This document shows, one piece after another, positions 1 to 62,279 of a DNA stretch of 62,279 nucleotides. The notes below the pieces were generated by a model. That model ran no database searches and was not told where the DNA came from. It saw nothing but the letters and a program-made list of their open reading frames with translations. Numbering within the stretch: the first letter of the stretch is position 1; each line of letters opens with the position of its first letter. The stretch covers positions 1 through 62,279 of the IMG/VR virus record IMGVR_UViG_3300032116_000190. One strand, given 5' to 3'. Origin of the DNA: a virus. The translations under genes were made by a program, and so were the position numbers.

Positions 1-2
1 GT

Positions 3-1865
3 GCAAACTCAGGCATTAAGTTCCCAGATGGTAGCATTCAAACTACTGCTGCTGGAAATGGTGGATTACCATTATCAAATGGCAACAGCATCATTAATAT
101 TGCTACACTAGATGGTAACATCACACTTGATGCTAATGGCAATACTTTTACATTTGGTACTGACGGTAATCTCACTATTCCAAGCAACTTAGTAATTGGT
201 GCGAACGGGGCCGGCGGATCAAGCATCTATCAATTTGATGCACCTCTTCAAGTTTTAGGAGAAGGTGCTAACAGCGCATTGATAGTGGGCTGGACCGCAA
301 ATAGTAGTGGACCAGAAAATGTGGCAGCTATTGCCTTCAATAATCCATTAGGCAATGGTGCTGGTAATCTAGTCATAGGAGTCGGCAATAACGCAACTAC
401 GGTTAATTATTGGAACTTTGACAACACGGGTAACTTAATATTGCCAGGCAATGGTTATATTAGTAACCCAATCAACAGTTCACTGGATCCATTAAATCCA
501 AATGTCAGTACGATGATCTTTACACCAGACTCTGGCTATAGTTCACAGTCATTAGTGCTTGACCCAACTGCTCCTGGACATATTCACTTACGAGCACCGG
601 GCGCAAACATTGACGAACCATATGCTAATATATTCTTAGGTGGTGAAGATTCAAGTTTTGAAGTAGGTTATTATAACGGTAGTGCTCCTAACTTATACAT
701 TCACAGTGGTGGCAACACTTGGACATTTAGTAATGACGGAACTACAACGTTCCCTACAGGTAATATAACTTCTAACACATCATTGCAATTCACTACAACA
801 TTTGCCAATGTTAAAACAGTAGAATATCAAACAGCAGGTGTATGGGATCTATATGTTGAAGATAGTATCACAGGATCTAATACCGCGGCTTCTCGTCTAA
901 ACGTATCTTTCAAAGATAATCTAATAGATAAGCCTCAAGTCTACATTGAAAACACAAAAGAAAGTGATGGCATAGCCCTTCGTTGGACATTTGACGAAAA
1001 TGGTAACTTGAACTTCCCACGTGATGTAGCAGGCAACACTGATCCTTTCTTAACTATCAGTGGTGGGGCAAGCCCAAGAATCTTGTCAGAAGATGTTAGT
1101 TTAGCAGGTCCTGCTAATCTTGAGATTACGGCTCTTAATACTATATTCACCGGCTCTAGTGGTAGCGCAATCAAGATTTACCCTGATGATGGTGAAGTTG
1201 CGTCTGATGGTAATCTTCAGATTTGGTCTAACGTAGTCGGCAATACTCAATATAGTTGGACGTTTGATACTGATGGTAACTTGACACTACCTGGAAATAT
1301 ATCGCTTTCAACAGCAAATGGTATTATTGATTCTACTAGTAACCTAGAGATTTACTCAGGAACCGATGGCAATAACGGTGCATACCTAGCACTTGGCTCC
1401 GGTAGTGGAAATATCGGCGGAGACATTTCAATAATCTCAGGTGAAGGCACTGTCACTACTGGAGGAAACATAATTCTTCAAGGTGGTATTGGCAACACTA
1501 AGGGCGGCAACGCTACACTTCAAGGCGGATCCGGTCTTGGTGCCGGGGGCAACGGCGGAGATGTTGAGATTGTCGGTGGTATCGCAAACGTAGGAGGATT
1601 AAGCGGAAACATCACTCTTTATTCAGGAGTGAATCAGTGGAAGTTTGACAATTCTGGAAATCTAACTATACCATCTAATACAGTAAAGATCAACTTCGCT
1701 AACGGTAGTCCTGCTTTTGCTAACTTAGTACAATGGACTACTGCTCCTGTAGCAAATACAAGCGCAGGAACAGCAGGACAAGCTGCATATGATAGTGGTG
1801 GAAATCTCTATGTATGCGTGTCTACGAACACTTGGGCTAAGTTCTCAGGAACAACTAGCTGGTAA
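3..1865 (+). CDS. Tail-fibre-like structural protein (5' partial)
   Basis: The frame is open from base 3, so the true start lies left of the window; about 620 residues are visible. It is a low-complexity beta-rich protein with many repeats of the form W-x-F-D/N-x-x-G-N-L-x-x-P, and near its visible start the phrase FPDGSIQTTA that recurs in phage fibre and adhesin proteins. A Gly/Asn-rich block lies near residues 450-530 and the protein ends GTTSW. It is one of few rightward genes here and ends in a strong terminator. It is probably a virion adhesin; receptor and position on the virion cannot be inferred. Confidence 0.75.
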   Translation, partial: ANSGIKFPDGSIQTTAAGNGGLPLSNGNSIINIATLDGNITLDANGNTFTFGTDGNLTIPSNLVIGANGAGGSSIYQFDAPLQVLGEGANSALIVGWTANSSGPENVAAIAFNNPLGNGAGNLVIGVGNNATTVNYWNFDNTGNLILPGNGYISNPINSSLDPLNPNVSTMIFTPDSGYSSQSLVLDPTAPGHIHLRAPGANIDEPYANIFLGGEDSSFEVGYYNGSAPNLYIHSGGNTWTFSNDGTTTFPTGNITSNTSLQFTTTFANVKTVEYQTAGVWDLYVEDSITGSNTAASRLNVSFKDNLIDKPQVYIENTKESDGIALRWTFDENGNLNFPRDVAGNTDPFLTISGGASPRILSEDVSLAGPANLEITALNTIFTGSSGSAIKIYPDDGEVASDGNLQIWSNVVGNTQYSWTFDTDGNLTLPGNISLSTANGIIDSTSNLEIYSGTDGNNGAYLALGSGSGNIGGDISIISGEGTVTTGGNIILQGGIGNTKGGNATLQGGSGLGAGGNGGDVEIVGGIANVGGLSGNITLYSGVNQWKFDNSGNLTIPSNTVKINFANGSPAFANLVQWTTAPVANTSAGTAGQAAYDSGGNLYVCVSTNTWAKFSGTTSW

Positions 1866-1868
1866 TAA

Positions 1869-1895
1869 GAAAGCCCCTTTCGGGGCTTTCTTTTT
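1869..1895. terminator. Bidirectional Rho-independent terminator
   Basis: A 9-bp GC-rich stem (GAAAGCCCC pairing with GGGGCTTTC) with a four-base loop is followed by TTTTT on the + strand. It separates the fibre gene from the convergent leftward gene, whose stop codon shares the T run. Confidence 0.9.
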
Positions 1896-2097
1896 AGCTA
1901 TCACGGGGAAGTGATTCTACTTCAAGTAGAAGTGCCTGAACTTCATCAAGGTCCTTGCACATTAGCTTGACTGAACACCAATCATCTTTCTTGTCACGAC
2001 CGTTTGCTTCAACCATGTATGCGTTGTCATAGAAATAGACGTTGACGCATTCACCAACCTTAGCAAGCTTGTCGCCAATCTTCTTAGCCTTAGCCAT
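1894..2097 (-). CDS. Small hypothetical protein (67 aa)
   Basis: A lysine-rich N terminus (MAKAKKIGDKL) precedes a short alpha/beta sequence. The start overlaps the 3' end of the upstream gene by eight bases, so the pair is probably translationally coupled. I do not recognise a family. The stop codon lies in the T run of the flanking terminator. Confidence 0.7.
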   Translation of the reverse strand: MAKAKKIGDKLAKVGECVNVYFYDNAYMVEANGRDKKDDWCSVKLMCKDLDEVQALLLEVESLPRDS

Positions 2098-2452
2098 TTA
2101 CTGCCTCCAAAATGTCATTAACAGAAACGTCCTTGCGCGGACGATTCTTAATTGCGTCAAGAGAAATGTTCTTCTTGACCTTTACTTCACCCTTACGTGC
2201 TTCCTTTTCCTTGTCAGCAAGAGTATCAAGAATCGTTGCCTGATCATCCTCAGACGAAAACTCACGACAAGTAAGCATATACTTGAGAGCATCAATCTTG
2301 GTCATTTCCTCAGGAAGTTCAATAAAGTCAATACGGCTTGCGCCGCCCTTACTAAACTGCTTGACACGGCGGACCATGTCATGCGTAAAACGAACCTTAA
2401 CGTTACCGTTGTGTTCGGTAATGCCGACAACCTTAAAAGTTTGTGAAGTCAT
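2090..2452 (-). CDS. Conserved phage hypothetical protein (120 aa)
   Basis: I chose the start MTSQTFKVV because GGAG sits six bases upstream. An in-frame ATG 12 bases earlier would place that Shine-Dalgarno sequence inside the gene. The protein is charged with a helical C-terminal half and has no recognisable catalytic motif. A consensus early promoter lies about 60 bp upstream. Function unknown. Confidence 0.7.
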   Translation of the reverse strand: MTSQTFKVVGITEHNGNVKVRFTHDMVRRVKQFSKGGASRIDFIELPEEMTKIDALKYMLTCREFSSEDDQATILDTLADKEKEARKGEVKVKKNISLDAIKNRPRKDVSVNDILEAVNG

Positions 2453-2505
2453 ATTATTCTCCATAAAAAGAGTTAGTTAAAAGTTGTGTACAATTACACA
2501 TTATT

Positions 2506-2534
2506 GTTATAACAGGTATGGGCACCCATGTCAA
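2506..2534 (-). promoter_or_regulatory. Early sigma70-type promoter
   Basis: TTGACA, 17-bp spacer containing GCCCA, then TATAAC. It reads leftward into the gene starting at 2452. Confidence 0.8.
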
Positions 2535-2557
2535 TTGACATAGTGCCCAAAACACTT

Positions 2558-2707
2558 TTAGCGAATGAGATTCGCACCTTCTGAAATCAACTGCCTGCCA
2601 TAGAGTGCCTTAGCAAGTTCAATTGCTCGGAAGTTATTTTCTGCCTGTAGTTCTACCCGCATGGGCATACCGGACGAATTCTTAATCATAACCCAAAAAG
2701 TATGCAT
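2558..2707 (-). CDS. Small hypothetical protein (49 aa)
   Basis: The start at 2707 (MHTFWVMIKN) is preceded by AAGG seven bases upstream. The longer frame has no ribosome site and would overlap the upstream gene. The sequence has the look of short phage early proteins (RAIELAKALYG helix). Function unknown. Confidence 0.6.
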   Translation of the reverse strand: MHTFWVMIKNSSGMPMRVELQAENNFRAIELAKALYGRQLISEGANLIR

Positions 2708-2720
2708 TAGTTTACCTTTC

Positions 2721-3134
2721 TTACTTAGTAACAATGTAGGGCTTATTCCACTTGCCCACGTTAATGTCAATGTAGTGACTGACATGGAAGTAGTCAGTCA
2801 TAGAATCCGAATGATCAAAGAACTTCGGGCCCTTCATCGCAGCAATGACTTCTGCGAGGAACTTCTTAGCCTTACCAGTGAAATGTTCATCAGTCCAGTA
2901 AGGATTAACCTGAATATAGCCGTCAGCTTTGTAACCCTGACGAAGATCACCTGCGTTACGCTGATCAACAACATCGTTATAATTCTTGATGAAGTCAATC
3001 TTGCCTGACTTGATATTGAGAACGAGAGTAGAATGATTGCTAACAGCAAGCGAACCCTTAACGCCATACTTATTAAGAATGGACTTGATTGCGGGAGCGA
3101 GTTCTGCCTTCATCTGCTGCGAAACGTAAGCCAT
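2721..3134 (-). CDS. Conserved phage protein, LPD29-like (137 aa)
   Basis: The N-terminal pattern (ELAPAIKSILNKYGVKGSLAV, then an STLVLNIKSG strand and IDFI) resembles the large-polyvalent-protein-associated domain 29 that occurs as a stand-alone small protein in many phages. The C-terminal part carries a D-H-S-D-S-x-x-D-Y-F segment. No catalytic site is evident. AAAGGG precedes the ATG and a consensus promoter sits just upstream. The family assignment is from memory. Confidence 0.6.
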   Translation of the reverse strand: MAYVSQQMKAELAPAIKSILNKYGVKGSLAVSNHSTLVLNIKSGKIDFIKNYNDVVDQRNAGDLRQGYKADGYIQVNPYWTDEHFTGKAKKFLAEVIAAMKGPKFFDHSDSMTDYFHVSHYIDINVGKWNKPYIVTK

Positions 3135-3166
3135 TTTGTAAACCCTTTCTTCGTTCTTGATATACT

Positions 3167-3195
3167 CTTATAACAAGTTTGGGCACCTTTGTCAA
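3167..3195 (-). promoter_or_regulatory. Early sigma70-type promoter
   Basis: TTGACA, 17-bp spacer with GCCCA, TATAAG. It drives the gene starting at 3134. Confidence 0.8.
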
Positions 3196-3224
3196 CCAAA
3201 AAGTGACCTTTTTGCAAAATATTT

Positions 3225-3539
3225 TTAGCCGGGATAGCGAGTAGGCTTACGAACGATCTTACCATTTTCATAGATTTCTAGATCGTAGTTATCATCTTCG
3301 GGGTCAGCAGTCTCGCTGAACCACCCACCGCCCTTGCGGAAAGAACGGAGCCAAAGCTTAGCACCATGCTTAGTCCAAAACCACTGACTACGATTTTCAC
3401 CGTAATAGAGATAATCTCGGATGTTACGAGCGCCCTTCTGATAACCGATGAAGTTAATAACTAGAGCGATAATCAGTGCGCTAATTGCTAGAGCAACAAT
3501 ACCCGAAACAATCATACCAACGATAGTGAAAAACGCCAT
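3225..3539 (-). CDS. Membrane-anchored hypothetical protein (104 aa)
   Basis: One long hydrophobic segment (about residues 4-33) is followed by a basic, aromatic soluble tail (residues 45-104, Trp-rich). This is a single-pass inner-membrane topology. It has its own early promoter and ribosome site. Function unknown. Confidence 0.7.
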   Translation of the reverse strand: MAFFTIVGMIVSGIVALAISALIIALVINFIGYQKGARNIRDYLYYGENRSQWFWTKHGAKLWLRSFRKGGGWFSETADPEDDNYDLEIYENGKIVRKPTRYPG

Positions 3540-3564
3540 AACATTATCTCCTTGCTATACATTC

Positions 3565-3593
3565 TTTATAGCAAAATGGGCAAACAATGTCAA
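3565..3593 (-). promoter_or_regulatory. Early sigma70-type promoter
   Basis: TTGACA, 17-bp spacer TTGTTTGCCCATTTTGC, TATAAA. The spacer is identical to that of the promoter at 18903-18931. Confidence 0.85.
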
Positions 3594-3611
3594 CCAAAAA
3601 GATGCCAGCCA

Positions 3612-3647
3612 CAAAAAAAGGTAGAGTCGGTTAAGACCCTACCTTTC
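3612..3647 (-). terminator. Rho-independent terminator after the endolysin
   Basis: On the minus strand a stem AAAGGTAG/CTACCTTT with a small internal mismatch is followed by seven T. It lies just past the stop of the SleB-type gene. Confidence 0.8.
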
Positions 3648-3650
3648 TTA

Positions 3651-4325
3651 TTAAGCTCGTTCGTAGAAGATATGAGCACCGATTCTAACGAGTCGGTCTA
3701 CATTTCTCCAATTTGGACTCACATAGGTTGCATGATAATACACTGCATCCTCTAGTCCCTTTACCCTAAAGCCGTGAGTTAGTGCTTCTCGGGCTATTTC
3801 TCTGCTTTCTCTCCATGCTTCACTTGAGCGCGGAGTAGTCCACCGAATGCTACGATTATTGGCCCAGGAGAATTGATAAGGTTCAAATACGACACCGCAA
3901 ATAGTGTCTCTCCAAAGAGGGTGCTTCATTCTATTGATAGTTACCTGAGCAACAGCAAACTTACCTAAACGACTTTGATTACCAGCTTCATGATAAATGT
4001 TCTTTGCCATGCAGAACATATCCTCTTCTGTATATCTAATCTTATCAGGCGTGTCAACAATGGATAGAAACTTAGCATTTCTCCATTCTTCCATAAATCT
4101 CTGTTGTGGGGTTTGTATAGGTTCCTGCTTAGGACGTTCAATCTGCGTAGCTGCTTGATCTACTTGTGTAGTTTGTGTAGCCTCTTGCGCCTTTGCGCTA
4201 GGCATTAAACTAGCAGGGGTATATGTGTTAATAAATTGCCAAATGAAAATTACAGAAAGTGCGGCAATTAGAACTTTCCAAGTTTTTGCTACGTCTATGG
4301 TAGCGTTAGATTGAGAATATAACAT
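3651..4325 (-). CDS. SleB-type cell-wall hydrolase (endolysin)
   Basis: Residues 14-33 form a hydrophobic N-terminal segment compatible with a signal anchor. A Gln/Thr/Pro linker follows (45-75). The C-terminal 125 residues match the Hydrolase_2/SleB fold: MAKNIYHEAG with Glu113, then AVAQVTINRMKHP and CGVVFEPYQFSW. This family cleaves peptidoglycan. As the only wall hydrolase in the window, with a membrane anchor, it is the best endolysin candidate. Holin-like small membrane proteins occur nearby but none is assignable. Confidence 0.85.
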   Translation of the reverse strand: MLYSQSNATIDVAKTWKVLIAALSVIFIWQFINTYTPASLMPSAKAQEATQTTQVDQAATQIERPKQEPIQTPQQRFMEEWRNAKFLSIVDTPDKIRYTEEDMFCMAKNIYHEAGNQSRLGKFAVAQVTINRMKHPLWRDTICGVVFEPYQFSWANNRSIRWTTPRSSEAWRESREIAREALTHGFRVKGLEDAVYYHATYVSPNWRNVDRLVRIGAHIFYERA

Positions 4326-4504
4326 TATTTTTCCTTAATTGGGCCGCTTTATGATACAATAGGCATGTTGTCTAGTCCTTCTTACGGGACACCTTATCTA
4401 TCTACTAAAGTAGCACTTCCAATAGTGTTAAAATAGGATGACCCTATCAATGATAGGGTCATGCATGTCCTACGTGAACACTATGTGGCAATTAACTGAA
4501 ATAA

Positions 4505-4669
4505 TCAGTCAATGTAAGCTTGACTTTCTCTCTTTTGATGTTTGGACTTACGCTTGTATGCAGTCTTAAGTTTGACTGCTTTAGGCTTAAAGGGAGTACC
4601 ATGAGCATAAAACTCTAAGGCTCTCGTCTTTTTACGTCCTAGTGTGATATGTAAAATTTCGCTTTTCAT
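4505..4669 (-). CDS. Small basic protein (54 aa)
   Basis: The sequence begins MKSEILHITLGRKK and contains a P-F-K-P-K-x-V-K segment followed by a Tyr/Lys/Arg tail, a pattern seen in short conserved phage proteins. No ribosome site is visible; the -10 (TAGTGT) lies about six bases before the ATG, so the mRNA is probably leaderless. Function unknown. Confidence 0.6.
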   Translation of the reverse strand: MKSEILHITLGRKKTRALEFYAHGTPFKPKAVKLKTAYKRKSKHQKRESQAYID

Positions 4670-4675
4670 AATATC

Positions 4676-4704
4676 ACACTACATCAAAACAGCTTGAATG
4701 TCAA
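4676..4704 (-). promoter_or_regulatory. Early promoter with almost no leader
   Basis: TTGACA, 17-bp spacer, TAGTGT. The predicted +1 coincides with the ATG at 4669. Confidence 0.65.
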
Positions 4705-4828
4705 GCCCTCTGTCAGAATTCTCACAACTGACATATATACTTAGCCCCTAAGGGCTGGTATAAAATACTTATATTACGGTTTTAGTCGTCACTCATCGTG
4801 AAAGACACACGCCCTGTCGTTTTCCAGG

Positions 4829-4836
4829 AATAAATA
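4829..4836 (+). promoter_or_regulatory. T4-type late promoter of the GIY-YIG gene
   Basis: AATAAATA, about 64 bases before the ATG of the broken homing endonuclease. The HNH gene at 37497 has GATAAATA at a matching distance. Confidence 0.5.
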
Positions 4837-4899
4837 ATAGTGTAGTCCGCGAGTCTCTAACCTCTCCGACTACTCTAACGCTTACGAGGAGCATCAGCT

Positions 4900-5340
4900 A
4901 TGACTATTTACTTATACAAAAAAACTCACAATGTAACTGGATTACAATATTTAGGCAAGACAACTCGCAATCCTTTTACGTATAAAGGATCGGGTGTTTA
5001 TTAGTCTAAACATATAAAAAAGCACGGATATGATGTTACCACCGTTATATTAAAAGAATGTGAAACCAACGAAGAGGTCAAAAAATGGGGCCTTTACTAT
5101 AGTAATCTGTGGAATGTAGTAGAAAACAAGCTGTGGGCAAACTTAATACCGGAATCTGGGGAGGGCAGCGACGGTTCCATTAATATCATAAAAGATGAAA
5201 CTATTCTCGGAATTAAGAATATGCTTGATAGAAGAAAAAATAGACATGCAATTAATCAAGCCAAATTTTCTGCTAAGCGATCTACGAAGGGCTCTAAAAA
5301 ACGAGAACTCTTGAGGAGTAAGCTTACTCGCCGTCAATAA
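4900..5340 (+). pseudogene. GIY-YIG homing endonuclease interrupted by an amber codon
   Basis: The frame begins MTIYLYKKTHNVTGLQYLGK, the GIY-YIG-like start of phage Seg-type endonucleases, and continues to KGSGVY. Codon 35 (5002-5004) is TAG where family members usually have Trp (TGG to TAG is one change). The remaining 112 codons are open and still look like the family (HIKKHGYDVTTVIL, WGLYYSNLWNVVE, NLIPESGEGS). The gene is preceded by GAGGAGCATCAGCT, shared with the HNH gene at 37497. Its 3' end overlaps the convergent gene by 17 bases. It is either a young pseudogene or a gene needing amber readthrough. Confidence 0.8.
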
Positions 5341-5641
5341 CAAATTCTACCCGCTTTACCGACGATAGAGTGAAGCTGCGCCAGCCCTGTGCGTCAAGAT
5401 CATACACAGAAAGAACACTGTCATTCTGCTTACGAGGGGCCTTGTCTTCCTTGATTTCAACAACAGGAAGCATATCACCACGAAGGGTGCAGTTCATTAC
5501 ACGTTCGGTACCATCCTTCTTAGTGAAGGTGATAGTAGCTGGCTGCACAGTGAGTACACCCTTGAGCCAGCCACGAAACACTTCAATGTCATTATCAAGA
5601 GTGTGCTGATCGGGTTCATAAACGTTCATATTTTCAACCAT
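5324..5641 (-). CDS. SH3-barrel WYL_2/DUF2693-like protein (105 aa)
   Basis: The core pattern L-K-G-V-L-T-V-Q-P-A-T-I-T-F-T-K-K-D-G-T then R-V-M-N-C-T-L matches the small SH3-barrel family (DUF2693, WYL_2) common in T4-like phages, thought to bind nucleic acid. AAGGATAAG precedes the chosen ATG. The start overlaps the upstream 51-aa membrane gene. Exact role unknown. Confidence 0.7.
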   Translation of the reverse strand: MVENMNVYEPDQHTLDNDIEVFRGWLKGVLTVQPATITFTKKDGTERVMNCTLRGDMLPVVEIKEDKAPRKQNDSVLSVYDLDAQGWRSFTLSSVKRVEFVIDGE

Positions 5642-5781
5642 TTTCTTATCCTTGTTACTGATTCACTAAATGTAATATAACACAAAATTGCTATCCAGTA
5701 AAGACTGAATATAACCAAACCAACTAGCCATAGTAGCGAAACTAATGCCAAAATCAGAATAGTTTCTAACTTAGATATCAT
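5626..5781 (-). CDS. Small single-pass membrane protein (51 aa)
   Basis: Residues 6-37 are strongly hydrophobic and a basic tail (TRIRKWLKI) follows. Its ATG overlaps the stop of the upstream gene (ATGA) and its end overlaps the start of the downstream gene, so all three are probably co-translated. Function unknown. Confidence 0.6.
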   Translation of the reverse strand: MISKLETILILALVSLLWLVGLVIFSLYWIAILCYITFSESVTRIRKWLKI

Positions 5782-6017
5782 GTTCCGCGTGTCAACAAAT
5801 AGACAGTTAGATCCGAACCGTCTAACTTAGTAGTATCAGATGGGTACTTATTGGTAGTAGGTCTCCAATCTTTGCCAGTCGTGACTCTAACCATCTTTTG
5901 ATTAAGCTTGTCAATTTTGCCAATCTTAAGTTGGTTAGAGTCTGGATAGGCAACATAATCACCTACGTTGAGAATGCGACCCAAAAGGTCCTTGTGTTCC
6001 GGAAGCGGTTTAGGCAT
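5778..6017 (-). CDS. Small SH3/KOW-like protein (79 aa)
   Basis: The stretch VGDYVAYPDSNQLKIGKI followed by VRVTTG suggests a small beta barrel similar to short proteins in other T4-like phages. It lies two bases from the next upstream gene, within one operon. Function unknown. Confidence 0.6.
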   Translation of the reverse strand: MPKPLPEHKDLLGRILNVGDYVAYPDSNQLKIGKIDKLNQKMVRVTTGKDWRPTTNKYPSDTTKLDGSDLTVYLLTRGT

Positions 6018-6018
6018 G

Positions 6019-6279
6019 TTACTTCTTCAACGTTTCCCAAGTACGCTTTTTGTTTATATCCTTTTCCCGATGCTTAACTCCAAGCTTATATGGGAGATAG
6101 AATGGGGCGGCAACAATACCTACTATGAGAATCAAAGGCCAAATTAGGGATGCTATAAAAGCAGTAAACATTATCATTGGCCTATCATCCTCATTAGGAT
6201 GAGTTTGTCTTCCGATAAGGTATAACAAACCAGAAAAAATAAGGATGGCAATAACTAGCCAAAGCACAAACATATTCAT
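6019..6279 (-). CDS. Two-pass membrane protein (86 aa)
   Basis: There are hydrophobic segments at about residues 4-22 and 36-60, separated by a polar loop (RQTHPNEDDRP), then a basic cytoplasmic tail. The start overlaps the preceding stop (TAATG). Function unknown; a holin or anti-holin role is conceivable but unsupported. Confidence 0.6.
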   Translation of the reverse strand: MNMFVLWLVIAILIFSGLLYLIGRQTHPNEDDRPMIMFTAFIASLIWPLILIVGIVAAPFYLPYKLGVKHREKDINKKRTWETLKK

Positions 6280-6620
6280 TATACCCTCGGTCCTCTAGGC
6301 ATAGTAGGCTTGCGAATCTTTAGAATCTTGCGATCTTCTTCACTAAGACGGTCCCACGCATTCTTCTTGATTTCGTAGATTCTCCAAGCTTCTCTACGCT
6401 TCTCAACAGTAGCATTAGCTTGCTTTACAATCTTGCCCCACCAGTTACGGCTTTCATCATCACGAAGGAACAAGAAGGTAGCATGACCTGACTTAACTAG
6501 TGCAACCATAGTCTTACGCAGAATACGTTCATTTTGGTTGACATAGTTCTTCTTGTCAGTGTTACGAAGGATTTCTTCATAAACTTCGGGAGCAATCTGT
6601 AGTTCAGTATCTTCGTTCAT
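6279..6620 (-). CDS. Hypothetical protein (113 aa)
   Basis: Largely helical and charged, Trp-rich (NWWGKI, AWRIYEIKKNAWDRL). It overlaps both neighbours by a few bases. No family recognised. Confidence 0.6.
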   Translation of the reverse strand: MNEDTELQIAPEVYEEILRNTDKKNYVNQNERILRKTMVALVKSGHATFLFLRDDESRNWWGKIVKQANATVEKRREAWRIYEIKKNAWDRLSEEDRKILKIRKPTMPRGPRV

Positions 6621-7039
6621 CGCTTTGTAACCTTTCTAGGCTTCTTAACAAGACCAAATGCTTCAAGCTCCTCAGGAGTAAGCTTGGTCATAACCTCTTC
6701 ACGCTTAGCCTGTTCAATGGCTCGCTTTTCAGCAAGCTTTGCCTGCCGCTGGCGTTCTCTTTCTCTCGCCTGTTCAGCACGAATCTTTTCAGATTGGATT
6801 TGGTTCCAGTAGGTACGCACTTGCTTGTTCTTAGTGAGCAAGGTGTCAAATTCAACGCCCTTAGAGTATGCTTCAAGAACCGCAGTAGCGACTTCATCAC
6901 CGCGGGTATCCTTGTAGTAACCTCTAGAATATGAATAACCCATGTCTTTTGCCTCATCTATCCAAATACTATCCACAGATTTTCCATAGATACGCTGGGC
7001 GAAAATCTGTTTAATCCAACCGTAATCATCATCGTTCAT
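6617..7039 (-). CDS. Hypothetical coiled-coil protein (140 aa)
   Basis: I chose the start MNDDDYGWIKQIF because the promoter hexamers lie just upstream of it; a longer frame would begin inside the -35. Residues 85-120 form an Arg/Glu/Gln-rich coiled coil and the C terminus is basic. The -10 TATAGT is about seven bases before the ATG, so the transcript is probably leaderless. Function unknown. Confidence 0.65.
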   Translation of the reverse strand: MNDDDYGWIKQIFAQRIYGKSVDSIWIDEAKDMGYSYSRGYYKDTRGDEVATAVLEAYSKGVEFDTLLTKNKQVRTYWNQIQSEKIRAEQARERERQRQAKLAEKRAIEQAKREEVMTKLTPEELEAFGLVKKPRKVTKR

Positions 7040-7046
7040 AAGATTC

Positions 7047-7075
7047 ACTATACTATAGTAGGGGAGTGGTGTCAA
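7047..7075 (-). promoter_or_regulatory. Early promoter, leaderless type
   Basis: TTGACA, 17-bp spacer, TATAGT; the gene start follows within about seven bases. Confidence 0.75.
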
Positions 7076-7079
7076 CCGT

Positions 7080-7508
7080 TTATTGCAGTATGTTAGCCAA
7101 AAGTTGCTGTTCTCTGCTGGTTACGTCAAGTTCCCAAGGAAGCCGGGTATACTCTTTGTATGACATTTTAGATTGATTCAGCTTGTACGTCTTTCCTTCC
7201 CATACACAGTCGCCAAATCTCGTTACTGACAGTCTACCCTCGTGTATCTGATTCAAGTGCAGTAACTCGTGTACTAGTGGATATATCAGTTCTTTAGTAG
7301 ATAGCTGTAGGTTGATACGGACCTTGCTTTCCTTATTGAATGTCAGTGTGGACTCACCATACGCATTGTGACCCAAATCTACAAACTCAACTATGATATT
7401 ATTTGGCAGGGAAATATATAAAGAGGCAGCCTGACACAAAGAAGTAGCAACTTTGGCTTTCTCTATGTCAGGCTGTTGGTATTTGGGAAATCTAACAGTA
7501 ACGCTCAT
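7080..7508 (-). CDS. Putative zinc metallopeptidase with HExxH (142 aa)
   Basis: The motif LVHELLHLNQIHEGRL (about residues 78-93) has the HExxH arrangement of zinc peptidases. The rest is too diverged for a named family. The ATG is preceded by TTAAATAGTTGA, a late-promoter-like hexamer six bases away with no Shine-Dalgarno. The target, phage or host, cannot be inferred. Confidence 0.6.
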   Translation of the reverse strand: MSVTVRFPKYQQPDIEKAKVATSLCQAASLYISLPNNIIVEFVDLGHNAYGESTLTFNKESKVRINLQLSTKELIYPLVHELLHLNQIHEGRLSVTRFGDCVWEGKTYKLNQSKMSYKEYTRLPWELDVTSREQQLLANILQ

Positions 7509-7516
7509 TCAACTAT

Positions 7517-8104
7517 TTAATCAATGATTGGACCATTACCATTTCTAAAACCAATTTGACCTCCCTGATCCTTGATACGCTGGATTGCGTCTTCAAACAA
7601 GATGGGCCGGAAGTCTGTTTGTTCAACACAAACGCAGAAGTAGTCAGGATCAATAACTTGCTTCTTAAAGGGCCATATACCCACAGTCTTCATTACACGA
7701 TTTCCGTGAGTGTGACCGTGAATGTTAGTGCCAAAACGAGCAATGCTTCCCTTGCTTACAGGAATGTGACTCAGGATCATACCGTTCATAACATGATATG
7801 CACGAATGTCTCGGAAGTACTTCACATAATCCTTCAACGGAAAGATATCGTGGTTGCCCTTAATCAGAACCTTATCACCGTTAAGACGGTCTAGTGTTGC
7901 CAACGCTCTGCGATTGATAACAACATCGCCCAAGTGATAGACCTTATCCTTAGGACCCACGGTCTCGTTCCAACGCTTGATCATTTCTTCGTCCATTTCC
8001 TCAACAGAGTCCCAGGGACGAACAGGCGAACCATCGTAGTTGGTGAACTTGCAGATGTTGGCATGACCAAAGTGCGTGTCGCTGGTCAGAAAAACTGCTG
8101 GCAT
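7517..8104 (-). CDS. Calcineurin-like metallophosphoesterase (195 aa)
   Basis: All five metal motifs are visible: DTHFGH (9-14), HLGD (57-60), GNHD (83-86), SHIP (112-115) and GHTHG (130-134). Enzymes of this family hydrolyse phosphomono- or diesters using two metals. The start MPAVFLTSDTHF has AAAGGAA upstream and follows a clear early promoter. The substrate is unknown; the neighbouring RNA-repair genes make an RNA end or nucleotide conceivable. Confidence 0.85.
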   Translation of the reverse strand: MPAVFLTSDTHFGHANICKFTNYDGSPVRPWDSVEEMDEEMIKRWNETVGPKDKVYHLGDVVINRRALATLDRLNGDKVLIKGNHDIFPLKDYVKYFRDIRAYHVMNGMILSHIPVSKGSIARFGTNIHGHTHGNRVMKTVGIWPFKKQVIDPDYFCVCVEQTDFRPILFEDAIQRIKDQGGQIGFRNGNGPIID

Positions 8105-8126
8105 GAGTAATTCCTTTCTATAATTT

Positions 8127-8155
8127 GTTATACTAGATTTTGGGTAAGGTGTCAA
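8127..8155 (-). promoter_or_regulatory. Early sigma70-type promoter
   Basis: TTGACA, 17-bp spacer with ACCCA, TATAAC; drives the phosphoesterase at 8104. Confidence 0.8.
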
Positions 8156-8158
8156 GTA

Positions 8159-9049
8159 TTAATTTATGACATAGGGGAGGTTGTTTAGAATAAACTTAAG
8201 TTCAGGCTCTCCGAAGAGGTCTTCATATGGGTAACGAAATAACCAATCAAATGGTCTATGACTTGGTTTATTGTACCACTTCATCTTGTTTCTGAAATCT
8301 TTTAAAACATAATCATGACTATCATAGTGTTCTTTAAATTTTTCAAAACCATTCAACTTTTTTGTTTGAGGTATAACCGGAAACCCTCCCATTTGGTAAA
8401 GATGAACCCTATAAGCATACGTTATATGTGAAGTACTAAGGTTAGCTTTAGTATCGCTGGAAGACTCTAAAAAATTCAAACTATATGCTAACTCCGGTGT
8501 ATGTAGGAAAAAATAAGGTACAATGTTTTTTCCTTCCGAAGATTGACTAAATCTGTAGAGTCCTAACAAAGCATACGTTAAACTTGCTGACTGCATATTT
8601 AGAAAATTTCCGGAGTACATACAGGTACCCTCAATGAGGCTTGCCATTCTTATATGCATGGATATTTGAGGACTGCTACATTTGTATCTTTTTGCTATGC
8701 TATCGTATTCTTCTTCCAAAAACTTAAAGTAATCAAAATCTACTATGGTATATGAAATGTCTTCCTGTTCGCAAAAAATAGGAAGCGTCTTGATATCATG
8801 CTCGTTGAACGTTTCGTTGTACCGAAAACAGTATGCGTTAAACGGGTGTCCTGACATTTTCCACGCATACAACATGGCCTGACTATCTAGCCCGCCACTG
8901 ACCATAAGATTATAAGGAGGTGGATAATTTTTTACTATGTCATCAACTGCTTCAATAGCAGCGTGTAACGGATTTTTGACTGTTTCTTTAAAAGAAGGAA
9001 CTGTAAAATCAATTACAGTTCCTTCTACTTTTGCCCAATGATTTATCAT
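8159..9049 (-). CDS. PP-loop ATPase, asparagine-synthase-like (296 aa)
   Basis: SGGLDS at residues 51-56 is the PP-loop used by asparagine synthetases, tRNA thiolases and QueC/TilS enzymes to adenylate a substrate. Segments EHDIKTLPIF and a central SGN resemble the asparagine-synthase B-like branch. No glutaminase domain is present, so the ammonia or amine source is unclear. It follows the subtilase gene by 16 bp. The substrate cannot be deduced. Confidence 0.6.
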   Translation of the reverse strand: MINHWAKVEGTVIDFTVPSFKETVKNPLHAAIEAVDDIVKNYPPPYNLMVSGGLDSQAMLYAWKMSGHPFNAYCFRYNETFNEHDIKTLPIFCEQEDISYTIVDFDYFKFLEEEYDSIAKRYKCSSPQISMHIRMASLIEGTCMYSGNFLNMQSASLTYALLGLYRFSQSSEGKNIVPYFFLHTPELAYSLNFLESSSDTKANLSTSHITYAYRVHLYQMGGFPVIPQTKKLNGFEKFKEHYDSHDYVLKDFRNKMKWYNKPSHRPFDWLFRYPYEDLFGEPELKFILNNLPYVIN

Positions 9050-9065
9050 AAAGAAAAGATAATGC

Positions 9066-10700
9066 TTATAGGCATTGGCAATCTAATGTTTTATTGAAAT
9101 CGCATTGACAACTTGTTGGGAAACCGCATCCGCCTGCATTACACGCACTTGGGTTTCCTGAACAGAAGGTCGGTACGATGCCACTGCAATTTCCATTGAG
9201 TACATACGGAATCATAACATTAGGATCTGACGGATACTTATCTACTGTATGCGTGTTCAATATTGCAATATTTAGTTCAGCATCAACCGTTGTACCATCA
9301 ATATTGGTTATAGTGATAGGAATATAATAATCTTCTCTTTCACTCTCAATAGATTCTACATATCCACTTAATATACCATGATCATTAAAGGTAAAATTAT
9401 ATGGCAGCGGTTCATGTAGTGTTATCGACGCCACTGTCAGTGGATTAAAGATAACGGAACGAGAAACCATTCCTACAGGTATAGCAGCAAATAACTCAGG
9501 ATCCATAGAAATGTTAGAATACGGATCAATCAAACCGGTTATCAGTGTGCTAATTGAATTAGGTGAATTTTCATATTTAGGATCATTTAAAAGCAATAAA
9601 TTGTGTTTGATGAAGAAAGACATTCTATTAACAGTGGAATGGTTAAACTTACTGTCAATGTCATCATCAAATCTAAAAGTAGGGAGTGTAGCGTTATATG
9701 CTAAAATAGCTGAATGGATTGCGGCGGAAACTGAGGTTCCTGATACAAAACTATATTCTCCGGTCAAGGTAGCTACATAAATATTTTCTCCGGGAGCCCA
9801 ACCAGATAGTCTACCGCCATTTACTGTTCCGCCGGTTACGCTGATTGCTTGCGCGCCGGTATAATCTGAGAAGTCACATGGAGAAAGTGAGGCATTATAT
9901 GCGCCCACAACCAAAGCCTCTGCCATTGCTGCCGGAGTAACGTTTCCAACATCGGTGCCGGTGTTGCCTGCCGCAACAACAATCTGGGCGCCAGCAAGCC
10001 AAAGAGTTCTTAATTTTGATTCAACATATTCATTTCTTTCAATTTCCCAACTACAATTGATAACACCATACGCATTTGTTTGTGAGAAATCGGTATAGAT
10101 AGCATCCAACGCAGCCAAGAAATCACTTAGTTTTGTGGGAACATCTTTGTCAAAGATTTTTACTACCTTAAGCTTAGCGTTAGTGATACCGCAAGTTTTT
10201 CCTACGATAAGGCTGGCTAGTGCGGTACCGTGTCCTTTTCTATCTACAAAATCATCATTCAGTGAGTATAGTAGATCAATATCAGCACCGTCAAACTCCG
10301 GGTGATCCAGTGTAATACCGCTATCCATCAAATAAACATTGGCGCCGGCGCCACTTAGTGGTAGCTGGTAAGTCTCAGCGTCTAGGTCTACTACAGATGC
10401 ACTATATACCTTCCACCAATCTTTTTGATCAGAAAGCGTTACTGTTTTGGCGCCTTCATCAGATAAACTAGGAAGTTGAACCGGGACTGTGGTTAATAGT
10501 TTAATGTGGTTGGTGTGGTCAGCATCATCCTTAATGTGTTCTACAATTTCACTAGCGGGCGGCTCTGATTCGCATTCTACCAAAACTACCTGCTCAAATG
10601 CACTGAATGTCTTAAGTACAGTTGCACCGCATGCGTTTAGGTATTCATTGATTTCAACTTCTGTAGTGCCGTTAACAAAGTCAATAATATATTGTTGCAT
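9066..10700 (-). CDS. Subtilisin-like (S8) serine protease with Cys-rich tail
   Basis: The catalytic triad is visible: Asp126 in LMDSG, His157 in KGHGTA and Ser323 in GTSVSA, with the oxyanion Asn in AAGN near 246. Residues 1-70 resemble an inhibitor-I9-like propeptide. After the protease domain comes a beta-rich segment (about 380-500) and a C-terminal 45 residues with about ten cysteines. Subtilases occur in some large phages but their targets are mostly unknown. It could mature virion proteins or act on a small peptide; this is inference. An unusual feature is the Cys-rich tail. Confidence 0.8.
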   Translation of the reverse strand: MQQYIIDFVNGTTEVEINEYLNACGATVLKTFSAFEQVVLVECESEPPASEIVEHIKDDADHTNHIKLLTTVPVQLPSLSDEGAKTVTLSDQKDWWKVYSASVVDLDAETYQLPLSGAGANVYLMDSGITLDHPEFDGADIDLLYSLNDDFVDRKGHGTALASLIVGKTCGITNAKLKVVKIFDKDVPTKLSDFLAALDAIYTDFSQTNAYGVINCSWEIERNEYVESKLRTLWLAGAQIVVAAGNTGTDVGNVTPAAMAEALVVGAYNASLSPCDFSDYTGAQAISVTGGTVNGGRLSGWAPGENIYVATLTGEYSFVSGTSVSAAIHSAILAYNATLPTFRFDDDIDSKFNHSTVNRMSFFIKHNLLLLNDPKYENSPNSISTLITGLIDPYSNISMDPELFAAIPVGMVSRSVIFNPLTVASITLHEPLPYNFTFNDHGILSGYVESIESEREDYYIPITITNIDGTTVDAELNIAILNTHTVDKYPSDPNVMIPYVLNGNCSGIVPTFCSGNPSACNAGGCGFPTSCQCDFNKTLDCQCL

Positions 10701-10705
10701 TAACC

Positions 10706-10945
10706 TTAATCCTTTTTATCCTGATATTCTCTTACAAACTTACCCCATTTACCAACCGGGCATTCAGCAGAAGGTATATATGTCTTAGCCTTCATAAAGC
10801 AACCACACTTCTTACACTGATTAGTCAAATGGATAAGGTGTTCGCATGTCAGGCAAACATCAAACCTAACATTTCTTTCTTCTTCTGAGAGAGGTTTGGC
10901 AGATTCCCTCAAATGTTCAAGTCGGTGTTTAAGTTTCTCTAGCAT
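10706..10945 (-). CDS. Zinc-finger protein, DUF6171-like (79 aa)
   Basis: Two Cys pairs (CLTCEH and CKKCGC) plus a later Cys (ECPVGKWG) form a rubredoxin-like metal site as in a short phage/bacterial family. The ATG follows TAAATAGAAGT, a late promoter hexamer with a five-base gap. It lies just upstream of the subtilase. Function unknown. Confidence 0.65.
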   Translation of the reverse strand: MLEKLKHRLEHLRESAKPLSEEERNVRFDVCLTCEHLIHLTNQCKKCGCFMKAKTYIPSAECPVGKWGKFVREYQDKKD

Positions 10946-10993
10946 ACTTCTATTTATCTTTTATCTAAAGCAAGCTATAATAAATAGCACACG

Positions 10994-11437
10994 ATGCTCA
11001 CACAGAAAATAACCTTTGATCAGATACTTCCTATTTGGAGAGACTATCTTTGGCCAAATAGAATTAGTGAAATCACGCCCAATAGCGCAATGTGTTTTTT
11101 GGAAGGTTATGATCTAGTAAACATGCAGACCACACCTACATTCTTCGCATATATGGTAGATAACGAGATAGCTGGCGTAAACAGCGGGCACATGTGTAAT
11201 AACAAACACTATCGTTCTAGAGGATTATATGTATTTGAAAAATATCGTGGTAGGGGAATCGGCGTAGAATTATTGAAAGCTACGATTGAGCAAGCCAAAT
11301 TAGAAGGTGCGGTTATGTGCTGGAGCTATCCAAAAGATACAAGCTGGTCCACCTACAGTAAAGCAGGGTTTGCGTTAGCTAGTGAGTTTGAAGTTAGTGA
11401 AAACGGCGTCAATGCTTATTGCATGATCAATCTTTAG
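10994..11437 (+). CDS. GNAT-family acetyltransferase (147 aa)
   Basis: The acetyl-CoA binding motif A is clear: RSRGLYVFEKYRGRGIG then VELLKATIEQA. A Tyr/Ser-rich strand and the final beta strands complete the GNAT fold. The acceptor is unknown. ATAAATAGCACACG directly precedes the ATG, so it is probably a late, nearly leaderless gene. It ends in TAG and overlaps the convergent gene by four bases. Confidence 0.8.
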   Translation: MLTQKITFDQILPIWRDYLWPNRISEITPNSAMCFLEGYDLVNMQTTPTFFAYMVDNEIAGVNSGHMCNNKHYRSRGLYVFEKYRGRGIGVELLKATIEQAKLEGAVMCWSYPKDTSWSTYSKAGFALASEFEVSENGVNAYCMINL

Positions 11438-11925
11438 TACCATTCACCTTCATTACGCATTCTGCGTATGAATGTACAATAGACACTTGCGATGCCGTAG
11501 CAGCGCAATTTTACAGTACTAATCAATCCACGATCAACGATTTCAGGAAGATAGACAATACTGGTGTTATTGATAGGTACGTTTCCAGGAACGATAGTTT
11601 GACCACCGGTAGAAACTGTAGGACTCGCCTCCGTAGCGACATTACTGAATATGAATACGTTTGGATATAGATTTCTGGGCTGTGCCAATAGATAGTCATA
11701 TGCGTCTTGATTCTGACAGTTCAACCAAAAACGAACGCCCTGCAAATATCTATCAGTAACTTCTATCCAATCATTCTCTTGGCCAAGATAGAGTTTGTTA
11801 TCAAATCTCCATACATCAACCATGCAGGAAAACCCCGAATTGAAAGCTTTTGCTATCTGATTCGGGGTGTTGGCATCTTCAAAGTTCTGCCCGTCATATA
11901 TACCCTGGTATGAAATAATCAGCAT
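11434..11925 (-). CDS. GDPD/PI-PLC-like protein lacking the catalytic His (163 aa)
   Basis: I chose the start MLIISYQGIYDGQN because TAAATACATT abuts it. The first 60 residues follow the plan of viral glycerophosphodiesterase-like proteins (strand, xxG, repeating strand, DVW, KLYLG), but the expected HRG is YQG and the LGHD is LGQE. If the family call is right, it is a catalytically dead relative. The C-terminal half (INNTSIVYLPEI onward) is unrecognised. The gene is convergent with the GNAT gene. Confidence 0.45.
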   Translation of the reverse strand: MLIISYQGIYDGQNFEDANTPNQIAKAFNSGFSCMVDVWRFDNKLYLGQENDWIEVTDRYLQGVRFWLNCQNQDAYDYLLAQPRNLYPNVFIFSNVATEASPTVSTGGQTIVPGNVPINNTSIVYLPEIVDRGLISTVKLRCYGIASVYCTFIRRMRNEGEWY

Positions 11926-11929
11926 AATG

Positions 11930-11937
11930 TATTTATG
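11930..11937 (-). promoter_or_regulatory. T4-type late promoter abutting an ATG
   Basis: CATAAATA followed by CATT and the ATG at 11925. The same 13-mer TAAATACATTATG occurs at 24215 (+) and 31932 (-). Confidence 0.6.
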
Positions 11938-12388
11938 CAGACTGGTTATTGTCCTTTTTCGCATTAATATATGCGTAGTATTTGTCTACAAATACAGGAT
12001 CTTGAGATATAACTCTGACTTTAGTATCCTTGTGATACACGATATGAGGTACATCACCTGATATTACTGCACTGACCGCCCAGTCTAAAACATCAATTGA
12101 TATTTCTTTTCCTGCAGGAACAATATAGACATAAGGAATATCGTCTAGTACGTTGTTGATCATTATCATACCAACAACATCTGGCTTAAAACTTACAGGA
12201 ACAATTGAATTTTGTTTCCATACACATTTAAAGCCTTTGCATGGATCATATGGACGATTAGAATAAATGCTGCAACCGTTTTTAGTTACAAAATGACAGG
12301 GTTTCCCTGGCCCCATTTCATAACCATATATATTTGCAGTAAGATGACCATCACAGCATTTTGTGCAGCCATCACAACTCCTATCCAT
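11933..12388 (-). CDS. YkgJ-type Cys-cluster protein (151 aa)
   Basis: The N terminus CDGCTKCCDG followed by C in KPCHF, C in NGCSIY and CKGFKC is the zinc/iron-chelating Cys cluster of YkgJ-like proteins. AGGTGAG precedes the ATG. The C-terminal domain is alpha/beta without known motif. It may bind a metal or Fe-S cluster; the biological role is unknown. Confidence 0.65.
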   Translation of the reverse strand: MDRSCDGCTKCCDGHLTANIYGYEMGPGKPCHFVTKNGCSIYSNRPYDPCKGFKCVWKQNSIVPVSFKPDVVGMIMINNVLDDIPYVYIVPAGKEISIDVLDWAVSAVISGDVPHIVYHKDTKVRVISQDPVFVDKYYAYINAKKDNNQSA

Positions 12389-12402
12389 ATCTCACCTAAA
12401 TT

Positions 12403-12477
12403 TGGAGCGGAAGATGGGATTCGAACCCACGACATTCACCTTGGCAAGGTGACGCTCTACCCCTGAGCTACTCCCGC
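12403..12477 (-). tRNA. tRNA-Gly(GCC)
   Basis: A 7-bp acceptor, GTTCGAATC T-loop region, anticodon loop TTGCCAA and an encoded CCA are all present. It is the promoter-distal end of the tRNA array. Confidence 0.92.
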
Positions 12478-12481
12478 ATTA

Positions 12482-12799
12482 TTATATTAACGTCCTAGTT
12501 ACTACAGTATAGTTATGATTTGCTAGTTCGGTCACAATCTGATTTTGAAATCCAGTGATTGCCTCTTGCCCTAATTTTAGAATCAGCCAATCTATCACCT
12601 GTTGAGAGGTCAACTGATCAAATGGGACATAATCATTAGGATCAGCAGGATCTAATTCAGTTAGTCCGTATACATTAGCAACACAAGTCCCATCGTTTCC
12701 TTGATATCGCCAATTCACTGCTACTACAACGTCAACCATTGAATCGTGTAGTAGGGCAACTTGCAAATCTACAATAACCCATTCGTATGTAACTGACAT
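12482..12799 (-). CDS. Conserved phage protein, DUF7936-like (105 aa)
   Basis: A beta-rich N terminus (YEWVIVDLQV, VVVAVNWRY) is followed by GTCVANVYG and a helical DQLTSQQVIDWLI. This layout recurs in short proteins of freshwater and marine phages. It sits between two tRNA-Gly genes and has AAGGG upstream. A structural role is possible but unproven. Confidence 0.5.
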   Translation of the reverse strand: MSVTYEWVIVDLQVALLHDSMVDVVVAVNWRYQGNDGTCVANVYGLTELDPADPNDYVPFDQLTSQQVIDWLILKLGQEAITGFQNQIVTELANHNYTVVTRTLI

Positions 12800-12816
12800 G
12801 TCAATCCCTTTATATT

Positions 12817-12890
12817 TGGAGCGGGATACGGGAATCGAACCCGTCTGATCAGCTTGGAAGGCTGGAGCATTACCACTATGCTAATCCCGC
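12817..12890 (-). tRNA. tRNA-Gly(TCC)
   Basis: The cloverleaf is complete with anticodon loop CTTCCAA and encoded CCA. It lies eight bases downstream of tRNA-fMet. Confidence 0.92.
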
Positions 12891-12897
12891 TTAAAAC

Positions 12898-12976
12898 TGG
12901 TTGCGGGGGTCGGATTTGAACCGACGATTTCCGGCTTATGAGACCAGCGAGGACAACCTGACTCCTCTACCCCACG
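12898..12976 (-). tRNA. Initiator tRNA-fMet(CAT)
   Basis: The acceptor has an unpaired C1xA72, the hallmark of bacterial initiators, and the T-arm and GCAACCA end match E. coli fMet closely. Anticodon loop CTCATAA. The anticodon stem has G29:C41 and G30:C40 but U31:G39 instead of the usual third G:C pair. Confidence 0.88.
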
Positions 12977-13423
12977 ACAATAAACTATTTTGAAGAACAC
13001 ACTCAACATCTTGCCCTTGATTCACTACTGCTACTAGGGGCACGTTCTAGTGTATTCATCAAAATAGTCTAATATTATTTAGTCTATTTCTTACAAAGCC
13101 TGAGATTACAGCCTTAAACGAGAGTCTTTGAGTTGTACCGAATCCCTTGCGAGGACCGTTGACTCGTTATCCACTAACGCCTTTTACGGTCAGTTAGTAA
13201 CTCTCAACGCTGCCTTTTTTGACGAGTGGCGTTTCTCGTGTCATAACATGCTATTCGTCCTTCATTCTTTCGTCAGCCTTGCGGGCTGTTCAAGGTCGCT
13301 AAACCCTTACGCCTTCATTCCGAACAACTACTTCTGCCTTGCGGGCTTCCGTAGACCACATTGCCTTGCGACTGTGGTATTAAGCGTCTTTCACATGTTA
13401 CCGGAGCAGTCTTTCGCTTTTTA

Positions 13424-13499
13424 TGGTTGCATAGATAGGAGTTGAACCTATTACCTACATTACATCAAAATGTTGCTCTACCGAATGAGCTACAATGCG
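13424..13499 (-). tRNA. tRNA-Ile(GAT)-like element inside the giant RNA
   Basis: Anticodon, D and T arms are intact (loop TTGATGT) and CCA is encoded. The acceptor has two mismatches (C1xA72 and U6xU67) and position 37 is G. It may be functional after processing, or a structural tRNA mimic. A second, canonical tRNA-Ile(GAT) lies at 24981. Confidence 0.6.
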
Positions 13500-13949
13500 A
13501 AACCTACCAAGATGTGCTGCTCCAGTTGCTTCATAGCTTGTTAGCTACAAAATACAACACACCTCATGTCTTTTGCCTTGCGGGCTACTCAACCATACTT
13601 CACGATTCCAGAGCAAGTGTCCTCTTTCACCGTTTGTATTGCTATCTCGCCTTTCCTTGCAGGGTCAGACTCAATAACTACCTGTTAACTTTCAGTACTC
13701 GTCAGTTTGGCTGCACATCGTGAGGGCGCCAACCCTCTTAGCTACTCACCGATTTGGCTCTGTAGCCTATCCCTTCGGACGACATACCTGACTTACTACC
13801 TACCGCCTTCGTCAGACGGGCCTTTCGGCTAGTTCAGGCTTGCATAGATGGACTTGTATTGCTACAAGCGCAAGTGCGTAGGCTTTCTTGCTTTGACAGA
13901 GATTACTCCCTGCTACCCTAGTGAGGCTATGCCCCCAATTCTTAATTCA

Positions 13950-13981
13950 ATTTTCAAAGAGCTAAGACGATTTCTCGTCTT
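13950..13981 (-). promoter_or_regulatory. boxB-like hairpin plus rRNA-type boxA
   Basis: The predicted transcript starts near 13984. It immediately forms a 7-bp hairpin with a GAAA loop (13964-13981) and then reads AGCTCTTTGAAAATTG (13963-13948). The order hairpin, boxA is that of rRNA operon leaders, where boxA binds NusB-NusE and suppresses Rho termination. Confidence 0.6.
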
Positions 13982-13990
13982 GATAAATTC

Positions 13991-14019
13991 ATTATACTTA
14001 TTCTTGATACTAATGTCAA
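13991..14019 (-). promoter_or_regulatory. Perfect consensus promoter of the giant RNA
   Basis: TTGACA, 17 bp, TATAAT, preceded by an A/T-tract UP-like element. It points leftward into the structured RNA and tRNA-fMet/Gly. Confidence 0.9.
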
Positions 14020-14050
14020 GAACTTTTTTGCCTATTTGTGAAAAAAGTTT
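14011..14050. repeat. 40-bp direct repeat, left copy
   Basis: It is identical to 14341-14380. Each copy contains a -35 TTGACA and the A/T-rich upstream element of a leftward promoter. The copies flank the small gene 14050-14286. Confidence 0.95.
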
Positions 14051-14286
14051 TAGTCGTAAACTTCTTCACGGGTATCGTTAGCAAACTCAACCAGTGCAGC
14101 AGCCAGTTCCAGCGCCTGCGACTTATTCATTTGCAGATACCAATAACCGAAATCAGGACGATTACGTTCTTCTTCCGGCTTCTTAAAAGTCAGTTGAACG
14201 CACTTACCATCTTCCTTGCCACCGAAGTAGCGAACCATAGAAACTTCACCAGTCTTACCAGTGACGCCCTTGAGTTGAGTAGACAT
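14050..14286 (-). CDS. Small hypothetical protein (78 aa)
   Basis: Mixed alpha/beta sequence (VSMVRYFGGKEDGKCVQLTF, then a helical SQALELAAALVEFA). AAAGGACTT precedes the ATG. The gene sits exactly between two 40-bp direct repeats and could be gained or lost as a cassette. Function unknown. Confidence 0.7.
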   Translation of the reverse strand: MSTQLKGVTGKTGEVSMVRYFGGKEDGKCVQLTFKKPEEERNRPDFGYWYLQMNKSQALELAAALVEFANDTREEVYD

Positions 14287-14320
14287 ATGTAAGTCCTTTC
14301 AATTGCTCTTGATATATACT

Positions 14321-14349
14321 CTTATAACAAGATATCAGGCTAATGTCAA
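14321..14349 (-). promoter_or_regulatory. Early sigma70-type promoter
   Basis: TTGACA, 17 bp, TATAAG; drives the 78-aa gene. The -35 lies within the right 40-bp repeat. Confidence 0.8.
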
Positions 14350-14380
14350 GAACTTTTTTGCCTATTTGTGAAAAAAGTTT
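14341..14380. repeat. 40-bp direct repeat, right copy
   Basis: Perfect match to 14011-14050, offset by 330 bp. Confidence 0.95.
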
Positions 14381-14650
14381 GGAAGAGAAAAAGCAAGTGA
14401 TAGACAATGCAATACACAGCGACCCGCCCTAAGGACAAAGTCTATAAACACTAAACACTACACAAGCTGCAAAAATAACGTATCTCTAAGCGGCAACTCA
14501 CAAATCTGAATAAAGCTTAGGTCATGCTATTATGGAGCGTTTCAAGCGCCTGTGCTACACAGTATCTCCGATACCAGGGTGTCTACTCTCGTCTCTCTTT
14601 CTCTTCCTGGTAACGTCCTCAAGATGGAGTCAAAAAGGACGCTACCAAAC
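14381..14650 (-). other. Untranslated region with hairpins
   Basis: No gene is seen in these 270 bases. On the minus strand there is a 9-bp stem with one mismatch (GGTAGCGTCC with GGACGTTACC) and smaller hairpins (GTATC-GGA-GATAC, TGTG-TAG-CACA). It may be a 3' untranslated region of the gene at 14653 or a small RNA. Confidence 0.4.
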
Positions 14651-14652
14651 TC

Positions 14653-15216
14653 TTAGATGATGTCCTCAGCCTTGAGAACTGCAACAGTGCCAGCAGCAAG
14701 TTCGATTGTAGTGCGAACATTAGCTTCAAGCAATGCATCCTGCAATGCTTGCTTCTTCTTCTTAGCAAGTGAAAGATTGCTTCGGAAATCTTCCAAATCA
14801 CTATCAGCGAAGATAGAAGTGCTTACTTCGCTTGAATGAAAGCTATAGCTTTCACCATCACGATTAGCAATCTTCTCAAGCTTGCCGCCGATGACCTTAA
14901 GGTCAGTCTGAACATTTGCCTTAGCAAACGGTGCAAAGAACACGAGGTCCTTTTCAATGCGGGCAAGATCGGCAAGAAGATTGTCAATGTTGTTCTCTGC
15001 ATTAGCAGAGGCAACCTTAGTGCGAATGTCATATAGCGCGGCAATTAGATTCCAACGGCGTTGAACATTACGGTCAAACTTCTGCTTGGCAAGTTCAATC
15101 TCCGTTGCAGGAGTCTGGAACTCGTTGATGCTAACATCAGCCTTAAACTCCAAACCCTTGAGGGCTTCGTTGATTAAAACTTGAAGTGCATTTGCCTTGC
15201 GTAGTGAAACTTGCAT
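14653..15216 (-). CDS. Hypothetical helical protein (187 aa)
   Basis: The start MQVSLRKANALQ follows GAGGAAAG; a longer frame would run through the tRNA-Asp gene. The protein is mainly helical, with a long Glu/Asp/Lys-rich middle and a KKKKQALQDALLEANV helix. No family recognised. Confidence 0.7.
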   Translation of the reverse strand: MQVSLRKANALQVLINEALKGLEFKADVSINEFQTPATEIELAKQKFDRNVQRRWNLIAALYDIRTKVASANAENNIDNLLADLARIEKDLVFFAPFAKANVQTDLKVIGGKLEKIANRDGESYSFHSSEVSTSIFADSDLEDFRSNLSLAKKKKQALQDALLEANVRTTIELAAGTVAVLKAEDII

Positions 15217-15235
15217 TTTTCTTTCCTCTATAAAA

Positions 15236-15312
15236 TGGCGACTCGTACGGGACTTGAACCCGTGGCCTCTAGCGTGACAGGCTAGCGATCTAACCAACTG
15301 ATCTAACGAGCC
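15236..15312 (-). tRNA. tRNA-Asp(GTC)
   Basis: Complete cloverleaf, anticodon loop CTGTCAC, encoded CCA. An early-type promoter lies about 20 bp upstream. Confidence 0.92.
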
Positions 15313-15332
15313 ATTAAACTCTGTATATACTT

Positions 15333-15361
15333 CTTATAATGTATTCTAATACGATAGTCAA
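15333..15361 (-). promoter_or_regulatory. Promoter of tRNA-Asp
   Basis: TTGACT, 17 bp, TATAAG. Confidence 0.7.
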
Positions 15362-15378
15362 TCGTTTTGGGTAAGCTT

Positions 15379-15455
15379 TGGTGACGCAGGGTAGAATTGA
15401 ACTACCGACCTCGGGCTTATGAGACCCACGCTCTGACCATCTGAGCTACTGCGCC
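15379..15455 (-). tRNA. tRNA-Met(CAT), elongator
   Basis: Fully paired acceptor (G1-C72), loop CTCATAA, encoded CCA. It overlaps the 3' end of the HisRS-like gene by ten bases. Ile2(CAT) cannot be excluded. Confidence 0.85.
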
Positions 15456-16076
15456 ATTTGTTTCTCTAAAGCAAGTAGCAGTCTGTCAACTCCTATTGCC
15501 CATCCACATCCTTGAGGATAAGTGCCTCCACCAGCGATTTGTTTCTGTGCCCCAAGTATATCACACCTAGCTTCAAATCCATCGCGGGAATAATAACTCA
15601 ATCCTCGCTTGACGTTTTCATCAAACTCATATTCAACATTACTACCGTTCAAGCATAATGTCAAGAGATTTTTTGCCTCTTGTTCATAATCGCCAGGACC
15701 TAGAATCTCAACACCGAATTGAGTAAACTCACGGTATCTACCTTCTTGTGGTCTTTCGTAACGATAGCAACGAGTGACATAAAACAGTTTGATTGGTTTG
15801 GGTAGTGAATTCTTCCAATTCTGTTCGTACATCTGCTGAATCATTGCAGTAGCTTCTGGAATCAACGTGACCTCACGATCACCTTTATCCTTGAAGTTCC
15901 ACAACTGATTCTGTATTTCTGAACCTGAACGTTGAATCCAAGTGTCAGTTTCCCATAGCACGGGAAGAACTATTTCACTAAAGCCTGCATCAATGAAGAC
16001 AGTTCCGTAGCGTGTCAATCATAGACACATAACGAGAAGCCTGTTCACCCATCAATACTCGTGTACCCTTAATCAT
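15446..16076 (-). pseudogene. HisRS catalytic-core-like gene with a frameshift
   Basis: Class II synthetase motifs of the histidyl type are evident: MIKGTRVLMGEQ at the start, motif 2 as YRYERPQEGRYREFTQFG, the histidine motif RGLSYYSRDGFEARCD and motif 3 as WAIGVDRLLLAL. The protein would be about 209 residues, lacking the insertion and anticodon-binding domains of full HisRS (about 420 aa). The first 22-24 codons are in another frame. Dropping one A of the GGAACT run at 16002-16006 joins them. AAGGAATTT precedes the ATG at 16076. It is a decayed gene, a programmed +1 shift or a sequence error. Confidence 0.65.
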
Positions 16077-16155
16077 TTCAAATTCCTTTTAATATTTTAC
16101 TTGATAGTTTTTACTATCATTCTTTTTTGGTGTCCCCGACGAGGACACTCTATTG

Positions 16156-16314
16156 TTAGGACAATTCAAGCTTAGTTAAATCAAATGCCTTTGAAAAAGA
16201 CATAACACGTTCCCATAACTCCGCTTGGGTAAGTCCTGATGGAATACTTGCAGAACATGAAACTGTTCGTTCTGAATTATGGACTTTGCCATATAATGTG
16301 TATTTGTAGATCAT
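16156..16314 (-). CDS. Small hypothetical protein (52 aa)
   Basis: MIYKYTLYGKVHNSERTVS with a helical second half. AAGGAAAAA precedes the ATG and it lies 11 bp after the Pth2 gene. Function unknown. Confidence 0.6.
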   Translation of the reverse strand: MIYKYTLYGKVHNSERTVSCSASIPSGLTQAELWERVMSFSKAFDLTKLELS

Positions 16315-16325
16315 TGGTTTTTCCT

Positions 16326-16694
16326 TTAACAAAACGTTTTAATTGCTTTTAAATCTTCACCGATCATATCTTCACTTAGTGGACCGATACCAAGACAAGT
16401 CGTAGTAGGTTCCTTAAAGACAGTGAATCCTTTGTCAGTGATTAGTTGTGTAGCGCATACGTCATTGTATGCTTTTTGAAGCTCCTGTAGCTGCTCTACA
16501 GTGTCTACAATCAAGGTAATCTTGAATGAGTGTCCACTGTCTAGATAAGCTTTAGCAAGCTCCGGAGTCTCTGCCATAGCGTTCATGAAAGTATGCAAGT
16601 AAGCATGACCTGCTTGCGTACACATTTTACCACGAACCCCGTTAATTTTGTCTACAGATTCTTTTGCGAAAACGCAATACATCTTATATTTCAT
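16326..16694 (-). CDS. pth2: Peptidyl-tRNA hydrolase, Pth2 type (122 aa)
   Basis: Sequence and length (about 120 aa) match archaeal/eukaryotic-type Pth2: RGKMCTQAGHAYL (basic residue, Q and H typical of the active region), the KITLIVDTVEQL strand, and TTCLGIGPLSED near the C terminus. The enzyme releases peptides from peptidyl-tRNA that drops off ribosomes. Its place inside a tRNA array suggests recycling of phage tRNAs. The downstream tail IKTFC is short. Confidence 0.8.
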   Translation of the reverse strand: MKYKMYCVFAKESVDKINGVRGKMCTQAGHAYLHTFMNAMAETPELAKAYLDSGHSFKITLIVDTVEQLQELQKAYNDVCATQLITDKGFTVFKEPTTTCLGIGPLSEDMIGEDLKAIKTFC

Positions 16695-16860
16695 CAGACT
16701 CTACCTTAATTGCTACGTAGTCCATTTGAGGACGTAGCGTTTTTCTTTTCTCAACAAGTGCTAATGCTTCTTCTTCGGAATAGAACTTAGCATCAGGCCA
16801 TGACGAGAATGGCGTGCCGTTGATCGGTATAGTCTTAGATACTACAATCCATTTAGTCAT
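16684..16860 (-). CDS. Small hypothetical protein (58 aa)
   Basis: MTKWIVVSKTIPING, a short alpha/beta sequence. The ATG overlaps the TGA of the upstream 53-aa gene and its end overlaps the start of pth2, suggesting translational coupling. Function unknown. Confidence 0.6.
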   Translation of the reverse strand: MTKWIVVSKTIPINGTPFSSWPDAKFYSEEEALALVEKRKTLRPQMDYVAIKVESDEI

Positions 16861-17018
16861 TTTCTTGGCTTTCGATTGCCGTAATGATTTTTCCAAGCTT
16901 CGTCTGTGTAGGCAGGTCCATGTCTACTCAAGAGAAGTTCTCGTTCTTGAGGATCCATCATGATCCACTCCTCGTGAGTATAACGCTTGCCTGACTTAGC
17001 TAATGTCATAGCTGGCAT
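16857..17018 (-). CDS. Small hypothetical protein (53 aa)
   Basis: MPAMTLAKSGKRYTHEEW with AAAGGAG seven bases before the ATG. Overlaps the next gene by four bases. Function unknown. Confidence 0.6.
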   Translation of the reverse strand: MPAMTLAKSGKRYTHEEWIMMDPQERELLLSRHGPAYTDEAWKNHYGNRKPRK

Positions 17019-17034
17019 GTTATTCTCCTTTATA

Positions 17035-17109
17035 TGGTAGCCCGAACGGGTTCCGACCCCGCTTCTCTTGGTTGAGAACCAAGTGTCCTAGCCACTAGAC
17101 GACCGGGCC
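17035..17109 (-). tRNA. tRNA-Glu(CTC)
   Basis: Anticodon loop TTCTCAA and encoded CCA. The T-loop is GTCGGAA, so the invariant T54 is replaced by G, and G1-U72 and G7-U66 are wobbles. Confidence 0.8.
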
Positions 17110-17129
17110 ACAGTGTTGTGTCAAGAGTT

Positions 17130-18347
17130 TTACCCCTTGACACAAACTACCTGCTTCAACGTATGCACGATATCTACAAGGTCAAACTGTGCAGCCATAA
17201 CTGCATCAATGTCCTTGTACGCCTTCGGCGTTTCGTCAATAACGTCTGCGTCCTTTCGGCACTCAACCCCTGCCGTAGCAGCGATATGGTCCTCAAGAGT
17301 GAAACGCTTCTTCGCTTCGGTACGGCTCATAGAGCGTCCTGCACCGTGTGAACACGAACAGAACGATTCACGATTACCCTTACCACGAACGATGAATGAC
17401 TTTGCACCCATTGAACCCGGGATAATTCCCATTTCGTCCTTCTTAGCGGACACTGCACCCTTACGAGTAACAAGAACGTCCTCACCGAAGTGCTTTTCGT
17501 GCGATACATAGTTGTGGTGACAGTTAACTGCCATCAACTCACTATAGAACGGCTTCGTGATCACTGAACGGATAGCAGCAATAGTTGCTTCCATCATTAC
17601 TTCACGGTTGCTACGAGCAAACTTCTGTGCCCAAGACACTGCCTGCATGTAGTCGTTGAAGTGATCAGTGCCTTCCGGCAGATACGCAAGGTCCATATCC
17701 GGAAGATTGATAAACCACTTACGCATATCCTGCTTCGCAAGTTCAATGAAGTAGGAACCGATACGGTTACCAATACCACGAGAACCTGAGTGCAGCATGA
17801 TCCAAACGTAATCATCTTCATCAAGACAAATCTCTACGAAGTGATTACCAGAACCAAGCGTACCCAAATGATGAGGCGCACGTTCTGCTGCCTGACCAAT
17901 CTTAGGATGCTTAGCTACGATTTCAGCAAGACCAGCCGCATGTGCAGTAAACTTAAGTGCAGCTTCGCTAGAAGGAACACCGAATGCACCACGGTCATTC
18001 TTGCCACCATTGTCAGTACGACCATGCGGCACTCGTGCTTCAATTGCAGAGCGAATGCCAAACAGGTTGTCGGGCAAATCTTCTGCACGAAGATTGGTCT
18101 TGTGCGCCATCATACCGCAACCGATATCAACGCCGACCGCAGCAGGGATGATTGCATTCTTGGTCGGAATAACCGAACCAACAGTCGCACCCATTCCCCA
18201 GTGAACATCAGGCATAATTGCTACGTGCTTGTGGATAAAGGGCATAGAAGCAATATTGTCAAGCTGGGCGCGGGCTTGATCCTCAACGGTCACGCCGTCG
18301 ATCCATGCCTTAATAAGACCACCCTTGTTTCCTTGAATTACTTGCAT
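17130..18347 (-). CDS. rtcB: RtcB RNA ligase
   Basis: The 405-residue protein shows the full set of RtcB motifs: MPDVHWGMGATVGS, GVDIGCGM, GSGNHFVE, HSGSRGIG, NCHHNYVSHEKHFG and the guanylylated-His region CSHGAGRSMSR. RtcB joins 2',3'-cyclic-phosphate ends to 5'-OH ends, using GTP and Mn2+, and can reseal tRNAs cut by anticodon nucleases. It lies between tRNA-Lys and tRNA-Glu, both common targets of such nucleases. A repair role is the natural reading. Confidence 0.95.
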   Translation of the reverse strand: MQVIQGNKGGLIKAWIDGVTVEDQARAQLDNIASMPFIHKHVAIMPDVHWGMGATVGSVIPTKNAIIPAAVGVDIGCGMMAHKTNLRAEDLPDNLFGIRSAIEARVPHGRTDNGGKNDRGAFGVPSSEAALKFTAHAAGLAEIVAKHPKIGQAAERAPHHLGTLGSGNHFVEICLDEDDYVWIMLHSGSRGIGNRIGSYFIELAKQDMRKWFINLPDMDLAYLPEGTDHFNDYMQAVSWAQKFARSNREVMMEATIAAIRSVITKPFYSELMAVNCHHNYVSHEKHFGEDVLVTRKGAVSAKKDEMGIIPGSMGAKSFIVRGKGNRESFCSCSHGAGRSMSRTEAKKRFTLEDHIAATAGVECRKDADVIDETPKAYKDIDAVMAAQFDLVDIVHTLKQVVCVKG

Positions 18348-18409
18348 AACTACTTCCTTTAAAAATGGATGGGCAGTTTAACGTCTTACCCAGGACCCTA
18401 CATTAAAAA

Positions 18410-18485
18410 TGGTAGACGATATAGGGTTCGAACCTATGACCTAAGGATTAAGAGTCCCGCGCTCTACCAACTGAGCTAATCGTCC
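18410..18485 (-). tRNA. tRNA-Lys(CTT)
   Basis: Loop CTCTTAA, encoded CCA, GTTCGAACC T arm; C27xU43 at the base of the anticodon stem is unpaired. Confidence 0.88.
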
Positions 18486-18579
18486 ATAAATATCGTTACA
18501 AGCAACAAGAAGCCAGGACACCTAGCAATTCAGCAATATACGAAATCCCACTCGGGGCTTCTCGTCACTTGATATACTA

Positions 18580-18608
18580 GATATACAATACTTCTTGTTG
18601 CTTGTCAA
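18580..18608 (-). promoter_or_regulatory. Promoter of tRNA-Lys/rtcB
   Basis: TTGACA, 17 bp, TATATC. The leader downstream can form a 7-bp stem AGAAGCC/GGCTTCT before the tRNA. Confidence 0.75.
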
Positions 18609-18616
18609 CCGAAAAA

Positions 18617-18877
18617 TTAAACAAGTTCAATTGTGATTACATCGTACTTGTGCTTGATAGCAGGGCCCCAGCGCCAATCGGGCTGTTCGTAGGACCAACG
18701 CTTCACGAGCTTAGCAACACCCTTTTCAACAAGGGACAACGCGGCTTGCTGCTTAGCAAGACTGCGCTTAATGCGACCGTCTGCATTAACATCAATCTGT
18801 GTGGTACCCCGGTGTTCAAGAGTCCACTGCATGTAGTTGACAAGTTCTTGTTCAATCTTCTTAAGCTTGACAGTCAT
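18617..18877 (-). CDS. Hypothetical protein (86 aa)
   Basis: A helical N terminus, then TTQIDVNADGRIKRSLAK and a Trp-rich tail. Own promoter and ribosome site. Function unknown. Confidence 0.65.
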   Translation of the reverse strand: MTVKLKKIEQELVNYMQWTLEHRGTTQIDVNADGRIKRSLAKQQAALSLVEKGVAKLVKRWSYEQPDWRWGPAIKHKYDVITIELV

Positions 18878-18902
18878 TTCATTATCTCCTTGCTATATAT
18901 TT

Positions 18903-18931
18903 GTTATAGCAAAATGGGCAAACAATGTCAA
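18903..18931 (-). promoter_or_regulatory. Early sigma70-type promoter
   Basis: TTGACA, spacer TTGTTTGCCCATTTTGC, TATAAC. Confidence 0.85.
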
Positions 18932-18940
18932 CCAATTTTT

Positions 18941-19441
18941 TTAGATTTTGAAAGTTTTTCTGATATGATGAAACGCTTCCATGTTTCCACGAACATCGTC
19001 TAACGGATCATGGGTATGCTTAGTGATTCTAAACTTCTTCCAAGACGTATGGTCCCTGATATTCTTATTGCATCCTGCATAAAGATCACCGATACGTCTA
19101 GCACTGAATCCAAAAGGGTTTCTACCTTCATAAGTGTGCATCAACCAGTTAATCCACTGCCAATCAAATGCGGGATTATCAGACCAAAAAACACAACGAT
19201 CAAATTGTGATAGCCAGTCACTGAAACGCTTAGCTTCTGTGACAAAACTACCAGTATACTCCTGATGCTGTTCTCTAGTCAACTTAAGTGCGTTGTATGC
19301 ACCTTGGTCAAAATTGGAAAAGATAGGGGAAAACTTGTCAGATACGAAAGTTTTCCCATTCTCTGCGATTGCCGCAAATTCAATCAAGTCGCCCATTGTT
19401 GGGCAAGGACCTGACGCTTCACAATCTACGATAATATTCAT
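18941..19441 (-). CDS. DEDD-family 3'-5' exonuclease (166 aa)
   Basis: Exo I is IIVDCEAS (Asp6, Glu8), Exo II is FWSDNPAFDWQWIN, and HTHDPLDDVRGN supplies the DEDDh His/Asp of Exo III. Such enzymes trim DNA or RNA 3' ends using two metals. Its position near RNA-repair genes and next to a HAD gene would fit end trimming of RNA, but a DNA substrate is equally possible. Confidence 0.8.
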   Translation of the reverse strand: MNIIVDCEASGPCPTMGDLIEFAAIAENGKTFVSDKFSPIFSNFDQGAYNALKLTREQHQEYTGSFVTEAKRFSDWLSQFDRCVFWSDNPAFDWQWINWLMHTYEGRNPFGFSARRIGDLYAGCNKNIRDHTSWKKFRITKHTHDPLDDVRGNMEAFHHIRKTFKI

Positions 19442-19809
19442 ACTGTTTCCTTTCGGCAGTAGACCTCTTCGCTGTAGTAACCATTTGATTCACCAAGGAA
19501 CCGAATCGTCACATAACCCTTGTAGGTTGCGAAGTTATAGAACGTCCACGTATAGCTTTCGCCATTGCAGGTTCCTGGATCTTCTGCATTAGTATCTTCA
19601 CGAGAAATCAACAGCGGAAGGTTTTCTAAGTCTTCCAAATCACCGATGATTTCTTCTACGTACACCGATTCACAGCAGTCAGTATCGTGATAAAGTACAT
19701 AACGCACTTCATCATTTTCAAACGTAACTGTATCGTTAGTTGCACGAACCGAGGTGAAGGTTTGGTTCAGCATTTCGTCAACAGTCACATGATTATCATA
19801 CCAGCCCAT
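19438..19809 (-). CDS. Conserved phage protein, DUF7448-like (123 aa)
   Basis: The central HDTDCCESVYVEEIIGDLEDL is a pattern that I associate with a short conserved phage family; a SYTWTFYNFATYKGYVTIRF barrel-like segment follows. It overlaps the exonuclease by four bases. Function unknown. Confidence 0.6.
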   Translation of the reverse strand: MGWYDNHVTVDEMLNQTFTSVRATNDTVTFENDEVRYVLYHDTDCCESVYVEEIIGDLEDLENLPLLISREDTNAEDPGTCNGESYTWTFYNFATYKGYVTIRFLGESNGYYSEEVYCRKETV

Positions 19810-19827
19810 AACCTTCTCCTTTCATTC

Positions 19828-19856
19828 TTTATATCAGTTCATAGTCAATATGTCAA
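19828..19856 (-). promoter_or_regulatory. Early sigma70-type promoter
   Basis: TTGACA, 17 bp, TATAAA; drives the 123-aa gene and exonuclease. Confidence 0.75.
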
Positions 19857-20307
19857 GAGCCGAATCAAAATGATGCTCTTTAATTCCCAGCCCATCTTCA
19901 ATGTGGATTAGATTAGCAATGTCGCTAAACTTTCTATCATCAAAACATACCCAACTTGTGTCACCGTGATGCTTAATCCAATCCTCAATCGCAACTAATC
20001 TTCCGATGCCACGTACCGGGCTGTTTACCTTACTGTAGTCAATCCTAGGAAAGATTGTGCGCCAGTTAGAATGAACAAACTTTTCATCAAGTCCCCATTC
20101 AACTAGGTCTTCTCTAAGATCGCCGCCCATCCAGTCTTCATAGTTGTGCATACTGTTAGTAACAACCTTAGCACCAGTCTCCTCGCACAGCAAGTTCAAA
20201 TATGCAATTGAGTTAGAACTATATGTAGTGCGGTATACGCTTTCATATACCGGAACATCAATGGGAATTACTGGACCATCAATATCTAAAAAAATTACCT
20301 TATTCAT
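19834..20307 (-). CDS. HAD-family phosphatase, RNA-repair (SAK) type
   Basis: FLDIDGPV gives the DxD of HAD hydrolases (Asp8, Asp10), VVTNSMHN is motif II and VCFDDRKF motif IV. The architecture matches the HAD domain found in swiss-army-knife RNA-repair proteins and as a stand-alone phage protein. It likely removes phosphates from RNA ends or related nucleotides. The gene overlaps the downstream end of the ADP-ribosylglycohydrolase gene by eight bases. Confidence 0.65.
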   Translation of the reverse strand: MNKVIFLDIDGPVIPIDVPVYESVYRTTYSSNSIAYLNLLCEETGAKVVTNSMHNYEDWMGGDLREDLVEWGLDEKFVHSNWRTIFPRIDYSKVNSPVRGIGRLVAIEDWIKHHGDTSWVCFDDRKFSDIANLIHIEDGLGIKEHHFDSALDILTMN

Positions 20308-21184
20308 TTGTTAACTTATCTACCAATTCAATAAAACGTGCTGTGTCGTAAAGCTTATCAAGCCACATGATCGGGATACCTGACATACCATAGAAAGCAC
20401 CTGCAATTTGCCCTGTAACTGCTGCTACAGTGTCGGCATCTTCACCAAGATTAGTAGCAAGCAGAATAGCATCACGGAAGTTATCAGTGTTCTTGAAGCA
20501 CCACAGAGCAGCGTGAAGCGTATGAATGACGTAGCCCGAACTCTTGACTTCATCACGAGATACATCAAGTGTAGTGAGAATGTTCTTAACACTATCTGCC
20601 CAATGATCCTGAGGGTCAATGTTCAATACTGCGTTCTTATCATCAGTGACATATGCAGTCAACAGCACCCTAGCAAGCAAATCGCAACTGTCACAGGCTT
20701 CTACAGAGCCGTGTGTAGTTTCGCCCTGCATGATAGCAGTAGCAATTGCCATATCATTGTCAGTGTGATACTTGATCACCGCAGGGGCGAGGCGCATAAT
20801 AGAACCATTACCTGCGTCCCAAGAACCAGTGTTGTTCAATACACTACCGGTAGTCTCCCAATTTACGATTGCAGAACTAGTAGTAGCACCAATATCAAAG
20901 CAGCGACCGGTCGGGCTATTCACTCCTTCACGATACCACTTGCTAAAACGATTCAGTAAATCATTTCTATCAAGCTGAGGATGTTCAATCAGACTTTCAG
21001 CGAGACACAATGCCATGCTAGTATCATCTGTGAAATATCCTGCGGGAAGATTGAACGGGCCCTTACCTACCATATCAGTTACAGGTTCAAATGTGTCGCG
21101 GGCACGGAACTCAACTGTAGTACCTACAGCATCACCGATTGCGAGGCCCAAGAATGAACCTAAAAGCCTGTCTTTAACTTGCAT
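20300..21184 (-). CDS. ADP-ribosylglycohydrolase (DraG/ARH family)
   Basis: The 294-residue protein has the family signature YFTDDTSMAL (Thr52-Asp54), GNGSIMRLAP in the middle and LGEDADTVAAVTGQIAGAFYG near the C terminus, supplying the two-metal site. These enzymes remove ADP-ribose from proteins or nucleic acids, or split related ADP-ribosyl compounds. Immediately upstream lies a probable ADP-ribosyltransferase, making a write/erase pair plausible. Confidence 0.88.
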   Translation of the reverse strand: MQVKDRLLGSFLGLAIGDAVGTTVEFRARDTFEPVTDMVGKGPFNLPAGYFTDDTSMALCLAESLIEHPQLDRNDLLNRFSKWYREGVNSPTGRCFDIGATTSSAIVNWETTGSVLNNTGSWDAGNGSIMRLAPAVIKYHTDNDMAIATAIMQGETTHGSVEACDSCDLLARVLLTAYVTDDKNAVLNIDPQDHWADSVKNILTTLDVSRDEVKSSGYVIHTLHAALWCFKNTDNFRDAILLATNLGEDADTVAAVTGQIAGAFYGMSGIPIMWLDKLYDTARFIELVDKLTNE

Positions 21185-21205
21185 GTATAACTCCTTTAAT
21201 TATAA

Positions 21206-21234
21206 GTTATACACGTTTAGATGGAGCTTGTCAA
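21206..21234 (-). promoter_or_regulatory. Early sigma70-type promoter
   Basis: TTGACA, 17 bp, TATAAC; drives the ADP-ribosylglycohydrolase. It overlaps the stop of the upstream late gene. Confidence 0.8.
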
Positions 21235-24200
21235 CCTATTTTTTTGACGTTAGCTTTTTTTGCGAAGAATACATCGCCGGTTGTAGAATCCTGAACCACT
21301 AACATAGTAACATCCATGTCAGTGACTTTGCCCTTCTGCCCATATGAAGCTAGAGAGTCGTTGGTTACTTCAACCATATCACCTAAATGAAATTCTGTAG
21401 GGTCGTTTGCATCAACCTTCTTGAGTGCAGATACGGGGAACGAACTAGCTGCGGTGTTACCATCAAGCCAAACACTAACAAAGCCATAGTTAGGATTTAC
21501 TTGCGTAATCTTCCCCTTCATACCTATTAGTCCTGGAAACTCTGATACAACTTCAACTCTGTCATTGACTTCAAATTTAGGAGCAACAGGTTCGGTAACT
21601 TTTGGTTGTGAAGGTCCTTCAGTCTTTGATAAGTTACTTGTGTCATATGTCAATATATTATCTTCATCGCCGTAGTTGATGCGAACGCCAGCAAACTTAC
21701 CATCGTCTGATACTGAGGTAATTGTTCCAGTATATCCAATGAATGAACTATTGTTATATGCGCTTGGGCCAGTTATCTTAACTGTGTCGCCCTCAGCTAA
21801 CTTTGGTTGCTCTTGTGGTTTACCTACCTTCTCTAAAACGTCTGGCTGAAAATATGACCACTCATTTTCATCATTGTTAAAGATAACTGTATAATCGCCG
21901 TCATTGTCAGGCCCGCTTTCAATCTCACCTATGTCGCCGTAGAAGCCGCTTGACTTATCTAATATTTTAACTTTATCACCCATTGCAAATGCAGAAGCAG
22001 CAGTAGAATCTTGCTCAAGTTTTTTCATTCCGCCGGCCGGGACATATGTAATGTTTTTTCCTACTACAACTTTATAGTCACCATCTTCATCAGGACCTGC
22101 TGATACTGTACCTTCTTTGCCGTTGTATAAACTTTGATTATATTCAATCTTTACCTTGTCGCCTGACTTAAATTCTACTTCATCGGTTACTTTTTGGACC
22201 CAGTCAATGAAAGTTTTAACGCCATCTGATATGGTGAGGCTTTTGAATTTAATCCATTCTTTTCCGTTAGGATTCTTTCCTACTTCAATCACTTCGCCAG
22301 ACTGCCCATAGTAGCTTGACTCGTCATTGATAACTTTGACGATATCTCCGACCTTAATGACATTAGTAGAATCAGAAGAATCTTGGTCAAAGTGTTCTAA
22401 ATCCGACAAGTACACATCTGCTCGTGTTGTGCCAATATCTACTTCTGCTTTTGTACCGTTGCTGTATAGATATGTAATTTTACCAGAACTACCGGCGTAC
22501 TCACCACTAGTAATCTTGACTGCATCTCCTAAGTGATACTCACCCGGTACTTTCTTCAATAATTCAGGTGGTGCGTTCTTTAGCAATACTAATTGATTGG
22601 GTTGAAAGTCTACATACATGCTTCTCTTTGGAAGATAGACTTCAATAGTTCCACTGCTGTAGATGAAGTTTACGCGGCCGCGCTCACCGTAGTATTCACT
22701 ATCAGCATCACTAACAACAACATCATCATTGTTTTCAATAACAGGAGGTTTGCCCGCAAGATCCTTTTGAATTTCTTCATCACGTTCGGGAGTGTAGCTC
22801 TCTAGTTGATTCTTATATACAGTGCTATGATTACCTTTTGTATCAACTATCTCAATCTTACCGTTTGCATATACAAAATTAACAGTGCCAACTGTCCCGT
22901 ATAATCTACTGTCAGGATCAGAAACAATGATCTTATCGTCTCTTTCATAGATAGGAATTGATCCATCAGGTAGATGGTATAATTCTACCTCATCTTTTGA
23001 TATAGTAATGTCACCGGTCTTTTGAGTCAAGAACACTTCGTACTTGTCACCATATACATAGGTAATCGTACCTAGCTTACCCTGATGATTTCCAGCTAGT
23101 ATTCTAACAACATCACCCTTGTCCAAGATATTAGGAACTTCACCAAAGTTTTCTGGAAGCTCAACATTATCAGTATTAATTTGCTCTAAGAACTTGAATA
23201 GTTCTCTACTATGTTCAATGTTAACAGCATAGTAGTTTCCCCTGACATAGATTTCTTTTTCTGAGAGAATTGCACTAAACAAATCTTGATCAGTGAACTG
23301 AAAATGTTCCTGAATACTTTTATTAGTTAAAACATTGTCTAATAAATCTTGTGCTTCCTCGGGTAACAATCCCTGATCAATTGCACTAGATACGCTTTCA
23401 TAGTCACGATCATATTCATATCCACTGTAGAACAAATCGTCCGGGTTATATACAGGAAATGTAGATGGATCTTTGCTTTCAGCCTTGGCTTTCTTTACCA
23501 TTTCTCTAAGTTTAGGAACCACTTCTTGGTCCAACAGGTCCCTTCTTTTATTATTGTCTAGGACCAAATCTTTTACTGTTTTACTCCATGTAAACTTGAA
23601 TCCATCTACTGGAAACAATACGTACAATGAATGTCCATAACCGCTTGCCTGGCTTCTATCACCAGTAACAAACATGGCGTTTTCTCTATTAGCTTCAAAA
23701 CCTAAGTGTTTGATGGTTCCGTTGACTAATTCATGCAAGTCTTGGTTGCTATCTTTGGGTTTACGTGATTCAAACGGTTTACCATACAATGCATCGTCAC
23801 TTGATCTAATCCCTCTAAACAAAAACTTTTCTCGTTCAAAGTTGTTTCTGTTGAGTTCCTTGTAAACCTTTATAATCTCTTTGCAGTTCTTTGCTAGAGC
23901 CTTGAACAGATTGTCCATTTTAACAGGTCTGTCATTGACCTTAGACTTTTCAAACTCTATTTGATAAGCCTGATTGACTTTATCAATTTCACCATTCAAC
24001 TTATCTTCAATCTGCTTCATTTCTGCCTTGAGTGCAGGAGGAAGATCCATGTACTTCATGCTATGCAATGAACTTTTGTACTTGTCAAGCTGGTTACTAA
24101 GTTTCTCCAGCTTCTTTAGTTTGAAGGAAATACCTTTTCGTTCACCGGGCTTTACAGGTGCTTCATCAAGTTTCATTAATTGTTCTAGTAGGTCTTTCAT
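21231..24200 (-). CDS. Probable ADP-ribosyltransferase with ten KOW/SH3-like repeats
   Basis: Residues 1-120 are helical. Residues 120-330 follow an R-S-E-type ART plan: FLFRG with Arg129, FVTGDRSQASGYG near 177-188, and EKE at 314-316 in SEKEIYVRG. From about residue 345 there are ten repeats of roughly 55 residues of the KOW form (GDxVxI...YxGxxGxV), ending in KKIG. The gene has a CATAAATA late promoter five bases from the ATG. It could be a virion-carried effector like T4 Alt, with KOW repeats targeting RNA polymerase, ribosome or nucleic acid. The ART call rests on motif spacing and needs structural support. Confidence 0.6.
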   Translation of the reverse strand: MKDLLEQLMKLDEAPVKPGERKGISFKLKKLEKLSNQLDKYKSSLHSMKYMDLPPALKAEMKQIEDKLNGEIDKVNQAYQIEFEKSKVNDRPVKMDNLFKALAKNCKEIIKVYKELNRNNFEREKFLFRGIRSSDDALYGKPFESRKPKDSNQDLHELVNGTIKHLGFEANRENAMFVTGDRSQASGYGHSLYVLFPVDGFKFTWSKTVKDLVLDNNKRRDLLDQEVVPKLREMVKKAKAESKDPSTFPVYNPDDLFYSGYEYDRDYESVSSAIDQGLLPEEAQDLLDNVLTNKSIQEHFQFTDQDLFSAILSEKEIYVRGNYYAVNIEHSRELFKFLEQINTDNVELPENFGEVPNILDKGDVVRILAGNHQGKLGTITYVYGDKYEVFLTQKTGDITISKDEVELYHLPDGSIPIYERDDKIIVSDPDSRLYGTVGTVNFVYANGKIEIVDTKGNHSTVYKNQLESYTPERDEEIQKDLAGKPPVIENNDDVVVSDADSEYYGERGRVNFIYSSGTIEVYLPKRSMYVDFQPNQLVLLKNAPPELLKKVPGEYHLGDAVKITSGEYAGSSGKITYLYSNGTKAEVDIGTTRADVYLSDLEHFDQDSSDSTNVIKVGDIVKVINDESSYYGQSGEVIEVGKNPNGKEWIKFKSLTISDGVKTFIDWVQKVTDEVEFKSGDKVKIEYNQSLYNGKEGTVSAGPDEDGDYKVVVGKNITYVPAGGMKKLEQDSTAASAFAMGDKVKILDKSSGFYGDIGEIESGPDNDGDYTVIFNNDENEWSYFQPDVLEKVGKPQEQPKLAEGDTVKITGPSAYNNSSFIGYTGTITSVSDDGKFAGVRINYGDEDNILTYDTSNLSKTEGPSQPKVTEPVAPKFEVNDRVEVVSEFPGLIGMKGKITQVNPNYGFVSVWLDGNTAASSFPVSALKKVDANDPTEFHLGDMVEVTNDSLASYGQKGKVTDMDVTMLVVQDSTTGDVFFAKKANVKKIG

Positions 24201-24205
24201 TAATA

Positions 24206-24220
24206 TATTTATGCTAAATA
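24206..24220. promoter_or_regulatory. Divergent late promoters in a 24-bp intergenic gap
   Basis: CATAAATA (minus, five bases before the ART-KOW start) and TAAATA (plus, four bases before the kinase start) occupy the whole gap, leaving no room for a ribosome site on either mRNA. Confidence 0.65.
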
Positions 24221-24224
24221 CATT

Positions 24225-24893
24225 ATGCGCTTTAACGAATTCTCTCAGCCTCTAGACGAAGGCGTTCACGATCCGAATATTTTCAAAGCTGTCTTTATGG
24301 CAGGATCACCCGGTTCGGGAAAAACCACAATAGCTAATAAACTATTTGCTGGCACTGGTCTCAAGTCATTGAATGTAGATGATTTCTACAACTACCTAAG
24401 ACAGTCTCAAAAAGCTACCGGCGATGCCGAGCAAGACTATTCTGCTGCTTGGGAAAAATATAGAATGAGAGAGCAAAACTATCTTGATGGTCGCTTAGGA
24501 TTGATCATTGACGGTACCGGCAAGAACCCAAATGTCATGAATGATGTTAAAACAAAGCTTGAAGAATTAGGTTACGAAACTGCTATGGTATTCGTGAACA
24601 CTACTCTTGATACTAGCCTTGAACGCACTACACGTAGATCACAAACACCCGGAAAAGACTACGGTAGACAGATTGATCCTAAGTTTGTTAAAGATACATG
24701 GCTTAGAGTGCAGAAGGGTTTAGGTCAATTGCAGAGTATCTTTGGAAATAGATTCTTCATTGTTGACAACAACAGAGGCGAACCTGATATTCAATATGTT
24801 CAGAAGTCAATGGACAAATGGCTAGGAGCTCCTCCCCAATCACACATCGCTAAAGAGTGGATCAAGAACGAGCTTCAAGCTAGACAGAAATAA
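24225..24893 (+). CDS. P-loop kinase, zeta-toxin/polynucleotide-kinase-like (222 aa)
   Basis: Walker A is GSPGSGKT (27-34), and LGLIIDGTGKNPN provides a second conserved block, then an Arg-rich lid (RTTRRSQTPGKDYGR). The N-terminal MRFNEFSQPLDEG tag resembles leaders of other late phage proteins. The fold fits zeta-toxin or PNK-like kinases that phosphorylate small molecules or 5'-OH ends. The start follows TAAATACATT with no ribosome site. The substrate is unknown. Confidence 0.7.
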   Translation: MRFNEFSQPLDEGVHDPNIFKAVFMAGSPGSGKTTIANKLFAGTGLKSLNVDDFYNYLRQSQKATGDAEQDYSAAWEKYRMREQNYLDGRLGLIIDGTGKNPNVMNDVKTKLEELGYETAMVFVNTTLDTSLERTTRRSQTPGKDYGRQIDPKFVKDTWLRVQKGLGQLQSIFGNRFFIVDNNRGEPDIQYVQKSMDKWLGAPPQSHIAKEWIKNELQARQK

Positions 24894-24894
24894 A

Positions 24895-24970
24895 TGGTGA
24901 ACCCTGCTGGACTTGAACCAGCGACACACGGATTAAAAGCCCGTTGTTCTACCTACTGAACTAAGGGTCC
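24895..24970 (-). tRNA. tRNA-Lys(TTT)
   Basis: Loop CTTTTAA, full cloverleaf, encoded CCA. It begins two bases after the stop of the convergent kinase gene. Confidence 0.92.
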
Positions 24971-24980
24971 ACATTATTTT

Positions 24981-25055
24981 TGGTGCGCCCGGGAGGATTT
25001 GAACCTCCGGCCACCGCGTTATCAGCACGGTGCTCTACCCCTGAGCTACGAGCGC
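24981..25055 (-). tRNA. tRNA-Ile(GAT)
   Basis: Canonical acceptor, loop CTGATAA, encoded CCA. Confidence 0.92.
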
Positions 25056-25062
25056 ATTATTT

Positions 25063-25347
25063 TTAATTAGTTACAACAGTAACGTCATTCTGATCTACAG
25101 TAGTATTACCCTGCGGATCGCTGTGGGTTTCGCTAGTAGTTACTGTATTACCGCAGACAGTGAAGAAAATACGAGAAGGACGACTTTCACGAAAGCCCTC
25201 TACACGAACTTCTCCTGCATAGTGCAACGTGCAACCTGCGGGAAGAGAACCCTGAACTTTCATCATATCCGCTGACTGATCCTGCCTATTAGCAGAACAG
25301 GCCGTAAGAGCAAACATAGAAACAAGAACAATAGCAATCTTCTTCAT
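25063..25347 (-). CDS. Lipoprotein (94 aa)
   Basis: The signal MKKIAIVLVSMFALTAC places the lipidated Cys at residue 17. The mature part is a small beta-rich domain with two cysteines (GCTLHY, FTVCGN) that could pair. Phage lipoproteins often block receptors or DNA injection of rivals; that role is an inference. Confidence 0.75.
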   Translation of the reverse strand: MKKIAIVLVSMFALTACSANRQDQSADMMKVQGSLPAGCTLHYAGEVRVEGFRESRPSRIFFTVCGNTVTTSETHSDPQGNTTVDQNDVTVVTN

Positions 25348-25362
25348 ACTTCACCTATTAAT

Positions 25363-25444
25363 TGGAGCACCGGGTAGGAATCGAACCTACTTCACTTGCG
25401 TAGCGGATTTGCAGTCCACCGCATTCCCAATCTGCCACCGATGC
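25363..25444 (-). tRNA. tRNA-Cys(GCA)
   Basis: Loop CTGCAAA, enlarged variable region, encoded CCA, disc base U73 as in bacterial tRNA-Cys. Confidence 0.9.
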
Positions 25445-25462
25445 ATTAAACTTTATAGATTT

Positions 25463-25491
25463 GTTATATCAACATTCAGGACGAATGTCAA
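25463..25491 (-). promoter_or_regulatory. Promoter of tRNA-Cys
   Basis: TTGACA, 17 bp, TATAAC. Confidence 0.8.
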
Positions 25492-25510
25492 CCGTTATTT
25501 TCAAAAAACT

Positions 25511-25600
25511 TGGCGGAGAGTGAGGGATTCGAACCCTCGGTACCTTTTACAGTACGTCTCGTTAGCAATGAGGTGGTTTCAGCCGCTCACCCAACTCTCC
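25511..25600 (-). tRNA. tRNA-Ser(GCT)
   Basis: Class II with long variable arm, loop TTGCTAA, G73, encoded CCA. Two mismatches at the ends of the anticodon stem. Confidence 0.88.
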
Positions 25601-25606
25601 GTATCT

Positions 25607-25990
25607 TTATATATTTAGATGCTGTTTAGCGTTTTCAATATAACCTTCAATTCGTTCCTTACCGACAGGATTCATAGAGTGAACTACGTATCGGGGAAAC
25701 TTAAAGCCATTGTCAGCACAATAATCAACTAACCATTTAGCACAATCATATCCAGTCTTTTCAGGACCATAATCGGCTTCTTTGCCTTCTGTTTCTGCAA
25801 GCATTGCAACATAGTGCTGGTCAGCAAGGTCATGATCAAAGCAAACGAACATAGGAACACCATACGTAGTTACTTGCTTTACAAAGCCTTCATAGCCACG
25901 AATGATATAGATTGTCTCGTACCGAGGGAATTGAACCCAATCAACTTTGTCGGGCATTCGCTCATCATCTAAAAACAGTACGTAAGACAT
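25607..25990 (-). CDS. Cyclic-phosphate-processing receiver-like (cREC) protein
   Basis: The 127-residue sequence follows the cREC pattern: LFLDDERMP at the N terminus, CFDHDLAD in the middle, KTGYDCAKWLVDYC, then VHSMNPVGKERI. This receiver-like family was defined by comparative genomics of RNA-repair systems, where it is thought to act on cyclic-phosphate RNA ends. RtcB and HAD genes in the same array support that context. Biochemistry of the family is not established to my knowledge. Confidence 0.75.
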   Translation of the reverse strand: MSYVLFLDDERMPDKVDWVQFPRYETIYIIRGYEGFVKQVTTYGVPMFVCFDHDLADQHYVAMLAETEGKEADYGPEKTGYDCAKWLVDYCADNGFKFPRYVVHSMNPVGKERIEGYIENAKQHLNI

Positions 25991-26006
25991 TTATATTCCT
26001 AATAGT

Positions 26007-26096
26007 TGGCGGAAGCGGTGAGATTCGAACTCACGGTACCTTTTAGAGTACGGCAGTTTTCAAGACTGCAGGCATAAACCACTCGCCCACGCTTCC
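26007..26096 (-). tRNA. tRNA-Ser(TGA)
   Basis: Class II, loop CTTGAAA, long variable arm, encoded CCA. Confidence 0.92.
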
Positions 26097-26106
26097 GTGT
26101 TAATAT

Positions 26107-26610
26107 TTATGTAGAGGGAGAGACAGCAGACTTTTTCTGCTTGTACGAACGGTCGTATTCTCTACCTTTACCGTTATTCTTGCTTTTATATGTTGGCTGT
26201 TGCGAATCGCAGTTGCAGCACAACAATCTAAAGTTTTCAATTCTGTTGTCTGTGCTATCACCTGAGATATGGTCACAAACTAACGGAGCAGGATGCCCCA
26301 TCCATTCTGTTATACCACACTCACTGCATTTATGCCCCTGGGTATGTATTAGATAATACTTCGCTGTTCTTCTAGCAGCAGGTTCTGAATACGCTGATAA
26401 TGCGCCTGACTCTACTGCATCAATTACACGCTTTAGTACCTTTTCGGGCTGTTTTTTACCAGCATTCCAAGGAACTATACCCTTCTTAGCACCTGCATTA
26501 GGTGATCGTACTCTAGTAATCTTGTTAGGATTAGCAGCGCAAGAATTTTGGTGTGCTACTAAACCACCCTTATTACTGATTTCTCTCTCACAGAATTGAC
26601 ATTTCATCAT
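26107..26610 (-). CDS. HNH homing endonuclease (167 aa)
   Basis: An N-terminal CxxC zinc finger (CQFCERE, later H and C) is followed by a C-terminal HNH: CSECG, VCDHISGDSTDNRIENFRLLCCNCD. It lies as an insert between tRNA genes, a common niche for homing genes. Late-type TAAATA and AAGGAG precede the start. Confidence 0.85.
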   Translation of the reverse strand: MMKCQFCEREISNKGGLVAHQNSCAANPNKITRVRSPNAGAKKGIVPWNAGKKQPEKVLKRVIDAVESGALSAYSEPAARRTAKYYLIHTQGHKCSECGITEWMGHPAPLVCDHISGDSTDNRIENFRLLCCNCDSQQPTYKSKNNGKGREYDRSYKQKKSAVSPST

Positions 26611-26681
26611 TCGTCTCCTTAATACTATTTATGCATTAACGCAAATAAACAGCATTTAAGAGCGATTATCCACAAGAAAGA

Positions 26682-26756
26682 TGGTGCTCCCGGCAGGACT
26701 CGAACCCACAACCTAGCCGTTATGAGCGGCCAGCTCTACCTTTGAGCTACAAGAGC
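26682..26756 (-). tRNA. tRNA with CAT anticodon (Met or Ile2)
   Basis: Loop CTCATAA, paired acceptor, encoded CCA. As the third CAT tRNA in the array, it could be the lysidine-modified Ile2 for AUA codons. Confidence 0.85.
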
Positions 26757-26764
26757 ATTTAAAC

Positions 26765-26850
26765 TGGTGCGCAGGGCTGGATTCGAACCAGCGTAGCATT
26801 GCTGCGGCAGATTTACAGTCTGCTGGTATTAACCACTCACCCACCTACGC
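26765..26850 (-). tRNA. tRNA-Tyr(GTA)
   Basis: Class II, loop CTGTAAA, long variable arm, encoded CCA. Confidence 0.92.
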
Positions 26851-26858
26851 ATAAAACT

Positions 26859-27089
26859 TTATAGAAACTGATGGAGCCAACCATCAGCAAAACTTTTTAC
26901 CTCATCGTCTGCGGCAAAATATGCATCCACATCGTTGATTGCGTCAATAGTGTCAAGGATATCTTCATCATCAACACCTTGTTTACGCAAACTGTCTAGA
27001 TAAGCAGTGAGACTAGGCGGAATTTCCTGCACTCCCTGTTGTTCTACAACGTTCTTCTTACCAAACTCAACATGAATTACATTGCTCAT
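26859..27089 (-). CDS. Small acidic protein (76 aa)
   Basis: MSNVIHVEFGKKN with an Asp-rich second half (DDEDILDTIDAINDVDAYF). AAGGAG precedes the ATG. It directly follows the lipoprotein gene. Function unknown. Confidence 0.65.
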   Translation of the reverse strand: MSNVIHVEFGKKNVVEQQGVQEIPPSLTAYLDSLRKQGVDDEDILDTIDAINDVDAYFAADDEVKSFADGWLHQFL

Positions 27090-27106
27090 GATTGGCTCCT
27101 TGAGAC

Positions 27107-27277
27107 TTAGTTAGGAGAAACAGTAGCTTCTGATTCTGCGCCAGTCTCTGTAGTAGCGCCATTATCAGCGCCAGCAGGCGCCTCAGTTGCAGGGGCCTCA
27201 GCAGGTGCTTCTTCCTTGCTGCAAGCAGCGAGAGTAGTAAATGCTGCAATAGCAGCGATAGTTGCGATCTTCTTCAT
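27107..27277 (-). CDS. Small Ala/Glu-rich lipoprotein (56 aa)
   Basis: MKKIATIAAIAAFTTLAAC is a typical lipoprotein signal with Cys19. The mature part is a disordered Glu/Ala/Pro/Thr tail. Two phage lipoproteins in one array is notable. The gene is short and read in a different frame from a longer, low-quality overlapping frame. Confidence 0.7.
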   Translation of the reverse strand: MKKIATIAAIAAFTTLAACSKEEAPAEAPATEAPAGADNGATTETGAESEATVSPN

Positions 27278-27298
27278 ATTCTCTTTTCTTTCTCTAAT

Positions 27299-27374
27299 TG
27301 GTGACCCCTACGGGATTCGAACCCGTGTCGTTGCCGTGAAAGGGCAGTGTCCTAGGCCTCTAGACGAAGGGGCC
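27299..27374 (-). tRNA. tRNA-Glu(TTC), copy 1
   Basis: Loop CTTTCAC, GTTCGAATC T-loop, encoded CCA. Confidence 0.92.
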
Positions 27375-27449
27375 AAATAATAAAAGTGTTTGAGGAGCTA
27401 ACCGTGACTCCTCACGTGCCTATTAGGTAGCAACCCCATATCGTAAACT

Positions 27450-27535
27450 TGGTACGAGTAGCCGGACTCGAACCGGCACGTCCAAAGGACACAAGATTTT
27501 AAGTCTCGGGCGTCTACCTATTCCGCCATACTCGC
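27450..27535 (-). tRNA. tRNA-Leu(TAA)
   Basis: Class II, loop CTTAAAA, encoded CCA. Confidence 0.92.
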
Positions 27536-27539
27536 ATAT

Positions 27540-27566
27540 CAAACTAAAAAATCAAATGATTTTTTG
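27540..27566 (-). terminator. A/T-rich hairpin with T run
   Basis: AAAAAATCA/TGATTTTTT hairpin followed by AGTTT on the minus strand, directly after the double-T-arm RNA. It is a weak terminator candidate, and its A/T tract can alternatively extend the closing stem of that RNA. Confidence 0.4.
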
Positions 27567-27654
27567 ATATATGCTGCAAGGGAATCGAACCCTTTCACAC
27601 CAGCTACTCAGTTGCATAGGAATCGAACCTATAAGAACCATCACAGCGTATATC
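27566..27654 (-). ncRNA. Double T-arm RNA (tRNA-like three-way junction)
   Basis: An 11-bp closing stem (one C-A mismatch) encloses two hairpins, each an exact copy of a tRNA T arm: TAGG-TTCGATT-CCTA and AAGGG-TTCGATT-CCCTT. There is no anticodon arm. A consensus promoter and a boxA leader lie just upstream. It looks like a dedicated small RNA or the fused remains of two tRNAs. Confidence 0.55.
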
Positions 27655-27665
27655 AAAAAAATCAA

Positions 27666-27702
27666 CAATGTCAAAGAACAGTCAATTGCTTGACTATGTT
27701 CT
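27666..27702 (-). promoter_or_regulatory. boxB-like hairpin plus boxA (second leader)
   Basis: Transcript start near 27697; hairpin AGAACA..GTCAA with a GCAA loop (27675-27702), then TGTTCTTTGACATTG (27680-27666). Confidence 0.6.
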
Positions 27703-27703
27703 G

Positions 27704-27732
27704 AATATACGACATGTTAGGATGAATGTCAA
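27704..27732 (-). promoter_or_regulatory. Promoter of the double T-arm RNA
   Basis: TTGACA, 17 bp, TATATT, with A/T tracts upstream of the -35. Confidence 0.8.
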
Positions 27733-27751
27733 GAAGTTTTTTCAAAAAGTT

Positions 27752-27826
27752 TGGCACAGGTGCCAGGATTTGAACCCGGACGAACGGTTTTGGAGACCGT
27801 CATGCTACCGTTAACATCACACCTGC
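27752..27826 (-). tRNA. tRNA-Trp(CCA), copy 1
   Basis: Loop CTCCAAA, G73, encoded CCA. Confidence 0.9.
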
Positions 27827-27834
27827 ACGAAATT

Positions 27835-28236
27835 TTAAAAGTGAATTACACCTGAGTCAATGACCGGATGCTCATCATCTGTGCGATCAACTACAGTATA
27901 TGTAATCTTAGTTGTACCGAACTCCTTGAGCATTTCAGCAACATCTTCTAGCTGAAAGTCTTTGCAACTGTAAAGATCAAACTTATAGAAAGCTGGCTTG
28001 TCGTCCTCGCTCCCCCAAAAATGTATACTACTATGACTAGTAGTGATTCCTACCATTCCAGTAACGCCTTCGTTACCTTCATCATCACACCAGACGCAAA
28101 TAGGATCAATTAGCACCTTCATATCCACTGCTTCTACCAAACGGAGAAACCAATCGTGAAGTGCGGGGACGAATGCAGGGCCGGGTGCCTCTGCTAGGTA
28201 TCCTGTGATAAGGACATGCTTATTAACTTGAGCCAA
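27835..28236 (-). CDS. speD: S-adenosylmethionine decarboxylase-like (SpeD/SpeH)
   Basis: At 133 residues it matches the short SpeH length. GVTGMVGITTSHSSIHFWGSE holds the Ser that self-cleaves to a pyruvoyl group, and FDLYSCKDF the catalytic Cys. The product, decarboxylated SAM, feeds spermidine synthesis. MetK at 51.3 kb supplies SAM. The residue before the processing Ser is Thr instead of the usual Glu, so processing should be tested. Confidence 0.75.
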   Translation of the reverse strand: MAQVNKHVLITGYLAEAPGPAFVPALHDWFLRLVEAVDMKVLIDPICVWCDDEGNEGVTGMVGITTSHSSIHFWGSEDDKPAFYKFDLYSCKDFQLEDVAEMLKEFGTTKITYTVVDRTDDEHPVIDSGVIHF

Positions 28237-28337
28237 CTCATAAAACCTTTCGTTTCAATTTTACTGTCAGACAGCGAAATAATATTTATCACAAAAGGAA
28301 AAACTACAGATATTAAATCTGTAGTTCTTCTTGAATA

Positions 28338-28412
28338 TGGTACCTCGTGACGGGATTGAACCGCCGGCCTTGACCGTGTAAAGGTCCTGCTCTACCGCTG
28401 AGCTAACGAGGC
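28338..28412 (-). tRNA. tRNA-Val(TAC)
   Basis: Loop TTTACAC, encoded CCA, G1-U72 wobble. Confidence 0.9.
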
Positions 28413-28420
28413 TCTATATA

Positions 28421-28497
<77 letters not shown>

Positions 28498-28508
28498 TAC
28501 TAAACTCT

Positions 28509-28580
28509 GTGTAGCATTTTAGACTGCGCTACACGACAGTGGGGCTATCACCCTCGCCAGATACTTTTTGAGGAAGTATC
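28509..28580 (-). other. Structured spacer RNA, two perfect 7-bp hairpins
   Basis: GTGTAGC/GCTACAC (28509-28534) and GATACTT/AAGTATC (28560-28580) lie between tRNA-Pro and tRNA-Ala. No gene present. Confidence 0.55.
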
Positions 28581-28591
28581 AAACCTATCTT

Positions 28592-28667
28592 TGGTGGAGA
28601 ATAGCGGGATCGAACCGCTGACCTCCTGAATGCAAATCAGGCGCTCTCCCATCTGAGCTAATTCCCC
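28592..28667 (-). tRNA. tRNA-Ala(TGC)
   Basis: Loop TTTGCAT, encoded CCA. The acceptor lacks a G3-U70 in the 5' sense but has G3-U70 by pairing G3 with U70, the alanine identity element. Confidence 0.9.
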
Positions 28668-28710
28668 ATGAAACTATTTATAACTTACTAATATCCTCAA
28701 ACAAAAAGAA

Positions 28711-28787
28711 TGGCGACCCCGGCAGGGCTCGAACCTGCAACCCCAAGTTTAGAAGACTCGTACTCTATCCAGTTGAGCTACGGGGCC
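28711..28787 (-). tRNA. tRNA-Arg(TCT)
   Basis: Loop CTTCTAA, encoded CCA, G73. Confidence 0.92.
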
Positions 28788-28805
28788 AATCTCTAATTCT
28801 TTATC

Positions 28806-28834
28806 AATATAGTATGTCTTAAAGGAAAAGTCAA
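28806..28834 (-). promoter_or_regulatory. Promoter of tRNA-Arg(TCT)
   Basis: TTGACT, 17 bp, TATATT. Confidence 0.65.
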
Positions 28835-28867
28835 CAGTTTTTTGCCGTTGACTTAACCTTTTTTGTA

Positions 28868-28943
28868 TGGTGCCCGCAGACGGATTCGAACCGCCGACCT
28901 ACTGCTTACAAGGCAGTTGCGCTACCAGCTGTGCCATACGGGC
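28868..28943 (-). tRNA. tRNA-Thr(TGT)
   Basis: Loop CTTGTAA, encoded CCA. Confidence 0.92.
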
Positions 28944-28949
28944 AATATT

Positions 28950-29024
28950 TGGCTCCCTGAGTAGGATTCGAACCTACGACCAATTGATTAACAGTCAACT
29001 GCGCTACCGCTGCGCCATCAGGGA
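28950..29024 (-). tRNA. tRNA-Asn(GTT), copy 1
   Basis: Loop CTGTTAA, U1-A72, G73, encoded CCA. Confidence 0.92.
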
Positions 29025-29050
29025 ATGAACTGTTTGAACTATTTAATCTG

Positions 29051-29079
29051 CTTATAGCAGCTTGACAAATAAATGTCAA
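29051..29079 (-). promoter_or_regulatory. Promoter of tRNA-Asn
   Basis: TTGACA, 17 bp, TATAAG; the -35 overlaps the stop of the HNH gene. Confidence 0.8.
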
Positions 29080-29642
29080 GCCGCTAATTGCAAGATTCTA
29101 CTGTGCTTTGGGACACCTGAAATCAAGTAGTCCATCTGATCTGCAAGAATACTGCGATTCTGCAAAATCAAACTCTCATAGTGATTCGGCTCGTAGGGGA
29201 CATATCTCAATTCCATACCCGATTCCTTAAGAGACTTACAGCCCTTCTTTTGGTTACAGTTAAAGCAAGCAGTAACAACGTTCATCCACGTGTCCTCACC
29301 ACCGTGGTAACGAGGAACAATGTGGTCACGACTCAAATCATACTTGCTTACAAAGTGCTTTCCACAGTAAGCACAGATATGACGGTCACGAGCGAACAAC
29401 GTTTGGTTAGTCAAGATGACCTTGTTGTGCTTCTTGAAATCAAAGCCATTACCCTTAACAGCGATAATACTGGGAGTCTCAAGATAACTCTGCTCACCGT
29501 TGCTTTGAATACCACCGCGGTATCTGGCAACTACATCACCTAGAGTCCATGCTACCAGGTTCTTTGCGTGATACGAAATTGCTTCGTCGTGGGAGACCCA
29601 CGTGCGCGGGATACCCGATATGTCTAAGGCTAGTACTGCCAT
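29076..29642 (-). CDS. HNH endonuclease (188 aa)
   Basis: The HNH core is CAYCGKHF, LSRDHIVPRYHGGEDTWMNVVTACFNCN, KKGCKS, resembling McrA-like HNH enzymes. A Leu/Tyr-rich C-terminal tail follows. AGGAG and a TAAATA lie upstream. It may be a free-standing homing nuclease or a DNA-processing enzyme. Confidence 0.85.
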   Translation of the reverse strand: MAVLALDISGIPRTWVSHDEAISYHAKNLVAWTLGDVVARYRGGIQSNGEQSYLETPSIIAVKGNGFDFKKHNKVILTNQTLFARDRHICAYCGKHFVSKYDLSRDHIVPRYHGGEDTWMNVVTACFNCNQKKGCKSLKESGMELRYVPYEPNHYESLILQNRSILADQMDYLISGVPKHSRILQLAA

Positions 29643-29719
29643 GTTATGCTCCTGTCTGTAAAAATATTTAGACTGTCATTATTATATACACTATGATTGG
29701 ACTTAATGCAACCATAATT

Positions 29720-29727
29720 TATAAATA
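29720..29727 (+). promoter_or_regulatory. Late-promoter consensus on the + strand, antisense to tRNAs
   Basis: TATAAATA followed by CATTATC, almost the TAAATACATTATG start motif seen elsewhere. No rightward gene follows; it points against the tRNA-Leu and Ile genes. Confidence 0.35.
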
Positions 29728-29749
29728 CATTATCAGCCTTGTAAAAAAC

Positions 29750-29835
29750 TGGTGCCCAAGAAAAGACTCGAACTTTCACGGGCTTTCGCCCACAACGACC
29801 TCAACGTTGCGTGTCTACCATTCCACCACCTGGGC
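29750..29835 (-). tRNA. tRNA-Leu(GAG)
   Basis: Class II, loop TTGAGGT, encoded CCA. Confidence 0.92.
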
Positions 29836-29843
29836 AATTAATT

Positions 29844-29934
29844 TGGTACTCCTGCTCGGATTTGAACCGAGACCGTCCCCTAATCTGGGCTCCGGGATAT
29901 AAATCCGGCCGCTCTACCGTTAAGCTACAGGAGT
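29844..29934 (-). tRNA. Class II tRNA with UAU anticodon (atypical)
   Basis: Acceptor (A1-U72), T arm and CCA are sound. The anticodon loop reads TTTATAT (UAU, Ile for AUA), flanked by an A31xC39 mismatch. The variable arm is about 20 nt and pairs CCC/GGG, normal for Leu/Ser/Tyr but not Ile. There is an extra base between D and anticodon stems. Confidence 0.6.
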
Positions 29935-29935
29935 A

Positions 29936-30589
29936 TTAGATTTTAAATGTGAATGCAAAACTAAGCGTGTTATCTTCACGCCAGTCTTTCGTGTACAAGT
30001 CTTGAATTGAAAAACTCGTCTTCTCTGAAAGCTTGTATTTTATTTCTGCTCTATTCTGAATGAAGGTTCTTGAACCCTGCTCAATCAAAAATTGATTGCT
30101 TACAGTAAGCTTCTTGTTTAACTTATGACTAATCCATAAGCTTTCACGAACTACTATGTCGCTATATCCACCTGTACCGTGCTTGTAACCTACACTAAGT
30201 TCATTAGATATTCTAGTTCTATCGTTCTTTACGATTCTAAACCCGTGTCCGATGCTATAAACTACTTGATCTTCTGCAAATGTTCTAGGATCATGTCTAT
30301 AGCGAATACCGACTTGAACATAATGGTCGGGATGAATGTCCTGATTGATCTTAGCAAAAGCGTTGATCTGCTCTCTAGAAGCTACGCCATTACTACTCTT
30401 GTATAGAATGTCACTTTCAAATGAATATTCTCTAGGACCTGTGTCAGTAACATGTTTGAAGGCTCCAGTGAGTACGATGTTATCATCATTGATAATCGTG
30501 CCACCTAACGAACCTGATGTTTCTCTCTCAACCTGTGCATGTGCAGGGAAAGAGAATAGTAATGCTATTGCTAAAATAAGTTTTTTCAT
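29936..30589 (-). CDS. Outer-membrane beta-barrel protein, DUF481-like (217 aa)
   Basis: A signal peptide (MKKLILAIALLFSFPAHA, cleavage after residue 18) precedes alternating amphipathic strands rich in Tyr/Arg/Ser (EYSFESDILYK, YVQVGIRYRHD, ISNELSVGYKH) and an aromatic C-terminal strand (LSFAFTFKI), the usual barrel signature. The layout resembles the DUF481/YdiY family. GGGAGACAAT precedes the ATG. A phage-coded porin-like barrel could alter the host surface; this is inference. Confidence 0.7.
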   Translation of the reverse strand: MKKLILAIALLFSFPAHAQVERETSGSLGGTIINDDNIVLTGAFKHVTDTGPREYSFESDILYKSSNGVASREQINAFAKINQDIHPDHYVQVGIRYRHDPRTFAEDQVVYSIGHGFRIVKNDRTRISNELSVGYKHGTGGYSDIVVRESLWISHKLNKKLTVSNQFLIEQGSRTFIQNRAEIKYKLSEKTSFSIQDLYTKDWREDNTLSFAFTFKI

Positions 30590-30619
30590 TATTGTCTCCC
30601 ACATTACTATTTAGTAATA

Positions 30620-30695
30620 TGGTGCTCTATACAGGAGTCGAACCTGTTATCTCCGGGTTACGAATCCGGCGCATCGCCAGCAATGCTTATAGAGC
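30620..30695 (-). tRNA. tRNA-Thr(CGT)
   Basis: Loop TTCGTAA, encoded CCA; A31xC39 mismatch. Confidence 0.88.
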
Positions 30696-30703
30696 ATTGA
30701 ATA

Positions 30704-30711
30704 TATTTATA
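30704..30711 (-). promoter_or_regulatory. Perfect T4-type late promoter before tRNA-Thr(CGT)
   Basis: TATAAATA reading leftward, nine bases from the tRNA 5' end. It suggests that this tRNA is also made late. Confidence 0.6.
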
Positions 30712-30970
30712 ATGGGCCTGTCACCACAACATTGACAGCATTACCGAGAAATTAAAGGGCCCTCTCAGTAGGGTACGTTGTTGAAGTCGTTGTCAGGCGG
30801 TTTCTATGTTGCGTACTTGCACCGTCACCCTTTACAAAGATTCAAACGGCCATTCTAGCCTCTGTGACTATTACTTCCAACACCCATTACAAACTTGATG
30901 TAGCGACCCAGCTTCCGTATGTACGTGCGACTTCTGGGATATACCGTACAGCTACGCTACAAACTCTAAA
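30712..30970 (-). other. Untranslated, probably structured spacer
   Basis: No gene is seen in 260 bases. The minus strand can close a GTAGCG/CGCTAC stem with inner pairing near 30890-30955. It may form one RNA with the adjacent tRNA-like element. Confidence 0.4.
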
Positions 30971-31067
30971 TGCAACGTTGGGAATCGAACCCAACTCCTG
31001 GCCTCTTGATGCCTACCCATCCTTCCGGACTCTCGGACTTCCTGTGCTACCATTACACCACGCTGCA
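30971..31067 (-). pseudogene. tRNA-like element with aberrant anticodon region
   Basis: A 7-bp acceptor, a normal D arm (GTGTAATGGTAGCAC) and a normal T arm flank about 48 bases that do not form a standard anticodon arm. CCA is not encoded. Either a decayed tRNA or a tRNA-like domain of a longer RNA. Confidence 0.5.
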
Positions 31068-31071
31068 ATAT

Positions 31072-31156
31072 TGGTGCCCCGAGAGGGACTTGAACCCCCA
31101 CGCCCGAAGGCAAAAGATTTTGAGTCTTCCGCGTCTACCGATTCCACCATCGGGGC
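31072..31156 (-). tRNA. tRNA-Leu(CAA)
   Basis: Class II, loop CTCAAAA, encoded CCA. Confidence 0.92.
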
Positions 31157-31159
31157 AAT

Positions 31160-31292
31160 AAACTAGGCCCGGGATTGTTATACTGCATACGGGCGGCGCA
31201 GTATCGGTTCAGCAGTTTGGGTTCTATGTTAAGTGACCCTCATAGTGTGCCTTGAAATAACACTCCGGAATGTTATCTCTTCCGATTTCTGA
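31160..31292 (-). other. Structured spacer RNA
   Basis: Perfect hairpins ATACTGC/GCAGTAT and ATAACA/TGTTAT on the minus strand between two tRNA-Leu genes. No gene present. Confidence 0.45.
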
Positions 31293-31296
31293 AACT

Positions 31297-31381
31297 TGGT
31301 ACGGATGAAGGGACTCGAACCCCCACGATGTGAATCGCCAGGACCTAAACCTGGTGCGTCTACCAATTCCGCCACATCCGC
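31297..31381 (-). tRNA. tRNA-Leu(TAG)
   Basis: Class II, loop TTTAGGT, encoded CCA. Confidence 0.92.
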
Positions 31382-31394
31382 ATGTTAACTCTAT

Positions 31395-31922
31395 TTATAA
31401 CCACCACAATAGACTTTTAGGTAAATCTTGTGGTCTGATCGTATACCATATAGGCAACGTATATCTTAATCCGTTACTAACTTGTGTAACACCATGCTCA
31501 AGTTTATGACCATTATATGCTACAATCCTACCGGGTTTGGGCTGAACTTCAACTCGTTCCCCGTTACTCTTGTTAATAAACGTGTGTCCCCCATCAAAAT
31601 CATCATTAAGATAAAGAACGCTAGTGCAAAGCCCCCATTCACCTGCTTGCATATCAAAGTGAGCCATATGCTCATTCTGCCGGCACTCAATGTGGGCACG
31701 TTGAACCATTAGATTGTCAGGTACATGTTTCATTATAAGAGAAACTTTCTCTTTAATAAAATCATCTACTGGCTTACGTGTATAATGAGGTACAATCGCT
31801 TTGAAAGGATAGTTATATCCGTAATCTGTTCCTAACAGAGAACTTGAGTAATAGTCTATCAAGCTATTACAATCCTCAATGCTCAAAACATCATCAATGA
31901 TTGTTACTTCATCATCAAACAT
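31395..31922 (-). CDS. 2-oxoglutarate/Fe(II) oxygenase (175 aa)
   Basis: The metal site is HMAHFDMQ (HxD) with a distal His in LEHGVTQV and a 2OG-binding Arg in GLRYTLPIWY. FDGGHTFI and PKPGRIVAYNG are typical of prolyl-4-hydroxylase-like phage enzymes. The start is preceded by GTAAATACATT without a ribosome site. The substrate is unknown. Confidence 0.85.
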   Translation of the reverse strand: MFDDEVTIIDDVLSIEDCNSLIDYYSSSLLGTDYGYNYPFKAIVPHYTRKPVDDFIKEKVSLIMKHVPDNLMVQRAHIECRQNEHMAHFDMQAGEWGLCTSVLYLNDDFDGGHTFINKSNGERVEVQPKPGRIVAYNGHKLEHGVTQVSNGLRYTLPIWYTIRPQDLPKSLLWWL

Positions 31923-31926
31923 AATG

Positions 31927-31932
31927 TATTTA
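31927..31932 (-). promoter_or_regulatory. Late promoter abutting the oxygenase ATG
   Basis: TAAATA then CATT and ATG; same 13-mer as at 11925 and 24225. Confidence 0.6.
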
Positions 31933-31935
31933 CTC

Positions 31936-31993
31936 GCCGTGACTCGTATCTCAAATTAAGTCACTGGTAGTCTCTCTCAACTACTGCTACGGC
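31936..31993 (-). other. Structured spacer RNA (three-way-junction type)
   Basis: GCC/GGC closes over two perfect hairpins, GTAGT/ACTAC and GTGACT/AGTCAC, between tRNA-Phe and the oxygenase gene. Confidence 0.5.
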
Positions 31994-32069
31994 CTTCGGG
32001 TACACTCTCGCTCGGATTGAGAATAGAGCAAGGTCACATACGGCATACCGTACACACACGAGTAAAATC

Positions 32070-32145
32070 TGGTGCACGGAGACGGGCTCGAACCGCCGAC
32101 ACTCTGGGCTTCAACCAAATGCTCTACCAACTGAGCTACCCGTGC
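32070..32145 (-). tRNA. tRNA-Phe(GAA)
   Basis: Loop TTGAAGC, encoded CCA. It is the first gene after the third boxA leader. Confidence 0.9.
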
Positions 32146-32156
32146 AAAAATTATCA

Positions 32157-32212
32157 CAATGTCAAAGAGCATAGAGAGCGAAACTAACTAAGACTTTCCG
32201 ACGCTCTCTATG
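32157..32212 (-). promoter_or_regulatory. Perfect 11-bp hairpin plus boxA (third leader)
   Basis: CATAGAGAGCG pairs with CGCTCTCTATG (32202-32212 with 32170-32180), followed at once by TGCTCTTTGACATTG (32171-32157), which is nearly the E. coli rRNA boxA. Confidence 0.7.
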
Positions 32213-32217
32213 TTCTC

Positions 32218-32246
32218 TTTATAGCAGGTTCACTATGTTATGTCAA
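32218..32246 (-). promoter_or_regulatory. Promoter of the tRNA-Phe leader
   Basis: TTGACA, 17 bp, TATAAA. Confidence 0.85.
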
Positions 32247-32249
32247 CCT

Positions 32250-32876
32250 TTATTTTATACCTGGATCAACCAAACCTAACTGATCAAATGCCCAAGCTCT
32301 TTCATTACACCTATTACACCCATTGCATCTACCATCTATATTGTATACGCAACTATGTGTCAATAGAAAAAGCTGTTCAATATTCAACTTTGTTATCATA
32401 TCAACGACATGTGCCTTTGTCAAATCTTTAAGAGGATTTTTTACAAATTCCTTATCTACAGGAACATATGGAGTAGGAACACCATGCAGTGCATGTTCAG
32501 CTAATATCTTTATATGCCCCATATAAAGTATGTTGCTAGGTTCTTTTAGAACTACACTCATACCTTCTGCTACTTGAAGATTACTATCTGTACTAACTAT
32601 CGGTATGTAGTTGGTAGTTGTTCTGTCAGCTTGCAGCGTATCATGCACGTAGTCTATTACCAACTGTGCATGATTTTTAGAACCATCTTGTCGCTCTAAT
32701 GTGTATGGAGTAACAACGTATCTATCATCTTCTAGTGAAAGCTTTTTCACGAGATAATAGAGCAGTGCGCTATCTAGTCCACCGCTGACTAAAACTGCAA
32801 TTCTTCGTCTAAGTAAAGACAGTTGCAGTTTAAAAGCAGTGTTATCATACAGCAACAATTCTATTTTAGGAGTCAT
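32250..32876 (-). CDS. QueC-like PP-loop protein (208 aa)
   Basis: SGGLDS lies at residues 32-37 and a C-terminal zinc motif C-x8-C-x2-C-x2-C sits in HSCVYNIDGRCNGCNRCNER. Both are placed as in QueC, which makes 7-cyano-7-deazaguanine for queuosine or DNA modification. No queD, queE or folE is in the window. The ATG is preceded by TAAATAGATAC. Confidence 0.65.
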   Translation of the reverse strand: MTPKIELLLYDNTAFKLQLSLLRRRIAVLVSGGLDSALLYYLVKKLSLEDDRYVVTPYTLERQDGSKNHAQLVIDYVHDTLQADRTTTNYIPIVSTDSNLQVAEGMSVVLKEPSNILYMGHIKILAEHALHGVPTPYVPVDKEFVKNPLKDLTKAHVVDMITKLNIEQLFLLTHSCVYNIDGRCNGCNRCNERAWAFDQLGLVDPGIK

Positions 32877-32917
32877 GTATCTATTTACATTTAGAAACTG
32901 CTGCTGTCAGTATTATT

Positions 32918-32992
32918 TGGTAGCCCGAACGGGTTTCGATCCCGCTTCTTCTCCTTGAAAGGGAGGTATCCTAGCCACTAGACGACCGGGCC
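32918..32992 (-). tRNA. tRNA-Glu(TTC), copy 2
   Basis: Loop CTTTCAA. Acceptor and D arm are near-identical to tRNA-Glu(CTC) at 17035, and the T-loop is ATCGAAA (A54). Encoded CCA. Confidence 0.82.
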
Positions 32993-32998
32993 ATGTAT

Positions 32999-33074
32999 TG
33001 GTGGAGCCTAAGGGAATCGAACCCTTGACCTTTTGTCTGCCAGACAAACGCTCTCCCAACTGAGCTAAGGCCCC
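32999..33074 (-). tRNA. tRNA-Ala(GGC)
   Basis: Loop CTGGCAG, G3-U70 wobble present, encoded CCA. Confidence 0.9.
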
Positions 33075-33130
33075 GAATATTTTTACCTGTACGTTTCTGC
33101 TACGTTAAATATCATATAACGGAGAAACGA

Positions 33131-33868
33131 ATGAAAATTGCAGTAGTAAGCACCGGCAGAAGTAGATGCACTTTAGTAGCACTTTATCTGCATGAACTTC
33201 ACCGCGAAACAGAATATTGCAGAGAGTATTATACAGAATTAAATTGGGAAGGCAAATCTGATTTAGTAAGCCTTACCGAAGAACTTATGCAAAAAGAGAA
33301 TTTTGTCATTAAGATAATGTCATGCAATCTTTATGAAGGGTATGACCCATCGGTTTTTAGATTTGAAGAATATGACGAACTTCATCTAATTGAGCGCCAC
33401 GACTTTTTTGAACAAGCATGTAGTTGGCACATAGCGCGCCGAACTAATTTATATCATTTACGAAATGATATAGAAAATAGTGGTGCCAAAGAGTATGATG
33501 GCGTAAGAAAGCTAAGAAGCAAAGTGACCTTAGGCAATATCAAAGAAGGTGCAGAATATGTTGATACATATATTAAGTTTAAGCGTTACATAATAGAGAA
33601 CAATTTAAAATTTACATTGCACACATATGAAAGTGCTAAGGAATTTGATAAGAAGCAAAGCGTTACTGAGGATAGCAATCTTAACTACAATGAACTCATA
33701 ACCAACTATCACTTAAAGGATGAGGTTAATGCATTGTTCAATGAATGCTTTTCATATGAAAACTTAACCAGCGATTTAGTAACATTTAAACGAAAAGTCA
33801 GTGAAGTGAAAGGACTTCGTTCTCTACAAAGCTTTGCAAACAAAATGACTAAAGTTTGGAATGAGTGA
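33131..33868 (+). CDS. Sulfotransferase-like phage protein (245 aa)
   Basis: VVSTGRSRCTLVALYLHEL resembles the PAPS-binding loop of phage sulfotransferase-like proteins, and LHLIERHDFFEQACSW the second conserved block. The C-terminal part is helical. TAAATA and GGAGAAACG lie upstream. Rightward inside a leftward array, it looks like an inserted late gene. The substrate is unknown. Confidence 0.55.
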   Translation: MKIAVVSTGRSRCTLVALYLHELHRETEYCREYYTELNWEGKSDLVSLTEELMQKENFVIKIMSCNLYEGYDPSVFRFEEYDELHLIERHDFFEQACSWHIARRTNLYHLRNDIENSGAKEYDGVRKLRSKVTLGNIKEGAEYVDTYIKFKRYIIENNLKFTLHTYESAKEFDKKQSVTEDSNLNYNELITNYHLKDEVNALFNECFSYENLTSDLVTFKRKVSEVKGLRSLQSFANKMTKVWNE

Positions 33869-33942
33869 GGGTTCCCAATCAATCATCGCATAAGCGGCTT
33901 TTTTACAGCTATACCCACAACGCTCTAACCTCTTAAACTCTC

Positions 33943-33988
33943 GGGGGAGTTGCACTGTCCCCCTTCCTCCACAAAGCTATTGTGCAAC
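33943..33988 (-). other. Candidate H-type pseudoknot
   Basis: GTTGCAC pairs with GTGCAAC, while GGGGGA inside the loop can pair with TCCCCC immediately after, the topology of an H-type pseudoknot. It lies downstream of tRNA-Pro(CGG). Confidence 0.4.
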
Positions 33989-34014
33989 GCTTCATAGAGA
34001 GTACCTCTTTAACC

Positions 34015-34090
34015 TGGTCGGGAAGACAGGGATTGAACCTGCGACCTCGGCGTCCCGAACGCCGCGCTCTCCCACCTGAGCTACTTCCCG
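34015..34090 (-). tRNA. tRNA-Pro(CGG)
   Basis: Loop TTCGGGA, C1-G72, encoded CCA. Its 5' end overlaps the stop of the 48-aa gene. Confidence 0.92.
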
Positions 34091-34227
34091 TTGTTATTCT
34101 TTAATCTATCAAATGCACGTTTCATCCGTGCTTTAGTTTCTTCTGCTTCTTTACCTTTGAGAACCTTTACGCCCTCAAACACACGGTTACTCGTGTAGTT
34201 GCTAAAGTCGGGTAAATCAGACTTCAT
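34081..34227 (-). CDS. Small basic protein (48 aa)
   Basis: MKSDLPDFSNYTSNRVFEG and a Lys/Arg-rich helix. AAAGGAAAT precedes the ATG. The TAG stop lies within the tRNA-Pro(CGG) gene. Function unknown. Confidence 0.6.
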   Translation of the reverse strand: MKSDLPDFSNYTSNRVFEGVKVLKGKEAEETKARMKRAFDRLKNNNGK

Positions 34228-34243
34228 AATGATTTCCTTTAAG

Positions 34244-34320
34244 TGGTCGGGGTAGCCGGATTTGAACCGACGACCACTTGTCCCCCAGACAAGTGCGCTA
34301 CCAGGCTGCGCTATACCCCG
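34244..34320 (-). tRNA. tRNA-Pro(GGG)
   Basis: Loop CTGGGGG, C1-G72, encoded CCA. Confidence 0.92.
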
Positions 34321-34404
34321 TTGAAATGGCCGCCCGCATTATGTTTCATGCTACTAGAACCATATAAACAGTATGTCATAGCAGCGCAGGCGATAAGTTA
34401 AAAA

Positions 34405-34500
34405 TGCAGTTTAGGCGGGCGGGATTCGAACCCGCAAGGGCCAGTTGCGAAACCGGCGTGTCTATCCACTTCCACCACCGTAACGTTCGTCTAAACTGCA
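34405..34500 (-). tRNA. tRNA-like element with extended acceptor helix
   Basis: A tRNA body (Leu-like D arm, normal T arm) has an eight-base anticodon loop TTTCGCAA between GCCGG and CTGGC. The normal acceptor is mostly mispaired; instead a perfect 10-bp inverted repeat (TGCAGTTTAG/CTAAACTGCA) clamps the element. No CCA is encoded at the usual place. Confidence 0.5.
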
Positions 34501-34506
34501 TAATAT

Positions 34507-34596
34507 TGGCGGAGTCGGTGGGATTTGAACCCACGGTACCCTTGCAGGTACAACACCTTTCCAGGGTGTCACAATCGGCCGCTCTGTCACGACTCC
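34507..34596 (-). tRNA. tRNA-Ser(GGA)
   Basis: Class II, loop CTGGAAA, encoded CCA. Confidence 0.92.
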
Positions 34597-34607
34597 AACT
34601 GTTTAGC

Positions 34608-35168
34608 TTAGTATGGATAAATCCATTTTTTATTCTTGAGTTTTGCTTGAATGTTAGGATGCTCTACTACCATCTTAATAGATGATTTTTGCCAAGAGGG
34701 TAATTTACTCTTAGGGTCCTTCAGTTTCTTAGCAGAATTAATAAACTTATGTGATAGATTCCATAAGTTATTTCCGCCGCCTTTACCATGTAAGAAGCCA
34801 AACAATTTTACATACCCATGAAGAACAACGTGACAATCGTGACACAACTGCACTAAATCCTCATACCTTTCGTTGCCGTAGTATCGCTTATAGGTGTGAT
34901 GATGTAGTTGTAGAGCGGAATCTACGCAGTGACAAAGTTCGCATTTAGCAGTTTTATTATTTTTAAAATAAATTGACCACCACCATTTCTTCTTAGCTAC
35001 CCATTCGGTACTTTTTAAATATGCAAATCGTTTGGGGGTATCAAGAAGAATAGTAATATCAGTGTCGTTTTTTGTTCGCCATACCTTAGATGATAGAATC
35101 CTAGGGCGATTGGCGCCTTTCTTTTCGCTGATTAGGGCTTCTCTTAGTTTTTTTAGCTTATCTGACAT
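34608..35168 (-). CDS. HNH endonuclease (186 aa)
   Basis: The core is CELCHC, LQLHHHTYKRYYGNERYEDLVQLCHDCH, a zinc-bound HNH. The ends are basic. TAAATAGATGA precedes the ATG. A homing-nuclease role is likely given the tRNA-array location. Confidence 0.8.
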   Translation of the reverse strand: MSDKLKKLREALISEKKGANRPRILSSKVWRTKNDTDITILLDTPKRFAYLKSTEWVAKKKWWWSIYFKNNKTAKCELCHCVDSALQLHHHTYKRYYGNERYEDLVQLCHDCHVVLHGYVKLFGFLHGKGGGNNLWNLSHKFINSAKKLKDPKSKLPSWQKSSIKMVVEHPNIQAKLKNKKWIYPY

Positions 35169-35185
35169 TCATCTATTTACATTGA

Positions 35186-35315
35186 TATGGCGCGCCCGCT
35201 ATTTTTCTATACTGGGGCTACTTTCGGAAGGTAGTCCATACATACGGGCGCATAAGAAGGGGGCAGCGGTAACGTTTGTTCGTCACTATTGTAGTGGGTA
35301 TCACTCGCCGCCATA
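35186..35315 (-). ncRNA. Structured untranslated element (130 nt)
   Basis: A closing stem TATGGCG/CGCCATA encloses an inner hairpin CTACCTT-CCG-AAAGTAG and GC-rich strands. It lies between two leftward genes and could be a 3' UTR structure or a small RNA. Confidence 0.4.
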
Positions 35316-35317
35316 AG

Positions 35318-35509
35318 TTAAATTCCGAGAAACTGCATTACTAGCTTGAAGGGCCAGACATGTTCCCAGAGAAAGTGTTCTAGTGGATAGCTGATAGTTA
35401 CGCCAATCCAAAATCTATAATCAGTAATCAAATTTGAACACGAATTCATACAACGAACTAACAGTCCAGTCTTCTTATCTTCGTGATAATGAGGTTCTTG
35501 CAATGGCAT
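35318..35509 (-). CDS. Small hypothetical protein (63 aa)
   Basis: MPLQEPHYHEDKKTG, then a moderately hydrophobic aromatic stretch. AAGGATAATTT precedes the ATG. Function unknown. Confidence 0.55.
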   Translation of the reverse strand: MPLQEPHYHEDKKTGLLVRCMNSCSNLITDYRFWIGVTISYPLEHFLWEHVWPFKLVMQFLGI

Positions 35510-35525
35510 AAATTATCCTTAAAAA

Positions 35526-35600
35526 TGGTACACCCTATCTGGTTTGAACAGATGACCTTCGCTGAGTCAAAGCGATGCTCTACCGCTGAGCTAAGGGTGC
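35526..35600 (-). tRNA. tRNA-Val(GAC)
   Basis: Loop TTGACTC, encoded CCA. Confidence 0.9.
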
Positions 35601-35607
35601 ATGAAAC

Positions 35608-35683
35608 TGGGGTGAAGGAGGAGGATCGAACTCCCGACATGCGGTACCACAAACCGCCGCTCTACCACTGAGCTACCGACACC
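35608..35683 (-). tRNA. tRNA-His(GTG)
   Basis: Loop TTGTGGT. G-1 pairs with C73, the histidine identity pair; CCA encoded. The acceptor has two adjacent mismatches (U4xU69, C5xU68). Confidence 0.82.
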
Positions 35684-35688
35684 ATAAT

Positions 35689-35762
35689 TGGCATACCCTG
35701 TAGGAGTCGAACCCACGCTGCCTGGGTTGGAACCAGGAGTGCTACCGTAACACTTAGGGCAT
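35689..35762 (-). tRNA. tRNA-Trp(CCA), copy 2
   Basis: Loop TTCCAAC, G73, encoded CCA. Position 8 is A instead of the invariant U. Confidence 0.75.
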
Positions 35763-35847
35763 ATGAATGGCTGTAACGCAAGTATGGGCCATTGACGAAC
35801 AATGAAGCATTGGTTACAATTTAAACGGGACACGTACCATAAGAAAC

Positions 35848-35922
35848 TGGCTGACTAAGTAGGACTCGAACCTACATAACCTTCGTTAACAGCGAAGTGC
35901 ATTACCATTATGCTATTAGCCA
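35848..35922 (-). tRNA. tRNA-Asn(GTT), copy 2
   Basis: Loop CTGTTAA, U1-A72, G73, encoded CCA. Confidence 0.9.
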
Positions 35923-35962
35923 ATGAAACTGAATGTGTCTTAGCCCCACCGCGCATGACACT

Positions 35963-35985
35963 GAATATGGCGCCGGTCCATATTC
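35963..35985 (-). other. Perfect 8-bp hairpin in a tRNA spacer
   Basis: GAATATGG/CCATATTC with a seven-base loop between tRNA-Arg(ACG) and tRNA-Asn. Confidence 0.55.
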
Positions 35986-35992
35986 CCCCAAC

Positions 35993-36069
35993 TGGTGCAA
36001 CCAAAAGGACTTGAACCTTTAACCTTCGGTTTCGTAGACCGATGCTCTATCCAGTTGAGCTATGGCTGC
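35993..36069 (-). tRNA. tRNA-Arg(ACG)
   Basis: Loop CTACGAA; A34 would need deamination to inosine. Encoded CCA. Confidence 0.92.
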
Positions 36070-36077
36070 GTGATATT

Positions 36078-36154
36078 TGGTGGTCCCTGAGGGATTCGAA
36101 CCCCCGACATTCTGTTTCGAAGACAGACGCTCTATCCAGCTGAACTAAGGAACC
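36078..36154 (-). tRNA. tRNA-Arg(TCG)
   Basis: Loop CTTCGAA, encoded CCA. Confidence 0.92.
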
Positions 36155-36164
36155 AAATAAGAAA

Positions 36165-36240
36165 TGGTGCTGTTGGAGAGGATTGAACTCTCGACCTCTT
36201 CATTACCAATGAAGTGCTACTACCACTGAGCTACAACAGC
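36165..36240 (-). tRNA. tRNA-Thr(GGT)
   Basis: Loop TTGGTAA, encoded CCA. Confidence 0.92.
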
Positions 36241-36247
36241 ATTAATT

Positions 36248-36323
36248 TGGATGCCCCGCCAGGGCTCGAACCTGGAACCTGCGGAATCAAAATCCGACGT
36301 GCTACCAATTGCACCACGGGGCA
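36248..36323 (-). tRNA. tRNA-Gln(TTG)
   Basis: Loop TTTTGAT, U1-A72 as in bacterial tRNA-Gln, encoded CCA. Confidence 0.92.
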
Positions 36324-36339
36324 GTGTTAACTTGTGCGT

Positions 36340-36368
36340 ATTATATATGCTTAACGAAGCACTGTCAA
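36340..36368 (-). promoter_or_regulatory. Perfect consensus promoter of tRNA-Gln(TTG)
   Basis: TTGACA, 17 bp, TATAAT; the transcript would begin about ten bases before the tRNA. Confidence 0.9.
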
Positions 36369-36374
36369 ATATTT

Positions 36375-36448
36375 TGGATGCCCTCCAAGGACTTGAACCT
36401 TGATTGACGGAGTCAGAGTCCGCTCTCTTACCATTAGAGGAAAGGGCA
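36375..36448 (-). tRNA. tRNA-Gln(CTG)
   Basis: Loop CTCTGAC, U1-A72, encoded CCA. First tRNA of the array in the direction of transcription. Confidence 0.9.
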
Positions 36449-36457
36449 ATGAAACAT

Positions 36458-36850
36458 CAATTACTAAAGAACACTTGAGGCACAGTCAGATTCGCAGTCT
36501 GGTGCGGTGTATTCTTCTCTCATGTTCTTAAATAATGTATGTGTATAACAAGATGTGTGGTCTTCACGGGCACCCCCACTGGGTGTCGGCACTGTTTTGT
36601 AAATCTTGATATAGGTTAGCCTTTTGTTGATAAGCGATCTATGTTGTCTGGCATTTCAGACTTGACCGCTTATAGAGGATCACTATGTCCTCTACTGAAA
36701 GTTTTTACTCTCTGCGTTCTCTCCGCAGATTTCATCCCTATCACCGCCCCTTCTTTTTTTATAGTGCTTTGCAGGCTCGTTCCGACTTGCACTGTAAAAG
36801 GAAAACCCCAAGAACTTTATCGTCCCCGGGGCCTAAATAAACTAGTTTAT
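36458..36850 (-). ncRNA. Structured RNA at the 5' end of the tRNA array
   Basis: No leftward gene is convincing. The minus strand forms many clean stems: TCTGCG/CGCAGA, TAGAGGA/TCCTCTA, ATAAGCG/CGCTTAT enclosing GTCTG/CAGAC, and AAGAACA/TGTTCTT enclosing CAGA/TCTG. The last stem ends in TGTTCTTTAGTAATTG, a boxA-like sequence, just before tRNA-Gln(CTG). It is a leader or independent ncRNA. Confidence 0.5.
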
Positions 36851-36861
36851 ACTATGTCTAC

Positions 36862-37002
36862 TTATCCACCGGGCACTTGTTCCAATGATGGGGTAAAGTC
36901 GCCGCGAATGCTTGTATTATACGCTGCCACGACCATACCCATAGGAGCTAATTGTCCCCAAAGTGTATGCTGTTTCAGCGATATGTTACAAGTGTTAGTC
37001 AT
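36862..37002 (-). CDS. Possible small protein (46 aa)
   Basis: MTNTCNISLKQHTLWGQLAPMGMVV, preceded by TAAATAACTTTACT. The opposite strand is also open (36856-37069), so this call is tentative. Confidence 0.35.
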   Translation of the reverse strand: MTNTCNISLKQHTLWGQLAPMGMVVAAYNTSIRGDFTPSLEQVPGG

Positions 37003-37097
37003 AGTAAAGTTATTTAGTCCTGGTTTAAATTATGCTCATTTAAAGGGTGTTTTTGGCGATTTCTGCTAAAACAACACTTCTCATCAACACAATCACT

Positions 37098-37126
37098 CTT
37101 ATATATCATTCAAAATCGTTTGTCAA
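37098..37126 (-). promoter_or_regulatory. Early sigma70-type promoter
   Basis: TTGACA, 17 bp, TATAAG with A/T tracts upstream; leads into the structured region at the array's 5' end. Confidence 0.8.
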
Positions 37127-37144
37127 GAAAAAAATCACCACATG

Positions 37145-37327
37145 TCAATTTTTATTTTCTTTTTCGCTTAGGTCACCGAACGATGCTGAATATAGGCACA
37201 CAAACACAAGAATGTATGCGAAGATAAACGAACCCCATGGGTTAATAGCATGGGGCCAAATGTTCAACCAGGCGCCGACCGCCATACCGAACAGAAAGCG
37301 AGTGCGATTAGAAATAGTCCTAGACAT
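37145..37327 (-). CDS. Small membrane protein (60 aa)
   Basis: Hydrophobic segments at about 11-25 and 30-48, charged tail. CGGAG precedes the ATG and a promoter lies upstream. Function unknown. Confidence 0.65.
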   Translation of the reverse strand: MSRTISNRTRFLFGMAVGAWLNIWPHAINPWGSFIFAYILVFVCLYSASFGDLSEKENKN

Positions 37328-37359
37328 TTGTTTGACTCCGTTTTCTCAGCGTATGATTT

Positions 37360-37388
37360 ACACTACACTAGTTTTGGATATATGTCAA
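37360..37388 (-). promoter_or_regulatory. Early promoter
   Basis: TTGACA, 17 bp, TAGTGT. Confidence 0.65.
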
Positions 37389-37426
37389 CCGATCATTGTG
37401 TGAAAAAAGACCAAAACAGAAAAAAA

Positions 37427-37434
37427 GATAAATA
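37427..37434 (+). promoter_or_regulatory. T4-type late promoter of the HNH gene
   Basis: GATAAATA, 62 bases before the ATG at 37497; the GIY-YIG gene at 4900 has the same arrangement. Confidence 0.5.
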
Positions 37435-37496
37435 AAGTTGCGGATCACGATGTTACGAGCATCCACCCGCTCTAACGCTACAGAGGAGCATCAGCT

Positions 37497-38024
37497 ATGT
37501 GTATTTATTGTGGTACAAAGAAGTACCGTAAAATATATGAAAATCATCACGGACCCATCCCAAGAGACGAGTACGGTAGAAAATATGATATCCACCACAT
37601 TGATGGAAATCATTCAAACAATGATCCTATGAATCTCAAAGCAGTCACAATCAATGAACACTATGATATTCACTATAGCCAAGGTGACTACGGTGCCTGC
37701 ATTTTAATCTCCCGTAAGATGAACTTTACATCCGAAGAGTTAGCCCATCTTGCAGGTCTCTCTGCTAAAAAGAGGGTGCAAGAGGGAACACATCCTTTTC
37801 TAGGAGGTGCGGTTCAACGAGAGGTAGCACAAAAACTGCTCAAGGCCGGTACTCATCCTTTTCTTGGCGGAACAATACAAAGAAACCTAGCTTATAGATT
37901 AGTTGCGGAAGGTACACATCCTTCTCAAAAAGTTTGGGAATGCCCCTACTGCGGTAAAGTAGGGAAGGGTAAAGGTAACTACACACGGCACCACGGTGAT
38001 AGCTGTAAGATGGCACAAATATGA
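37497..38024 (+). CDS. HNH homing endonuclease with repeated NUMOD-like motifs (175 aa)
   Basis: CIYCG, DIHHIDGNHSNNDPMNLKAV and a later Cys pair (CPYCGK) form the HNH and zinc sites. The motif GTHPFLGG recurs three times, with the third degenerate, as in DNA-recognition repeats of phage homing enzymes. The leader (CTAACGCT, then GAGGAGCATCAGCT) is shared with the broken GIY-YIG gene. Its end overlaps the next gene by four bases. Confidence 0.85.
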   Translation: MCIYCGTKKYRKIYENHHGPIPRDEYGRKYDIHHIDGNHSNNDPMNLKAVTINEHYDIHYSQGDYGACILISRKMNFTSEELAHLAGLSAKKRVQEGTHPFLGGAVQREVAQKLLKAGTHPFLGGTIQRNLAYRLVAEGTHPSQKVWECPYCGKVGKGKGNYTRHHGDSCKMAQI

Positions 38025-38581
38025 ACTTTGACTCTTTCTCTCACGGACAAATCCAAAGCAAAGTCTGGCTTTGCAAAGAACTTGAACGATTCGTACACGC
38101 CAACCTAAAAATTGCTATTTTAGGTAGCTGGTACAATCTCGTTGCGTTTATGCTTCTTACACGGAACGCAGACAGATATCAATACATTTTGGGCATAGAC
38201 ATTGACCCAGAGACAAAACCAATCGCAGACAAGATCACAGAAGCTTGGCGAATTGGTAGTGATTATAAGGTTGAGAACAAAATAGCAGATGCGAACCTTG
38301 AAAATTTGGCAGGCTACGACCTTATAATCAACTGCTCACCCGAGCATATGGACGGTAATGATTGGTTTGAGAATCTTGATTATGGCACTATGGTCTGTAT
38401 TCAGTCTAGTGACGTTCAGACTAGCGACGATGATGTTTGGAAGTGCGTAAATCCAAACGAGAGTTTGGAAGATTTGGTACTAAAATACCCGTTGTCTAAG
38501 TATCTTTACTCCGGAGAGAAGGAGATCAGATATAGCGAAAACAACGGGTACAAGCGTTTTATGCTAATCGGTATTAAATAA
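38021..38581 (+). CDS. Class I SAM methyltransferase-like protein (186 aa)
   Basis: KIAILGSWYNLVAF is the SAM-binding strand-loop, ILGIDIDPE the acidic ribose-binding strand, and YDLIINCSPEHM motif IV. The target is not evident. Start overlaps the HNH stop (ATGA). The gene ends eight bases into the convergent gene. Confidence 0.65.
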   Translation: MNFDSFSHGQIQSKVWLCKELERFVHANLKIAILGSWYNLVAFMLLTRNADRYQYILGIDIDPETKPIADKITEAWRIGSDYKVENKIADANLENLAGYDLIINCSPEHMDGNDWFENLDYGTMVCIQSSDVQTSDDDVWKCVNPNESLEDLVLKYPLSKYLYSGEKEIRYSENNGYKRFMLIGIK

Positions 38582-39011
38582 CACACTTGCCGATTGCAGG
38601 AATCAATCTAGCGATTCGCTTTACTGCATCAAGCTTATATTCTTCTACGCCGGCAGCAGATAGATTATTTGTGATATCTGACACTCGGATATTCAACACA
38701 TGAGCAATAGCTAAAGTGTATAGTGTAGGATTGTCCACAACATCGGAATTGTCAATCATAAGATCAATGACTGTTTTGGCAATATCCTCTCTGATTTCAG
38801 TTCCGCGTAGAGTATCGCTCATCGCAATTTCAAACGCAAGTTCTCCGTTTTCGGTGGCGATAGCTGCTCCTAAAGCACATGCATGAGCATCAATATCATC
38901 AAGCACTTGCTCGGTCATAGCGACTTCAATTTGCTTGCCTAACTCATTGGCGTATTCAGGCAAGCTAACTGTTAATGTATTGACCCAATTTCTATTAAGT
39001 GAGATTGTCAT
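38574..39011 (-). CDS. Hypothetical helical protein (145 aa)
   Basis: Almost entirely helical, with no recognisable catalytic residues. It directly follows the SGNH hydrolase gene (one-base spacing) and ends convergent with the methyltransferase. Function unknown. Confidence 0.6.
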   Translation of the reverse strand: MTISLNRNWVNTLTVSLPEYANELGKQIEVAMTEQVLDDIDAHACALGAAIATENGELAFEIAMSDTLRGTEIREDIAKTVIDLMIDNSDVVDNPTLYTLAIAHVLNIRVSDITNNLSAAGVEEYKLDAVKRIARLIPAIGKCVI

Positions 39012-39012
39012 A

Positions 39013-39432
39013 TTATCGTGTCCTTCTAGCTAATTGCTGGTACCCACGCCCTGTTGGGTGGTATCTATCTGCCATTGGGCGGGGAATAGTAAGGATAGCA
39101 TCACCGTTTGCTGTAGCAATGCTATCAATTGATGTTTGAATAATTGAAATGTTTGCACCGCTGCTAGGGTTAACTGCTGCGGGAACAATCCAAATTACTC
39201 GGCGGGCATTAATTCTAGAACGTAAAACAGAAAGCTGTTCGTAAGTATCCGTGTATCTATGATCGTTTGTACCTAAGCTGATAACTACAGTGTTTGCGTC
39301 TAGTTGAGTTGTTCTATAATGTCTATTGAATTGTTGACTGTTCCAACCAACGTGGGCATACTCAACACATTCTGGTCTATAATTAGCAATACCCTGAGCA
39401 ATGCTATCACCGATAATCAAACACTCTAACAT
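39013..39432 (-). CDS. SGNH/GDSL-type hydrolase (139 aa)
   Basis: IIGDSIAQG carries the Ser, VGWNS the Gly/Asn region, SLGTND block III and DRYHPTGRGY the Asp-His pair. These esterases act on acyl groups of lipids or sugars; phages use them on surface polysaccharides. AAAGGATG precedes the ATG. Confidence 0.8.
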   Translation of the reverse strand: MLECLIIGDSIAQGIANYRPECVEYAHVGWNSQQFNRHYRTTQLDANTVVISLGTNDHRYTDTYEQLSVLRSRINARRVIWIVPAAVNPSSGANISIIQTSIDSIATANGDAILTIPRPMADRYHPTGRGYQQLARRTR

Positions 39433-39454
39433 GATACATCCTTTAATGATATGT

Positions 39455-39478
39455 TGGAAGGGACCAAAGTCCCTTCCA
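39455..39478. terminator. Perfect 10-bp hairpin (terminator or processing site)
   Basis: TGGAAGGGAC/GTCCCTTCCA with loop CAAA lies between the AAA ATPase and the SGNH gene. There is no T run, so Rho-independent termination is uncertain. Confidence 0.5.
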
Positions 39479-39483
39479 TTGGA

Positions 39484-40545
39484 TCACAGCGCAAGGTGAC
39501 TGTAATCGTAAAGTGCCTTATCCTTGACACGGGTCAGGATGAGACGGGCGCCCTTGCTTTCAAAGACAAACTTACCTTCCTGACTGTTCAGGTTGATAAG
39601 ATTTTCAGGAGTAAAGCGAAGGTCCTTCCACTCTGCTTCATCATCGTTAGGATCAGTGTCATATTCAATGTTGACACCCTTGACGGCAAGCGGGTTGCCT
39701 CGCCAAATCTCAGGGGAGACAGAGGAGATTTCCCTTCCACCGTCAATCAACTTGATTTCGTACTTAGCACCTTCATCATACTCGGGCTTGGCGTTGAGCA
39801 TTTCAAGTGCTTCCGTCGGAGTCTCACCGTAACGATTCATTTCTTCAACAAGCGCCTTAAGCATGTCAAAGTTGAATTCACCAAACAAGCTAGTGAGTGA
39901 ACAAATCTGATCAATGTACTGCTTGTTGTTGAGGTTATCTTCACAGTACTCACGAATGAAGTTAACGTCAAGACCCTTGAAGTCAAGCAGGTAGAAGATA
40001 CGACCAGGACGATTACGCATGTGCGAGTCAACCCGCCACTTGTCATTCACAGTGAGAACATACAGCTTCTTAGAACCGAACACGCCGTCAAGCAGAGTAA
40101 GAATTTCTTCCTGCTTTTCGCGGTCATAGACCTTCTCAAATTCGTCAAAGAGAACGACACACGGCTGGTCAATGTCCTGCAACAGCTTGAAGAAGCCATC
40201 ACCAGTCCAATCACGATTGATAACAATCGTAGGGACACCCTGCTTAGCAAGTTCAACAGAAATGTTCTTAGCAAGAAGCGTCTTACCAGAACCCTTTTCA
40301 CCGTTCAACAGAACACCGGTCTGCTGCGGACGGTCCCAAAAGCTATTGATAATGCGATCCGTGTGTCGCAGGGTATTACCATACATCTTAGCAGGAATCT
40401 CAAAGCTATCAATCTGCTCAAGATAGAAGTTGCCCATCATATCTACAGCAACAGTGTAGTTGCCTGCAGGAAGCTGCTCATGCAAATCCATTGCCTCCTT
40501 GCTGGAAACACGGAAAGTAGTACCATTCTTCAAAAAGTATGCCAT
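39484..40545 (-). CDS. AAA ATPase (353 aa)
   Basis: Walker A GEKGSGKT (82-89), Walker B VVLFDEFEK, sensor-1 VLTVND and an Arg-finger region RNRPGR are in order. A 75-residue N-terminal domain and a beta-rich C-terminal domain (from about 270) flank it. Members of this type remodel protein or DNA complexes; the partner is unknown. Confidence 0.8.
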   Translation of the reverse strand: MAYFLKNGTTFRVSSKEAMDLHEQLPAGNYTVAVDMMGNFYLEQIDSFEIPAKMYGNTLRHTDRIINSFWDRPQQTGVLLNGEKGSGKTLLAKNISVELAKQGVPTIVINRDWTGDGFFKLLQDIDQPCVVLFDEFEKVYDREKQEEILTLLDGVFGSKKLYVLTVNDKWRVDSHMRNRPGRIFYLLDFKGLDVNFIREYCEDNLNNKQYIDQICSLTSLFGEFNFDMLKALVEEMNRYGETPTEALEMLNAKPEYDEGAKYEIKLIDGGREISSVSPEIWRGNPLAVKGVNIEYDTDPNDDEAEWKDLRFTPENLINLNSQEGKFVFESKGARLILTRVKDKALYDYSHLAL

Positions 40546-40552
40546 AGTATCC

Positions 40553-40876
40553 TCAAAACTTCAACAGGTTAAACGCAAGCAAGATATCTCGCTTATCTTC
40601 ATCAACAGGGTGGACTGCGATTGCAGTCATTTCACCACCATTCAAGTCTGGCTCAATAAAATATTCGTACTTGATACCAAACTCAAACAGAATCTTTTCA
40701 ACCGCCTGTAGGGCTTCTAGGTTGCGAACACCCACGCAAGTGAAGTAAGTGTTGTCTGGATCTTCGGTTGAGCCAAGCTTAGCCCCCAGCTTCATAGCAA
40801 CGTGTGCAGTCTGCACAAGTTGGTACTCGCGGAAGATATCCTGACGGGTAAAAAAGTATGCGTATCGTTTTGTCAT
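40553..40876 (-). CDS. Pth2-superfamily-like protein (107 aa)
   Basis: FFTRQDIFREYQLVQTAHVAMKLG and YFTCVGVRNLEALQAVEKIL follow the strand-helix plan of Pth2 proteins, but the catalytic Lys/Gly-rich motifs differ. It may be a diverged relative without hydrolase activity. It lies upstream of the AAA gene by seven bases. Confidence 0.5.
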   Translation of the reverse strand: MTKRYAYFFTRQDIFREYQLVQTAHVAMKLGAKLGSTEDPDNTYFTCVGVRNLEALQAVEKILFEFGIKYEYFIEPDLNGGEMTAIAVHPVDEDKRDILLAFNLLKF

Positions 40877-40882
40877 AGTCTT

Positions 40883-40911
40883 CTTATAACAGGGGCTGAC
40901 CGTTAAGTCAA
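40883..40911 (-). promoter_or_regulatory. Early promoter
   Basis: TTGACT, 17 bp, TATAAG. Confidence 0.7.
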
Positions 40912-40924
40912 CCCCTTATTATCC

Positions 40925-42301
40925 TTACTTGTTACTGTTTGCCCGAATTTCGTCAAACGTCATGTCACGGATAAGCTTGCCCATGCTGTAAACAACTTCA
41001 AGCACATCCTGATCCTTAACATCTTCGTAAGCAGCATCTTCGGTAGTGACAGTCTTGAAACCATTGTCAGTTTCAATTAGGACCATACGACCCTTCTTGC
41101 TGCGCTTGCCCTTGTCAGTGATTGGGTCCTTGAAAACGTCAACCCATTCACCGTTGATAAAGGCAGCCGAACACTTCATAGCAAACTTCTGATCGTCACG
41201 ATTGACAATCTGCAACAGTGCGCCGCCCTGTCCGAAAGCCACATTGTCTGCACTGTAGCCTGCAAGCGTGATAGTGTAGAGAATGCTACGAATAGTCTGG
41301 TGATTGATGCCGTCACCCTGCAAGACACGAACATTGTTCAGTACCTTGAAGCCCTTGTCATTGACAGTGTGACCAAAGTACTTGTCAAGAATCTTGAGAC
41401 ACTTAGCGACAACATCTGCCGGGTCACCACTGTCGGGACGAACAACAAGAGTTGCACCACTGTCAAGCACATCCTGCTTCAACTCGGTGCCCCACTTTTC
41501 ACAAGCAGAGAAAATGTCATAGCTGTCAGAAACAGCAGCAACAAGACCGCCGGGCTTAGCATTCTGCTTGAGCATATTGCGATAGCTAGCAACTTCGCCT
41601 TCACGGCCCCAGCTAGTTACAGTGCTGTGTTCCATGGCAGGAATACTGAACCCAGCCATATCAGCACCATAGTAACGACGAGCAAAAAGCAAAGCTTCTA
41701 CCGTATCAGTTCCCTGGAAGTTAACAAGGTGTGCAGCGCCACCAATACCAGCACTCTCAAGACTGGACACGCCACGAGCGCCAAAGTCATGAAGTTTGAA
41801 ATCAATCGTGCTGGGGTCGCCAGTCTTTTCAAGATATTCAAGAATCAACTTCTTGCTCTGATAGCTGTTGGTAGCAACAGTAGTCGGATACCAAATTGCA
41901 CGAAGCAACGCAGTCTCAAGGAAGCTAGTCAACCAGTAGCACTCAGGATCCATGTTGACAATAGTAGCGAGAACATTGCGAGTACCAACTACTGTACCTT
42001 CGGGAACAGCCTTGATCGTAACAGGAAGCTTACCGCCATAAGTGTTGACGATATATTCCCAACCTTCACGATTGAAGGGCTCACCATGTGCAGTGATGAT
42101 AGCTTCGGCTTCGTCAATCATTTCCATCGTCACCGGAGTCAGCATGTACTCCTTGATGAATGCTTGAAGACCGAAGAACACAGTAGCGTCATGAACGCCA
42201 CCGCGGCTTTCAATGTAACTGTAAATGTATTCAGTACCTTCGGGGTACTGATTGAACTGGCTATACTTGTAGCTGTCCGAATTAAGAATGATGTTATGCA
42301 T
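40925..42301 (-). CDS. nadV: Nicotinamide phosphoribosyltransferase (NAMPT)
   Basis: The 458-residue protein has DSYKYSQFNQYPEGTEYIYSYIESRGG at the start, HDFGARGVSSLESA, the catalytic-loop His in MEHSTVTSWGREGE and VVRPDSGDP, all typical of NAMPT. It makes NMN from nicotinamide and PRPP. With the downstream NMNAT it forms a two-step route back to NAD, known as NARP2 in phages that resist NAD-depleting defences. Confidence 0.95.
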   Translation of the reverse strand: MHNIILNSDSYKYSQFNQYPEGTEYIYSYIESRGGVHDATVFFGLQAFIKEYMLTPVTMEMIDEAEAIITAHGEPFNREGWEYIVNTYGGKLPVTIKAVPEGTVVGTRNVLATIVNMDPECYWLTSFLETALLRAIWYPTTVATNSYQSKKLILEYLEKTGDPSTIDFKLHDFGARGVSSLESAGIGGAAHLVNFQGTDTVEALLFARRYYGADMAGFSIPAMEHSTVTSWGREGEVASYRNMLKQNAKPGGLVAAVSDSYDIFSACEKWGTELKQDVLDSGATLVVRPDSGDPADVVAKCLKILDKYFGHTVNDKGFKVLNNVRVLQGDGINHQTIRSILYTITLAGYSADNVAFGQGGALLQIVNRDDQKFAMKCSAAFINGEWVDVFKDPITDKGKRSKKGRMVLIETDNGFKTVTTEDAAYEDVKDQDVLEVVYSMGKLIRDMTFDEIRANSNK

Positions 42302-42356
42302 AATAGAACTCCTCTATTTAAAAATGCTAGCTTCTATCAGCTAGACTTGATGATTG

Positions 42357-42385
42357 ACTATAACGAATCTTTAGTAGAATGTCAA
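42357..42385 (-). promoter_or_regulatory. Early promoter of NAMPT
   Basis: TTGACA, 17 bp, TATAGT. It overlaps the end of the macrodomain gene. Confidence 0.75.
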
Positions 42386-42864
42386 CCAAATTCTACCAAA
42401 GTTACTGATCCGCCCTGTGCGGAAATCTTTTCAGCGAAGTCTTCCAACATCGCAATGATACGGTCCTTATCGCCACCTGCAAGTCCCATACCGATATAAG
42501 GGAAGCCGATTTTGAAGGGGCCATATTCTGCTGCCATCTTCTTAAGAATGACTTCAAACGAAGCATACTCAAAATGGTCAACGTCACGGGGTGCAAAGTT
42601 AATTTGCGTATATGCGTTGATGATAACAAACTTATCGGTCACATGGGCAGAAATATTGCCAAGCTTTTGGACTTGACTATTTCCACTGTCCTGCAGGTCT
42701 AGGGTATAAGCTGTATCAGCTTCATACGCTTTTGGATATCGCTCACGAATCTCCTTAGCGATGCCAGAACCCATAGTGTTTAGGCAGTTGCATCCATGAA
42801 CGATTACATCAAACTCACCCTTCTCTGCGAGGTCAATGAGATTACCTTTAGTGTGCTTAAGCAT
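42382..42864 (-). CDS. Macrodomain protein (160 aa)
   Basis: VIVHGCNCLNTMGSGIAKEI and FPYIGMGLAGGD are the two ADP-ribose-binding loops of Poa1p-like macrodomains, which dephosphorylate ADP-ribose-1''-phosphate or remove ADP-ribose. Located between NAMPT and NMNAT, it fits ADP-ribose salvage or reversal of ADP-ribosylation. Confidence 0.85.
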   Translation of the reverse strand: MLKHTKGNLIDLAEKGEFDVIVHGCNCLNTMGSGIAKEIRERYPKAYEADTAYTLDLQDSGNSQVQKLGNISAHVTDKFVIINAYTQINFAPRDVDHFEYASFEVILKKMAAEYGPFKIGFPYIGMGLAGGDKDRIIAMLEDFAEKISAQGGSVTLVEFG

Positions 42865-42866
42865 GA

Positions 42867-43913
42867 TTAAAGCCCCAAGAAATACTGAATGATGAAGTAG
42901 TGGTCGTCAAAGAAATCTTCTTCACGAAGTTCGCTGATTGGAACCCACTTTGCCTTTTCAGCATCATCGGCACCTTTCACCTTAGGCAGCGTAACATCAT
43001 CTGCCAACTTGAAGTGATATGCCTTCGTGATAACACGACCGAGCGTAGAACGATACGGATCGTCAAACGTTTCATGGTCACGAATGCTACCACGCAGCAC
43101 AGCCTCAGGAACCTTAATCTTCGTTTCTTCACGGAGTTCACGAATAGCACCATCAAGCTGCTTTTCATACTCGTTCAAGTGACCGCCGGGCAATGCCCAT
43201 AGACCCTTACCAGGTTCCGAACGGCGCTTAACAAGCAGGATGTGTCCGCTCTGTTCAACAACTGCGTCAACAGTGGCGTGCTTCACGGGATAGGGCGAAA
43301 CTTCCCACTGCTTCTTGTAGTCACGGACAAACTTAAGTTCATTGTGAAGTTGCACGTAAGTATCGGTACCACGAAAATCCATGAGAAACTTAACGACACT
43401 CATAGGAACCGTCTGATTAGACAGAAACCCTCGCTCTAGGTACTGTTCACGAATCTCTGTAGCGTGAAGATCATTCTGAATTTCAACATTCACCGACTTA
43501 TACTGCGGGAACATCTTAAGATAGTAGCTAGTGTTATCCTTACTAGCGCCAATCAATCCGACCTTAGCGTCATTGTAGCCGCTTGCTCTCCAAGAGGTGA
43601 AGTTATTGACAACATCAAGTGCAGTATCAAGCACGATGGTCTGCACCTGCTTAATCCAGGCTGCATCATTATAAGTCTTGTCATAGAGAGGCTTGATGAT
43701 GAGGCGTTCACTATCGGTGAATGCTCCTTCAATCATCTGCTTACGTTCATCAAACGTGAACGGATTTCGGATCGTGCGGGCCTTGCCAGCAGAACCTACT
43801 AGAACTAATACATTGCGGGATTTTTGTAGCGCAATATCAATGATGCGCTTATGTTCATTATGAAAGGGCTGAAAGCGCCCAACAAAGACCAGAAGGTCAA
43901 ACTCTTTTTCCAT
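42867..43913 (-). CDS. nadM: Bifunctional NMN adenylyltransferase / Nudix hydrolase
   Basis: Residues 1-170 hold the nucleotidyltransferase motif GRFQPFHNEH (12-21) and a late STxxR-like segment. Residues 205-348 are a Nudix domain: GGHLNEYEKQLDGAIRELREET is the Nudix box. The layout matches slr0787 of Synechocystis and NatV of phage KVP40. The first half makes NAD from NMN; the second probably hydrolyses ADP-ribose. Confidence 0.93.
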   Translation of the reverse strand: MEKEFDLLVFVGRFQPFHNEHKRIIDIALQKSRNVLVLVGSAGKARTIRNPFTFDERKQMIEGAFTDSERLIIKPLYDKTYNDAAWIKQVQTIVLDTALDVVNNFTSWRASGYNDAKVGLIGASKDNTSYYLKMFPQYKSVNVEIQNDLHATEIREQYLERGFLSNQTVPMSVVKFLMDFRGTDTYVQLHNELKFVRDYKKQWEVSPYPVKHATVDAVVEQSGHILLVKRRSEPGKGLWALPGGHLNEYEKQLDGAIRELREETKIKVPEAVLRGSIRDHETFDDPYRSTLGRVITKAYHFKLADDVTLPKVKGADDAEKAKWVPISELREEDFFDDHYFIIQYFLGL

Positions 43914-43969
43914 TGCTCAAAACTCCTTTGAAGCGATTTATATAGAAAGTCTATCTTTCTACAAACTTA

Positions 43970-43998
43970 TTTATACAAGGAAAGCCGGGTAAAGTCAA
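43970..43998 (-). promoter_or_regulatory. Promoter embedded in a terminator-like hairpin
   Basis: TTGACT, 17 bp, TATAAA; the -35 region lies in the hairpin AGCCGGGTA/TACCCGGCT that ends the upstream gene. Confidence 0.65.
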
Positions 43999-44021
43999 GA
44001 ACTTTCTCTACCCGGCTACCC
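43981..44021 (-). terminator. Terminator hairpin
   Basis: AGCCGGGTA/TACCCGGCT with a 17-base loop followed by TTTCCTT, just downstream of the 63-aa gene. Confidence 0.55.
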
Positions 44022-44024
44022 ATT

Positions 44025-44216
44025 TTATTCAATTACAGGATTGGTGAAGGTTACTAACCTAGTCCCGCCCGGCACCCGCCGTACACCGTCAGGAGCAGTC
44101 CAAGAAGCATCATCATCTTCATCAAGATCGCGCCAATCATCCCACACATCTTTCATTGCTACCGGTACAATATACCAATGACCACTGTTGTCACGATCAA
44201 GAAAAAACTGTTCCAT
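44025..44216 (-). CDS. Small conserved phage protein (63 aa)
   Basis: MEQFFLDRDNSGHWYIVPVAMKDVWDDW is a pattern recurrent in short phage proteins. Acidic centre, no motif. Own early promoter. Confidence 0.65.
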   Translation of the reverse strand: MEQFFLDRDNSGHWYIVPVAMKDVWDDWRDLDEDDDASWTAPDGVRRVPGGTRLVTFTNPVIE

Positions 44217-44240
44217 TTTACTTCCCCTTGCTATACATTC

Positions 44241-44269
44241 GTTATAGCATTTTGGGCAAGCTATGTCAA
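44241..44269 (-). promoter_or_regulatory. Early sigma70-type promoter
   Basis: TTGACA, spacer TAGCTTGCCCAAAATGC, TATAAC. Confidence 0.85.
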
Positions 44270-44274
44270 CCGTT

Positions 44275-45099
44275 TTATGCGAATATTTCTAGTGCAGTTC
44301 CACACTCACTACAGAACTTAGCAGTTGCCTTATTCTGCTTACCACAAGTGACACACTTAGGCTTAGCCTTAACAGTGATTGGCTTGCGAATTGCTTCATT
44401 GTCAGGTGTCTCGCCTAGCAACTTGAGAATGATATTGTGCTTTTCTGATTCCGTTGCAAACCAACTTGCAGTCACAAACTTCTGATCACTCTTACTACCT
44501 GCAACAGTGATACCTGTTTCAGTCTGCGGTGCTGCGTTAAATGCTTGTACTGAACTTGCGTTTATTGTAGCGGAGCCTACTGCCATATTAGTTGCTGCAT
44601 AGGATGCGCTTGAACAAGTAATAGTGCCTGACATTGACTTAGGCGCGGCGGCTGTTGTGCTTCTCATTACATCGCCATAATATGAATCCATTGAGGTAGG
44701 TTGCCAACTTGGCGTAGTAGTCCAAATCGCTGGCTGATATTTCGGATAGACTTTTTCAAACTGATATTCTACACGAATCAACCCATCTTCAAGCTTGATG
44801 CCGCGATGGTCTTCAATCTTACCGGTGCGTTCAATGAACTTGAACTTGTTACCTTCGTTCATATTACCATTGCGAATGGCTCGTTGTAGGTCAATCTCTT
44901 GTCCTGCATTCAATACGAGTCCACCTGGCACGATATTGTCACCATCAATGTAGATATTGATTAATGCTCTTACTGTGTTGAGGTTCTTGAGAAGAATACT
45001 GTATTCGCTTCCAAATGGGATATAGACAGTATCTTTGAATTCACGGAGTACTTTTCCGTTGGCTTTGATGCTGGCAACCAGCTTACTATTATACATCAT
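44275..45099 (-). CDS. Hypothetical protein with C-terminal zinc ribbon (274 aa)
   Basis: Residues 1-120 are beta-rich (FGSEYSILLKNLNTVRALINIYIDGD), 120-200 are Ser/Thr/Ala-rich, and the end CVTCGKQNKATAKFCSECG is a treble-clef zinc ribbon. It could be a virion or nucleic-acid-bound protein. AAAGGAAG precedes the ATG. Confidence 0.65.
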   Translation of the reverse strand: MMYNSKLVASIKANGKVLREFKDTVYIPFGSEYSILLKNLNTVRALINIYIDGDNIVPGGLVLNAGQEIDLQRAIRNGNMNEGNKFKFIERTGKIEDHRGIKLEDGLIRVEYQFEKVYPKYQPAIWTTTPSWQPTSMDSYYGDVMRSTTAAAPKSMSGTITCSSASYAATNMAVGSATINASSVQAFNAAPQTETGITVAGSKSDQKFVTASWFATESEKHNIILKLLGETPDNEAIRKPITVKAKPKCVTCGKQNKATAKFCSECGTALEIFA

Positions 45100-45177
45100 G
45101 TTTCTTCCTTTCTACGGACCACAGACTAAGGCCCTCATTCTTAAAGTCTGTTACGAAGCTTCATGCTTCAATATTAT

Positions 45178-45399
45178 TTATCTGCTACGAAGCACCGTTG
45201 TGATATTTGTAATGTCAGTATTTGCCCTACGCATTTGTCTGCTATTAAGTGCAAGAGCCGAAGCCATCTTATGAACCTGTTCGCTCAATAAACGAACTTT
45301 GTCTTCTAGGTTCTTGATGCGCTTTTCATCATCTTTTTCTTTTTGGTCAAACTCTACTACGCCTGTTTCCACAATTGGCTTGTTTGAATACATTGTCAC
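45178..45399 (-). CDS. Small coiled-coil protein (73 aa)
   Basis: Heptads from about residue 22 to 65 (KRIKNLEDKVRLLSEQVHKM). Downstream of the ATP-grasp gene by two bases. Function unknown. Confidence 0.65.
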   Translation of the reverse strand: MTMYSNKPIVETGVVEFDQKEKDDEKRIKNLEDKVRLLSEQVHKMASALALNSRQMRRANTDITNITTVLRSR

Positions 45400-45401
45400 T
45401 G

Positions 45402-46298
45402 TTATTTCCTTTTTAAAGATATCTTATACTTTATATATTCTGCAATATGCTCTGCTACATTTATTCCGCAGTATTTTTCAAAGCCTTCAAATCCCGGTGC
45501 ACTGTTTGCTTCACATATCTTGTAACCATCTTTGTCAAACAATAAGTCAATGCCTGCAATTTCTAATCCACAAATTCTAGCTGTTTCTCTTGCAAGATAT
45601 TCTATTTCGCCGTTAACTTCAAACGGTTCACCGTAGCCACCGTTAGATATGTTTGCTCTGAAATCACCTTCGGGTGCATGACGCTTCATTGCTCCGATAA
45701 CTTTTCCACCGATAACTAATACACGCAAGTCTTCGCCGGGTCTGGCATCTATGTATTCTTGAACTAATAGTGTTTTTGGAGTATCAAGATTGCCAATAAA
45801 TTCCATCATTTTCTTGAATGCGGTCTTGTTCTCACAAAGATAGATACCTTCACCATAACTGCCACTGATCACTTTAACGACACAGGGCCAACCGATGAGA
45901 TTGTCTGCGATATCTACATCTACGGGAAATCTAACAAGCATAGTATTAGGTACTGGCATACCTTTGCTAGCTAGTAACTGATGGCTACGCATTTTATCTT
46001 TTGCGATTTCTACGCTTATAGAACTATTAATGCACTTAATATGTTCTTCTTCAAATTGCCTAACAATAGCAGTGATAAACTCGGTAGTGCCTGATCCGGT
46101 GCGAGTCAACACAAGATCAGGCATGCCAAACTCTTGTCCATTGTATTTGATACCGTGTCCAGTACCTTTTCCTACAATTACATCAAAGTTATCTGGGTGG
46201 TAAATGGTTGCAGGGATACCTAAGTCAGCGAGACTTTTCACGAGACGACGATTTTCGTATTCGCTCTCGTCCTTCTTAGACAATATAAGTATTGACAT
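45402..46298 (-). CDS. ATP-grasp ligase, RimK family (298 aa)
   Basis: The ATP-grasp features are WPCVVKVISGSYGEGIYLCE, VQEYIDARPGEDLRVLVIGG, GGYGEPFE and the metal-binding EANSAPGFEG. RimK-like enzymes add amino acids, often Glu, to proteins or peptides using ATP. A TAAATA lies 23 bases before the start with AGGATAC as ribosome site. The substrate is unknown. Confidence 0.85.
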   Translation of the reverse strand: MSILILSKKDESEYENRRLVKSLADLGIPATIYHPDNFDVIVGKGTGHGIKYNGQEFGMPDLVLTRTGSGTTEFITAIVRQFEEEHIKCINSSISVEIAKDKMRSHQLLASKGMPVPNTMLVRFPVDVDIADNLIGWPCVVKVISGSYGEGIYLCENKTAFKKMMEFIGNLDTPKTLLVQEYIDARPGEDLRVLVIGGKVIGAMKRHAPEGDFRANISNGGYGEPFEVNGEIEYLARETARICGLEIAGIDLLFDKDGYKICEANSAPGFEGFEKYCGINVAEHIAEYIKYKISLKRK

Positions 46299-46328
46299 GC
46301 TGTATCCTAATAATAGTATTTAGCTATT

Positions 46329-46517
46329 TTACGCGGGTACTCCAGTAACATCATACTTTAGTGATAAGAAACTAACTAACGGATGGTCCATTGGTTCAAT
46401 CTCAATGTGATACCCGGAGTCAAACTTTCTAAAGGGATGAAACTTAACTCCGGACTCTTTGATTGCTCGTTCTATCTGCTTGAAGTCCTGAATCGGAACA
46501 AACAACTTAGTTGTCAT
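46329..46517 (-). CDS. Small hypothetical protein (62 aa)
   Basis: MTTKLFVPIQDFKQIERAIKESG, alpha/beta. GAGGAACTC precedes the ATG inside the end of the upstream gene (11-base overlap). Function unknown. Confidence 0.6.
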   Translation of the reverse strand: MTTKLFVPIQDFKQIERAIKESGVKFHPFRKFDSGYHIEIEPMDHPLVSFLSLKYDVTGVPA

Positions 46518-47079
46518 AGAGTTCCTCCTCAAAGTCTTCTTCGGTTTCTAGTTGGTAGCCGCGGCCATCTTTCGCATAGTCAATATAATAGTCTTCGTTG
46601 GGCATAAGTTTGCGAAGACCATCTACTGTCAATGAGAGAAATAGAAAGTCTTTTTCATCAGCAATGCTAACAACATACCAACTAGTACCGCATCCTCCAC
46701 CAAAGACCTTCAACATACCATGTTTGATCTTGTGATTTTTTAGTGCTTGTCTAAGTTGATTGCCCTTACTGGTGATCAGCCTAATAGGATTCTTCTTACC
46801 GTTCAGCCTAATGCTGTTCATAACGGTAAGTTCTTTGATCGTAGCAGTATTGTCTTCGTCAATAACCAAATGGCAGTTCTTGACTCGGATGCTACCTTTA
46901 GTGCTAGGATTATCGGGAGTTTCTTTAGTAGACCACGGAACAGAACAATCAACGTGATTTACATAGTAGCTCTCACCCTTAGTTTTCAAGACCCACATGG
47001 GAATTGATGGATCGGTGAGGTGACCCTTATTAAAGTGGAACACAACGTCCTTACAAGCTAATTCAACTTTCTATGCCAT
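46507..47079 (-). CDS. Conserved phage protein with TAG at codon 3 (190 codons)
   Basis: From GTG at 47043 the protein (178 aa) contains DPSIPMWVLKTKGESYYVNHVDC and PWSTKETPDNPSTKGSIRVKNC, a conserved phage pattern of unknown function. Twelve codons upstream, in frame, is an ATG with a perfect AAAGGAG. That frame reads M-A-TAG-KVELACKDVV and runs straight into the gene. Either the GTG is used (AAGGA four bases before), or the ATG is used with amber readthrough. Confidence 0.6.
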
Positions 47080-47110
47080 TTTCTTTCTCCTTTGTTTAGC
47101 ATAACAGTAT

Positions 47111-47374
47111 TTATTTTATATCGTATCGGGTAGAAAAATGCTCTATCCTATCACCAAAGCAAAGCTTTAGCCAAACTTCTTGCTCTTTAGTAGTAGTAAT
47201 AATTTGGGTGTTGTGATTTACCTTAACCCAGCTATTATTATGAAATCCTATAGTGTCTATGGGATAATCGTCTGTTACTATTGAGTAATTGACACCTGCC
47301 CGTTGAAGCATTTCAAGATCGTCTCTTGTTACTTCTCCGAGCAGGTACCAAACTTTAGTGACAACTTGTGTCAA
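47111..47374 (-). CDS. Hypothetical protein (87 aa, TTG start)
   Basis: The TTG at 47374 has AGGG five bases upstream and lies just past the peroxiredoxin stop. An ATG at 47401 is the alternative. The protein (TQVVTKVWYLLGEVTRDDLEML) is alpha/beta with a WVKVNHNTQIITTT strand. Function unknown. Confidence 0.55.
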   Translation of the reverse strand: MTQVVTKVWYLLGEVTRDDLEMLQRAGVNYSIVTDDYPIDTIGFHNNSWVKVNHNTQIITTTKEQEVWLKLCFGDRIEHFSTRYDIK

Positions 47375-47375
47375 A

Positions 47376-47909
47376 TTATCCCTGCAAATATGCAAGAACA
47401 TTTTCTGGTGAAGTCTCACCATACGGATCATCTTCCGCATTGTGTGCAATGTTAGGTTCAATAAACCACTTTTCAATCACGCCATTGTCAACAACAACAG
47501 CATAACGCCAAGAACGAACACCAAATCCAAGATTATCCTTCTGCACTAGCATGTTCATCTGACTAGTGAAAAGGCCCGAACCATCGGGAATAACCTTAAC
47601 GTTCTGAATGTTTTGGTCCTTTGCCCAGCAATTCATCACAAATGAGTCATTGACCGAAATACAGTAGATTTCGTCAATACCAAGCTCCTTGAACTTTTCA
47701 TAGTTCTGTTCAAAGCCCGGAAGCTGATAGGTTGAGCAAGTAGGAGTGAATGCGCCCGGAAGCGAAAACAGAACTACTCGCTTACCAGCAAAGTATTCGT
47801 ATGAGGTAACATCCTGCCAGCGGAAGGGATTTGGACCTTCAACTGATTCATCACGAACACGAGTCTTAAAGACTACGGCAGGGACAATAGTTGGTAACTG
47901 TTCAATCAT
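47376..47909 (-). CDS. Peroxiredoxin, Prx5/AhpE type (177 aa)
   Basis: LFSLPGAFTPTCSTYQLPGFEQ carries the peroxidatic Cys with Pro and Thr at the expected places. The first 30 residues and the FTSQMNML region match the Prx5 branch. It detoxifies peroxides, probably with glutaredoxin at 56.0 kb. AAGGAAATAA precedes the ATG. Confidence 0.88.
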   Translation of the reverse strand: MIEQLPTIVPAVVFKTRVRDESVEGPNPFRWQDVTSYEYFAGKRVVLFSLPGAFTPTCSTYQLPGFEQNYEKFKELGIDEIYCISVNDSFVMNCWAKDQNIQNVKVIPDGSGLFTSQMNMLVQKDNLGFGVRSWRYAVVVDNGVIEKWFIEPNIAHNAEDDPYGETSPENVLAYLQG

Positions 47910-47919
47910 AATTATTTCC

Positions 47920-48276
47920 TTATAATACCATAGCAATAATTGCCACATAAGTTAATTGGTGAACTAGCTGATCTAATCCAGTTAGCTGCCAAAATTCATT
48001 ATGCGTAGTTGCTCCCCAACCCTTTATACGATTGATGTTCATCTTCGCATAGTCTGTCCAATAGTGAACAGTAAACTCAAATGCCATTGCCGCTAATGCA
48101 ATGACAGGAGTAGTGAAAAACAAAAGAATAATAAACGTAGTAACTGCATGGAGGCCAGAGTGTACGATGCCTCCCCAGTGTCCTAGCTTTCCCTTATTTT
48201 GCCACATATAAGCAGGTTGGTAATAGAAATCCCAAATGAAGTGCTTAACAAGCAGTAATGTCAAAAGAGTAATCAT
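47920..48276 (-). CDS. DUF3307-type membrane protein (118 aa)
   Basis: MITLLTLLLVKHFIWDFYYQPAYMWQNKGK matches the start of DUF3307 proteins; three to four hydrophobic segments follow. AAGGTTGG precedes the ATG. Function unknown. Confidence 0.7.
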   Translation of the reverse strand: MITLLTLLLVKHFIWDFYYQPAYMWQNKGKLGHWGGIVHSGLHAVTTFIILLFFTTPVIALAAMAFEFTVHYWTDYAKMNINRIKGWGATTHNEFWQLTGLDQLVHQLTYVAIIAMVL

Positions 48277-48294
48277 ATTACCAACCTTATCTTT

Positions 48295-48368
48295 TGGCGC
48301 CCCTGACAGGAATTGAACCTGCAATCATGGGTTTTAGAAGCCCGTGTGAACCACTCAGCCTCAAGGGC
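48295..48368 (-). tRNA. Solitary tRNA-like gene, CTA (amber) anticodon likely
   Basis: The acceptor (GCCCTTG with CAGGGGC), T arm and CCA are good. The best loop is TTCTAAA, giving CUA that would read UAG, within a stem of three G-C pairs flanked by two C-A mismatches. Shifting by one base gives TCT (Arg) with worse pairing. The D arm does not form a normal stem, so function is uncertain. Confidence 0.5.
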
Positions 48369-48376
48369 GCTTAACC

Positions 48377-49183
48377 TTAGCGGTTATTACCGACGTTGAT
48401 AATACCCTTGAAGTCGTAAGGGACAACAACAGTGTTGACCTTGCCAGCCTTCACGCCTTCTGCGATATCCTGTAGAGCCATAGCAGCCATGTACTCGGTA
48501 GCACCACGGTTAGCATTAAGTGCAGCAATACGCTGTGCTTCAAGACGGGCAGTCTGAACTTCAACTTCCTTACGCTTCTGTTCGTTCTGTGCCTGAACAA
48601 GAGCATTAGCAGATGCTACAATGTTTGCAGCAGGCTTGATCTGGCGAACAAGAACCTGCGAGACAGTGATAGCGCCGTCAAGCTTTTCAGCAGCAAGCTG
48701 GTTGACGATTTCCTGGCGAACAAGCTGTTCAATTTCAGCACGATTGTCTGCCATCTTCAACGACTCGTAACGACGAGCGACCTTGTATGCAGCGTTGCGA
48801 CCAAGCTGACGAACATAGTTATACATCAACAGAGTATCGCCTTCTTCGGTTTCAGTGTGGAAACCGCGATTCTTTTCAATGTAAAGTTCTGCAACAGCAG
48901 TTGGGTTGATTGAATATACAACAGCCATATCGAAGTCGGATACAGTAGAGTTGTCACTAGCAAGGGGAGTCAAGTCAGCGATATCTACCTGAACGTCCTT
49001 AGTTGGGAAAGTGAGAACTTCACCGAAGATAGTCTGATTGATTGAACCAGGCTGGAGTTCAGTAGTCTCAATCGTCTTATCAAAAGAACGACGGACACCA
49101 ACTTCACCAGTTTCAATACGAGTACATGCAGCAGTCGTGGCCATAAGACCGGCGAGAACAGCAACCTTAGCAATACGATTCAT
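48377..49183 (-). CDS. SPFH/prohibitin-like lipoprotein (268 aa)
   Basis: The signal MNRIAKVAVLAGLMATTAAC gives a lipidated Cys20. GEVGVRRSF...LQPG through VVYSINPTAVAELY is the SPFH core, followed by a long helix (EQKRKEVEVQTARLEAQRIAALN) typical of prohibitins. T4-like phages often carry such a protein; a membrane-scaffold role is assumed. Confidence 0.85.
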   Translation of the reverse strand: MNRIAKVAVLAGLMATTAACTRIETGEVGVRRSFDKTIETTELQPGSINQTIFGEVLTFPTKDVQVDIADLTPLASDNSTVSDFDMAVVYSINPTAVAELYIEKNRGFHTETEEGDTLLMYNYVRQLGRNAAYKVARRYESLKMADNRAEIEQLVRQEIVNQLAAEKLDGAITVSQVLVRQIKPAANIVASANALVQAQNEQKRKEVEVQTARLEAQRIAALNANRGATEYMAAMALQDIAEGVKAGKVNTVVVPYDFKGIINVGNNR

Positions 49184-49197
49184 TTTACTTTATATCC

Positions 49198-49374
49198 TTA
49201 AAAGAGTAGAACAATTGTTACAGCGACAATAGTTGCTAGCAACGTACACAACATACTATAGCCTGCCCACTTAGTCAAGCTAATTTTTTCTTTTCGGGTA
49301 AATCGTCTAAAGAGGTCAATACCAAAAAAGAAAATCAGAAAAAGTGAGATAAAGGCGATAATCATCTTAACCAT
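49198..49374 (-). CDS. Small two-pass membrane protein (58 aa)
   Basis: Hydrophobic segments at 4-19 and 37-58 are separated by a basic loop (RRFTRKEKISLTK). It lies directly upstream of the SPFH gene and behind an early promoter. Function unknown. Confidence 0.65.
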   Translation of the reverse strand: MVKMIIAFISLFLIFFFGIDLFRRFTRKEKISLTKWAGYSMLCTLLATIVAVTIVLLF

Positions 49375-49406
49375 AAATAGGTCTCCTTAGTGTTTACGAA
49401 GATTAA

Positions 49407-49435
49407 GATATAACACGTAGCTAGAGGATTGTCAA
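49407..49435 (-). promoter_or_regulatory. Early promoter
   Basis: TTGACA, 17 bp, TATATC. Confidence 0.75.
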
Positions 49436-49686
49436 GAGTTTTGGTTGCCCGTTTTGCAGCTTTCTGCAAAACGCTTTTCTTGTAGTGTAGGTTTACCGAA
49501 AACCTTTTCTGAATGACATACAAGACATTTAGGATTGCCACAATCTAGTGCATGACGCTTTGCGTAACGATGTGGCTGATTGTGCGGATGAGTTGTGCCT
49601 AGCGATTTAGCAATACGCACTTGCTTTTTGATTGCGTTTGCTGTGCGATGTAGGCGTGTAGCTTTCTTACTTTTATCGTCGCTCAC
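49432..49686 (-). CDS. Small basic zinc-finger-like protein (84 aa, GTG start)
   Basis: IKKQVRIAKSLGTTHPHNQPHRYAKRHALDCGNPKCLVC is a recurrent bacterial/phage motif with CxxxxCxxC. The GTG overlaps the TGA of the upstream gene (GTGA). Function unknown. Confidence 0.7.
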   Translation of the reverse strand: MSDDKSKKATRLHRTANAIKKQVRIAKSLGTTHPHNQPHRYAKRHALDCGNPKCLVCHSEKVFGKPTLQEKRFAESCKTGNQNS

Positions 49687-49835
49687 TTGTTTCTCGTTTT
49701 TGGGGTTTGTGAGTTCTTTTGCTTGTTTATCATTTCTTGTTGCTGCTGTCTGGTCCAGCCCATTCTTTTAATGTTTCCGGAATCCATTAAATCTTGAATA
49801 AGCTTTTTGCCAGTTCCCATATTATTCAAATCCAT
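49683..49835 (-). CDS. Small Gln-rich protein (50 aa)
   Basis: MDLNNMGTGKKLIQDLMDSGN followed by a QQQQ helix and basic tail. Coupled to the next gene through a GTGA overlap. Function unknown. Confidence 0.55.
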   Translation of the reverse strand: MDLNNMGTGKKLIQDLMDSGNIKRMGWTRQQQQEMINKQKNSQTPKTRNK

Positions 49836-49930
49836 TTTCGTCTCTCACTAACCAACCTAATTTAAGTAGGACGGCCCATTGGTTTTAGGATCGTCCATAA
49901 GTCCCTTTTCAGTTTGATGTTCTATAGCGT

Positions 49931-50071
49931 TTAGGGCTTTTTGCTATTTTTTTCATATTGTTCAATTCTGCTTAACATCCAAGATACTAAAAAATAGACG
50001 CCGACACTAATGAGTATGCCGGCGCCTACTAAAATTGACATAGCTAAGAGAAAGTTTAACAATACTGTCAT
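49931..50071 (-). CDS. Small membrane protein (46 aa)
   Basis: One hydrophobic segment (residues 3-32), then a charged tail. TATAAATA lies five bases before the ATG; no ribosome site. Function unknown. Confidence 0.5.
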   Translation of the reverse strand: MTVLLNFLLAMSILVGAGILISVGVYFLVSWMLSRIEQYEKNSKKP

Positions 50072-50076
50072 TAAAG

Positions 50077-50084
50077 TATTTATA
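50077..50084 (-). promoter_or_regulatory. Perfect late promoter abutting an ATG
   Basis: TATAAATA then CTTTA and the ATG at 50071; leaderless arrangement. Confidence 0.6.
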
Positions 50085-50180
50085 CTAGATAATCCTATAC
50101 CCTAGAACAATTAGTCCTAGAGCAAGCAAAGTATAGCAACCAATCTGTAACCAATTTGAGTTAGTGTAAAGCCAATTCAT
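50085..50180 (-). CDS. Micro membrane protein (31 aa)
   Basis: MNWLYTNSNWLQIGCYTLLALGLIVLGYRII: a single hydrophobic segment, AAGGAG upstream, TAG stop. Function unknown. Confidence 0.45.
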   Translation of the reverse strand: MNWLYTNSNWLQIGCYTLLALGLIVLGYRII

Positions 50181-50192
50181 GATCAAAACTCC

Positions 50193-50411
50193 TTACTGGA
50201 TTTCATTTTCTTTTGCTTGCTGAATCAAGCTATTTTGGTAAGTGATGCGTTCAGTCAAGATAGTTACTGCCTCTGGGCATCGCAACAGAACTTCACGCAA
50301 CGTGCTTTCAAGGTACCCTGCACGATATGACATACTGTGTACCGGGTCCCCAGTAAGTACAGCAGTGTTTGCTAGCATCTTGTCAATCAAATCAGATGTA
50401 GATACAGTCAT
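50193..50411 (-). CDS. Hypothetical protein (72 aa)
   Basis: Helical; AAAGGAG precedes the ATG. No family recognised. Confidence 0.6.
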   Translation of the reverse strand: MTVSTSDLIDKMLANTAVLTGDPVHSMSYRAGYLESTLREVLLRCPEAVTILTERITYQNSLIQQAKENEIQ

Positions 50412-50463
50412 AAGTAACTCCTTTCAAGCGATACAGAGACACTACATGAAAAATACTAATCTG

Positions 50464-50907
50464 TCAAGCGATTTCTTGAGTCTTGAACCATTTTAGGACA
50501 TTTTCCTTGCGCTTGTCAAAAAAGGAAACGTCCATACCAAAGTGCTTCTTGCTCTTGAACAGAAGGCCCTGCCAGGCATAGCCACCTGCATTCTTGGGAC
50601 GATACTTCCACTTAAGCTGTCCGACAACTTCGCCGTTCTTCTTAACAGCAAAAGTGTGAAACTTTTCGCTGGGAAGATCAGCAAAGCCATCCTTGACCTT
50701 AGCAAGGGCCCACTTGACTACGGGAGTATACGGACGAGCAACCTGTTCATCAATGTAAACAGTGCGACCATCTTCGGTCTTGATAATGATATCCTGAATA
50801 TATTCTTCGGGGTCGTCGGTACGAGCAACAAACTTACCAATCACTTCAATTTCGTCGCCGGCTTCGTTGTATTCAAAGCCGCGTACAAGATCACCAACCT
50901 GAAACAT
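50464..50907 (-). CDS. Hypothetical protein with N-terminal barrel (147 aa)
   Basis: MFQVGDLVRGFEYNEAGDEIEVIGKFV suggests an SH3/KOW-like barrel, followed by a basic aromatic C-terminal domain. Own early promoter. Function unknown. Confidence 0.65.
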   Translation of the reverse strand: MFQVGDLVRGFEYNEAGDEIEVIGKFVARTDDPEEYIQDIIIKTEDGRTVYIDEQVARPYTPVVKWALAKVKDGFADLPSEKFHTFAVKKNGEVVGQLKWKYRPKNAGGYAWQGLLFKSKKHFGMDVSFFDKRKENVLKWFKTQEIA

Positions 50908-50936
50908 GAGAGACTCCTCGTTTTTGCTATAGTCTT

Positions 50937-50965
50937 GTTATAGCAAAATGGGCAAAGAATGTCAA
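50937..50965 (-). promoter_or_regulatory. Early sigma70-type promoter
   Basis: TTGACA, spacer TTCTTTGCCCATTTTGC, TATAAC. Confidence 0.85.
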
Positions 50966-50977
50966 CCGATTATTTTG

Positions 50978-51250
50978 TTACGCAGCTTCTTTTTCGCCAC
51001 GAGCAATCTGAATATCAATGTCACGGAAAGTAACGACAAACTTCATCATTTCAAGAGAAGTGTCAGCTAGTACAGCAATTGAATACTTTGACGGCGACTT
51101 CTCGTTGTAATATTCAACGTGAATCCAATCAATCATGTCGCCGGCGGCATTCTTAGCACGAACAATGCGAATCACTTCGCCGCGGATTGTACCAGCAGCA
51201 GATTCATAGCGAACACGATCACCGATGAGAACAGTTTTAGGAGCAGACAT
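50978..51250 (-). CDS. Small KOW/SH3-like protein (90 aa)
   Basis: VLIGDRVRYESAAGTIRGEVIRIVRAKN, a small barrel similar in plan to its downstream neighbour. Own promoter. Function unknown. Confidence 0.65.
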   Translation of the reverse strand: MSAPKTVLIGDRVRYESAAGTIRGEVIRIVRAKNAAGDMIDWIHVEYYNEKSPSKYSIAVLADTSLEMMKFVVTFRDIDIQIARGEKEAA

Positions 51251-51282
51251 ATGTAAAGCCTTTCGTTACTCTGTATTTAACT

Positions 51283-51311
51283 GTTATATCAGTTTTGGGT
51301 AACCGTGTCAA
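51283..51311 (-). promoter_or_regulatory. Early sigma70-type promoter
   Basis: TTGACA, 17 bp with ACCCA, TATAAC; overlaps the metK stop. Confidence 0.8.
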
Positions 51312-52405
51312 CCAAAAAGATCAACTTTTTCCCAGGGTAGGTACGATTTTCCAAAATGACCATAGTTAGTAGAAGCACTATAAATTGGCCTAAACATATC
51401 AAATCTATCAATAATTCCCTTAGGAGTTAGATCAACGTTTTCACGAATATACTTTTCTAGGTCCTTACTTTCGCCGTCACTGTCAACATAGAAGCTAGTA
51501 GGTTCTTCAACACCAATTGCATAGCTTAGCTGAATCTGTGCCCACGATGCCTTGCCGCTAGCAACGATGTTCTTTGCAAGATAACGAGCCATATATGCAG
51601 CAGAGCGGTCGACCTTAGTTGGATCCTTGCCTGAGAATGCTCCACCTCCGTGCGGCGCTGCCCCACCGTAAGTATCCACAATAATTTTTCTTCCCGTCAA
51701 GCCAGTGTCGCCATCTGGACCGCCAATAACGAATCTACCGGTTGGGTTGATTAGGAACTGGGTATTATCATCAATCAGCTCCGTTGGGACAACTGCACGG
51801 ATAATTTGTTCAATTCCATTACGAACTTCTTTGATATCTACATCTGGATGATGCTGCGATGAGCAAACAATCTTGTCAATTCTATTGACTGTCCCATCGT
51901 CATTGTATTCTACAGTTACCTGACTCTTGCTGTCAGGGCCCATCCAAATCTGATTCTCATTCTTTCTCAGATGAGCAAGTGCTTCAACAATTCTATGACT
52001 ATAAAATAATGGGGCAGGCATATGATTTTCTGTTTCGTCACATGCGTAGCCGAACATTAGGCCCTGATCTCCAGCGCCAAAATTATCAGTGCCTAATGCA
52101 ATGTCTGGACTTTGCCCATGCATTAGATTAACAATGTTTACAGTATTCCAGTGAAAACCTTCTTGCTCGTATCCTATATTCTTGATAACTTTCTTCACCA
52201 TGTAGTCTAAGTCTAAAGAATCAATTTCTCCTTTATACTCTCCTGCCAAGATTACTGAATTCGTAGTCACGAGTGTTTCACACGCACACCTTACTGCCGG
52301 GTCCATCGCTGTCATAAACATGTCAAGAATTCCATCACTGATGGCATCTGCAATTTTGTCTGGGTGTCCTTCCGACACCGATTCACTGGTAAATAGATAT
52401 GGCAA
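51308..52405 (-). CDS. metK: S-adenosylmethionine synthetase
   Basis: The 365-residue protein (host enzymes about 384) keeps SEGHPDKIADAISDGILD, GAGDQGLMFGYA and GGGAFSGKDPTKVDRSAAY, the ATP- and metal-binding motifs. It makes SAM from ATP and methionine. Phages may use it to refill SAM for methylation or polyamines; a SpeD-like gene lies in the tRNA array. Confidence 0.95.
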   Translation of the reverse strand: MPYLFTSESVSEGHPDKIADAISDGILDMFMTAMDPAVRCACETLVTTNSVILAGEYKGEIDSLDLDYMVKKVIKNIGYEQEGFHWNTVNIVNLMHGQSPDIALGTDNFGAGDQGLMFGYACDETENHMPAPLFYSHRIVEALAHLRKNENQIWMGPDSKSQVTVEYNDDGTVNRIDKIVCSSQHHPDVDIKEVRNGIEQIIRAVVPTELIDDNTQFLINPTGRFVIGGPDGDTGLTGRKIIVDTYGGAAPHGGGAFSGKDPTKVDRSAAYMARYLAKNIVASGKASWAQIQLSYAIGVEEPTSFYVDSDGESKDLEKYIRENVDLTPKGIIDRFDMFRPIYSASTNYGHFGKSYLPWEKVDLFG

Positions 52406-52460
52406 ATTAAGCTCCTATGATATACACTTAATTATACTAATATCAGGTCGTTGTAAAGTT

Positions 52461-55451
52461 TTATGATACCCAACAATCGCAGTTGCATTCAATTACCTTT
52501 TCAATTGCCTCATCAACGTTATAGGCCGAAGGTAACAAAACGCTTCCTGTATAGTCAGTGTTTAGATTGTCTGGCACATTGTTAGGGTTAAGTTGCTCGG
52601 GTGGTTGCACAGTTACAATGCGTGGAATTTCGGTTGACCCTGACAAACTTGCCGGAACAGTTATCATAACTGATGGGACCGGGACACCTTGAAGTATGGG
52701 AGTAATATCTCCGGGTTTAGTTGATCTAGCAGGAATATAAGTTCCAACGAGAGCAGAATCAGTAGGTATATAAATACCATTTGGATTGGGCTTAACAACT
52801 TGATTGTCCACTTCTGCGGCGAACCAAGCAGGGTTAGTATAGCCCTCTACTTCGTTCAATAGTTCAGGCTGATCATTCTTTATTATATTAAGGATTGGGC
52901 TAGGGATATTATTTTGCACGCCGGCGGCGATAGTTCCATTAGTAGTAAGAGTTTTAACATCATCAGTAGACATATCTACAGGAATATTGTTGTCTAATGT
53001 TATTCCTGCGTTTTGAAGTCTTCGTTGATTTCTTTCTTGTCTCATCATACCAACAGTGCTTTGTCCACCTACTGTAGACAAATCAGTTATAGCCTCAATA
53101 GTCTGTGCCGACATATGAGGTTTAGTATCTTGTGCTAATTCAGGTAATGAATCCACAAATACATTAATAGCTTGCGGATACGGATTAGTAAACGGATCTT
53201 TGGGGATAGTAACAGGAACTAGTGCATTGTATCTAGTTCTTTGTTCAATCATCAATTGAGTTCCCATACTATTCCAATACACATTTAGTTCTTGGGCTTT
53301 TTCTGGGTTGGATGCGGCAATTGATGTGATTTCGGTGTTTGCTTGATCAATATAATTTTGTACTACCGAATTCATTGGGCTAGGCCAGCCAGTAGTACCA
53401 AACGCGGTGTTTGTTCCGCCTGCGTTTGATGTGGGAGGACACTGAACCTGTGCAAACCACCCGCTAGTATTTGTATGACTTCCTCCTGAGACTAGCGTGA
53501 CGCTAGTAAGTCTACCAAAATTAGCTATATCGTTAGGATCTGTTCCGATTGTGCAAGTCGCACTAGCACCAAACGGCAATGAGATTGTTGGGACGGGCGC
53601 TCCACCACGACCATATCCTCCGCCAGGTGTTACTATAGTGAGAGTGTCAATAAAATAATCACTGGGTGAATTGCTGTCAAGAGTAAATGCTAATACAGCA
53701 CCCTCCCATGTAACTGCCAGATACAAGTTATCGTATATTGATTTTAGTGTGGTCGTTTGTACTTCTAAAATTCTGTTATATAGATTTTCCCAGGGATAAG
53801 GTAACCCGCTCATACAACCAAAAAAATCACTCATCGTGTAGGTGCCATATGGACCTGACCCTAATGCTTGCTTTTCAGAAGTATTATCAATCATTTCCTG
53901 ATTAGTTGGCTTGCTAGTTCCCGAAGTTAAGGGCAATCCAACCATGCTTTCTAATGACTTAGTAGCTTTAGCAAACTTTTTGAATGTTACTTGCTCAATG
54001 TTTCTTACTTGTCGCAGTGAGAACGATAGTGCGCCAATTGCAATTGCCTGATCCTGTGGTATGATTCCATACAAGTAAGAACCAAATCCTTTTTCGGGGA
54101 CTGCTATATTTTCAGTAGATAGGGGTGTATCTAAAATCGTCGGTGGGCCCTTAGGTATTTGAATGCCCACATAGTCTTTCATTTCCGGCGTTGACAATGC
54201 AATATTGACCCCGCCGTCTGCATAGATTGGATAGTAAGTTTTGCTATTAGTAGGCAATCCTAAATCGCTATTGTACTTAGGAACTGTTAATGATTGGAAA
54301 CTATTAGGGAATAGTTTCCTAACATCTAATAAATCAGCGAGAGATTCTAGTCCCTGAGTTTTAACTTGCATGGGTGCTAATACAGCTTGTAAGTTTTCGC
54401 CGCGGATAATCAAAAAGGCACTATAGATTTTCTTTTCTTGATCTTTGGTAGGAGTCAATATACTACCAGAAGATAGATTAGTTACGTCAGTAGATTCTAA
54501 ACCGGATGCTAGTAATGCAAGAACCAAATCTTGGATAACTGCATTATTTTGACCCAGTGTCGCTAACAATAGTGAGGGCAAACCTAATGCATCCAATCTA
54601 CTCAAATTAATTAGATTGCCTAAGTTTTCTAAATCTTCTCCAAACTGTCTAGTTGCTAGACTTATACCCATGATATCGGCACTTACCAAATCATCCATGT
54701 TACTATACGAGCCATCCATAAATGTTTGACTATTGTGGGAAGACATTATGATTTGGTTAGAAGAATTGATGAATGCAGCAGATGACATTAATGAAGAACA
54801 AAATTCCTTATATGCCGGTGTTGATGCATTAACAGTATCACCATTCCAATTGAATTCATTCCAAGCCTGCAATGCGTGTAATCTAATATACCCCCACTGC
54901 GTTACTGATTTATTAGGATTAGTAGTGTCGTATGGTATCCAAGTTGCATTTTGCTTTTGGTCAACTACGCCATTTCCTTGTAGAGGATCTGAGTATCCAG
55001 CGAGAGCAGTGGCATCATAGTTTCCATATCCAGATGTTGCGGGTCCGGGATAAGGAGGATTAACTCCGTCTCGTGTAATACCCTGTCTTGCACCATATGC
55101 AACTGCACCAGTAGTCCAATTGCCGGTTGGGTCTATAGCTTGATATGTGGGCGGCTTAGAATTACCTAATGCGCCTATTGAAGTAGAGCCAATTGAAATT
55201 AGATTGTTATAAGTTGCGTCTGAGAGGGTTGCGTTGCTGTTTCCGGGGCCTTGCAAGTATCCATCATTAATTGCATAAGTTAATGTGTGTAAGCAAGTAT
55301 CAGTGACGCATTTTCCTGGAGTATAACTAACGTTTGTTTTGCTAGAACCCATATAAGATGCAGCAACAGGGTTAATAGTTAATCCCTGGTTAAAAAGGTA
55401 AGAACCATTTACGTTTATTCCTAAGGGACTTTGTTTACCTGTATCAGCCAT
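52461..55451 (-). CDS. Large virion structural protein (996 aa)
   Basis: An Asn/Gly/Ser/Thr-rich N terminus (about 1-250), a helical middle and a repeated structural-type segment near 600-670 (PGGGYGRGGAPVPTISL) are present; it ends CNCDCWVS. Its position beside PAAR and Sm-like genes and its composition fit a tail or baseplate protein. No enzymatic motif seen. Confidence 0.65.
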   Translation of the reverse strand: MADTGKQSPLGINVNGSYLFNQGLTINPVAASYMGSSKTNVSYTPGKCVTDTCLHTLTYAINDGYLQGPGNSNATLSDATYNNLISIGSTSIGALGNSKPPTYQAIDPTGNWTTGAVAYGARQGITRDGVNPPYPGPATSGYGNYDATALAGYSDPLQGNGVVDQKQNATWIPYDTTNPNKSVTQWGYIRLHALQAWNEFNWNGDTVNASTPAYKEFCSSLMSSAAFINSSNQIIMSSHNSQTFMDGSYSNMDDLVSADIMGISLATRQFGEDLENLGNLINLSRLDALGLPSLLLATLGQNNAVIQDLVLALLASGLESTDVTNLSSGSILTPTKDQEKKIYSAFLIIRGENLQAVLAPMQVKTQGLESLADLLDVRKLFPNSFQSLTVPKYNSDLGLPTNSKTYYPIYADGGVNIALSTPEMKDYVGIQIPKGPPTILDTPLSTENIAVPEKGFGSYLYGIIPQDQAIAIGALSFSLRQVRNIEQVTFKKFAKATKSLESMVGLPLTSGTSKPTNQEMIDNTSEKQALGSGPYGTYTMSDFFGCMSGLPYPWENLYNRILEVQTTTLKSIYDNLYLAVTWEGAVLAFTLDSNSPSDYFIDTLTIVTPGGGYGRGGAPVPTISLPFGASATCTIGTDPNDIANFGRLTSVTLVSGGSHTNTSGWFAQVQCPPTSNAGGTNTAFGTTGWPSPMNSVVQNYIDQANTEITSIAASNPEKAQELNVYWNSMGTQLMIEQRTRYNALVPVTIPKDPFTNPYPQAINVFVDSLPELAQDTKPHMSAQTIEAITDLSTVGGQSTVGMMRQERNQRRLQNAGITLDNNIPVDMSTDDVKTLTTNGTIAAGVQNNIPSPILNIIKNDQPELLNEVEGYTNPAWFAAEVDNQVVKPNPNGIYIPTDSALVGTYIPARSTKPGDITPILQGVPVPSVMITVPASLSGSTEIPRIVTVQPPEQLNPNNVPDNLNTDYTGSVLLPSAYNVDEAIEKVIECNCDCWVS

Positions 55452-55459
55452 ACATCACC

Positions 55460-55726
55460 TTATGGAACATACACATTAGGACTACCTTGCGATATCTTGT
55501 GTCCGCATGTATTTCCTGACCCAACTCGTAGAACAGGTACTCCCTCAGCAAAAACAGTAGGACTACCCTCAGTAGTCTTAGCTGCTTTATGCTTGTTTTT
55601 GCCGTGAGGAGTAATGTCGCTAACGTGCAATCCTACTGCGATACCATTTGCAAAAACTGTACCGGCACCTCGGACAATCTGTCCTCCTGCATCGTTTTGA
55701 TCACCTTTTCTACTGAGTTGTGCCAT
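55460..55726 (-). CDS. PAAR-like tail-tip protein (88 aa)
   Basis: GDQNDAGGQIVRGAGTVFANGIAVG and a second GSPTVFAEGVPVLRVG, with Cys/His (CGHKI), match the PAAR repeat that caps tail spikes and binds metal. It lies between the large structural gene and an Sm-like gene. Confidence 0.85.
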   Translation of the reverse strand: MAQLSRKGDQNDAGGQIVRGAGTVFANGIAVGLHVSDITPHGKNKHKAAKTTEGSPTVFAEGVPVLRVGSGNTCGHKISQGSPNVYVP

Positions 55727-55729
55727 TCA

Positions 55730-56032
55730 TTATCCTAAAATTAACTTCTTGTCAGGTACTACTAGACCTGTGGTAGCCTCAATATACTTTGACTTGACGC
55801 TTTCATCTGTCAAAGCATGGATTGTAACACTATTACTATTTAGTCTTGTTTCGGCCTTCGGATTTGCAGTAAACAAACTTGCAATCAATCCAAGACCTTG
55901 AGGTCCGGGAGCTACTGAAACTGGATCATGCAGTAATATGTAGTTGTCTTCAATGCTTGTTACTCTAGCAACTACTTCTTCGCCGCTAGTAAGCTTAAAG
56001 GTGTATACTTCACCTGTCTTAATATCTTTCAT
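55730..56032 (-). CDS. Sm-like small protein (100 aa)
   Basis: TFKLTSGEEVVARVTSIEDNYILLHDPVSV is the strand pattern of small Sm-like barrels found in T4-like structural regions. Function unknown. Confidence 0.6.
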   Translation of the reverse strand: MKDIKTGEVYTFKLTSGEEVVARVTSIEDNYILLHDPVSVAPGPQGLGLIASLFTANPKAETRLNSNSVTIHALTDESVKSKYIEATTGLVVPDKKLILG

Positions 56033-56041
56033 TATCTTTCC

Positions 56042-56275
56042 TTATGCTGCGTGTGGGAGCAGTCTTGCTCTGAGTTGGTCAAACCCACCCACATATTCAT
56101 CGTCAATAAAGATTTGCGGGACTGAACGAGCATCAGGAACTGCTGCTAACAAATCTTCCTTGGTGTACGTATCACCAATCTTTCTTTCTTCAAACTCAAT
56201 TCCCTTCTGAGTTAGAAGTGTCTTTGCCTGTACACAATGGGGACAGGCGTCCTTTGACCATACAATTGCTCTCAT
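56042..56275 (-). CDS. Glutaredoxin (77 aa)
   Basis: CPHC at 11-14, the cis-Pro in SVPQIFID and GGFDQL near the end are diagnostic. It reduces disulfides with glutathione and probably recharges the ribonucleotide reductase encoded just upstream. Confidence 0.93.
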   Translation of the reverse strand: MRAIVWSKDACPHCVQAKTLLTQKGIEFEERKIGDTYTKEDLLAAVPDARSVPQIFIDDEYVGGFDQLRARLLPHAA

Positions 56276-56286
56276 TATTTTTCTCC

Positions 56287-57387
56287 TTATAATTCTGGAA
56301 GTGCTTCGTAATCTAGCGTGTCAGTCATTACCCCAATGACATAACTAGTAGATTCTGATTCTTGTAATGCCGTCTGCTTTTTGCTAGTATCGCTGTGTTT
56401 GTTGAACCAAGGAATGGGAGTATTCTTTGGTGCTGGATTCCAGTACTTAATGCCAATCTGCTTAAGTGCATCTACTGCGGTGTAGTCAACAAAGTCGCAA
56501 AGAATTGCAGCATTGAGGCCGATAACTGGGCCCTTCTTAAATAGATAGTTGGCCCATTCTTTTTCTTCACGAATAACATCCGCGTAAATCTTAATGACTT
56601 CTTGTTCACAGTCGACCTTTGCTTTAGCAAAGCGAGGATCTTCCTTAACTACTTGATTAATCATCCAAGCAGTCCACTCTTTGTGTAATAATTCGTCTTG
56701 TAGAATCAAACTGATAATGTTACCGTTACCCATAAACAACTTGTTCTCAACCATTGCAAGACTTGTGGCGAACGACACCATAAAGCGAAAAGCCTCAAGT
56801 GCATAACTTGCATGGAGTGCTAACCAAATTGCATTGATATGCTCTTGTTCAGGAACGTCAATGCCGATTTCTTTCTTACAATTAAGAGCATGTAGCTTAT
56901 CATAATAGTCACCAATGCTTGAGGCCATGTCAATGATTTCCTGAGTGTCGTGAATCGTGTTGAACACTTCCTTAGGAACATTGTAGATGTTGCGAATGAT
57001 GTGGCTATATGAGCGAGAGTGGATGTTTGTTTCAAAGAAACTCCAGTTACTCATAATAGCTTCAAGTTCGGGGATAGAGCAGACCGGAGTAAAGACCTGT
57101 GCTGGTGCTCTACCCTGCAAACTATCAAGTGCAGTTTGACGAAGAACATTGCTGGTAAAGATGTGTGCAACAGCTTCACTGGCGTCCTTCATGTCATTGG
57201 CATCTTTACTGAGATTGACTTCTTCCGGAACCCAAAAGAATCCACGTGCAGTCTGTTCAATCTTTTGTAGCTTCTGATACTTGACTTCTTCAAAACGCTG
57301 AATAGTTACAGGACCTGCAGGGTCAAGGAACATCTTGCGAGTAAGATAATCTGTTTTAGTGTGTAAGTTATATTGTTGCTTGCTCAT
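56287..57387 (-). CDS. nrdB: Ribonucleotide reductase, beta subunit
   Basis: The 366-residue class I small subunit has ETNIHSRSYSHIIRNIY, which supplies the iron ligands (Glu, His) and the radical Tyr, and DELLHKEW for further ligands. It lies between grx and glyA. It provides the radical for dNTP synthesis. Confidence 0.95.
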   Translation of the reverse strand: MSKQQYNLHTKTDYLTRKMFLDPAGPVTIQRFEEVKYQKLQKIEQTARGFFWVPEEVNLSKDANDMKDASEAVAHIFTSNVLRQTALDSLQGRAPAQVFTPVCSIPELEAIMSNWSFFETNIHSRSYSHIIRNIYNVPKEVFNTIHDTQEIIDMASSIGDYYDKLHALNCKKEIGIDVPEQEHINAIWLALHASYALEAFRFMVSFATSLAMVENKLFMGNGNIISLILQDELLHKEWTAWMINQVVKEDPRFAKAKVDCEQEVIKIYADVIREEKEWANYLFKKGPVIGLNAAILCDFVDYTAVDALKQIGIKYWNPAPKNTPIPWFNKHSDTSKKQTALQESESTSYVIGVMTDTLDYEALPEL

Positions 57388-57388
57388 C

Positions 57389-58534
57389 TTAGTCCCTTAA
57401 TAGTTTGATAATTGTTTGTGCTAAATCTTTGAACCAACGTTCATCGTGTCCCCTAGTTGTTTCGGCAGCAACGCCGATTCGTACTCCGCTAGTTTCAATG
57501 AACCCGCGAGTATCATTGGGAACACCATTTTTATTTACAGTAATGCCATGAGTTTCTAACAAGTCAGCAAACTCTCTACCGCTATACTTTTCGTTATTTA
57601 GATTGATGGTCATCATATGGCAGGCAGTACCGCCACTAACAACATCAACATTGGCTTCAATGAACTCTCTGGCCATTGCTCGTGCATTAATCTTGATACG
57701 CTTTGCATAAACCTTGAATTCTGGCTGCAATGCTTCATAGAAGCACTGTGCCTTAGCAGCAATGATGTGCATCAACGGGCCACCCTGCGTTCCCGGGAAC
57801 ACTGCACCATTAATCTTCTTATTGTAAGACTCATCATTCCAAAGTATCATGCCGCCTCTAGGACCGCGCAATGTCTTGTGTGTAGTAGTTGTTGCAACAT
57901 GTGCGTAAGGGAATGGATTTGGATATTCGTCTGCTGCAATCAATCCTGAATAGTGACTGATATCAGCTAATAGAATAGCGCCAACACTATCAGCAATTTC
58001 TCTGAAACGGCGCCAGTCAATGACTTGACTATATGCACTTGCACCTGCAATAAGCATCTTGGGCTGAACTTGTCTGACTAATTCAGCTACGGCATTGTAG
58101 TCAATCAAACCGTTTTCGTCAACGCCATAGCTATAAGCTTCAAACCACTTGCCACTCGCATTAACTTTTGCACCGTGACTTAAGTGGCCTCCGCTAGCTA
58201 AGTCCATACCAACAATCTTGTCATTGGGAGTCAGGAAAGCTTTGAATACTGCTAGATTGGCATTGGCTCCTGAGTGCGGTTGAACATTAGCAAACTTGCA
58301 GTTGAACAATTGAGTAGCATATTCAATTGCAAGATTTTCCACTTCGTCAACATGTTCGCAACCATTATAGTACCGCTTGCCGGGCAGTCCCTCAGCATAC
58401 TTATTAGTAAGAATACTTCCACATAGTTCCATAACTTCTGGACTAGTAAAGTTTTCACTAGCGATTAGTTCAATGGTGTTTTCCTGTCTGACCTTCTCTT
58501 TGTTGAGAATATCTGAAATGCGTGTGTCAATCAT
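57389..58534 (-). CDS. glyA: Serine hydroxymethyltransferase
   Basis: PLP-Lys motif TTTTHKTLRGPRGG, plus NKYAEGLPGKRYYNGCEHVD and GTACHMMTINL, identify SHMT; 381 residues versus about 415 in bacteria. It converts serine and THF to glycine and 5,10-methylene-THF, the one-carbon unit for thymidylate. It is uncommon in phages. Confidence 0.95.
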   Translation of the reverse strand: MIDTRISDILNKEKVRQENTIELIASENFTSPEVMELCGSILTNKYAEGLPGKRYYNGCEHVDEVENLAIEYATQLFNCKFANVQPHSGANANLAVFKAFLTPNDKIVGMDLASGGHLSHGAKVNASGKWFEAYSYGVDENGLIDYNAVAELVRQVQPKMLIAGASAYSQVIDWRRFREIADSVGAILLADISHYSGLIAADEYPNPFPYAHVATTTTHKTLRGPRGGMILWNDESYNKKINGAVFPGTQGGPLMHIIAAKAQCFYEALQPEFKVYAKRIKINARAMAREFIEANVDVVSGGTACHMMTINLNNEKYSGREFADLLETHGITVNKNGVPNDTRGFIETSGVRIGVAAETTRGHDERWFKDLAQTIIKLLRD

Positions 58535-59155
58535 TTAATAATTCCCTGATGCAAGAACGATTTTACAAATATGTTCTAATCTTTCAATATGCTCATATGC
58601 GCGCCAGGGACTAGTATCAATTGCAACTACGCCATGTCCTTTGATGCCCACGATATCATATGCGATGTTACCCTGACTGTCAAGACCTAAGTTAGTGTGA
58701 CATTCTGTTGCAAGTTCTTCACTGATCGGAGGAACTTCCCCCACATTCGGTGCGACCCTAGTGTATCTGCCCAACTCAGGGAAGTGTGTCACTAACTCAT
58801 TCAAGTTGATACCGGCATGCATTGCAGCAACACAGTATGTAGGGTGAACATGCACTACTACACGAATGTCATCACCGTGCTGACCCATATTCTTTAGCAA
58901 GCCATAGTGTAGCGGAATCTCTCCGCTAGGTGTTAGCTTTTCGGAGATATCGGTGTACTTTGCAACTTCCCAGCCATTTTCAACTAAATCAATTTTCTTG
59001 AATTGATCTGGTTGTAATGTCTGTTTTCTTACGCCACTAGGAGTGATGAAGAAATGGTTTCTATCGTGGTGTCTTATGCTTACGTTACCGTCTCTGCTGG
59101 TAATCCAGTTACGGGCATAGGCATCCTTTAAAATATCACAAATTGTTTCTAACAT
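58535..59155 (-). CDS. Class II aldolase/adducin family enzyme, MtnB-like (206 aa)
   Basis: Zinc ligands are HVHP and KGHGV, with a Glu in PSGEIPLH. The length (206) matches methylthioribulose-1-phosphate dehydratase (MtnB) and fuculose aldolase. With MetK and SpeD present, MtnB would fit SAM/methylthioadenosine salvage, but the sugar specificity is unknown. Confidence 0.75.
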   Translation of the reverse strand: MLETICDILKDAYARNWITSRDGNVSIRHHDRNHFFITPSGVRKQTLQPDQFKKIDLVENGWEVAKYTDISEKLTPSGEIPLHYGLLKNMGQHGDDIRVVVHVHPTYCVAAMHAGINLNELVTHFPELGRYTRVAPNVGEVPPISEELATECHTNLGLDSQGNIAYDIVGIKGHGVVAIDTSPWRAYEHIERLEHICKIVLASGNY

Positions 59156-61464
59156 TATAACTTACAACTTTCGCAGTCACCGTCTTCTTCAAAGAAATCA
59201 ATTTCTTCAAGCGGTGCATCATCTTCTACTTCTTTCGCGCCCTTCTTATTGATCAAGCTGTAATAGATAGTCTTGATTCCCCACTTACTTGCAAGCATTA
59301 AGTTCTTTGCGATGAGCGTTGTAGGGACCTTACGATCAGGGAAGTGAGCAGGATTGTAGAAGGTATCTGTGCTGATTGACTGATCCATGTAAGCGGCTAG
59401 AACAGCGGAGGTCTTGAGATAACCAACACAATCAGTTTGGTCCCACATAAGCTGATACTTGTTCTTCAACTTCTGATATTCAGGAACAACCTGAATGAAC
59501 GATCCAGCCTTTGATTCCTTGACGCTAATTAAACTCATTGGCATAGCAATGCCGTTCGTTGAATTGATAACCACCGAACTTGATTCTACCGGAGCAATTG
59601 CACCAACTGTGGCATTACGCACACCGTACGCCTTCATTTCAGTGCGTAGTGTTTCCCAATCAAGTTCAGGAGTAAAGTCTGCTAGTTCGTTGACACCCTT
59701 TGATCTAAGTTCCCAAGGGAAGATGCCTTGACCATAGCGAGTCTTGTCACTGTCTAAGCACTTGCCGCGTTCCTTAGCAAGTTCAACGTTTGCTTCCATC
59801 AAGTAATAAGTTTGATGTTCACCCCAACTCTTGATTTCTTGCAATGCATCTTGTTCTCCATACTTGTAGCCGCGCTTTGCATGCCAGTATGCAAGATTAG
59901 TAACGCCGATGCCGATTGGTCTGATTTCTTCGTTTGATAGCTTGCTTTGGATTGACAAGAAGTCCTGATAGTCTAGGATATTGTTCAAGCTACGCAATAG
60001 AATGCGACATGCTCTACGCATATCTTCTGGATTTCTAAATGCACCCCAATTCATTGAACCAAGTGTACAAAGAGCAATACGACCGGTAGGATCGTCTAAA
60101 CGCTTGAATGGCTTTGTGGGAAGAAGGATCTCAACACAAAGGTTTGACTGATAGATTGTATGATACTCAGGATCAAACGGACCCTGATTCATTACGTTAT
60201 CAATGAACACGAGATAGATTCTACCTGTGTCAGTGCGCTCCTTGAGAATGCCTCCCTTGAAGACTTCCTCAGCACTCATTACCTTTCTACGCAAATCCTT
60301 ACGCTTTTCATACTTCACGTAAAGTTCTTCAAACTTTGCGGTGTCCTTGTAGAATGCTTCATACAGGTCAGGAACTTCGTTTGGATCAAAGAACGTGATA
60401 TTCTCTTTGTTCTTGAATCGCTTCCAAAAGAATGCAGATAGAACTACACCGTAGTCCATATGACGAACACGAGTTTCTTCCGTACCCTGATTGTTCTTAA
60501 GAACGATCAAGTCATCAAACTGATGGTGCCAGATAGGATAGAATACAGTGGCACTTGCGTTACGAATGCCACCCTGTGAGCAAGAACGTAAGTCACCGAA
60601 CCATTTCTTCAAAAACGGAATCATGCCAGTGTGCATGATTTCGCCCCCGCGGATAGGCGAACCGAGGGGGCGAAGCCTGCCGATTTCTAAGCCAATGCCA
60701 GCACGTTTGCTAGCATACTTAGCCATCATTTCTCCCGAAGCAAAGATTGAATCTAAGTCATCGTCACTGCGAATAAGAACACAAGAACTAAACTGCTTAG
60801 TAGGAGTGCCCAAACCAGCGAGGACCGGAGTAGCAAGAGTGAATAGTCCATCGCTTGCTGCATTGTAGTATTCTTTAACGAACTTAAGACGCTTGCTAGC
60901 TTCTTCCATATGAAAGACTGTAGCTGATGCGACCATATACCGAACTTGAGGAGTTTCATAGATTTCCTTAGTGGCTCTATTGCGAACAAGATATTTTTCA
61001 ATCATCTGTTCAATTGCTGCGTATGAGTACTCCTCGTCCTTCTCATGGTCAATGAATTCATCCATCTTGTTCCATTCATCTTCCGAATACCATTCAAGAA
61101 GTTCGGGAGTGTAAAGGCCCACCGATATATTCTTCTTTACAATCTCATACAATGATGGTGGGTTATAATTTCCATATACGTCTTTACGAAGCATGGAAAG
61201 TCTTTGTCTACCTGCGACATATTGATAGTTGGTGTGACCGATATCGGGATTAGCCTCAATATCAATCAAATCCACGATAGCTCTAAGAGTGATTTCATCA
61301 ATCTCTCGTGTAGTTATTCCATCGTAAAAATGTGGATGTGCTTTAATTTCAATCATGGATTGGCTTACATCAGCCGTTCCATTGCATACTTTTGTAATCT
61401 GTTGTTGCCACTTTTCTAGGGACAGTGGCTCTTTGTTCCCTGATCGCTTTGTTACATTAATCAT
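59155..61464 (-). CDS. nrdA: Ribonucleotide reductase, alpha subunit
   Basis: The 769-residue class I large subunit has an N-terminal ATP-cone-like domain (1-90), redox Cys in SSCVLIR (about 228), SNLCVEIL and LCTLGSMN, and the C-terminal CESCKL tail that shuttles electrons from glutaredoxin. Overlaps the downstream gene by one base. Confidence 0.95.
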   Translation of the reverse strand: MINVTKRSGNKEPLSLEKWQQQITKVCNGTADVSQSMIEIKAHPHFYDGITTREIDEITLRAIVDLIDIEANPDIGHTNYQYVAGRQRLSMLRKDVYGNYNPPSLYEIVKKNISVGLYTPELLEWYSEDEWNKMDEFIDHEKDEEYSYAAIEQMIEKYLVRNRATKEIYETPQVRYMVASATVFHMEEASKRLKFVKEYYNAASDGLFTLATPVLAGLGTPTKQFSSCVLIRSDDDLDSIFASGEMMAKYASKRAGIGLEIGRLRPLGSPIRGGEIMHTGMIPFLKKWFGDLRSCSQGGIRNASATVFYPIWHHQFDDLIVLKNNQGTEETRVRHMDYGVVLSAFFWKRFKNKENITFFDPNEVPDLYEAFYKDTAKFEELYVKYEKRKDLRRKVMSAEEVFKGGILKERTDTGRIYLVFIDNVMNQGPFDPEYHTIYQSNLCVEILLPTKPFKRLDDPTGRIALCTLGSMNWGAFRNPEDMRRACRILLRSLNNILDYQDFLSIQSKLSNEEIRPIGIGVTNLAYWHAKRGYKYGEQDALQEIKSWGEHQTYYLMEANVELAKERGKCLDSDKTRYGQGIFPWELRSKGVNELADFTPELDWETLRTEMKAYGVRNATVGAIAPVESSSVVINSTNGIAMPMSLISVKESKAGSFIQVVPEYQKLKNKYQLMWDQTDCVGYLKTSAVLAAYMDQSISTDTFYNPAHFPDRKVPTTLIAKNLMLASKWGIKTIYYSLINKKGAKEVEDDAPLEEIDFFEEDGDCESCKL

Positions 61465-61907
61465 TCTTTGCCTATTTTCTGTTTTAATGGTTTAATATCA
61501 ATTTGTTTGAAGTTAGTGAAATCTGATAGACATGTATTTAATACTGAATCAGGGTACCAATTCATTATATATTTTGCGTTGTCAACCAGGACTAAACATA
61601 CGTTCTCATTATTATCGTCTAAACAGTCCACAAAGTCAATGTTTTTTACACCCAATAGCATAAGTGTGTATACCATTCCTAAACCTCGGGCATATTTACA
61701 ATAGTTATTATCACTAATGAGTTCCCATGGATTGGGCCAGTCGGGCGTGTCTGCTGGATGTAGATAGTGATTGACGAGTGGGGTCTTTTGCCAAAACTTG
61801 TCTACTTCAACGCAGATACTTTGTATATCGCCGTTTTCTAAAGATTGTCTAAGCGAATGCCATGCACGAAGACGAGTATAATAGTCTAACAGAAAAATAT
61901 TCATCAC
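61461..61907 (-). CDS. Conserved phage protein (148 aa)
   Basis: FLLDYYTRLRAWHSLRQSLENGDIQSICVEVDKFW followed by WPNPWELISDNNYCKYARGLGMVYTLMLLG is a pattern that I associate with marine and freshwater T4-like phages. Function unknown. Overlaps nrdA start by four bases. Confidence 0.7.
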   Translation of the reverse strand: MMNIFLLDYYTRLRAWHSLRQSLENGDIQSICVEVDKFWQKTPLVNHYLHPADTPDWPNPWELISDNNYCKYARGLGMVYTLMLLGVKNIDFVDCLDDNNENVCLVLVDNAKYIMNWYPDSVLNTCLSDFTNFKQIDIKPLKQKIGKE

Positions 61908-61941
61908 ATTAATGATACTTATATTAGATGCTAATCAACTG

Positions 61942-62279
61942 TTAAAATGTGATTCTAAATCCCGATCCAGCTATGTTAGTGAATATAATCCCCCCTACTG
62001 CTAGAGAGTTAGTACCGGTAATATAGCTGATACTTAGGTAGTCATTTGTTCCCCCGCCGGCAAATGTCAAGCCAGTATTATTACCACCGTTAACACTATT
62101 AGCACCAACATTCCATGCAGTCAGTTTAAATAATGTTGCATTAGATGTAGAGGTTGACCCAACTGTGACTAGATTGCCGGCGGTGCCTGCAAGATCAAAG
62201 TTAGTAAAGGATTGCGTTTCTCCTGCACCAAACAAAACAGTGCATGGTTGAACAGTATTGTTGAACGTAGTGAATGTAT
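61942..62279 (-). CDS. Structural protein, 3' end only
   Basis: The frame is open to the window edge, so the start lies to the right. FNNTVQPCTVLFGAGETQSF and repeated Asn/Gly/Thr blocks resemble phage fibre or neck proteins. It ends FRITF. Confidence 0.6.
   Translation of the reverse strand, partial: TFTTFNNTVQPCTVLFGAGETQSFTNFDLAGTAGNLVTVGSTSTSNATLFKLTAWNVGANSVNGGNNTGLTFAGGGTNDYLSISYITGTNSLAVGGIIFTNIAGSGFRITF

Follow-up and report, generated by a model that had tools for sequence, protein, structure and literature searches.

Among described systems, the closest to the locus studied here are NARP2 and the NadV/NatV pathway of phage KVP40, in which a nicotinamide phosphoribosyltransferase (NAMPT) and an NMN adenylyltransferase (NMNAT; the NadM-Nudix protein) convert nicotinamide into NAD+. 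Phage gene neighbourhoods combining NADAR, NadM and NadV are also on record (Iyer et al. 2022, PMC9503650). At the RNA level, two riboswitch classes are cis-acting elements located 5' of NAD genes, and for both of them action at the level of translation is assumed: the nadA motif (NAD+-I), restricted to Acidobacteria, and the pnuC motif (NAD+-II), found 5' of pnuC in Streptococcus and made up of P1, P1a and a possible pseudoknot (PMC7749635, PMC8632094). The chemistry of NAD synthesis in such phage units is already known; we came across no description of its regulation in phages. The whole stretch of DNA analysed here (hereafter, the window) corresponds to a virus record of 62 kb and belongs to a tRNA-rich phage. 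It carries the same enzyme pair as NARP2 and KVP40, and we read the locus as a NARP2-type phage NAD+ salvage unit to which a macrodomain and control by a leader RNA have been added, a reading to which, taken as a whole, we give a probability of roughly 0.7.

The NAD salvage genes and the conservation of their order

The sequence-only reading had recognized a cluster of NAMPT, macrodomain and NMNAT-Nudix genes at 40925-43913, and all three were confirmed as full minus-strand open reading frames with conserved catalytic motifs. NadM-Nudix (42867..43913, minus strand; 348 aa, complete) combines an NMN adenylyltransferase and a Nudix hydrolase in a single polypeptide. Pfam searches detected its CTP_transf_like and NUDIX domains, its top PDB relative is the bifunctional NMNAT/Nudix protein 2qjo (6.4e-71), and it has an intact GRFQPFHNEH motif at aa 12 and a Nudix box at aa 243-266. 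The Nudix fusion highlighted earlier is therefore present, but we rejected it as a novelty because it is the standard NadM architecture. Only 2 nt separate the NadM stop codon from the start of the macrodomain gene (42382..42864, minus strand), which encodes a complete, stand-alone protein of 160 aa belonging to the Poa1p/TARG1/DarG class; the gene has no GGAG Shine-Dalgarno (SD) sequence, and its translation may be coupled to that of NadM. After a further 80 nt comes NAMPT (40925..42301, minus strand; 458 aa, complete), which matches the Pfam families NAPRTase (7.1e-59) and NAMPT_N (5e-30), the PHROG NAMPT family (4.4e-162) and, as top PDB relative, the Xanthomonas-type NAMPT 7yqo (E 7.7e-177). 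It retains all of the HDFGARG, GTDT, EHS and RPDSGD motifs. Namat, the NARP1 enzyme, has an aromatic clamp motif, GSx(S/T)x..TRD (PMC12774641). At this site the window protein reads GGALLQIVNRD, lacking the aromatic motif, which rules out Namat and identifies a PRPP-type NAMPT; the pair formed with NadM consequently fits NARP2 chemistry. Both defining components of NARP2, a PRPP-type NAMPT and an NMN adenylyltransferase (here NadM-Nudix), occur in one unit, and their intact motifs uphold the NARP2-like route from nicotinamide to NAD that had been predicted.

Several other elements flank or punctuate these genes. A 107-aa ORF without assigned function (40553..40876, minus strand) lies 3' of NAMPT, a proximity that many of the closest relatives preserve, and an AAA ATPase gene (PHROG_2376; 39484..40545, minus strand) is found downstream of the unit in many relatives. 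At the macrodomain stop codon, 5' of the NAMPT leader, a sigma70-like promoter match (TTGACA-17-TATAGT; 42357..42385, minus strand) agrees with the consensus only, such sites being no more frequent than in shuffled sequences. By eye, a GC-rich hairpin and a promoter-like TTGACT-17-TATAAA were seen at 43914-44025 (minus strand), directly 5' of the NadM leader. Elsewhere in the window, 44 (ARAGORN) or 45 (Rfam) tRNA genes were counted. The tRNA array includes a GOLLD RNA (RF02032, E 1.4e-52) with a tRNA-Ile (13097-13565, minus strand), and genes for PTH2, RtcB, HAD_SAK_2, ADP-ribosylglycohydrolase and cREC (16326-21184 and 25607-25990, minus strand), with the HAD_SAK_2 gene overlapping that of the ADP-ribosylglycohydrolase. 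A megablast search for a near-identical named phage gave no match.

The location of the macrodomain between NadM and NAMPT, already pointed out from the sequence, proved to be widespread. Comparing the window genes with IMG/VR relatives by tblastn, we found the order NadM-macrodomain-NAMPT in 34 of 61 NadM clusters (97% identity), a recurrence indicating that the position of the macrodomain is not due to chance; another 17 of the 61 had NadM and NAMPT without it. The macrodomain-bearing clusters correspond to three groups at 60% identity. Other genes between NadM and NAMPT vary among relatives whereas the macrodomain is constant. These additional genes are mostly small ORFs without assigned function and endonuclease-like genes, for which reason we rejected genomic context as a proof of macrodomain function. 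In the macrodomain tree, proteins encoded in this slot fall mainly in one clade, within which several entries labelled 'other' correspond to cut contigs or moved copies, among them the macrodomain of Synechococcus phage B23, located ~23 kb from the B23 NAMPT. When a concatenated query was used to search for the three-gene order in 50,697 phage records, the 60 best places held only the two-piece NadM and NAMPT arrangement, so that cultured phages showed no example of the macrodomain-containing order. A NADAR gene occupies the slot in phage B23 (L099:3536-4063) and in one IMG/VR locus (L049:7063-7590), the latter having NADAR and macrodomain together, which is consistent with the NADAR/NadM/NadV neighbourhoods described in PMC9503650. 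Two further arrangements were observed. Rhodobacter phage RcXuper (L100) has RNA ligase and polynucleotide kinase genes directly upstream of NadM. The NAMPT genes of some relatives (L048, L050, L051; L047, L049, L063; L070-L072), read by eye, are interrupted at three catalytic motifs, with an intein-like in-frame insert between RPD and SGD, an HNH-like ORF between FGA and RG, and a GIY-YIG-like ORF near EHS; group I introns were discarded for these genes since no Rfam match reached the gathering score.

A structured leader RNA tied to NAD genes

Although the three genes delimited earlier do form a cluster, the regulated unit reaches upstream to position 43965, where the leader RNA of NadM begins. 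This RNA is about 51 nt long and consists of two simple hairpins. Copy 1, 5' of NadM (43914..43965, minus strand; covariance model E 7.7e-9), has the hairpin TGTAGAAA[GATAGAC]TTTCTATA followed by the SD hairpin TCAAA[GGAGT]TTTGA, and copy 2, 5' of NAMPT (42300..42348, minus strand; E 1.7e-5), has CTAGCT[GATAGA]AGCTAG followed by AATAGA[GGAGT]TCTATT. Across relatives both hairpins covary, the first around an invariant A(U/C)AGA loop and the second with the GGAG Shine-Dalgarno in a 5-nt loop, immediately 5' of the start codon; spacing 5' of NAMPT is conserved in diverged phages. RNAalifold predicted both hairpins independently, with a first loop AUAGA closed by a G-C pair, and single-sequence folds of the two window leaders gave the same structures. 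An SD hairpin of at least 4 bp was present in just two of the 42 window genes tested, NadM and NAMPT.

In a set of 126 leaders, RAYAGA was located 27-40 nt 5' of the start codon in 100, 84 of which have 5-7 of 7 flanking positions paired, and 62 of the 126 formed strict hairpins, whereas mononucleotide shuffles gave 0.7 on average and never more than 3. For 61 leaders, all 13 base pairs show changes in both partners, and the covariation score reaches 0.855, whereas shuffles give 0.193 (sd 0.017) and slid-partner controls ≤0.179. Pairing counts are inflated by the selection of alignments A2 and A3 for paired stems, a selection that the slid controls share only in part; both types of control, together with the 126-leader counts, limit this inflation. 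Because stem selection inflates these percentages, the unselected 126-leader counts and the blind tests of the covariance model (R1) weigh more.

Within the window, R1 recovered the two leaders and one fragment at E 6.3. In 32 phage records of up to 379 kb, most element-bearing records have two matches, almost always 5' of NadM or NAMPT even when these genes are widely separated, and those located far from NadM in three of them (G015, G016 and G019) turned out to be NAMPT leaders, found blind; roseophage DSS3P8 has exactly two matches, which are both leaders. A third copy in phage G017 precedes a 114-aa ORF followed by NadA (Pfam 2e-78). This NadA (quinolinate synthase; L142:255-1196, minus strand) has a NADAR gene nearby. 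A scan of 80 viral NAMPT loci retrieved a NAMPT-leader match in 66, including 48 of the 62 contigs not used before. Another 43 matches at these loci comprised 19 upstream of NadM by motif, 16 upstream of NadM-like genes by eye and 8 preceding small ORFs. Behind the leader RNA we also observed two recurrent families of small proteins (some 108 and 118 aa; L139:84-410, L215, L197; L210-L212, L214, L167), candidate NAD-related genes.

The element is not confined to phages. For 80 NAMPT loci taken from genome records of bacteria and archaea, R1 made 68 matches (E≤1) in 46 loci, individually weak (most with E 0.01-1), the case for them resting on position: 34 are NAMPT leaders, 31 are NadM leaders by motif and one (L304) is a further NadM leader on the other strand. 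Of the remaining two, one is followed by a 77-aa ORF, with NadM about 260 nt downstream of the leader, and lies on a possibly viral contig of a Nitrosarchaeum MAG (L274); the other (L247) has an ambiguous reading frame. Both leaders were recovered in Xanthomonadaceae and other chromosomes, and bacterial and archaeal loops read GATAGAC or GACAGAC. In ten whole genomes, matches at E≤0.1 were NadM and NAMPT leaders plus one chance match. The match G025:C77 in a Sulfurovaceae MAG was dismissed as chance, since its loop is changed and no gene lies directly 3'. R1 scans found no leader in KVP40 (E≤1), nor in ACP17, BcepSauron, phiM7, Mx1 and others. As KVP40 reportedly possesses a working NAD salvage pathway (Lee 2017, cited in PMC9503650), the pathway does not depend on this RNA.

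The leader is thus a real structured RNA tied to NAD genes. It is probably also undescribed: searches of the two window leaders with Rfam 15.0 (4227 models) returned, at E≤10, nothing but unrelated matches below threshold, leaders from six chromosomal or MAG loci had none at gathering score, and we found no published account in the open-access literature, a scope that leaves out most subscription papers. We read it as a translational regulator of NAD salvage, either a riboswitch or a protein-bound operator, which would act through the SD hairpin, the signal being either an NAD metabolite or a protein that binds the RNA. A more specific proposal, which we make tentatively, is a third class of NAD-metabolite riboswitch that restrains nadM and NAMPT translation until NAD falls, the macrodomain being co-regulated through its coupling with NadM; if so, the phage would remake NAD only when an NAD-depleting defence fires. 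There is also an appreciable chance, though short of an even one, that the leader is an operator for a phage or host protein (e.g., feedback by NadM or NAMPT) instead of a metabolite riboswitch. A length of some 51 nt, a pair of simple hairpins and a single invariant 5-nt loop are typical of a protein site; however, its retention 5' of the same genes in phages and distant bacterial chromosomes suits a shared metabolite, as does the copy 5' of the NadA-containing stretch, although a widespread protein could do likewise.

Class and possible substrates of the macrodomain

Similarity of the macrodomain to Pfam Macro is slightly above cut-off (4.7e-05), and PHROG_335 matches at 1.2e-43. Yeast Poa1p is its top sequence relative among solved structures, and its predicted structure (pLDDT 89.8) resembles Bacteroides BT1257, DarG, TARG1 and Poa1p, with which last three classes it shares the fold and the GCN...GSGIA / GLAGG loops. 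The resemblance to DarG macrodomains (Z about 18 for the predicted structure) might evoke an eraser of DNA ADP-ribosylation that shields phage DNA from DarT, which we nevertheless regard as very improbable. TARG1 and DarG use a catalytic lysine, which we take to be the lysine after Thr (K80/K84). When PTKKHW of Mycobacterium tuberculosis DarG is aligned with AYTQ of the window protein, Gln87, invariant in 35 of 35 phage macrodomain sequences, stands opposite that lysine, which makes DarG/TARG1 chemistry unlikely. The window protein combines the fold of the Poa1p class with a histidine at position 23, as in Poa1p itself; many relatives have Gln at this position, so that a Poa1p-like mechanism is not conserved. 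Our best guess is that the macrodomain clears small 1''-linked ADP-ribose derivatives.

These derivatives might come from tRNA repair, which could frequently release ADP-ribose phosphates in a phage carrying some 45 tRNA genes. The sequence proximity to Poa1p, an ADP-ribose-1''-phosphate phosphatase, favours this origin, as do the RtcB, cREC, ADP-ribosylglycohydrolase and HAD_SAK_2 (RNA-repair phosphatase) genes of the window, which bear out part of the tRNA-repair link proposed earlier. No partner enzyme emerged: in 24 phage records KptA stayed below cut-off and sirtuin was absent, which led us to reject both as macrodomain partners, and cREC occurred in only 9 of the 24, without tracking the macrodomain. 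Moreover, to our knowledge RtcB ligation alone makes no ADP-ribose phosphates. On balance, we consider a tRNA-repair role rather unlikely. A further proposal is that the macrodomain binds or destroys NAD-derived immune signals (Thoeris cADPR isomers or His-ADPR), in such a way that the unit would couple NAD repair with signal removal. Iyer et al. (PMC9503650) propose that the main role of phage macrodomain and NADAR proteins is to counteract small ADP-ribose signals, a macro-type Thoeris exists (PMC11204291), and NADAR replaces or accompanies the macrodomain in the slot of B23 and L049. However, nothing in the macrodomain sequence tells the binding of signals apart from other kinds of ADP-ribose chemistry, and this role, too, appears doubtful to us.

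The proposed unit and its relation to known systems

Judging from orthology and intact motifs, NAMPT would combine nicotinamide and PRPP into NMN, which the NadM domain would adenylylate to NAD+. The Nudix domain would most likely cleave ADP-ribose into AMP and ribose 5-phosphate, possibly feeding PRPP synthesis. The macrodomain, co-inherited and probably co-translated with NadM, would handle ADP-ribose derivatives, most likely converting small 1''-linked ones (e.g., ADP-ribose-1''-phosphate) into ADP-ribose for the Nudix domain. NadM and NAMPT would each be under translational control by their own copy of the same leader RNA. By analogy with published NARP2 work, it is plausible that the unit serves in counter-defence. 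The sequence-only reading had thus captured an NAD pathway with an extra gene for ADP-ribose handling, a gene that proved to be conserved, but overlooked the leader RNA of NadM and NAMPT. This covarying RNA, present at nadM and NAMPT in both phages and bacteria, offers a direct handle on NAD sensing and predicts that NAD repair is turned on by NAD loss. It also serves as a tag for genome mining, having led us to NAMPT genes far from NadM, to NadA and to recurrent small protein families.

Compared with NARP2 and KVP40, the window unit differs by the macrodomain inserted between the two genes and, in the case of KVP40, by the leader RNA, present in the window and absent from that phage. With the phage NadM/NadV/NADAR neighbourhoods it shares an ADP-ribose-processing gene beside NadM and NadV, although the slot gene is a macrodomain in the window and NADAR is the one named in the available text of PMC9503650. 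Like NAD+-I and NAD+-II, the leader lies in cis, 5' of NAD genes, and presumably acts on translation; it differs from both in its tandem hairpins, in its conserved bases, in its location 5' of nadM and NAMPT, and in its distribution across phages and several bacterial groups. Set beside the published description of the NAD+-II pnuC motif, with its possible pseudoknot at the ribosome-binding site, its structure appears distinct.
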